Below, one piece after another: positions 1 through 24,840 of a stretch of 24,840 bases of DNA. The stretch comes from a virus. The DNA lies in IMG/VR virus record IMGVR_UViG_3300027754_000414, positions 1 to 24,840 of that record; one strand, 5' to 3'. The notes below the pieces were generated by a model. That model made no database searches. It saw only the letters and a program-made list of their open reading frames with translations, and was not told the DNA's origin. Positions within the stretch are counted from its first letter, which is position 1. Each line of letters starts with the position of its first letter. The position numbers and the translations under genes were made by a program.

Positions 1-111
1 TGATGTTTTCCATGAGCTGTTGGTTGATATCGTTCCGAGCAACATACCAACAACAAACCCCAAACCGAAAGGGAGGATCAGAATTGGCCACGGGAAATAT
101 TTGTCACTCAC
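1..111 (-). CDS. Small membrane protein, 3' end cut by window edge
   Basis: A GTG start at 111 overlaps the TGA stop of the upstream coiled-coil gene (GTGA), and the frame stays open to the left edge, giving at least 37 residues. It begins VSDKYFPWPILILPFG and continues with a glycine-rich hydrophobic stretch (roughly residues 8-28), which should form one transmembrane helix, followed by a polar Thr/Ser/Asn segment. The tight stop/start overlap is typical of this operon and supports translation. Function is unknown. A small single-helix protein a few genes downstream of an endolysin could be a holin or other lysis accessory protein, but that is only inference from position. The C-terminus is missing. 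Confidence 0.55.
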   Translation of the reverse strand, partial: MSDKYFPWPILILPFGLGFVVGMLLGTISTNSSWKTS

Positions 112-425
112 GGCTTGGCCTCCTTGGATTTGTTCCACTTCTCAATCTCCATGTGCCACCCCATAAAGGCGGCAGCAGCGCATAGCGCATCCCCCGCCTC
201 CTCCAACCGCTTGATGCGGTCTTGTAACCCACGCACAACAACCACTCCCTGCTCGATTTCGTCTGTTCCAAGCAATTCTCGGAACTCTTCGCGGAGGCTG
301 ACTCTTTGATCGGCTTGCAATCGTGCAGTGTCGCGCTCTGCAATGAGCAATCGAATGCGGTCGTGGGCATCGACCAGTTCGTGTTCTAGCTCTACAAGAT
401 AGCTCGGCATAGTTTGCTTGTTCAT
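108..425 (-). CDS. Coiled-coil hypothetical protein (105 aa)
   Basis: ATG start at 425 overlaps the stop of the ribbon-helix-helix gene upstream (ATGA), and its own TGA overlaps the next start. Residues about 7-80 are strongly heptad-like and charged (ELEHELVDAHDRIRLLIAER, later LQDRIKRLEEAGDALCAAA), so a long alpha-helical coiled coil is expected. The tail is basic and polar. No membrane segment or catalytic motif is visible, and no family was recognised. Another minus-strand frame (104-370) and two plus-strand frames overlap it, but only this frame has the helical composition and the coupled start and stop. Confidence 0.6.
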   Translation of the reverse strand: MNKQTMPSYLVELEHELVDAHDRIRLLIAERDTARLQADQRVSLREEFRELLGTDEIEQGVVVVRGLQDRIKRLEEAGDALCAAAAFMGWHMEIEKWNKSKEAKP

Positions 426-559
426 GTTGTCATCTCCTTATCTAGCCACTCCCTAATGATCTTATCAGTTAGATGCTGGCTCTTAATTCCTTCTTTCTTG
501 CAATACTCTTTGAGTTTCTTGTGAGTGTCTTCTGATATTAGAATGGTTTTAGATTTCAT
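422..559 (-). CDS. Ribbon-helix-helix (Arc/CopG-like) DNA-binding protein, 45 aa
   Basis: ATG at 559, stop TGA at 424-422 overlapping the next ATG. The protein has the layout of a minimal ribbon-helix-helix regulator: a short beta strand (residues 3-9, KSKTILIS), helix A (about 10-24, EDTHKKLKEYCKKEG), a turn, and helix B (about 27-43, SQHLTDKIIREWLDKEM). Family knowledge: such proteins dimerise, insert the paired N-terminal strands into the DNA major groove and bind palindromic operators, often repressing their own operon. Here it lies in the operon whose promoter carries a 12-bp palindrome (see 2587-2616), so autoregulation is plausible. It is lysine-rich. It could instead be an orphan antitoxin, but no toxin gene is seen next to it. 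Confidence 0.7.
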   Translation of the reverse strand: MKSKTILISEDTHKKLKEYCKKEGIKSQHLTDKIIREWLDKEMTT

Positions 560-627
560 TTTACATCCGCCGTCTTGAGTGTGATGTGGGTGGTGGCTGT
601 CACGTTGATGGTTTTTGGTTTGGTCAT
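556..627 (-). CDS. Possible 23-aa leader peptide
   Basis: ATG at 627, TGA at 558-556 overlapping the ATG of the ribbon-helix-helix gene (ATGA). The product is Thr-rich (MTKPKTINVTATTHITLKTA plus three residues). The main support is the same four-base stop/start overlap used by the neighbours. Its DNA contains AAAACCATCAAC, also found in the leader of the gene starting at 1949, so this stretch may be an untranslated leader rather than a gene. Function unknown. Confidence 0.3.
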   Translation of the reverse strand: MTKPKTINVTATTHITLKTADVK

Positions 628-631
628 TAAC

Positions 632-1423
632 TTATGAATTGATAAACATACGCTTCAATTGAGCCCCTTTTTTAGTGTCTGGCAAAGAGGATATTGAATT
701 GATTGGTGGCACAACACGCATCAAGCAACCTTTATACAGATGATCCGTGTACCCTCTAAAATGCTTTCTTACGTTTTTCCCTTTTCTGGTATGTTGCGAC
801 ACTTGAGAAATAACAGATTGCAATTTATTTAGACCCGGAGGCTTTGTTCTAACTGATAACAGTGAATCAAGCATATCTTCAGTGACTGAGCATAAGATTG
901 GTTGCGCTCCGGTTTCAAATGCAATTTCAACAGTCCAGCAGTATTCAAGGAAGCATTGAACACCAATTAGAGATGGAACAACCGATGAAAGCTTAAAGCC
1001 AGATTCAACGAATCCATCAAACGATTCATTTGATAGGTCTGAATTATGTTCGTTTAACACCTTCCAATGAATTCCGTCATTTGATACTCCAAGCAGTTCG
1101 CCAACTGTATCAGTTCCAAGCACTCCGACTTTAATTTTGCATGAATACCTAGAGTATCTTTTTCCTCTTAAAGCTTCAGCAGTTGTTTTCTTTGCATGAA
1201 CAAACGTTATACCACTATCAACAATGGTCTTCCGATCATCACTTAATTGATTTATAGCAATTGCGGTGTCCAGTTTGTTGGTTAATGCGTCAAATGTTCC
1301 GTCTAAATAGTAAAAATCAACCGCTGATTTATCTATTAGCATATCAATGCAAATGGGAGGAAGTTTGCTTTTCTGGCCACGTTCTGCTGCTCTTATAATG
1401 TAGTTTTCAATTTGAGTGCTCAC
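632..1423 (-). CDS. AT-rich hypothetical protein (263 aa, ORFan)
   Basis: The GTG at 1423 overlaps the TGA of the endolysin gene (GTGA). I prefer it to the longer in-frame opening at 1498, which would run through the endolysin C-terminus. The protein starts VSTQIENYIIRAAERGQK and has a mixed alpha/beta look: an early segment KLPPICIDMLIDKSAVDFYY, a centre rich in Ser/Asn/Glu, and a basic C-terminal part (QHTRKGKNVRKHFRGYTDHL) that could bind nucleic acid. No catalytic motif, signal peptide or membrane helix is obvious. The DNA is visibly more AT-rich than the recombination genes, which fits a recently acquired accessory (moron-type) gene. No family recognised. Confidence 0.7.
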   Translation of the reverse strand: MSTQIENYIIRAAERGQKSKLPPICIDMLIDKSAVDFYYLDGTFDALTNKLDTAIAINQLSDDRKTIVDSGITFVHAKKTTAEALRGKRYSRYSCKIKVGVLGTDTVGELLGVSNDGIHWKVLNEHNSDLSNESFDGFVESGFKLSSVVPSLIGVQCFLEYCWTVEIAFETGAQPILCSVTEDMLDSLLSVRTKPPGLNKLQSVISQVSQHTRKGKNVRKHFRGYTDHLYKGCLMRVVPPINSISSLPDTKKGAQLKRMFINS

Positions 1424-1758
1424 TTGATTTCCTTCTTTACTTTGTTCCAGTAAGCCACCGTCGCCGTCTTGCGGTCTCCAGTCGGGCCCCCATTCCAAAT
1501 CCGCGCTGCTTCCTCGTTGGTCTTACCGGCAGCGTACCGGCTGAGATAAATCTCGCAAACTCGACGAGCCGCAACTCGGTTTGTCATTTGTGCGTGAGTG
1601 TAGCTGGTGCCAGCAATCCGGTTTGCGTCCACTACAACCGCTCTGTGGATCTGGAGCGCACCGATTGCCAGTCCAGCGTCTCCAACTGCTAGATCAGGGT
1701 TCCGGCAACCGCCGGTCTCCACGGTGATGAGTGCTGCGATCAAAGGTCCGAGGTTCAT
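1420..1758 (-). CDS. Endolysin-like lysozyme / lytic transglycosylase (112 aa)
   Basis: Predicted peptidoglycan glycan-strand hydrolase. The likely catalytic acid is E14 in LIAALITVETGG. It is followed by the SLT/lysozyme-type block GDAGLAIGALQIH (residues 27-38) and a C-terminal ARIWNGGPTG (85-94) plus YWNKVKK, which matches the WNGG region of small phage lysozyme-like proteins. It has no signal peptide or SAR helix, so it would need a holin to reach the murein; holin-like genes lie far away at 15.1-15.4 kb. ATG at 1758 overlaps the upstream stop (ATGA), and its stop overlaps the next GTG. A virion-associated murein hydrolase is the alternative, but the position outside the tail cluster argues for lysis. 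Confidence 0.75.
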   Translation of the reverse strand: MNLGPLIAALITVETGGCRNPDLAVGDAGLAIGALQIHRAVVVDANRIAGTSYTHAQMTNRVAARRVCEIYLSRYAAGKTNEEAARIWNGGPTGDRKTATVAYWNKVKKEIK

Positions 1759-1949
1759 CGGAGACCTTTCATAAAAGCGGCTGCCTTTGCTTGGTACAAC
1801 TCGTCTGCTGAGAGCAGTCGGCCAGAGTTGTCGGTGATCCCGATTAACTCCCGAGTATGGAGCCAGACCTCCCGCGCTCTTAGAGCCTCAAGGATAGAGG
1901 AGTGCTGGCTAAGTGATTTGCTGTTCTTGTCTTTGCAATGGTATCGCAT
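1755..1949 (-). CDS. Small hypothetical protein (64 aa)
   Basis: ATG at 1949, preceded by AAATACC, a leader also found before the 2227 gene. It ends in a TGA that overlaps the endolysin ATG. The product (MRYHCKDKNSKSLSQHSSIL then an Arg/Glu/Leu-rich helix and SADELYQAKAAAFMKGLR) looks helical and slightly basic. No motif or membrane segment is seen and no family was recognised. Coupling to the endolysin start suggests co-translation. Confidence 0.55.
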   Translation of the reverse strand: MRYHCKDKNSKSLSQHSSILEALRAREVWLHTRELIGITDNSGRLLSADELYQAKAAAFMKGLR

Positions 1950-1972
1950 GGTATTTAATGGTGTTGATGGTT

Positions 1973-2227
1973 TTAGTTCAAGATCTCACAAGCGGAGAGC
2001 CGCTTCTTGGCTCCCACCTCGCGGCAGGAAATGCTGTTGCCGTTGTAACGCTGGCGACTGGCTCCAGTGCGGCTCATATCAGACTTCGGAGACTCTCCGT
2101 TGATTTCCAGCACCTCGACAACCAGAGCCATTTTCTCAGAAGTCTTGGTTGCTTTGGCGGTGATGGTGACTCCACGCCAACCGGCAGGAGTAAAAACGGA
2201 TGCGGTGTATTTGATTTCGATGGTCAT
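1973..2227 (-). CDS. Small hypothetical protein (84 aa)
   Basis: ATG at 2227 preceded by ATCAAATACC with no Shine-Dalgarno sequence. Residues 1-45 alternate hydrophobic and polar positions (MTIEIKYTASVFTPAGWRGV, ITAKATKTSEKMALVVEVLE), suggesting a small beta sheet. The C-terminal 35 residues are basic and low in hydrophobics and may be disordered. Not recognised. Plus-strand frames across this region (1828-2306) are shadows: they lack linked starts and have implausible compositions. Confidence 0.5.
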   Translation of the reverse strand: MTIEIKYTASVFTPAGWRGVTITAKATKTSEKMALVVEVLEINGESPKSDMSRTGASRQRYNGNSISCREVGAKKRLSACEILN

Positions 2228-2286
2228 GGTATTTGATGGTATGAGTTATGGTTTGCGCGTTGGAGAGTCGCGCCCCTCTGGGGAAA

Positions 2287-2541
2287 TTAGACGTACTTGT
2301 TTTTGATGCAGTAGGAGACCAGATTCGCTCGGCTCCCTTCGATTACCTTTCCGGTGAACTCTCCGCTCCGGTCAATCTGGTTGATGTAGCTGACTGTCTT
2401 GCCGTCTCGGTTGATCTCTCCGATCAGATTCTCCGCTGCTGCTTCCTTCTTCTCAATCCGGTCCATGTAGCGGTCTTCGGCAGCAACTCGGCGGTTAGAC
2501 TTAGCGTTTAGGAGGGCTTCTAGTTCGCAAATTTCGTTCAT
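2287..2541 (-). CDS. First gene of the leftward endolysin/regulator operon (84 aa)
   Basis: ATG at 2541 is the first start downstream of the promoter at 2587-2616, about 40 nt after the expected transcription start. The start context is AAATACG-ATG. Residues 1-42 form a charged helix (MNEICELEALLNAKSNRRVA, EDRYMDRIEKKEAAAENLIG); residues 45-84 look like a small beta domain (DGKTVSYINQIDRSGEFTGK). Function unknown. A 59-nt spacer with a weak 4-bp GC hairpin (2273-2283) separates it from the next gene. Confidence 0.55.
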   Translation of the reverse strand: MNEICELEALLNAKSNRRVAAEDRYMDRIEKKEAAAENLIGEINRDGKTVSYINQIDRSGEFTGKVIEGSRANLVSYCIKNKYV

Positions 2542-2586
2542 CGTATTTTTTAGTTTTTCTTAGGCTTCGTTGCCTTCGATGTGGAT

Positions 2587-2616
2587 ACCATAAACCCATC
2601 GTTGGGATATCGTCAA
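2587..2616 (-). promoter_or_regulatory. Sigma70-like promoter with palindromic operator, left operon
   Basis: Minus strand: TTGACG (2616-2611, 5/6 match to the -35 consensus), an 18-nt spacer, then TATGGT (2592-2587, 4/6 match to the -10). The spacer contains the palindrome-like CCCAACGATGGG. It sits in the only sizeable non-coding stretch on the left side and points at the gene starting at 2541. Aligned without gaps, 20 of 30 positions match the promoter at 5862-5890, including the palindrome, so a shared regulator is likely. Promoter activity is inferred. Confidence 0.6.
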
Positions 2617-2661
2617 CAGCAGATTACATTTTTCTTCAGATTTATTTCAGAGGCTCTAAAA

Positions 2662-2676
2662 TCAGCGAAATGCTGA
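2662..2676 (-). terminator. Weak intrinsic-terminator-like hairpin after the recombination operon
   Basis: Read on the minus strand: a 5-bp stem TCAGC/GCTGA with loop ATTTC, followed directly by TTTTAG. The stem is short, so termination may be partial or may need the larger structure just upstream (2678-2746). It lies between rusA and the next promoter, where the end of the recombination transcript would be expected. Nothing else coding is seen in the non-coding gap 2542-2753. Confidence 0.35.
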
Positions 2677-2677
2677 G

Positions 2678-2746
2678 GAAATCGCGGTGTTTCGTGCGGT
2701 GACCCCACCTGTCGCAGGATCTCCCTGCGCACCATTCCGCGATTTC
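2678..2746 (-). other. Non-coding inverted-repeat structure downstream of rusA (possible structured RNA)
   Basis: A perfect 10-bp inverted repeat (GAAATCGCGG at 2678-2687 and CCGCGATTTC at 2737-2746) encloses a perfect 6-bp hairpin (CGCAGG 2713-2718, loop ATCTC, CCTGCG 2724-2729) and a 4-bp hairpin (GGTG 2698-2701 / CACC 2706-2709). The segment begins only 7 nt after the rusA stop. The layout resembles a three-way junction: a closing stem with two arms. No known riboswitch or ribozyme was recognised. It may be a terminator module, a transcript-protecting 3' structure or a protein-binding DNA site. Confidence 0.5.
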
Positions 2747-2753
2747 TGAGAGG

Positions 2754-3176
2754 CTAGTCAGCCGAGATACTTACGCTGCATCCGACAGCGTTGAGCGCGT
2801 ACGTTTTCGTAGCGGTGATCTCGCAGATTTGCGAGTCATCCAGCCAGATCCGTTGAGTGTCCGTGATCGCGTCCGTAACGGCTTTGATGAGGTTGTCCAA
2901 ATCCGGCTTTTTGCAATGCCAGACTGGTGATTTCGGCTTCGGTACACCGTGCTTGTCCAGATGCACCTTTGGTCTCGGCAGGAAGAAGTCTAGCTGGATG
3001 CGAACAACTCCCGCTATAATTGATTCTGGAGCGTTGGCGACGGCTTGTCGCCTAACCTCTTGCTTCCAAGCCTCAGCTCCGTCTGGCGTGTAAACTCCGG
3101 CGTGACCACCGCGCACAAACGCTTTTACCCGAGGTTGCGCCTTCGGGATTCCCGCGACAAAAAAGCTAAGATTCAT
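2754..3176 (-). CDS. rusA: RusA-family Holliday junction resolvase (140 aa)
   Basis: Resolves branched DNA, such as recombination or replication intermediates, before packaging. The diagnostic block KKPDLDNLIKAVTDAI followed by WLDDSQI is present. D92, D94 and D113 have the same spacing as catalytic D70, D72 and D91 of E. coli RusA, and K98 matches its essential lysine. The length is near that of the family (about 120 aa). I chose the ATG at 3176 (MNLSFFVAGIPKAQPR), which begins right at the conserved fold. The longer open frame to 3272 would run through the upstream SSB-like gene. The start overlaps that gene's end by 11 nt. Last gene of the recombination operon. Confidence 0.9.
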   Translation of the reverse strand: MNLSFFVAGIPKAQPRVKAFVRGGHAGVYTPDGAEAWKQEVRRQAVANAPESIIAGVVRIQLDFFLPRPKVHLDKHGVPKPKSPVWHCKKPDLDNLIKAVTDAITDTQRIWLDDSQICEITATKTYALNAVGCSVSISAD

Positions 3177-3495
3177 GTCCTGAAGGAATGATCTCGCTGA
3201 TGCGTCCGGTGATCCGAGGATTAGCGTACCACCAGCCGGTGGAACTCTTATCCGCGACGGCATCGCAGTCACCGTCGAACATAATATGTGTCCCCTCGAT
3301 AAGCAGATTTACCGAGTCCATATCCTCTGCGTCAAAAGATCGGAACGTGACCCGTTGAGCATACGGCTTCCCGTTGCCCAACGTGCGTTTTTCAAACTCA
3401 ATCACGGCAATCAGGAACTGTTTGCCATCGTCGGTCGTGATGATCTCAGCGTCTGAGTGGAGCCGCCCAAAGCCACGCGCCCATAGATGCCTCAT
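3166..3495 (-). CDS. OB-fold single-stranded-DNA-binding-like protein (109 aa)
   Basis: The pattern resembles a bacterial SSB OB-fold: an N-terminal strand with GFGRLHSDAEI, a GKQFLIAVIEFE strand, a basic loop (KRTLGNGKPYAQRVTFRSF), a LLIEGTHIMFDGD strand where SSB has its 'kG-V-V-G' strand, and a closing strand with an aromatic cluster (GWWYANPRITGRI). No acidic C-terminal tip of the canonical SSB type is seen. Its position between the nuclease/annealase genes and rusA fits a role in coating single strands. ATG at 3495 overlaps the upstream stop (ATGA). Assignment is by fold pattern only, without close similarity to a named SSB. Confidence 0.6.
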   Translation of the reverse strand: MRHLWARGFGRLHSDAEIITTDDGKQFLIAVIEFEKRTLGNGKPYAQRVTFRSFDAEDMDSVNLLIEGTHIMFDGDCDAVADKSSTGWWYANPRITGRISEIIPSGHES

Positions 3496-3926
3496 CGAGT
3501 AAATCCCTCCAATCGAGCGGGAGAGTAGCTTGGGGATTTCGCAATCTTCCCGTCAGACCTCCGTACAATGTGTCGATTGTCCCCAACGCGAGTTGACCGG
3601 CAGTCAGCGGGAATGCAGTCAATCTCATCGTCCGTCCAGACTTTGGACATATTAGATCGGTGGATCTCGCAAAACGCTGCGTCCACTTGATGCGGTGAGA
3701 ATCCAGCGGCTAGAGCGGCTCCGTACACCACATAGAGAAGGTCGCCAACAGCGTCGAGGTACTCTTTCGGGTTGGTTGCTTCAGCGAGTTCTTGAGCCTC
3801 CTCGTCGATGAGACGATACCGGAGGTTTTGAGTCACCGGATCTGGGAGGATGGGACGCTGCGGAACAAGTTGCTGGTACGTTTTCATAAACTCGCGAACG
3901 AGTTCCATTGGATGGGTTTGATTCAT
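3492..3926 (-). CDS. MazG-like nucleotide pyrophosphohydrolase (144 aa)
   Basis: Belongs by motif to the all-alpha NTP pyrophosphohydrolase superfamily (MazG / phosphoribosyl-ATP pyrophosphatase type), which hydrolyses NTPs to NMP and pyrophosphate using Mg2+. The metal-binding pattern is present: E42-E43-x-x-E46 in YRLIDEEAQELAEA and D58-x3-D62 in YLDAVGDLLYVVYGAA. The family-typical HRSNMSKV (89-96) and the C-terminal DGKIAKSPSYSPA are also visible. In phages such enzymes may clean or remodel nucleotide pools or interfere with host alarmone signalling; which applies here cannot be told. ATG at 3926 overlaps the nuclease stop, and its stop overlaps the next start. Substrate unknown. Confidence 0.85.
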   Translation of the reverse strand: MNQTHPMELVREFMKTYQQLVPQRPILPDPVTQNLRYRLIDEEAQELAEATNPKEYLDAVGDLLYVVYGAALAAGFSPHQVDAAFCEIHRSNMSKVWTDDEIDCIPADCRSTRVGDNRHIVRRSDGKIAKSPSYSPARLEGFTR

Positions 3927-5038
3927 TTGATTCGGGTCAATGTGGGCTGTCCGGTTTTGCTTTCAGTGCAACCGTCGAGGAGCGCGGCTAGTTTGGATTC
4001 TAACTCGCGGCCTTTGGTCTGGGTTGCGAGTTTGACTGCGTCTTTGAGCTTGGTCTTGTTAATCGTGATCGCAGAGCTTAGTTGCTCGTAGGTTCCAAGT
4101 TCCAAGAATCGAGACGCAACTATTTCAGGAGTCGTAATAGACTCGCGGACAGATCCGTCTTTAAGCGTCCATCCTTCGATAGTTTCTCCCTCGCCTAAAC
4201 GCCGTCGAGCTTCAGACTTACAAGCTTCGATCACTGCCTCCGCTTGAGCCGCTCTGTCGAGGAATTGCGCCAGATGGATGGATGTTAGGGTCGCAGCAAT
4301 CGCGTCCGGCGTGATGCCTTCTGGAGCGTTTGAGAGCGGTCCCGTAACCGCCAGTTCCCGCGCTTCGGAGCAGTACGGTTTGCCTTTGCAGTACTTGCAA
4401 GCGGACTCAGATGGAGTGCGCGGTTGGTCCGGTTGCATGATCGCGGCCATCAGCGACTGCGACTCGCGTACCGCAGCCATCAAGTCTCCCAACTCGTAAG
4501 ATGCAACGCTTGGAGGTCCAGCTAGAGGTTGGACGATTGCAACCGTGATTTCTTCCAGCGTGAATCCAAAAGACTCATGCAGGAGCGCAACCAAACACCG
4601 CAACTGGAGGTTTTCCGCTGCGTTCTCGACGGTCCCGCGACCGGACTTGTAGTCGATGATAAGAGCGCGGCCCCCCTCGACGTAAACAACGTCAGGTTTA
4701 CCAGACCAGAGTCGCTTGTCTTCTTCGCCAAGACCGTAGTTCTGGAGGCTCCACAGCCGCTTCTCGCGGAAGACTTGCGGCTCCTCGGTGGAGGTCGCAA
4801 ACACTTGTTTGACTAACTCCAGTTCCTGCTCGCGGCATCGATCAATAATGTAGGTCTCGTCTGTCGTTAGATTCTCAACCGGCTCCAGCCCCAGAGCGGC
4901 GTGGATGCGGTTTCCGGTCGCAGCGTCTCCGCTAGACTCAGTCTCTGCAATTACCTTCTCCAGTTGCCAACTACCGAGACAAGCAGCGTAGCGGCTTGCT
5001 GCGGACGCGCTCGGGAGACCATCGCGCTCATCAGTCAT
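3923..5038 (-). CDS. RecB-family PD-(D/E)XK exonuclease with Cas4/AddB-like Fe-S cysteines (371 aa)
   Basis: Probable 5'-3' exonuclease partner of Bet, resembling phage DUF2800-type proteins. In order: C20 (SRYAACLGSW), the GxxxH-type motif (TGNRIHAAL, H46), D116 (GKPDVVYV), D129-Y-K131 in ALIIDYKSG, and Q145 (the RecB Q-box), then C214-x2-C217-x5-C223 (CKYCKGKPYC). One upstream plus three downstream cysteines is the 4Fe-4S clasp layout of Cas4/AddB nucleases. The C-terminal part (230-371) is helical and may contact Bet. I chose the ATG at 5038, which overlaps the bet stop by 8 nt, rather than the long open frame to 5236, whose N-terminus overlaps bet. Confidence 0.88.
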   Translation of the reverse strand: MTDERDGLPSASAASRYAACLGSWQLEKVIAETESSGDAATGNRIHAALGLEPVENLTTDETYIIDRCREQELELVKQVFATSTEEPQVFREKRLWSLQNYGLGEEDKRLWSGKPDVVYVEGGRALIIDYKSGRGTVENAAENLQLRCLVALLHESFGFTLEEITVAIVQPLAGPPSVASYELGDLMAAVRESQSLMAAIMQPDQPRTPSESACKYCKGKPYCSEARELAVTGPLSNAPEGITPDAIAATLTSIHLAQFLDRAAQAEAVIEACKSEARRRLGEGETIEGWTLKDGSVRESITTPEIVASRFLELGTYEQLSSAITINKTKLKDAVKLATQTKGRELESKLAALLDGCTESKTGQPTLTRIK

Positions 5039-5714
5039 TGGACTTCCCTTCGTGCAAGATTGCTTCGGTGGGTTGGACCGTAGCGGTAGGAATCGGGTTA
5101 TTCTCGGGCTGGTACTCGTTGGGCTGGATCTCGACTTTAGGCTCCAACTTGCTCCTAAAAATTGGGCGCGACGGTGTGACGTTGACTTGCACTGAAGGAA
5201 CAGCCTCCTCGTCGTCCACGATCCCGCTGAAGCCAAACGCTACGCGAGCGCATTGAATTAACGCTTTATGTCGAAGCATCCTGCGAGGGTTGACCTTCCA
5301 CGGCTCGCTGTTCCGGTTGCACTCCGAAAAGTATTCGGTGACTTCCACCGGATGAGACCGCTCTTTATGGTGGATCGTAGCGGTTACGCTAAACGGCTTG
5401 CCGTCTTTGTCCTCGGTCTTGAACTCGATGCCGTCAAACTGCGGATGCGAGTTCATCATTTTGATCCAGCCATCGACGCTGACCACTGGCTGAATGCCGC
5501 CGTTTCGAGCGGGAAAAGCGTAGATTTCGCGCGTAAACGGGTTCAAGCCGTACTGGTTAGCAACCACCACAAACGAGAGCATCTCCTCGTTCGTTGCTTT
5601 GGGCATCAAAGTCGAGCGAAGAGTCTCCAAAAGCTTGGCTGGCTCAACGCTAAATTTGCTCGCCATTACGGCCAGCGCGGACTGTTTCTGACTTGGTATT
5701 AGTTCGTTTTTCAT
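5031..5714 (-). CDS. bet: Bet/RecT-family single-strand annealing protein (227 aa)
   Basis: Anneals complementary single strands during phage recombination. Very close in pattern to lambda Bet across the core: VANQYGLNPFTREIYAFP (51-68), GGIQPVVSVDGW (72-83), QFDGIEF (92-98), then PWKVNPRRMLRHKALIQCAR (138-157) and AFGFSGI. The C-terminal 60 residues are Pro/Asn/Gln-rich and probably flexible, and may hold the interaction site for the exonuclease or SSB. The start is the ATG at 5714 (MKNELIPSQ), preceded by a GGAAG-like sequence. The GTG at 5786 would add a basic stretch not found in Bet. It overlaps the upstream 66-aa gene by 65 nt and the exonuclease gene by 8 nt. Confidence 0.93.
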   Translation of the reverse strand: MKNELIPSQKQSALAVMASKFSVEPAKLLETLRSTLMPKATNEEMLSFVVVANQYGLNPFTREIYAFPARNGGIQPVVSVDGWIKMMNSHPQFDGIEFKTEDKDGKPFSVTATIHHKERSHPVEVTEYFSECNRNSEPWKVNPRRMLRHKALIQCARVAFGFSGIVDDEEAVPSVQVNVTPSRPIFRSKLEPKVEIQPNEYQPENNPIPTATVQPTEAILHEGKSND

Positions 5715-5850
5715 AGGTCTTCGGCCTTCCACCTTTCCTGCCATTTTGGCGAGAAGCAGAGGCTTTTGCCGTTGATTTGGACCCACCTAACTCCCTCGCT
5801 AGATCGCGGAGGCTTGCGGCAAAAATGCAGTTGCAGGAGGGACATTTCAT
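5650..5850 (-). CDS. Small cysteine-motif, basic protein (66 aa)
   Basis: First gene after the promoter at 5862-5890. N-terminal C3-x2-C6-x-C8 (MKCPSCNCIF) could hold a metal. The middle (ASRQNGRKGGRPK, about residues 32-45) is a basic segment of the 'NGRKGGRPK' type found in small DNA-binding or regulatory proteins of phages and some Gram-negative bacteria. A likely nucleic-acid binder controlling or assisting the recombination operon, but function is not established. Its last 21 codons overlap the start of bet in another frame, so the C-terminus is constrained by bet. ATG at 5850; 11 nt from the -10 box, so the transcript would have almost no leader. Confidence 0.6.
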   Translation of the reverse strand: MKCPSCNCIFAASLRDLARELGGSKSTAKASASRQNGRKGGRPKTYEKRTNTKSETVRAGRNGEQI

Positions 5851-5861
5851 CGACAGGGAGA

Positions 5862-5890
5862 CGGATAACCCAACGGTGGGTTTGTGTCAA
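5862..5890 (-). promoter_or_regulatory. Promoter with palindromic operator, recombination operon
   Basis: Minus strand: TTGACA (5890-5885, a perfect -35 consensus that includes the stop of the 900-aa tail gene), a 17-nt spacer, then TATCCG (5867-5862, a weak -10). The spacer holds CCCACCGTTGGG. The same TTGAC box, palindrome and following TT recur at 2587-2616 in the same spacing. A consensus -35 with a poor -10 suggests a need for an activator or a tightly regulated promoter. Promoter identity is inferred from the sequence. Confidence 0.6.
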
Positions 5891-8589
5891 GCGACATCCA
5901 GATCAACCAGTCGAATGGTCCGGTAGAGATCACCGTTAGTTACGTCAACGTAGCTGGCTCCAACGACCGTCTCGCCAAATCCGTAAGATCGCTTTGGAAT
6001 CCAAGCGGTTGCCGGTGTAATTATTCCACCAAATGCGTCAACCACTTGATTTGTGCAATCAAAATTGAAGGACTTAAAACCTTTAGAACTGCAATAAGTT
6101 GCAATGTCAATTTGAGTTACAATATAGTAATATTCCATTACCAAAGGATCATTATCAAATATCTTTTTGGCTTGGATTCCATTGGCAATCAAAGAGTCAT
6201 ACTGTTCTGGGGTGATAAAGAAAGACGGGCCAAATTGTGTGTCTAAGACTGTTGTGGTTGTGTCCTTTGGCATGAAGATCCCCAATCTAGATCCCTGCAA
6301 AAGCCCCGAAGCACCAAAACTATAGATTGGACACCATTCCTCACCGTGACCCATCGGAACTGCTCTATTCCATCCAGCAACGTGAGCCTCTAACAAGTTC
6401 CAAAGGAAAGCGGATTTTGGAATCTTATGATAGAACTGACCGATTCCATCGTAATCATTAGCGTTAGCTGTTGAGCTATAAGGAAGATCAAAATAGGTAG
6501 ATGATGTCCACCTAATGTCTGCAATATAAGCTTGCTCGGTTGTTGTAACAGAAATCTGAGTGTACCAAGGAGCCAAGCAAGCCATTGCAGCGTTGTTTTG
6601 ATCTTTAAAGACATCATCAGCAACACCAGTGCTTTGAACCGTCTTATTTGGTTGCCCAAGTATTCTTACAGAAGCATCAACACCTCCTTTGCCTCCCCAC
6701 TTATTGACCCAGAAATCAGATCCAAATACATTGGTTACTGCTGGAACAAGCGGATCTGTGGTAAATACTCGCTCCAGATTGTAATCGTATACGCTGCTCG
6801 AAAATCCCCAAGGTCCACCAGAAGGAACGTAAGCGCAATTGACTGCCGGATAATAGCTCGCTCCTCCAATTGCTGTTCCAATCTGTGGGAAAACGTAACC
6901 GTACATACCGCTGTAATTGCTCGGTTGAGCGATTATGTAGGTTTTCTTTGCGTATATATATGGGCCGTTAGTCCATCCAGCAGCAGTACTAAATCCTTTT
7001 GATCTCCAATCTGTCCGCAACTCAATTACATTTGCGGTTCGTTCATAATTTGGTAAATCGCTAAAAGCGTTTGCATCATAGTTTTCTAGTCCACGAGCCG
7101 TCGATACTGATGCTTGCAATCCAAGAGAAGTGAGCTTGATAATTCCAACCTTTTCTTCAGAGATATCAGCTACATCGTCATAATTGTTAAGAAATCCCTC
7201 TTCAACTGCAATACGTCTTCGGAGATCACGCATTGTCTCCATCCACGTTGGGACGTTTCCAGCTAGCCATTGAGTTGCTGCGTTAGGTGAAGCTACATTC
7301 TGCGTGTAATAATATTCGGGATAAGCAATTGAAATATATGTTGTTGTTGGATTTATCTGCCAATACGGATCAGATGCTCCAAAGAACACGTTGCAATCAA
7401 TAGGGTAGATCCTAATAATTGCATTTGGTCTTTTGCTGGTCATTACCAATATGTCACCAGAAATCTGAACATTGATTCCAACTCTATTAAGTTGTTCTAA
7501 AAACAGTGTCGTGCCAGTAAAAAACCTAATGTAATCTTCAAACACTTCTCCGGTTAGACTGCTGTAAATCTGAACTCTAGCGCGTCCCCAAGTGAAGATT
7601 GCATCACCAATTTTAGTGTTAGCATCGGTTGGGTCTGCGTATTCTGGATACAATGCGCGAAGGTCATACATGTATCGAGCATCCACCCAAGCACCCATTG
7701 CTCGCATCCACTGGAGAGCAATGAATGGATTGGCAATGTTGTTGGCTTTAGCAGATCGCTCTATACAAACAGATAGCGATTCTGGTTGTCCGTACATTGG
7801 CGGACCACCGGCAAAATAGGGAACGTCTCCGCTGAAGTATGGGAAGAAATAGACGCATGGAGTCTTATCTCTCCACGTTGTTGCCCAAGAGCCGTCAGCG
7901 CGTCTCCTGAATGATCTACAGCCCATTGCAGGGATTGTCTTGCGTTCTGCTGATCCGTCTGGCAATTGGAGTAAGACTATCGCGTCTCGACTTCCGCAGT
8001 TGTGAACTCTCCAGCAATCAAACCGCTGGTATGAATTGAGAATCTTAAAGGTTGTAACACCTTCAAGCCTAATCTCAGCAACAGCAATCTTATGCTTGTG
8101 AATTCTACCCGGAGGCAAAGATGGAATAGAACTAACAGAAGAAAAGTAAGACCTAACGTAAGAAAGATAACCGGAATTCCAATCATCCCATCCTAAATGG
8201 ATATCGTATTCAATACCATCAACAGTTCTTTTGTGTAACTCAAAAGACTTTTGAATTGCCGCTATGTTGCAATTGTTGGAATTGAATGTAGTAACGTATT
8301 TATCAACATAAACCTGACCTCCTCCTTTGTCTTGATACTTTGTTTCTAGGAAAGAAAGCTCATGTTCAATTTGAGTTTGAGTTGGAGTGCTTCCAAAGAC
8401 ATAAAAGCTTGTGTCTGGATCTCTGGAATAATCGTATGTAACACCAAAAGGTATTTTTTGACCAAGCCCAACAACATACGGAGTCTTACCGTCTAAAGTT
8501 CTAGCGCACTTATTGTCGAAACGAGAGTACAGATCATTGAGATTACTGGCACTCCACATTCGATCTTTGCGATCAATTGCCAATGGCAT
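5887..8589 (-). CDS. Large tail-tip / receptor-binding candidate protein (900 aa)
   Basis: The largest gene here, last of the structural cluster and directly after the small tail proteins, so most likely a distal tail or host-recognition protein. No lambda J, Tal or fibre motif was recognised. The protein is very rich in Tyr, Trp, Phe and Asn throughout (for example PEYYYTQNVASP and GWDDWNSGYLSYVRSYFSSV), as in large beta-structured or carbohydrate-binding virion proteins. It has scattered cysteines and no coiled coil or collagen repeat. Residues 1-60 contain LNDLYSRFDNK; a central block TMRDLRRRIAVEEGFLNNYD looks helical. The DNA is more AT-rich than the head genes. ATG at 8589, 1 nt after the upstream stop. 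A depolymerase role cannot be excluded. Confidence 0.75.
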   Translation of the reverse strand: MPLAIDRKDRMWSASNLNDLYSRFDNKCARTLDGKTPYVVGLGQKIPFGVTYDYSRDPDTSFYVFGSTPTQTQIEHELSFLETKYQDKGGGQVYVDKYVTTFNSNNCNIAAIQKSFELHKRTVDGIEYDIHLGWDDWNSGYLSYVRSYFSSVSSIPSLPPGRIHKHKIAVAEIRLEGVTTFKILNSYQRFDCWRVHNCGSRDAIVLLQLPDGSAERKTIPAMGCRSFRRRADGSWATTWRDKTPCVYFFPYFSGDVPYFAGGPPMYGQPESLSVCIERSAKANNIANPFIALQWMRAMGAWVDARYMYDLRALYPEYADPTDANTKIGDAIFTWGRARVQIYSSLTGEVFEDYIRFFTGTTLFLEQLNRVGINVQISGDILVMTSKRPNAIIRIYPIDCNVFFGASDPYWQINPTTTYISIAYPEYYYTQNVASPNAATQWLAGNVPTWMETMRDLRRRIAVEEGFLNNYDDVADISEEKVGIIKLTSLGLQASVSTARGLENYDANAFSDLPNYERTANVIELRTDWRSKGFSTAAGWTNGPYIYAKKTYIIAQPSNYSGMYGYVFPQIGTAIGGASYYPAVNCAYVPSGGPWGFSSSVYDYNLERVFTTDPLVPAVTNVFGSDFWVNKWGGKGGVDASVRILGQPNKTVQSTGVADDVFKDQNNAAMACLAPWYTQISVTTTEQAYIADIRWTSSTYFDLPYSSTANANDYDGIGQFYHKIPKSAFLWNLLEAHVAGWNRAVPMGHGEEWCPIYSFGASGLLQGSRLGIFMPKDTTTTVLDTQFGPSFFITPEQYDSLIANGIQAKKIFDNDPLVMEYYYIVTQIDIATYCSSKGFKSFNFDCTNQVVDAFGGIITPATAWIPKRSYGFGETVVGASYVDVTNGDLYRTIRLVDLDVA

Positions 8590-8590
8590 A

Positions 8591-8806
8591 TCAGTAAAAC
8601 CAAGATTCCTCCGAGGTTGTCATTGTGACGGTCTTGCCCATTTGCTTTATCTTCAACGTTGTACCATTTGGAGTCTGTTCAATCGCTTGATCAGGTCCGG
8701 CAACAAGCTGGATCTTGCGGACTACATCGATCAACTGATTGATTGCGCGAGCGTGTTCTGCTTTGATACCACGCTCCGCAACCTTAGATGGTAGGGTGAC
8801 AGCCAT
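8591..8806 (-). CDS. Small tail-region protein (71 aa)
   Basis: ATG at 8806 overlaps the TAA of the preceding gene (TAATG). Sequence: MAVTLPSKVAERGIKAEHAR, then INQLIDVVRKIQLVAGP, then a short strand pair (GTTLKIKQMGKTVTM). A helix followed by a beta hairpin is likely. Sandwiched between paired small tail proteins and the 900-aa gene, it may be an adaptor or chaperone of the tail tip. No family recognised. Confidence 0.6.
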   Translation of the reverse strand: MAVTLPSKVAERGIKAEHARAINQLIDVVRKIQLVAGPDQAIEQTPNGTTLKIKQMGKTVTMTTSEESWFY

Positions 8807-9171
8807 TAGATTTCGCAGTATTGAGCGAAAACTTTAACGCTTGATCCGCTGGTTACTGCTTTCAGATACAGGTTAGCATCAACTCGCGGAATAAGCATAA
8901 ACTCACCAGCAGGAATTTGAAACTGGTAAGGAGTCGAAACTCCAACATAGACTCCATATTGGAGATCTAAGTTCTTGATCAATACTTTGTATGGCAAAGA
9001 AAGATCAGCAGCGATCTCAAGCAATTCATCAGCGGCAGAACCAATATCTTGGGTATTTTGTCCCATATCAGTTCCGGTCATGTTTACAGTTGCGCTGAAC
9101 GTTTGTGAGTTGATTGAAGCACCATTTTTGGATGCGTACAACCTAGCGGACATTTCTATTTCGTTTGACAT
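8806..9171 (-). CDS. Small tail protein, paralogue B (121 aa)
   Basis: Paralogue of the gene immediately upstream (9183-9542). Shared blocks in order: EIEMSARLYASKNGA at the N-terminus, DMGQNTQ.IG, LPYKVLIKNLD, IPAGEFMLIPRVDANLYLKA and the identical end CEI. All-beta composition, no signal peptide. Similar short proteins occur near tail fibres in environmental phages; they may form a ring or baseplate-like adaptor. ATG at 9171, 11 nt after the upstream stop. Exact role unknown. Confidence 0.7.
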   Translation of the reverse strand: MSNEIEMSARLYASKNGASINSQTFSATVNMTGTDMGQNTQDIGSAADELLEIAADLSLPYKVLIKNLDLQYGVYVGVSTPYQFQIPAGEFMLIPRVDANLYLKAVTSGSSVKVFAQYCEI

Positions 9172-9182
9172 AAGACAAACGC

Positions 9183-9542
9183 TTAGATTTCACAGAACGT
9201 CGATTGGATAGTCACACTGCTGGTATCAGCTTTGAGATACAGCGTAGCACTAACGTAAGGCATCAGTAGAGTTTCACCAGCGGGAATGCGCATTGTGTAA
9301 GTGCCAGATACAAAGCCAAGCTCGACAAAGTTGGTGTTGTCTAGATTGGCAATCAATAGCTTGTACGGACTGTTTACATCAACTGGAACGCTTAAAGCTT
9401 CAACGGTGGTGCCAATCAATTGAGTTTGTGAACCCATATCGACTCCCGCCATTGTCGCACTTTTGGTGTAAGTTACGCTCGGAAGATACGCTCCACCTTT
9501 GGAAGCGTACAAGCGAGCCGTCATTTGAATTTCGTCGGCCAT
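9183..9542 (-). CDS. Small tail protein, paralogue A (119 aa)
   Basis: Tandem duplicate partner of 8806-9171: it starts MADEIQMTARLYASKGGA and shares SPYKLLIANLD, IPAGETLLMPYVSATLYLKA and the final CEI. The middle thirds have diverged (GFVSGTYTM here), which suggests an old duplication with subfunctionalisation. Beta-rich. Follows the 293-aa tail gene by 6 nt and lies in the usual position of tail-tip or fibre-adaptor genes. Confidence 0.7.
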   Translation of the reverse strand: MADEIQMTARLYASKGGAYLPSVTYTKSATMAGVDMGSQTQLIGTTVEALSVPVDVNSPYKLLIANLDNTNFVELGFVSGTYTMRIPAGETLLMPYVSATLYLKADTSSVTIQSTFCEI

Positions 9543-9548
9543 GTTATG

Positions 9549-10430
9549 TTAGGTTAGTGAATTAGGGTTTACGTTGTAAGGATATGCAAAAAGATCCCAA
9601 GCTGCAAATGTCCAAGTCTCATTGCGCTCAACTTGGTTGGTCTTGATTGTCAGTGAGGTTGAATCGTTTGTTTTCAGCCAAGCCCAAGCGGTTCCATTTG
9701 GAGTAAGATTTGGATTAGATGGAGGTCTTGGCATTACGGTTCTGACTGATGTCGGAAATCCATTTAGGTTTGCAATATTTGGACCATCGTAGATAGCCGA
9801 TATAATCGGAGGAGTTGCCGGAAGTCCGTTTAGAGCGGAGTAAGACGATATGCGAGTCAGTGAACAGCGTGATGTTTGAAAGCTAGTTTGACCGCGAGCA
9901 AACTTTTTGATCAATTCATAAGCCAACGGAAATTGACTTTGCGGCATCGGCAGCTTGACGTTTTTTGGATCATCTCCAGAAGCTTTAACTGCGGAATAGT
10001 ATTCTTCCTCTGAAATATACTTTTTGGCCTCTTCTCTTACTTGCGGTAATTCAAATAAAGAAGCATCAACATATTCAGTTCGAAACTCGTAACGCTGTGA
10101 AGGTTCCTCCTCTGTCGGATTGACTATTCTGGTTGGATTGTTGGGATCAAGAATAAGTCCACCAAACGTTACTGTTGCTTGAGAATATGGTCCATCTTCA
10201 GTGATTTCATACTTACCACCAGCCCTAACCCAAGCACTAGAAGCATCTCGCAACGCATCTTTGCTTCCGCGATACTTATATGTTATGTATCTTCCAGTTC
10301 CGTCTCCGCTATTGTACTGGCGAGAAACTTCTGTATAAGCAAGACCGAATAAAGGGCTATAAAAAACAGGTTGCGAAAGTGAAGGCGCAACATTAACCGG
10401 AGTTAATATGCTAGTTTTAATCGTAGCCAT
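9549..10430 (-). CDS. Tail protein downstream of tape measure (293 aa)
   Basis: Position directly after the tape measure gene suggests a distal tail or hub-type component. It starts MATIKTSILTPVNVAPSLSQ. It has a beta-rich N-terminal half (VFYSPLFGLAYTEVSRQYNS, YITYKYRGSKDAL, YSQATVTFGGLILDP), a charged helix (PQVREEAKKYISEEEYYSAV), and a C-terminal beta domain (TSLTIKTNQVERNETWTFAA). A Pro-rich linker (MPRPPSNPNLTPNG) separates the last domain. No match to known Dit or hub sequences could be made by eye. ATG at 10430, 1 nt after the upstream stop. Confidence 0.65.
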   Translation of the reverse strand: MATIKTSILTPVNVAPSLSQPVFYSPLFGLAYTEVSRQYNSGDGTGRYITYKYRGSKDALRDASSAWVRAGGKYEITEDGPYSQATVTFGGLILDPNNPTRIVNPTEEEPSQRYEFRTEYVDASLFELPQVREEAKKYISEEEYYSAVKASGDDPKNVKLPMPQSQFPLAYELIKKFARGQTSFQTSRCSLTRISSYSALNGLPATPPIISAIYDGPNIANLNGFPTSVRTVMPRPPSNPNLTPNGTAWAWLKTNDSTSLTIKTNQVERNETWTFAAWDLFAYPYNVNPNSLT

Positions 10431-10431
10431 A

Positions 10432-11499
10432 TTAGTCTTCTGTGTTACTTGCTGTCTTGCTTGTGTTTTTTACAATCATCTTCAATTGAAGAGTTTGTTC
10501 TATAGCTTGTCTAATAGCATTATCTTGTGCTCCCTGAAATCCACTAAATCCACCAATGCGAGCAAGTGCATCTTGGGAACCGCCAAGCGAAAACCTGTCT
10601 CCTTTAACTTTTTCAAATTCAGGTGTTCCTATAGGAGGAGGATTTACCGGATTTGCGATTTTTGCTTGTCTATCTTCAGCCATTTTTTGTTGCACTATTC
10701 GTGACAACACATCATCTGGCTTTTTGCTGTCGTATATAGCTTTAACAGCTTTGTTTGTTCTTTCTAATTTATCAGTAAAACTTTTAAGAGGTTTTGTTAC
10801 GCTATCAATAGCAGAAGCTGTTCCTGTAATTCCAGCGGCAATAGCGGGAGCGGAAAGTGCTTTTACAATACGAAGCTGTTCATCTAAAAGAGTATTAGCT
10901 TTTGCTAATACATCAATGTCAGATCTAGAAATTAAAGTTCTTTCTGATGTAGTGTTGTAATCAGCAAGAGCAGAAGCAGCAGATTTAAGTTTTAGACCAT
11001 AAATATCAATCATTGCAGCAGTTGTTTCTGCTGATTTTCCTGATTTTCTGTGAGCTTCTGCGGCTTTTACAGCACCATCAATAGTGGTCAATTGTGTGTT
11101 ATTTAATTGATCTGTTGTAAAGCCTAAAGCTTGAAGCGTTTTGAGAGCATCTTGATCTCCAGATGTTGCTTTAAGCCTAACTTGTTCAAACTTTGCAAGA
11201 ACAGAACCAAACTTATCAAAAGTTACTCCAGTTTCTCCGGCTAATATTTGGAGTCTTTGAATCTCATCAGTGCTTAAGTTGAGTTGTTCTGACAAATCCT
11301 GAATTCTATCTGCTGACTCAATTACGTTTTTTGTAAATGCAGCAATCGCTGCAACTGAAAGAGCGGCTCCAAGCTTGCTAGCAACCGCTCCTTTAAAAGT
11401 GGTTCCAAATTTTTCACCTAATCCCTGAGCGCGTTTGATCCCCATCTCAAATTGAGTGGAATCAATCCCAAGCTTTACCAACATTGATAGAATACCCAT
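10432..11499 (-). CDS. Tape measure protein (355 aa, short)
   Basis: Sets tail length and threads the tail lumen. The N-terminus is typical of siphovirus tape measure proteins: LVKLGIDSTQFEMGIKRAQG, LGEKFGTTFKGAVASKLGAA, an Ala-rich hydrophobic helix (about 41-58), then SADRIQDLSEQLNLSTDEIQ, matching the tail-tape 'lsesLglsteelq' pattern. The rest is helical with a Pro/Gly-rich C-terminal segment (NPVNPPPIGTPEFEKVKGDR). At about 0.15 nm per residue, 355 residues predict a tail of roughly 50 nm, short for a siphovirus. ATG at 11499, 1 nt after the chaperone stop. Confidence 0.85.
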   Translation of the reverse strand: MGILSMLVKLGIDSTQFEMGIKRAQGLGEKFGTTFKGAVASKLGAALSVAAIAAFTKNVIESADRIQDLSEQLNLSTDEIQRLQILAGETGVTFDKFGSVLAKFEQVRLKATSGDQDALKTLQALGFTTDQLNNTQLTTIDGAVKAAEAHRKSGKSAETTAAMIDIYGLKLKSAASALADYNTTSERTLISRSDIDVLAKANTLLDEQLRIVKALSAPAIAAGITGTASAIDSVTKPLKSFTDKLERTNKAVKAIYDSKKPDDVLSRIVQQKMAEDRQAKIANPVNPPPIGTPEFEKVKGDRFSLGGSQDALARIGGFSGFQGAQDNAIRQAIEQTLQLKMIVKNTSKTASNTED

Positions 11500-11500
11500 A

Positions 11501-12052
11501 TTAGTTATCTTGTTGGTTTTGCCATATTGTTTCGCTTTGGTCGTCCCACAACTGAACCTGACCCATCATCTCTGCGTGAGCTAGAATCAACCTTTCTGCG
11601 TCACCAAGAGGCATCCTGACGGCATCGTCTGGTCCAATCCCGATATTGAGACAACCGACAAGCACTCGTTCAGTCCACGGCATTGCAGGACGCTTAGATT
11701 TAGTTCCAGCTTCCACTAGTACCTCGGGAGCGGTGGATTGCTCTTTGAGCCACAACTGGAACTTGTCAGACTCAACCATCAGATTCATCCGCTGAATCCG
11801 TTTTGACCACAGCCGGAGGAATAGATCCCTCCAAATGGATTTAATTGACTTAATGGACTCCAGCGGAGGCTGTGAGCAAACAAGCACAGCCTCCGCTAGA
11901 TCATTGGAGCTAATCTCGCCACCTAGAACGTAAGGGGATCGCAGTCTTTGCAGCAATATCGCGTGACCCACGGTGTATGGGACAAGTCGAACCCCTAGCA
12001 CCACTGGTGCTGGAGGTCCGCTCTCTGCGAGTATCTTTGCAAGTTCTGACAC
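11501..12052 (-). CDS. Tail assembly chaperone-position protein (183 aa)
   Basis: Lies between tail tube and tape measure, the place of gpG/gpGT-type tail assembly chaperones. I chose the GTG at 12052 (VSELAKILAESGPPAP), 2 nt after the tail tube stop. The longer open frame to 12106 would run into the tail tube gene. Features: LRLVPYTVGHAILLQRLRSP-like basic/hydrophobic start, a charged helix (IWRDLFLRLWSKRIQRMNLM), and an acidic C-terminus (ERLILAHAEMMGQVQLWDDQ). No second overlapping frame or slippery heptamer was seen, so a single-product chaperone without programmed frameshift is inferred. Function from position. Confidence 0.65.
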   Translation of the reverse strand: MSELAKILAESGPPAPVVLGVRLVPYTVGHAILLQRLRSPYVLGGEISSNDLAEAVLVCSQPPLESIKSIKSIWRDLFLRLWSKRIQRMNLMVESDKFQLWLKEQSTAPEVLVEAGTKSKRPAMPWTERVLVGCLNIGIGPDDAVRMPLGDAERLILAHAEMMGQVQLWDDQSETIWQNQQDN

Positions 12053-12054
12053 AA

Positions 12055-12543
12055 TTACAGAGTGATCGCTGCGGTAGCTCCGTTGATACCAGCGTATTTT
12101 ACGCAAGGGAGGCTCAACATAGCCTTTCCAGACTGCGTAAACTTAACGCTTCCACCTCCAATGTAGATCCAATCGCCATTGATAGAGTCGCTTCCCGTAG
12201 GGGGAGTTCCAGCGGTAAATGCGTCTCCGATAGATACCGCATCCGCCAGCGTGACGTTTACCCGTCCGTTGCCATTGGGAATTGCCGCAGCAAGTTTAGC
12301 GTTCGCTGATGTTGATCCACTTGGAATAATGTTAAAAGTTGCGGACAAACGATCCCCCGCACTCACATTTGCAATTACTTCGCCAGATGAGTTTTTGATC
12401 TGTTCGGTGTCGCATTCATGCGTAATATCCATACTCTCAAGAGTCGCAATTCCAGCGACCAAAGGGAGAAGGTTTGCGGAATCGTAGACTTTGACGGTAG
12501 CTTTAGTCCCGAATACTAGGGCTAGACCTTTTGATGTTGCCAT
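12055..12543 (-). CDS. Major tail (tube) protein (162 aa)
   Basis: Probable tail tube subunit. It has the compact beta-rich composition of phage tube proteins, with MATSKGLALVFGTKATVKVY at the start, a central segment DTEQIKNSSGEVIANVSAGD (the 'e-iknssGeviav' loop typical of these proteins) and ATFNIIPSGSTSA. The C-terminus (SGKAMLSLPCVKYAGINGAT) is the expected final strand. Flanked by the tail terminator upstream and chaperone plus tape measure downstream, the classic order. A-rich leader, ATG at 12543, 12 nt after the upstream stop; no strong Shine-Dalgarno sequence. Confidence 0.8.
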   Translation of the reverse strand: MATSKGLALVFGTKATVKVYDSANLLPLVAGIATLESMDITHECDTEQIKNSSGEVIANVSAGDRLSATFNIIPSGSTSANAKLAAAIPNGNGRVNVTLADAVSIGDAFTAGTPPTGSDSINGDWIYIGGGSVKFTQSGKAMLSLPCVKYAGINGATAAITL

Positions 12544-12555
12544 TTTTGTGGGTTG

Positions 12556-13041
12556 TTAAATCGTGTTTGCTGCTGCGAAAATTGTCATGGATCGCGAAAA
12601 AGTTCTAGCTCTTTCGCTGATGTCGTTGATCCCAAAGTCAACTGGAACCGCGAATTGCGCGTTAAAGCCTCCCGATGGATCGGTGTCGAGTGCGTCTAAC
12701 TCCGCAATGTTCCCGTCAACGTAGAGGTATTGCAGGAGATTCTCAAAGATTTGAACAACCGCCAGAGCTTGAGCTTCCGAGGTATCGTCTGCGGATAACT
12801 GAAGCGTAGCGGTTATGTCTATCTCGCAAGTGCGTTCGGTAGGATGCACCGGAACCGCAGTCGATGCGCGGACAACAATGCGCGGAAAGCTCGGCATCTG
12901 GTCCTCTAAGTCTGGATCTGCAAACGCACCGTGACCGTAGCTGGTGAGACAAGTTGGAGTCCCAAGCGGAGACGCTGACCAATCTTCAGCGGCCAACCAG
13001 TCAACTAGAGCGCGTTCTGTGCGTAGGGCTACAGCGTTCAT
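12556..13041 (-). CDS. Tail terminator-like protein (161 aa)
   Basis: Size, position just before the tail tube gene and pattern fit a tail terminator/completion protein (gpU class). It starts with a helix (MNAVALRTERALVDWLAAED), followed by a FPRIVVRAS strand, a CEIDITATLQLSADDTSEAQ strand plus turn, the helix AVVQIFENLLQYLYVDGN, and a last beta segment. ATG at 13041 overlaps the upstream stop (ATGA). Assignment is by layout rather than a diagnostic motif. Confidence 0.65.
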   Translation of the reverse strand: MNAVALRTERALVDWLAAEDWSASPLGTPTCLTSYGHGAFADPDLEDQMPSFPRIVVRASTAVPVHPTERTCEIDITATLQLSADDTSEAQALAVVQIFENLLQYLYVDGNIAELDALDTDPSGGFNAQFAVPVDFGINDISERARTFSRSMTIFAAANTI

Positions 13042-13820
13042 GTAACTGTGATTCCTTTAGATTCAGACCCATCAAAAGCGGCTTGTAGTGCTGCGGCAAT
13101 GTGGTTTTCAAGCTCACGGGCTTCGTCGTTGTAGGCTTGTTGCATCGCTTTGCTGTAGATTCCTTCAACGGTTCCAACCTGATTGTCAGCCAATCCAATG
13201 TTCATGCGGACATGGCTGGATGGATTGAATCCGGCTTTGGCGTTGAAAGCGTAGGCGGAAGATCCTCGATGCATCGCTACATTCTCCTGCGGCAAACCGT
13301 ATTGATTGGCGAGATTGATCAACGCTTGGTTTCCAGCTACGGACTTAACACCAGCAGATCCCTTCTTTGCGCGTCGAGTTCCGCCAAATTGTTGGAAGGA
13401 TGGCGACAGCTTTTTGATGGCTTTAGTCACGCATGACTTGAGGTATCCAACAGAACCAGCAGCGCGTCTGCGGAGCTTTCCCGCAGCGTCACGCATATCT
13501 TGACCGTAGAGACCGGGTTTTCCAGCCTTCGCGTTTTTAGCTTGAGCGATTAAGTGGACCACTCGTAGCTGTCGAGATTTACCAACTCTCTTGCCGGTCT
13601 TCTTGTCAAAGCGATCCGCTCCAACTGGTCTGTTGAAGTAGTCCAGAATCTTGTTACGAGCCGCTTGTGGAGACTTTGGAGGCAACAAGCAGTACAACCG
13701 CAGCATCAAGAAAAACGTGCGAGCGTTGACCGCATCAGCAAGAGATCGCTTGGTCTTGGGAAGGTATTCCTTCCACGCAGCGTCAAACCTCGACGTATCA
13801 ACTGTAACGGTTGGAGTCAT
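13038..13820 (-). CDS. Minor tail / head-tail joining protein (260 aa)
   Basis: Basic protein in the neck-gene region. The start MTPTVTVDTSRFDAAWKEYL resembles the opening of HK97-gp10-like neck/tail-completion proteins ('vd.srf..al..yl'). It carries a long basic central region with Arg/Lys runs (LRRRAAGSVGYLKSCVTKAI, TRRAKKGSAGVKS) and ends in a helix (DEARELENHIAAALQAAFDG). It is longer than the usual HK97 gp10 family (about 120-150 aa) because of this basic insert. Coupled by four-base overlaps to both neighbours. Confidence 0.6.
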   Translation of the reverse strand: MTPTVTVDTSRFDAAWKEYLPKTKRSLADAVNARTFFLMLRLYCLLPPKSPQAARNKILDYFNRPVGADRFDKKTGKRVGKSRQLRVVHLIAQAKNAKAGKPGLYGQDMRDAAGKLRRRAAGSVGYLKSCVTKAIKKLSPSFQQFGGTRRAKKGSAGVKSVAGNQALINLANQYGLPQENVAMHRGSSAYAFNAKAGFNPSSHVRMNIGLADNQVGTVEGIYSKAMQQAYNDEARELENHIAAALQAAFDGSESKGITVT

Positions 13821-14272
13821 TTGGTTTTAGAGCCAAGTTCAAGAGCGTAGTAAGCTCCAGAGCCATCACGTTTGGCGGACATAATCCGCATCTGTCGGCC
13901 ATCGTAGGTTAAAAGCCTTCCCACTACCGGCAGCATCTTACCAAAAGTCAAAAGCAAGCGGTCTGTATTCTCTTGGAGAAGAAAGTTTCCACTCTCCTGC
14001 AAGAGTCGATCACCGTTAGAACCAACATCACAAGACCAGACCGCAGCGTCAACGGTTACCAGTGTTGAGTCAGCTAACCGCCAGTCGGAGAACTTAACCA
14101 GCACTCGCGCTTGAACGTTATCTTGAAACCCACCGGAGATAACCGAGTTAGCATCAGTAATTGCAGCGGGTAGACAGCGCACCAGCACTCCCTGCCAAAG
14201 AAACGACGGGTTTCCCATCGCGCTCTGTAGCACAGACATCCCCAACTGGAGACTAGTGGCTATTAGGTTCAC
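13817..14272 (-). CDS. Head closure / neck protein candidate (151 aa)
   Basis: GTG start at 14272 overlaps the upstream TGA (GTGA). The protein is all-beta by appearance and lies between head and tail genes. Residues 41-82 have a strand-turn-strand character (VQARVLVKFSDWRLADSTLV). Residues 88-108 contain a repeated hairpin motif, DRLLQESGNFLLQENTDRLL, found in many environmental phage virion proteins. The C-terminus (GRLLTYDGRQMRIMSAKRDG) fits the 'g.....dgr.yrI.s...d' pattern of head-closure proteins. Function inferred from position. Confidence 0.55.
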   Translation of the reverse strand: MNLIATSLQLGMSVLQSAMGNPSFLWQGVLVRCLPAAITDANSVISGGFQDNVQARVLVKFSDWRLADSTLVTVDAAVWSCDVGSNGDRLLQESGNFLLQENTDRLLLTFGKMLPVVGRLLTYDGRQMRIMSAKRDGSGAYYALELGSKTK

Positions 14273-14769
14273 GAAGTGAAATAGGTGCCAGTAACAATAA
14301 TTCGTGAGGTTGCTTGTAGGTGATCAGCAAGACTAGTTGCGTCTCCATTCTCAAAATGCGAAAGCTCGCAATAGCTAGTGCCATTGATAGCTCTAGCGAT
14401 CACAGCGGTCTTGGCTTGATTGGTCCCGTTATCAAGCCAGACAGAAAACGCTGCTTCGTACAATACCGGATCAGGGAGAGTCAATCGAAGGTTGCCGCTA
14501 GCACTACCAGTAACGGAATTGATCGTCAGATCAACAGTAAACGTGCTAACAAAGCCAATTGAAGTATGTCGAGCAACGTTAGTAGTAAAAGCAAACGTGC
14601 GACCACCACCGGAATCTGTCAGCAGAGGAACCCACGCTGTTGGAGAAACCAACGGAAGTGCAGCATACAACTCCGTAAAGTTGTCATTCGCTTTGATCCA
14701 ACTCCCGCGCAACGTATCGCCGTTGTTGTCGTTTGCGGTTGATCCAACATTGATAACTTGTTGTGACAT
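14269..14769 (-). CDS. Virion structural protein with fibre-type N-terminus (166 aa)
   Basis: Residues 1-35 (VINVGSTANDNNGDTLRGSW then IKANDNFTELY) match the short attachment-type segment that begins many phage tail-fibre and virion decoration proteins. The remainder is a beta-rich domain (ARHTSIGFVSTFTVDLTINS, LRLTLPDPVLYEAAFSVWLD) resembling a small fibre or decoration knob. No collagen repeat or coiled coil. Preceded by the lipoprotein gene at 1-nt distance, followed by the putative head-closure gene with GTGA overlap. It may decorate the head or neck rather than the tail tip. Confidence 0.6.
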   Translation of the reverse strand: MSQQVINVGSTANDNNGDTLRGSWIKANDNFTELYAALPLVSPTAWVPLLTDSGGGRTFAFTTNVARHTSIGFVSTFTVDLTINSVTGSASGNLRLTLPDPVLYEAAFSVWLDNGTNQAKTAVIARAINGTSYCELSHFENGDATSLADHLQATSRIIVTGTYFTS

Positions 14770-14770
14770 A

Positions 14771-15028
14771 TCAGTCTTTAGGCAATGCGTACCAACCTTC
14801 GGGAAGCGTTATGCGGTTGCTGGAGCGAACAGAAACACCGTCTGCTCCTTTGACCCATACGCGAGCTTTAACGCTCTCAGCAAGCCTTACCGGCTCACCG
14901 TGAGGCACCATAACCACGCGAGACCCACAGCCGCAACTAGCGATTAGAGTCAGCAATACGATCCAGCAACTTCTTTTTGAGGTCTGGGTCTCGTTTTGCG
15001 TCTTCAACGGTAGGCGGAGTTTGAACAA
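14771..15028 (-). CDS. Outer-membrane lipoprotein, o-spanin-like (up to 85 aa)
   Basis: Has a signal peptide with lipobox: a basic n-region (SKRSC), hydrophobic WIVLLTLIAS, then IASC-G-C, so lipidation at the Cys after IAS is expected. The mature part (VPHGEPVRLAESVKARVWVK, ending ITLPEGWYALPKD) resembles a small conserved lipoprotein of phage lysis regions. In Gram-negative hosts such proteins act like Rz1, linking to the outer membrane during lysis. It overlaps the 47-aa gene in another frame, like Rz/Rz1. Start uncertain: TTG at 15028 or TTG at 15007 (MKTQNETQ if used). Confidence 0.6.
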   Translation of the reverse strand: MFKLRLPLKTQNETQTSKRSCWIVLLTLIASCGCGSRVVMVPHGEPVRLAESVKARVWVKGADGVSVRSSNRITLPEGWYALPKD

Positions 15029-15080
15029 AACCAGTCAACCACTTGAGCAGAGCGGTTACGATCTGTTCGATGAAATTCAC
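14937..15080 (-). CDS. Small amphipathic protein in lysis-like island (47 aa)
   Basis: GTG at 15080 overlaps the TGA of the 59-aa gene (GTGA); TAG stop at 14939-14937. N-terminal amphipathic helix (VNFIEQIVTALLKWLTGFV) followed by a charged tail (VEDAKRDPDLKKKLLDRIAD). The 3' half overlaps the lipoprotein gene in a different frame. It could be a peripheral membrane partner of the lipoprotein (inner spanin-like), though a clear transmembrane helix is missing. Confidence 0.55.
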   Translation of the reverse strand: MNFIEQIVTALLKWLTGFVQTPPTVEDAKRDPDLKKKLLDRIADSNR

Positions 15081-15256
15081 TCGGGCTTTTTGTCGGCGTC
15101 TTTTGCGGCAATGAGACCAAAACCAATGGTCACAGCAGCAATAGTCGCAGCAAGATCAATGTTGGTCGTAGGATCACCATCGAACAGAGATTTCAAAGCA
15201 CCGCCAACGGCAACCATGATTGCGCCAACACCGGCGAGAGTAGTTTTCCAGTTCAT
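15077..15256 (-). CDS. Holin-like small membrane protein (59 aa)
   Basis: ATG at 15256 overlaps the stop of the upstream 56-aa gene (ATGA). Two hydrophobic stretches, about 7-25 (LAGVGAIMVAVGGALKSLF) and 34-51 (DLAATIAAVTIGFGLIAA), flank a polar turn (DGDPTTN), and the charged end is KDADKKPE. Small two-helix proteins with the ending GLIAAKD are common beside phage lysis genes and are usually annotated as holins. It would permeabilise the inner membrane at the end of infection. Function inferred from topology and neighbours. Confidence 0.6.
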   Translation of the reverse strand: MNWKTTLAGVGAIMVAVGGALKSLFDGDPTTNIDLAATIAAVTIGFGLIAAKDADKKPE

Positions 15257-15423
15257 TTTTTGAAGGTTTTATAGAGACCGATTGATGCTGCGATGAACGC
15301 TAAAACAGCGGCTCCAAGCTGGAACCACTGAGTTAGCTGAGGGATGAAAGAAACCGCACCAGCAGCGGCAGCGGTCGCTAGAGAGATCCCAACTCCGCTG
15401 CTGTTGTTAGTGTCGGTTTGCAT
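15253..15423 (-). CDS. Small membrane protein, possible holin or antiholin (56 aa)
   Basis: ATG at 15423 overlaps the TAA of the upstream gene (TAATG). Polar Asn/Ser-rich N-terminus (MQTDTNNSSGVG), then a hydrophobic Ala-rich region with two possible helices (ISLATAAAAGAVSFIP and WFQLGAAVLAFIAASIGLY) and a basic end KTFKK. The pair of adjacent small membrane proteins could be holin and antiholin. Too short for the usual size cut-offs but firmly coupled on both sides. Confidence 0.6.
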   Translation of the reverse strand: MQTDTNNSSGVGISLATAAAAGAVSFIPQLTQWFQLGAAVLAFIAASIGLYKTFKK

Positions 15424-15683
15424 TACTCAGTAGGCTGTGCAGCTTCAACCACCGGATTCGCCGCTTTGTAAGCCGCGACAACCGCCGGAGTCCACAACGC
15501 ATTGGCAATCGAGACAACCTCGGTCGGCTGTCCTTCCAGCGAGTCACCGGGATTCAGCGTATATTGCGAGGTAATCTCAGAACCCACAATCGAACCGCTG
15601 TTGTCGTAATCAACGCCGGTCGTCACGAACAGCGAGTTGTTCTGATTGCACTGCACTGCGACGATATTGACTGGTACGATCAT
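15423..15683 (-). CDS. Small virion-region protein, paralogue of the gene upstream (86 aa)
   Basis: Duplicate of 15680-15931: both have a strand-rich N-terminal half followed by PG(D/S)-x-L-x-GQP-x-x-VV-x-IANA-x-WTPA-x-VAA. Here the block reads NPGDSLEGQPTEVVSIANAL then WTPAVVAAYKAANP. N-terminus MIVPVNIVAVQCNQNNSLFV. Probably a small beta-barrel-like domain with a C-terminal helix. Not recognised as a named family. Location between head decoration genes and the lysis-like island gives no clear function. Confidence 0.65.
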   Translation of the reverse strand: MIVPVNIVAVQCNQNNSLFVTTGVDYDNSGSIVGSEITSQYTLNPGDSLEGQPTEVVSIANALWTPAVVAAYKAANPVVEAAQPTE

Positions 15684-15931
15684 TGGATGGTGGGGCTAGG
15701 GGTTTGAGCGGCGGCGCAGGCTGCGACAGCGGCAGGAGTCCAGACAGCGTTGGCTATCGCGACAACCTGCTCAGGCTGACCCGTAAGGTCTGAGCCGGGA
15801 GCGAGACAGTAGCGGCGGAAGGTGGAGGCTTTAACAACCTCGCCATCGACGATCTGATCAGACAGGCGGACTTGGAGCGTCGTGTTAGGAAGAACCTCGC
15901 AAAGCGAGAAAATGGTGCGTTCTGTTAGCAT
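15680..15931 (-). CDS. Small virion-region protein, first copy of tandem pair (83 aa)
   Basis: ATG at 15931, 4 nt after the fibre-like gene; its TGA overlaps the next ATG (ATGA). Sequence begins MLTERTIFSLCEVLPNTTLQ and contains APGSDLTGQPEQVVAIANAV followed by WTPAAVAACAAAQ, shared with the downstream gene. Two cysteines in the body and one in the Ala-rich tail. Function unknown; probably a minor structural or assembly protein. Confidence 0.65.
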   Translation of the reverse strand: MLTERTIFSLCEVLPNTTLQVRLSDQIVDGEVVKASTFRRYCLAPGSDLTGQPEQVVAIANAVWTPAAVAACAAAQTPSPTIQ

Positions 15932-15935
15932 AGGA

Positions 15936-16754
15936 TTAGGCGACTTGGTAGGTGACTGTAGTTCTTAAAAACCTAGTTATTCCAGCGTTATGTGTTACAT
16001 CTCCAAAAATCGCATTCGAATTACTAGAATATAAACTTATAGAAGAACCACTTTGTGCAATCTCTCCGAATGGACTTCCTGTAAATGTTGCCATCGAATA
16101 AAAACTAACAGGACAAATTGCTAGTACATTTGAGTTATTTGCAAATGGTAAACCAGTGACTCCAATAAGACCTGAAGCTCCAGTTGTAATTACATTTTCA
16201 AACCCAATCTGAACAGTTACAATGCGACCAACCTTTGTGTAACGTCCGGTCGAAGTGACAGGGATGGTTGGGTTAGTAGTACCGCCAGTCAAAGTCGCTG
16301 TAAACGTCCCCTCCTCGTAATCGGCCAGTAGCTCGGAGGTCATCGTTCCGCTGCCGCTTGTAGTCGCGGAGAAGTCGATGCCTTTGCCGGAGGTGCCAAT
16401 AATGACGTTGCCGTTGGTAAGAGTCGCATTCGTACCAACTACGAGGGTCGTACCTACCGTAGCTGCTCCAGTAACACCTACCGAAGCGAGTGTAGAAGCA
16501 CCCGTCACACCCAGCGTCGTCCCCACCGTAGCCGCGCCGGTGATGGCGGCGGAGCCAGCGGTAACGAGTCCGGTGACGCTGAACGCTCCGGTCGCGGTTG
16601 GCGAGGATGAAAGAAGGTTGTTAAGCGTTACCTTCTTGGTCGTGCCAGTAGCAGCCATCGACGTATCAGAAACATCGACGATGACCAGCGGATCAACAGC
16701 CGGATCGGTTGAAGTGCTAATCGACGCAAGTGCTGTAATCTTAGAATCTGCCAT
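15936..16754 (-). CDS. Repeat-containing head-fibre or decoration protein (272 aa)
   Basis: Residues about 55-125 are imperfect repeats of a beta-solenoid type, with VTGAATVGTTL appearing twice (near 71-81 and 94-104) and related VTGAST and VTAGSA units between. Then comes GSGTMTSELLADYEEGTFT (135-152), a segment seen at the start of the C-terminal domain of many environmental phage fibres ('l.dYEeGtftp.l'). The C-terminal domain (155-272) is beta-rich with the strand GRYTKVGRIVTVQIGFE. The position among head genes, before the tail, suggests a fibre attached to the capsid. Receptor or glycan binding is possible. Confidence 0.7.
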   Translation of the reverse strand: MADSKITALASISTSTDPAVDPLVIVDVSDTSMAATGTTKKVTLNNLLSSSPTATGAFSVTGLVTAGSAAITGAATVGTTLGVTGASTLASVGVTGAATVGTTLVVGTNATLTNGNVIIGTSGKGIDFSATTSGSGTMTSELLADYEEGTFTATLTGGTTNPTIPVTSTGRYTKVGRIVTVQIGFENVITTGASGLIGVTGLPFANNSNVLAICPVSFYSMATFTGSPFGEIAQSGSSISLYSSNSNAIFGDVTHNAGITRFLRTTVTYQVA

Positions 16755-16765
16755 AGGTCAAAAAG

Positions 16766-16924
16766 TTAATCTGTAACGAGTGAGAAAATGATTTTGGAAC
16801 TGCCGTCTTCTTGGAGAACAAATGACACGCCATCCTCTTGGATCATATCTCGACGGATAAACGGATGCACAATTTGCACCGCATCGTCAGATGTTGATAG
16901 GTTGAGCGATAGCGCGAGAGTCAT
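16766..16924 (-). CDS. Small hypothetical protein (52 aa)
   Basis: ATG at 16924, 1 nt after the TAA of the 87-aa gene; TAA at 16768-16766. Sequence MTLALSLNLSTSDDAVQIVH, PFIRRDMIQEDG, VSFVLQEDGSSKIIFSLVTD. It carries the same (I/L)xQEDG-type hairpin repeat (MIQEDG.SFVLQEDG) seen as LLQESGNFLLQEN in the 13817-14272 protein. Likely a minor virion component folded as beta hairpins. Below common size limits, but the frame fills the gap between two coding genes exactly. Confidence 0.6.
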   Translation of the reverse strand: MTLALSLNLSTSDDAVQIVHPFIRRDMIQEDGVSFVLQEDGSSKIIFSLVTD

Positions 16925-16925
16925 T

Positions 16926-17189
16926 TTAGGCTCTGGCTAGATAAGCGATAACTGTTCCGCTGGTTAGAGTAAACGCAGAGATGCGTCCCACTATGGTAAA
17001 GCCAGCAGGGATGGTTGTGCCAGTCCACGTTCCGCTGATTCCAGTGCCAGTGATGGAAGTAAATACTGCACCGGAGACAATTTGGATAGCAGTGTATCCC
17101 GAGGTCTGAGCGGCGGTGCTGGTGACCAGAGCAAATCCCTGATGACCCATTGAATCTTGAACTGCAATATCGGTTTGAACTCCGGCCAT
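16926..17189 (-). CDS. Small head or decoration protein candidate (87 aa)
   Basis: ATG at 17189, first gene after the hairpin at 17210-17242. Gly/Thr/Ser/Ala-rich beta protein: MAGVQTDIAVQDSMGHQGFA, YTAIQIVSGAVFTSITGTG, then TTIPAGFTIVGRISAFTLTS and GTVIAYLARA. The 'tIPAGt.i.G.itafqLtSGtviAY' ending is characteristic of small proteins encoded next to major capsid genes in many environmental phages. A capsid decoration role is inferred. The overlapping frame 16921-17220 begins inside the hairpin and is a shadow. Confidence 0.6.
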   Translation of the reverse strand: MAGVQTDIAVQDSMGHQGFALVTSTAAQTSGYTAIQIVSGAVFTSITGTGISGTWTGTTIPAGFTIVGRISAFTLTSGTVIAYLARA

Positions 17190-17209
17190 AAAATTGTTTT
17201 TCGGTTAAA

Positions 17210-17242
17210 GGGAGGGTCACTAGCGTATCCAGTGACCCTCCC
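17210..17242 (-). terminator. Perfect 12-bp hairpin after the capsid genes
   Basis: Stem GGGAGGGTCACT / AGTGACCCTCCC, all 12 bp paired, with a 9-nt loop. On the minus strand it is followed by TTTAACC, a short U run, and on the plus strand by AGTTTTGATTT, so it may work in either direction. It starts 13 nt after the stop of the 58-aa gene. It probably reduces read-through or stabilises the upstream capsid transcript 3' end. Confidence 0.75.
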
Positions 17243-17254
17243 AGTTTTGATTTG

Positions 17255-17431
17255 TTAACCCTTACGGATCTTCGGTGCTAAGGCTCCTTGTACCCACAAG
17301 ATGAGCTTGCCTCCTTCGGGGACAGAAACAGTGTTGAAATTGGTGCGCTGGAGAGTCGCATCAATTTCGGGACCAGCCAGCAATTTAGTCTTGCCGGTCT
17401 TGTCCACTGCTATGGTGGTTGCAATACGCAT
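17255..17431 (-). CDS. Small protein following the major capsid gene (58 aa)
   Basis: ATG at 17431, 11 nt after the capsid stop; TAA at 17257-17255. Sequence: MRIATTIAVDKTGKTKLLAG, PEIDATLQRTNFNTVSVPEG, GKLILWVQGALAPKIRKG. It looks like a small beta protein with a basic C-terminus. Too short for the usual ORF cut-off but it fills the space before the hairpin. It could be a capsid stabilising or completion protein; no family recognised. Confidence 0.6.
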   Translation of the reverse strand: MRIATTIAVDKTGKTKLLAGPEIDATLQRTNFNTVSVPEGGKLILWVQGALAPKIRKG

Positions 17432-17442
17432 ATCCTAAATGA

Positions 17443-19596
17443 TTAAGCGGTGATCAGAACCTCAGCTTGCGTAGTATCCGCAGCAGCCGCACCAAACATG
17501 ATATCATACGATGCCATATGAGCGCGGGTAGAGCGGGAATACCAGACAGAGAGCAACACAGACAGACCATTGCTTAACTCAACAGTGCGCTGCTCAACGA
17601 ACTCACCGGCAATCATTCCAACCGGCAAGCCGCTCGCAATCGCGATAGCGTCCTGACCGCAAACGAATCCAGCAGTGTTGGCGATGGCTCCAGTGTAGTC
17701 GTTCTGCTCAAGAATATTCGCAAATCCGAAATAGCCGTTATTCAACGGACCATAACGCGAGTCAGGGAACGGATTAGTTCCAGCGGCAGCAGTCAACTGA
17801 CCGGAGAACATCAAACGAGCCAAGTGTCCACCGTCCAGCAGCAGCAACTTCTGGCGGTAATTCTTAGCCAAAGCCAAGATCGCGGGAAGATCGCTAGAAT
17901 CAAAGTTGGCAGCAGTACCAATGACAGTACCAGCACCAAACAGCGCGGCAGTCATCTGAGCGGTGACCTTCTTGCTAATACCAAGAGCAAAGATCTCAGC
18001 GGAACCCTGAGCCAAGTCACTGATAGCAAAACCCTGATTCAACTCCTGCTGAGTGACGGTAAAACTCTTGGTGATCTGATTAACAGTCACCGAGGTAGCA
18101 GCCAGCGTGGACTGGTTAGCAGCACCATCTTCAAAGTTGGTAGCGTTATCAACAGTCGCATCACCAGTGGTGAACTTTTTGACCTGAACGGTAGCGCGGG
18201 GACGCAAGTTATCCAAGCCAACGTTGCGCGTAAAGCCAGCGATCATCGCGAGCTTAGTGGTAGCAACAGTGATAACCGCATCAGCGAGATAATCGACAAC
18301 CAAGCCAGCCGCGAACGTGTTGGCGTTCTGAGGAGCGATCATTGCGGACTGACGCAGCAACTCACCATGATTCTCAATGAGGAAACTCTTACGCTCTGCA
18401 CCAGCGCGGAGAGACTTATGCTTCTCCAGCAGCGGGTTGCCCAAGTTCTGAATCACGGGACGAACCGGATCAGGAGCGGGAGCGGCGGTGTTTGATTTCA
18501 TCGAAGCCTCCAACGAGGTGAGCTTCGCAAGAATCGCGGACAGATCAACGGGAGCGGCAGGAGCAGCCGCAGCCGTCACAGTAGTAGCAGTATCGGACAT
18601 ATTTGTGTCGGGTTGTTGTGTTGGTTGCGGCGTGGAGTCCACGCCAGAATCGTTGATGGTTTTTTCGCCATCAGTCGAAAGTGTTTTGTCTGTATTGGTA
18701 TCAGACGGCTCTTCTAGTTGAGCAAAAAGAGCGGAGAACCAATCGCGGCCAGCAGCACCTCCCCAGAGGTTTGCCGCTACATCCGCATGAGTATTTGGTT
18801 CTGCTTCTAGGAAACGCTCGTTGCGTCCCCACCAAGCGTTGGCTTTGCGGATCTTGTTTTCTGTTGGAGCCTCTCCTGCCACAAGCGATTTAGCATCGGT
18901 GACAGTTGCTGGTTCAAGACCGTCACCAGCGAGACCTTCCTCGTATTGCTCTAACCCACGGCGTAGGTTGTTTTTGACAGTCTCGGGAGCCGTCTTGGTG
19001 ACAGCGCGAGGATGCCATTTTGCGGCCATCGCAAGCTGTTTGATGGGTTTGTCAACCAAGCCAAAAGCCAGAGCTTCAGCGGTAGTAAACCAAGTCTCCG
19101 CTTTCATCGCAGCGCGGATAGACTCAGCGGAGCGTCCAGTCTTTTTAGCATACACTCCAACCAACACTTCAGCGTGTTGATCCAAAGCTTCAGCCATTTT
19201 CCGCATATCCTCGGAAGTACCAGAAGCCATCCCTGACGGGTCGTGGATCATCATCAGAGCGGCGTCAGCCATCTCGACGCGATCACCGGCAAGAGCGATA
19301 ATGGAAGCGATAGAAGCCGCAATGCCAACGACGCGAGTGGTGACCGGAGCTTTGCGACCGCGCAACTGGTTGTAGATCGACAAACCATCCCAGACGTTGC
19401 CGCCGGGGCTGTTGATCTCGACGAGCAGCGGACCATTGCCAATCTCGTTGAGTACATCGGAAAACTGTTTTGCAGATAGACCGCTTCCACCGTACCAGTC
19501 TTCGCCAATCTGGTCGAAGATCTGAACGGTAGCAGGATCACCGGCAGCGTTTGCCGGTGCGTAGTAAAGCCAATCTGACTTCTTTATAAAACTCAT
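17443..19596 (-). CDS. ClpP-like prohead protease fused to major capsid protein (717 aa)
   Basis: Residues 1-190 are a ClpP/S49-type prohead protease: the INSPGGNVWDGLSIYN block (61-76), nucleophile S95 in GIAASIASIIALAGD, H118 in MMIHDPSG, and the family-typical ETWFTTAEALAFGLVD (167-182). Residues 200-385 are Glu/Ser/Thr/Pro/Ala-rich linker and short coiled coil (DLSAILAKLTSLEASMKS, 351-368), probably the scaffold or delta domain. Residues 395-717 are the HK97-fold major capsid protein (LRPRATVQVKKF, then SVTVNQITKSFTVTQQELNQ). The protease would cut itself off during maturation. Met333 (ATG at 18600) could be an internal start giving a 385-aa capsid precursor, but no Shine-Dalgarno is visible there. 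ATG at 19596 overlaps the portal stop. Confidence 0.9.
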   Translation of the reverse strand: MSFIKKSDWLYYAPANAAGDPATVQIFDQIGEDWYGGSGLSAKQFSDVLNEIGNGPLLVEINSPGGNVWDGLSIYNQLRGRKAPVTTRVVGIAASIASIIALAGDRVEMADAALMMIHDPSGMASGTSEDMRKMAEALDQHAEVLVGVYAKKTGRSAESIRAAMKAETWFTTAEALAFGLVDKPIKQLAMAAKWHPRAVTKTAPETVKNNLRRGLEQYEEGLAGDGLEPATVTDAKSLVAGEAPTENKIRKANAWWGRNERFLEAEPNTHADVAANLWGGAAGRDWFSALFAQLEEPSDTNTDKTLSTDGEKTINDSGVDSTPQPTQQPDTNMSDTATTVTAAAAPAAPVDLSAILAKLTSLEASMKSNTAAPAPDPVRPVIQNLGNPLLEKHKSLRAGAERKSFLIENHGELLRQSAMIAPQNANTFAAGLVVDYLADAVITVATTKLAMIAGFTRNVGLDNLRPRATVQVKKFTTGDATVDNATNFEDGAANQSTLAATSVTVNQITKSFTVTQQELNQGFAISDLAQGSAEIFALGISKKVTAQMTAALFGAGTVIGTAANFDSSDLPAILALAKNYRQKLLLLDGGHLARLMFSGQLTAAAGTNPFPDSRYGPLNNGYFGFANILEQNDYTGAIANTAGFVCGQDAIAIASGLPVGMIAGEFVEQRTVELSNGLSVLLSVWYSRSTRAHMASYDIMFGAAAADTTQAEVLITA

Positions 19597-21161
19597 TCGG
19601 TTTTCTTGGCTTTTGGTTTCCGAGTCTTTTTGACGGTAGCGGTAATCTCTTCCTGCTCTACAACAACAGGTTGCGACCCACCTTCTGACGGAGCGACTGG
19701 GGAAGGAGATTCAGAAGGATCGCCTTCAATGTCAATAGCAGTTGCAACACTAGTTGCGGGACGCTCTTTCTGAATCACCGAAATCTCAGATACATCGACT
19801 CCGTATTTCACAGCAAGTTGACGTACAAACAAAGCTTGTTGAGCTTTTGACTCTAAAGCAGAACGCCAATCAAGACCACGCGCACCATAGACCTCGTCAA
19901 AGGTAACAACTCCCGCTTCCAGTTCTGCTAATTGAGCCGCAGAATTACGGCCAACGTCAACATTCGGGGAGCGCGGAGCGGTGATTGATACTTCGTACCA
20001 ATCCGAGGGAGCGTCATTGAGCGTAGGATCGTTCTTGATCGCGTACTCCATCGCGTACTCGTAAATACGACGAGCCGCTGATGCCATAACTTGATGGCGA
20101 GACTTGAACCAAACAGCGGACATATCTAGCGCACCGCGATAAACGGTCCCCTGCATTGATTCTGGGTAAACCAGAACGTAAGGGATGCCAACACCAGCGC
20201 AGACTTTCTCGGTCAGTTGTCGCCAGTACTCGCGCATATTGACACCGGGACGCTCGGTCGCAAACTGCTCAAAACTGTCACCGTTTTTCATTACCTTAAC
20301 GCCAGATCCAAAGACCTGTTCGTAGTAATTCTCGGCAGTGTTTACACTTGCTCCAGCAGTACCAGCGCGGAGGTTGCTCGCTTGGACTTCGCCAGCGTCA
20401 GTCTTAACAATCTGAGCGACAGAAGCACCTAACTTACAAGCCTCCATCTCCAGCTTTTGTAGATCATCGAGATCGTGTAGATCGTTGATGACAGCGGAGA
20501 CAAACGGAAGACCTCTAAGCTGGCCGGGACGATTCGGCTCGTAGATATGTACAACCGAGTCAGAAGGAATAGAGCGAACATCAGTCAGGTTACCCTGAGT
20601 TTTTTCCGCTCCGATAAAATACGATATCGCCCGTCCAGTTCTTGGATCAAACCGGATACCGTCAAACACGGTCTCGTCTGCTTGCATCCCTGCCGGAGTC
20701 GCAATGGATTGAGCTTCGATTAACTGCAATCGAGGTTTGCCGGTCTCTCCTTTGGTCAACAACAAGAACGATTCGCCATCGTAGAACCAGCCGCGAGCAG
20801 CTTGTCCCATTAAAGTGCTAAAAGATTGACGAGAACCGATATCGGGATAACGGCTCCAGACATCAAACCACTTCTTCGCTTTAAGATTCCAAGCGGAGTC
20901 GCTGGAGGCTGGTTGAACCGAGAAGCTAGAGCCAACGGTGTAAGACTCAAACAGGTCTCCGAGTCTGTTTAAAACAGCGTTGTTTTGCTCAAAAAAGCGA
21001 GACTTGCGAACGATGGCTTGACGAGTCGAACTGGTAACATCAAACCGCGCGGAAGTGTAAGATGTATCGAGATACGAACGACGCAGCGAGTTACCGGCTC
21101 CCTCGTATTTGTTAACGGGAGCGGGAAACAGCTTGTTTGCTATGTTTTGAAGGAATCCCAT
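19593..21161 (-). CDS. Lambda-type portal protein (522 aa)
   Basis: Dodecameric portal at the packaging vertex (lambda gpB family, Phage_portal_2). Typical features: RRSYLDTSYTSARFDVTSST at the start, 'r..ir.sR...rNn' like TRQAIVRKSRFFEQNNAVLN, then SAWNLKAKKWFDVWSRYPD, GWFYDGESFLLLTKG (about 123-137), QLIEAQSI, then the FDGIRFDPRTGRAISYFI block and VVHIYEPNRPGQLRGLPFVS. Later come GVGIPYVLVYPESM and the C-terminal ALESKAQQALFVRQLAVKYG. The C-terminus ends in a basic TVKKTRKPKAKKTE tail that may touch DNA. ATG at 21161 overlaps the upstream stop; its own stop overlaps the protease-capsid start. Confidence 0.93.
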   Translation of the reverse strand: MGFLQNIANKLFPAPVNKYEGAGNSLRRSYLDTSYTSARFDVTSSTRQAIVRKSRFFEQNNAVLNRLGDLFESYTVGSSFSVQPASSDSAWNLKAKKWFDVWSRYPDIGSRQSFSTLMGQAARGWFYDGESFLLLTKGETGKPRLQLIEAQSIATPAGMQADETVFDGIRFDPRTGRAISYFIGAEKTQGNLTDVRSIPSDSVVHIYEPNRPGQLRGLPFVSAVINDLHDLDDLQKLEMEACKLGASVAQIVKTDAGEVQASNLRAGTAGASVNTAENYYEQVFGSGVKVMKNGDSFEQFATERPGVNMREYWRQLTEKVCAGVGIPYVLVYPESMQGTVYRGALDMSAVWFKSRHQVMASAARRIYEYAMEYAIKNDPTLNDAPSDWYEVSITAPRSPNVDVGRNSAAQLAELEAGVVTFDEVYGARGLDWRSALESKAQQALFVRQLAVKYGVDVSEISVIQKERPATSVATAIDIEGDPSESPSPVAPSEGGSQPVVVEQEEITATVKKTRKPKAKKTE

Positions 21162-21562
21162 TAGCTCATTCGGGTTGTGGCTTCACGCCGAAACTGCGTG
21201 AAATCCGCATAATAGCGAGTCGTTGAAACCAAAACGGCAGACAACATCTTGTTGTAAATCTGGAGATCGGTGGGACTAGGGATCGCATCTCCAGCGAGGA
21301 GCGTTACAGCGTAATCGTAATCGGTTAGCAGAGACTCCCACATTTGCAGCATCTCGATTGGAGCAGCGGTCCCCTTACCGGGTTCAGCGAACTCAACGGA
21401 AACGTCAGAGCTAGAAGTACTGCGGACCACATTCCCGCTCTCCATCGAGTTAGCGGAAACAGTCAGCTTTGCCGTTAAAGCCTCAAGCAATGTCAAAGCA
21501 GCTTTGCTCGCGTATGTGGTACGCAAGTAACTCCGTTTTGTTGCTACTGTGTATGTGAACAC
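21161..21562 (-). CDS. Small protein between terminase and portal (133 aa)
   Basis: GTG start at 21562; TAA overlaps the portal ATG (TAATG). It occupies the slot of lambda gpW-like head-tail joining proteins but is about twice as long as gpW and shows no clear gpW motif. Helical N-terminus (RTTYASKAALTLLEALTAKL), a central Ser/Glu-rich strand region (SSSDVSVEFAEPGKG), and a long helical C-terminal half (EMLQMWESLLTDYDYAVTLL, MLSAVLVSTTRYYADFTQFR). Probably a virion assembly factor. Confidence 0.65.
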   Translation of the reverse strand: MFTYTVATKRSYLRTTYASKAALTLLEALTAKLTVSANSMESGNVVRSTSSSDVSVEFAEPGKGTAAPIEMLQMWESLLTDYDYAVTLLAGDAIPSPTDLQIYNKMLSAVLVSTTRYYADFTQFRREATTRMS

Positions 21563-21594
21563 TTGCGCGGACTATCAACAGACCGCGAAGTTTG

Positions 21595-23445
21595 TCAACC
21601 ACTAGAATTTTCGGAGGTACTGGAAGTTAGATCTCCCCACAACATAACCATCGCTAACTGCATGATTTCACAGTCATGCAAATGGTCCGGCCAACGAGTG
21701 TTTCGCTTGTACCACAGATGTTTTATCCTACCGGAGCGGTTAGCTGTTGGTCGCAAAATGTGACTGTCCAGATGCTTCCAGTAGGTATCAGAATCGCTTG
21801 CAAAGGCTCCCTCAACGTCTAGTGGAGTGGGTAGGCTACAGACAGTCCATTGATGCGTCTCGGTCCCTTTACGGAGCCGCTGGAGTACCTCCCGCATATG
21901 CTCGGTATCAAACACAAGCAACGGTTGTACAGCGTCAGTCCGCATCGAGGTTGACGTTGTAATTCCAAAAGGATGAATCGAGCCTGTCTTAGATGTAAAT
22001 CTAGCTCCGGTCTCGCGTCCTTTCATCGGCAACCAGCCGATTAACATTGGCTTTCTAAGACCTCCCTCTGGTGGGTAACGCAGACCGCAGGGATAGTTTA
22101 TCGGGCTTGCGCTACTCTGCGAGAACTCCGCACAAGCATCATACACCGCTTGCGTGTTATAGCCGGAATCAACACCGACATCCATATCGTGGACGTTGTA
22201 TTGTAACTGTACCCTACGGAGAGCGGCAAAATCATCAGCGTGACCGGCTCCAACAAGTCGAGAGTTACCTTTGCTCCATTCTCGGCAGACCCACCACAAG
22301 AACGGCGCCGCAGCTTGTACGTCAGCGGTCAGGTAGCGTCTAGCTTCAGGGATTCCAGCGTCAGAGACAATCTCGACTCGGTCTTGTTGAGTCTCCTGAT
22401 TTTCCCACGGTTCCGCCAACATTCCGTTGATGAATCCCTGCAATCCCATCATCGAGGATTTTGCTTCAAGGAACGCGACGGCAAGATTTCCCCAAGTACA
22501 TTTGCGGTCTGGGGAGTAAAGAGAGGAGAGGTGGTAAGACCTTACGCTCGGGAGGCTGGCTTTATTCTCTGAAATCCATTTGCCGTGGCGTAACCCTGCA
22601 ACCTTTTGGCTGTCGCTTATCTTTCCCTGACAGAGTTGGCAGACGTAATGGGCGGTAGTACGGATGCGTTGCCAGTCGGGTCTTCCGTCTTCCAGTTTCT
22701 CGTTTTCCCAAGTGACTTGTCGCCACTCTAGTTTGATATGCTCGCGGCAGTATGGGCAGGGAATGTAATACCTCCGCTGATCTCCTCGCAAGTAACGCTG
22801 CCAGATTCGTCCCTCCGAAGTTGTCGGAGTGGAGGTAAAGAAGGCTTTAGAGCTACTAAACGCTTTGAGTCGCTGCTCGGCAAGATCCAGAGCGTCGGCT
22901 TCTTTTGCCGTAGCATCAGCAAACTTGTCCACCTCATCTGCAACCAAGATTCTGACGGGACGAGAGGCTAAATTTGCCGGTGAGTTGCTCCCCACAAACG
23001 TCAAAGTACAGCGGTCAAACTGCTGCTCTAGATTGGTGATTTGATCTTTGTCTGTCGGGAACCGCGCGACCATAGCCGGTGAGTCTTCCAGCATAGGAAG
23101 CCAGCGCGACTTGGAGAAAGAGCGCGCTAAATTCTCGGAAGGCATCAGCCACAACGCAGGAGACGGCTCTACGTCGATGGACCAAGCCAGACCAGCCATT
23201 AGCGTCGTCGTTTTGCTGGTCTGAGATCCCCAACACAACGTCACCTCGGAGACCGCCGGATCTTTCCAGCACTCTAACGGTTCCCTGCAATATGGTCTAA
23301 CCGCCGTGGAGAATGGACCGGGATGCTCGGTCTGCCGCTGGCTGAGTGTAAGATTAGACTCTGCCCACTCGACAACAGATTGCCGTGGAGTCGGTCGCCA
23401 TAGTTGTCGGCGGAACTCTAGGATTTCAAGCTCTAGGTCTGTCAT
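21595..23445 (-). CDS. Terminase large subunit, GpA family (616 aa)
   Basis: ATPase/nuclease that packages and cuts phage DNA. The ATPase part has a variant Walker A GSQTSKTT (73-80, K78), a Walker B ILVADEVDKF (166-175, D170/E171) and the coupling motif STPTTSEGRIW (205-215). A zinc-binding pair follows: C230-PY-C233 and C269-QL-C272, typical of lambda gpA relatives. The nuclease domain has metal-binding candidates D375 (YLTADVQ), D426 (DVGVDSGYNT) and D591 near HLHDCEIMQ. Length is close to lambda gpA (641 aa). ATG at 23445 has an upstream AGAGGAG-like ribosome binding site and overlaps the preceding stop by one base (TGATG). Confidence 0.95.
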   Translation of the reverse strand: MTDLELEILEFRRQLWRPTPRQSVVEWAESNLTLSQRQTEHPGPFSTAVRPYCREPLECWKDPAVSEVTLCWGSQTSKTTTLMAGLAWSIDVEPSPALWLMPSENLARSFSKSRWLPMLEDSPAMVARFPTDKDQITNLEQQFDRCTLTFVGSNSPANLASRPVRILVADEVDKFADATAKEADALDLAEQRLKAFSSSKAFFTSTPTTSEGRIWQRYLRGDQRRYYIPCPYCREHIKLEWRQVTWENEKLEDGRPDWQRIRTTAHYVCQLCQGKISDSQKVAGLRHGKWISENKASLPSVRSYHLSSLYSPDRKCTWGNLAVAFLEAKSSMMGLQGFINGMLAEPWENQETQQDRVEIVSDAGIPEARRYLTADVQAAAPFLWWVCREWSKGNSRLVGAGHADDFAALRRVQLQYNVHDMDVGVDSGYNTQAVYDACAEFSQSSASPINYPCGLRYPPEGGLRKPMLIGWLPMKGRETGARFTSKTGSIHPFGITTSTSMRTDAVQPLLVFDTEHMREVLQRLRKGTETHQWTVCSLPTPLDVEGAFASDSDTYWKHLDSHILRPTANRSGRIKHLWYKRNTRWPDHLHDCEIMQLAMVMLWGDLTSSTSENSSG

Positions 23446-23945
23446 CAGAAAAGCTCCTCTGTAATCTGTCCACTCTTGATCTGGTAGTGAGCGGCTCCAC
23501 TCATATCGATCAGAGCTACCTTCTCGGATCGTCCGTTAACCGTTTTCTCGGTGACTTGATGGTTAGCCGCCCACGATGCGCTGCGGTTGAAGATCTCCTG
23601 CATCATTACCAAGTCATCGTCGTGAAGGTGGAGGATTCCAAAGAACGGAAGCTTAGTATGTCGAGAGACCTCAAGAGCGGCTTGGAGCTTTGACCAAGAG
23701 ATCATCCAGCGGTTGCCAAAGGTGGTCTTCAATTTTATCAGACCGTAGTTCCGAGTTTTAACCTCATAGCTTGCGGAAATAATCCCTTTGGCTGGATCGT
23801 AGATAAAACCATCAATGCGCGACGGTTCATCGTTGGAGATTCCAAGAAACTCAAATCCAGTCTGTCGCTCGATAGCTTTGATCGCGATTCTGTTTTGCCG
23901 CAGCGATTCGATACCGGATGGCTTCTGGCAGTTTAAGATTTCCAC
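23445..23945 (-). CDS. PD-(D/E)XK nuclease-like protein between terminase subunits (166 aa)
   Basis: I chose the GTG at 23945 (MEILNCQKPSGIESL), overlapping the small terminase end by 13 nt; the longer frame to 23990 starts on TTG. The core resembles a PD-(D/E)XK fold: helix (RQNRIAIKAIERQTGFEFLG), D45 in RIDGFIYD, then E61-V-K63 in SYEVKTRNYG, followed by a helix (SWSKLQAALEVSRHTKLPFF) and the strand GILHLHDDD. In known families this arrangement holds one or two Mg2+ ions for DNA cleavage. Position between terminase genes suggests a role in packaging or cutting, or in trimming branched DNA. Could also be a degenerate structural homologue. Confidence 0.65.
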   Translation of the reverse strand: MEILNCQKPSGIESLRQNRIAIKAIERQTGFEFLGISNDEPSRIDGFIYDPAKGIISASYEVKTRNYGLIKLKTTFGNRWMISWSKLQAALEVSRHTKLPFFGILHLHDDDLVMMQEIFNRSASWAANHQVTEKTVNGRSEKVALIDMSGAAHYQIKSGQITEELF

Positions 23946-24571
23946 GGGTCCGTTTGATGAAGAGTTTTGAGACAGACTTCTTGGACCCAACGCTCTAGCT
24001 CGCGCTCGGCGTGTTCAGGGTCATGCGGAGCAATGCGACCGGATAACTGTTTTGGCATAGACTTCAGAAGTTGGGACACTGCTCCATCGTGTTCCTGCAT
24101 TGCCTTCTTAACCCACGCGCCGGATACCAGCGTTCTCTCCTTCTCGGATTGAGCCAGTACGTCATCGCGGGAGGAGATTAGGTTTTTTGCTGCGGTAGCG
24201 TGGACCGAAACCATTCTGCCAGCATCGAGGGACCGAGACTGCAACGCTTCGACTGCTAGATCATAAGCGGCTCGCTCGATTTTCTTCTGTCGCTCATACG
24301 CTCCCTGCGGGGAGTCTTCTGTCGCAAGTGCAGCGTTGATAGCGGCAGATGCTTCTGGAGGTCTGTACGGTCCCCCTGCGAGTTCTGGTGATGGTTGCTG
24401 CTGGATCGCAGTCATTCGCTGGAGCGTCGACGGTCTGCCGCCAATCCCTTTGCGCGACCCTCTCCAAGCGTCTGCTTCCTCGGGGGAGGTCAGCGGCATC
24501 CCTGCTGCGGTGAGTTGCGAGACTCTTCCTTTGGTTAAACCGCTGTGCTTAACGTAGTCGGTTTGGTTCAT
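23933..24571 (-). CDS. Terminase small subunit-like DNA-binding protein (212 aa)
   Basis: N-terminal winged or simple helix-turn-helix of Nu1 type: YVKHSGLTKGRVSQLTAAGM (5-24), then SPEEADAWRGSRKGIGGRPS (29-48), matching the 'vS...V..L...G.P....ea..W' layout of lambda gpNu1. Residues 60-110 are a Pro/Ala linker and helices (YERQKKIERAAYDLAVEALQ), and residues 150-212 a helical C-terminal part that may contact the large subunit. It directly precedes the nuclease-like and large terminase genes, the expected place. ATG at 24571 overlaps the upstream stop (ATGA). Recognises packaging sites in related phages. Confidence 0.8.
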   Translation of the reverse strand: MNQTDYVKHSGLTKGRVSQLTAAGMPLTSPEEADAWRGSRKGIGGRPSTLQRMTAIQQQPSPELAGGPYRPPEASAAINAALATEDSPQGAYERQKKIERAAYDLAVEALQSRSLDAGRMVSVHATAAKNLISSRDDVLAQSEKERTLVSGAWVKKAMQEHDGAVSQLLKSMPKQLSGRIAPHDPEHAERELERWVQEVCLKTLHQTDPWKS

Positions 24572-24780
24572 CGCAATTGGATCGGCAAGTTCTCAGGCTT
24601 CATCTTGACCAGTTCTTCAAGACCTCGCGTGACAGTTTTGTAAACCGATTTCTTGGGATCGGGAGCATAGAACATCGCCACTTGGTCGATAGTGAACGAT
24701 CCGCTTTTGATGCGGCTCAAGTGCCACTTCAAAGTTGAGTGACCAATGTTGAGGAGTAGGTAGTCTGTGGATAGTGACAT
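24568..24780 (-). CDS. Small hypothetical protein upstream of terminase (70 aa)
   Basis: I chose the ATG at 24780 (MSLSTDYLLLNIGHSTLKWH); the longer frame to 24816 would start on a Cys-rich stretch in GC-rich non-coding DNA. Helical and basic: HLSRIKSGSFTIDQVAMFYA, then DPKKSVYKTVTRGLEELVKM. The pattern of a helical, positively charged 70-aa protein with SFTIDQVA...K.VYKTVTRGLEEL suggests a small winged-helix DNA binder, though no family was recognised. Stop overlaps the small terminase start. Confidence 0.5.
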   Translation of the reverse strand: MSLSTDYLLLNIGHSTLKWHLSRIKSGSFTIDQVAMFYAPDPKKSVYKTVTRGLEELVKMKPENLPIQLR

Positions 24781-24840
24781 AGGGTTTGTACTACAATAGC
24801 AAGTTCGCTCGCGCAAGATGATCGGTCCCGCGCGATCACC
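24781..24840 (-). other. Non-coding segment upstream of the terminase cluster
   Basis: No gene is supported here. It holds an inverted repeat GATCG/CGATC (24820-24837, 8-nt spacer, CpG-rich) and a short TTGTA-N-TACAA repeat just before the first ATG. A site for DNA packaging (cos or pac) or a late promoter would be expected in this place, but neither is proved. Confidence 0.3.

Follow-up and report, generated by a model that had tools for sequence, protein, structure and literature searches.

The window analyzed here is a stretch of 24,840 nucleotides of viral DNA (IMG/VR record IMGVR_UViG_3300027754_000414, positions 1 to 24,840), in which the genes that could be named encode a terminase, a portal protein, a head protease, a tape measure protein, RecT, an exonuclease, a MazG-like protein and the Holliday-junction resolvase RusA. 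All of them lie on the minus strand and, therefore, the RNA to be considered is the minus-strand one. A 900-aa protein encoded on the minus strand between the tail genes and recT (5887–8589) had no PHROG or Pfam match. The 212 nt downstream of rusA (2542–2753), described in the original prediction as holding no gene, indeed lack a credible one, the sole ORF being of 40 aa. Within this stretch, and separated from the rusA stop by about 7–8 nt, all three predicted pairings were confirmed, comprising the perfect 10-bp arms, in which GAAATCGCGG is perfectly complementary to CCGCGATTTC, and the 6-bp and 4-bp hairpins enclosed by them (Table 1).

Table 1. Coordinates of the structured RNA element, its parts and the neighboring rusA gene in the window
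Feature	Position	Strand	Sequence and evidence
Whole structured RNA element	2676–2748	−	Covariance-model match (cmsearch R1, 70.6 bits, E 7e-13; the window sequence is itself part of the training set); 237 distinct homologues
P1, 5′ arm	2737–2746	−	CCGCGATTTC on +, GAAATCGCGG on −; 98.7% of P1 cells paired in 30 RusA-lineage relatives
P1, 3′ arm	2678–2687	−	P1 pairs among the top mutual-information pairs
J1/2	2730–2736	−	AAUGGUG (consensus NAUGGUG); final G covaries with the A that directly follows P2
P2 hairpin	2713–2729	−	CGCAGG-GAGAU-CCUGCG, conserved loop GAGAN (CGCAGG 2713–2718/CCTGCG 2724–2729); 99.4–100% of cells paired; G-U versus A-C 67:3
J2/3	2710–2712	−	ACA (family consensus AC); A at position 1 in 215/237, C at position 2 in 230/237
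P3 hairpin	2698–2709	−	GGUG-(loop)-CACC, variable loop (GGTG 2698–2701/CACC 2706–2709); fold; X5/X3 pairs covary
J3/1, part	2688–2693	−	Conserved GAAACA; 115/117 copies GAAACA, 2/117 GAAATA (pooled set, see text)
RusA Holliday-junction resolvase gene (upstream; context, outside the RNA)	2754–3272	−	PF05866 E 4e-22; phrog_140 E 1e-32

The minus strand also carries, at 2585–2616 and thus downstream of the element, a sigma-70-like promoter (TTGACG-18-TATGGT) with the dyad CCCA-N4-TGGG in its spacer. Most RusA-lineage relatives (L002–L035) retain this dyad, again downstream of the element, with a matched change in L033 (CCGAGCGTTCGG), and the dyad looks like a conserved, putative repressor operator. 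The gene that follows the promoter varies between the window (2287–2541) and the same slot in L002–L035, while promoter and leader are conserved, and this position is a predicted cassette-like exchange slot.

From one sequence alone, the excess of the element over chance was only moderate. The fold of the window copy beat 200 of 200 shuffles, with z scores of −3.60 for the minus strand and −3.39 for the plus strand, and perfect 10-bp repeats with a spacer of at most 60 nt occurred at three places in the window versus a mean of 1.6 hits in shuffles. Judgement by the single sequence was abandoned because the two strands fold about equally well. Two more perfect inverted repeats longer than 10 bp are found in the window, at 11862–11897 and 17210–17242.

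The comparative evidence was obtained from homologous loci, with covariation judged by mutual information, shuffles and slid controls. A RusA protein search led to 37 loci, 34 of them from close relatives (68–91% protein identity), and the element was kept downstream of rusA in 33 of these 34; in L020, a plain 8-bp hairpin (GAGGAAAA-tgttgag-TTTTCCTC, 6514–6560) replaces the three-way junction after rusA. In the RusA-lineage alignment of 30 sequences, 96.5% of the pair cells were standard pairs, and 50 double-change cells were counted versus 19.3 after shuffling and no more than 5 in the slid controls. A broad alignment, in which 103 matches were aligned by the covariance model, yielded 87.8% paired cells versus 50.4% when shuffled and 728 double changes versus 255; having been fitted to the model, this alignment leans towards it, which is not the case for the mutual-information result. 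The latter was obtained from 237 distinct sequences (effective number 161) with no structure supplied, and its top pairs fell in P1 (about 10), P2 (6) and P3 (5), while no strong further pair suggestive of a pseudoknot was detected in this set. Additionally, a weak G-A/A-G exchange extends P2 (GA 210, AG 9). The original prediction had proposed a structured RNA with a three-way junction and had named covariation beforehand as its test; covariation in the RusA-lineage, broad and 237-sequence sets strongly supports this structure, with compensatory changes in all three stems of the homologues, so that the outcome named there as a refutation did not arise.

The same comparisons identified the strand on which the structure acts. 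Cells with G-U outnumbered those with A-C by 67:3 in P2 and by 76:20 in P1, an excess indicating that only one strand is conserved as a molecule, namely the one with NAUGGUG...GAAACA; in the window, this is the transcribed strand (minus, that of the genes). Thus, the comparative data made the element certain and established that it is the minus strand that folds.

The class consensus can be written as P1 - NAUGGUG - P2 (6 bp, loop GAGAN) - AC - P3 - NNGAAACA - P1′, with a size of about 60–75 nt, in which the unpaired strands NAUGGUG, AC and GAAACA are near-invariant and the stems vary freely. Most sets were collected with patterns that fixed parts of the core, above all GAGA. The core is called invariant on the basis of those sets in which the part concerned was left free, and of the RusA lineage, whose members were identified through their protein. 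When J1/2 was left free in the pattern (n = 73), 65 copies carried NATGGTG and 2 carried CATGGTA, 5 had a one-base insertion and 1 had nothing similar. The counts given for J3/1 in Table 1 come from 117 copies in which this part was free in the pattern, a set that pools all loci then collected, some of them first found with patterns fixing GAAACA. The GCGG/CCGC motif in P1 was rejected as an invariant feature because it had been imposed by the first pattern, and L258 and L260 lack it.

A first pattern built on the conserved parts matched 94 stretches in IMG/VR, and a second one, with the P1 sequence left free, gave at least 120 matches and about 100 further copies. By these pattern scans of IMG/VR, at least 237 distinct copies were collected, many of them in bacterial viruses that are unrelated to one another and mostly uncultivated. 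A single copy is usual in viral records; two or more were found in L053-type phages, L274, L288 and L369. In genome_contigs, 7 of the 80 tested matches to the first pattern were clear by model score (58–74 bits) and came from Verrucomicrobiota (four loci, two of them in Geminisphaera colitermitum TAV2), Acidobacteriota (two) and Streptomyces indicus (one), while the other 73, at about 31 bits or less, look like chance and were set aside; 29 more genome_contigs matches included a single weak one, of 36 bits (L232). Model searches of sampled genomes added one copy from Verrucomicrobiota, two from Acidobacteriota and one from Streptomyces. Both TAV2 copies match IMG/VR records (L096 and L139) and, consequently, lie in called proviruses. 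Among isolate phages, limited blastn searches with the element, the consensus, 18 copies and three flanking regions returned no true match, two weak hits being dismissed because they fall inside annotated genes, and a tblastn search with the terminase gave no match in isolates. The element was not found in plasmids. The Rfam scan called for by the original prediction gave no family match: cmscan against Rfam 15 placed nothing over the element in the window, even at E values up to 10, nor over the copies tested in 10 further loci.

It is known with confidence that the element is a real, strand-specific and widespread RNA, absent from Rfam 15. No description of it was found in the open-access literature, and a prior account elsewhere is possible.

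The genes that adjoin the element are highly diverse. The proteins encoded upstream formed 54 clusters and those encoded downstream 50, with no dominant family on either side, the top downstream family accounting for 3 of the 50 clusters. RusA is just a neighbor in the lineage of the window, and the element is independent of the adjoining genes. According to heuristic gene calls, the neighbors were co-directional in 137 of 214 copies, 14 copies lay between convergent genes and a few were apparently antisense. A riboswitch or another gene-specific leader would agree with the aptamer-like conserved junction core and with downstream genes that sometimes start within 30 nt, but the 50 downstream clusters without a dominant family and the copies in coding sequence and in tRNA arrays make this reading highly improbable, and the gene-specific riboswitch was dropped on account of the small top downstream family.

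A site acting at the DNA level (in packaging, replication or recombination), extruded as a hairpin, was also considered. It would account for the usual single copy per record and for the occasional vicinity of terminase or portal genes; however, the G-U to A-C ratio in P2 and the strong gene-strand bias speak against it, as do the many different positions occupied, including those beside rusA and far from the terminase genes, and the several copies present in one tRNA array (L369). Such a site is thus extremely improbable. The replication or recombination site tied to rusA, as originally suggested, fared no better, given dozens of unrelated neighbor genes and a G-U bias that denotes a single RNA strand.

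The position of the element relative to gene ends raises the possibility of a 3′-end element, that is, a terminator or an mRNA 3′ stabilizer after rusA and other genes. The start of P1 follows the upstream stop codon by a median of 5 nt (a value in which the RusA lineage is over-represented), some copies lie between convergent genes, the simple hairpin of L020 replaces the three-way junction, and in the window a hairpin with TTTT follows the element. However, a terminator-like hairpin with a T-run was found within 100 nt after only 12 of 230 copies (2.2 in shuffles), other copies lie inside ORFs or before tRNAs, and a stabilizer needs no near-invariant loop and junction sequence, so that a 3′-end element is very unlikely. 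An intrinsic terminator would be a GC hairpin followed directly by a T-run; the low count of such hairpins led to the terminator being dropped as the identity of the element and, together with the copies inside ORFs, left the originally suggested terminator module unsupported as a general function.

An association with tRNAs was also detected. In nine copies, a same-strand tRNA identified by ARAGORN starts within 13 nt of the P1 end, the distance being no more than 4 nt in five or six cases, whereas about 0.2 copies would be expected to have a tRNA within 30 nt; in some copies, the element lies 2–4 nt 5′ of a phage tRNA. On the minus strand of L369 (550–1300), the tRNAs of a phage array are separated by hairpins, among them several copies of the element, and one divergent variant has GGAGTGGAG instead of AUGGUG.

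Some copies are found inside coding sequence. The element lies in frame within 15 relatives of the terminase large subunit (L499–L512 and L533; phrog_38), where it occupies the linker between conserved blocks; other terminase relatives, devoid of the element, have a shorter acidic linker. The terminase of L513 carries a degenerate remnant of the element, by which its gain or loss could be dated. In the terminase copies, 273 of 273 pair cells were standard in 13 sequences, and the paired substitutions seen in P2 (TCTGGG/CCCAGA, TCCGAG/CTCGGA and CCAGAG/CTCTGG) lead to amino acid changes. Further copies inside ORFs were found in a Mu-type portal gene (L413) and in two other ORFs (L271 and L451); a second reading frame is used in L413 and L271, which makes two frames over the whole set. 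These paired, amino-acid-changing substitutions and the use of two frames indicated that the RNA is selected rather than the protein sequence. Of all arguments against terminators and gene-specific leaders, the copies inside genes are the strongest, and they also weigh seriously against efficient self-cleavage. The presence of the element inside terminase and portal genes also shows that keeping its RNA form is worth a constraint on important proteins.

Self-cleavage deserves consideration because the element has the marks by which ribozyme candidates are recognized, namely 50–80 nt, multistem junctions and highly conserved positions, and thus meets the criteria that ribozyme hunters use (PMC10085705). 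As a new small self-cleaving ribozyme, the element would trim polycistronic phage transcripts at sites past stop codons and ahead of tRNAs. Such a role would agree with its size and three-way junction, with an unpaired core that hardly varies while the stems vary freely, with its sense orientation and with its placement after stop codons and 2–4 nt before tRNAs; theta ribozymes provide a precedent of phage ribozymes adjoining tRNAs (PMC10879173). On the other hand, the copies kept in frame within terminase and portal genes would have their message destroyed by cutting, neither a known ribozyme core nor an Rfam match was found, and ten other motifs picked on similar grounds did not cleave (PMC10085705). 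Considering both sides, a ribozyme appears unlikely.

Theta ribozymes, which are HDV-like, resemble the element in being small structured RNAs that are abundant in uncultivated phages, sense to the genes, often placed beside tRNAs and rare in bacterial genomes (PMC10879173). However, they adopt the HDV double-pseudoknot fold with a catalytic C and a cleavage site at the tRNA 3′ end, whereas the element is a nested three-way junction devoid of pseudoknot covariation that lies 5′ of tRNAs and, in addition, within coding sequence; mutual information recovered only the nested P1, P2 and P3, and there was no Rfam HDV match. Hammerhead ribozymes, including permuted ones, share with the element a three-way junction, one GAAA-containing strand and about the same size (PMC10085705). 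Unlike them, the element lacks the CUGANGA strand, has only AC between its two hairpins and does not match the Rfam hammerhead models; instead of the CUGANGA, GAAA and UH cleavage-site strands, its 237 sequences display NAUGGUG, AC and NNGAAACA. Hammerhead, HDV and hairpin-ribozyme cores, as well as 5S-like words, were dropped after comparison by eye. The packaging RNA of phi29 is another phage RNA with a three-way junction, longer and with interlocking loops; the element differs from it in having no Rfam family match and in that most copies are not beside packaging genes.

With structure, strand, near-invariant core, spread, independence of neighbors and copies inside coding sequence as the observed properties, we infer that the element functions as a portable, non-cleaving binding module in phage transcripts, a reading that we hold with about even confidence. 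It follows from a core that is near-invariant while stems, position and neighbors are free, and from the survival of the host message. The copies close to tRNAs also mark the element as an autonomous unit, mostly present once per record. A widely conserved partner, for which elongating RNA polymerase, an RNase and a common defense protein are candidates, would dock on the junction core, and the module would neither cut the RNA nor regulate its neighbor specifically. Both an action in cis, on its own transcript, and one in trans, as a decoy, would be compatible with a binding module. It is nearly as probable, and still a little short of an even chance, that the three-way-junction core acts on a single conserved host machine, be it RNA polymerase, an RNase or a common defense protein, which it would either neutralize or recruit; the RNA would then be portable enough to have been placed after stop codons, ahead of tRNAs and in frame within terminase and portal genes. 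Some observations do not sit easily with a binding module. A portable cis module would be expected in several operons, but most records carry one copy, and copies flanked by convergent genes or oriented against the genes around them (e.g., L052, L320, L059 and L287) are predicted simply neither by antitermination nor by an mRNA tag. Moreover, a tight core of such size is also typical of a ribozyme or an aptamer.

Two more specific forms of the binding module can be distinguished. In the first one, the RNA would act in cis on elongating RNA polymerase, suppressing downstream termination in a manner functionally like HK022 put, which binds RNA polymerase and thereby suppresses both pausing and termination. 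This would fit the usual single copy per record, the sense strand, the indifference to neighbors, the tolerance in coding sequence and the occurrence in untranslated tRNA arrays. The put RNA, of about 70 nt and effective over 10 kb, is likewise a phage RNA of the nascent transcript present in one or two copies per genome (PMC9378689). However, put consists of two stem-loops located downstream of and near early promoters (PMC9378689), whereas the element is a closed three-way junction with another core and scattered positions, whose third, enclosing stem P1 covaries across the class. In addition, several copies at a gene 3′ end face a convergent gene (L052 and L320), with nothing downstream to protect. 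Antitermination of this kind is, on its own, quite unlikely.

In the second form, the element would be a trans-acting decoy against a host defense or RNA-decay protein, as the indifference to gene context, the presence in several host phyla, the tolerance in any transcript, including coding sequence, and the repetition of the element, in tandem or otherwise, in some phages (L053, L274, L288 and L369) would suggest. The P3-NNGAAAC part bears what we take to be a loose resemblance to the hairpin and GAAAC end of some CRISPR repeats. Neither AUGGU nor GAGA is known to have an equivalent in CRISPR repeats, which counts against a decoy. Phages do carry solitary RNA mimics of CRISPR repeats, the RNA anti-CRISPRs or Racrs, which are also short, structured and portable RNAs (PMC10651486). 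However, Racrs copy the CRISPR repeat and are often found just downstream of a predicted promoter (PMC10651486), whereas the core of the element has no known cellular model. Taken by itself, the decoy is no less doubtful than antitermination; the binding module contains both.

The RNA is carried by phages of several bacterial phyla and was not found in isolates by limited searches, which points to a shared function that model phages may not show. Its short consensus allows direct tests of cleavage, polymerase binding and defense inhibition. If the core does act upon a conserved host machine, it would represent a new mode of RNA-based control between phage and host.
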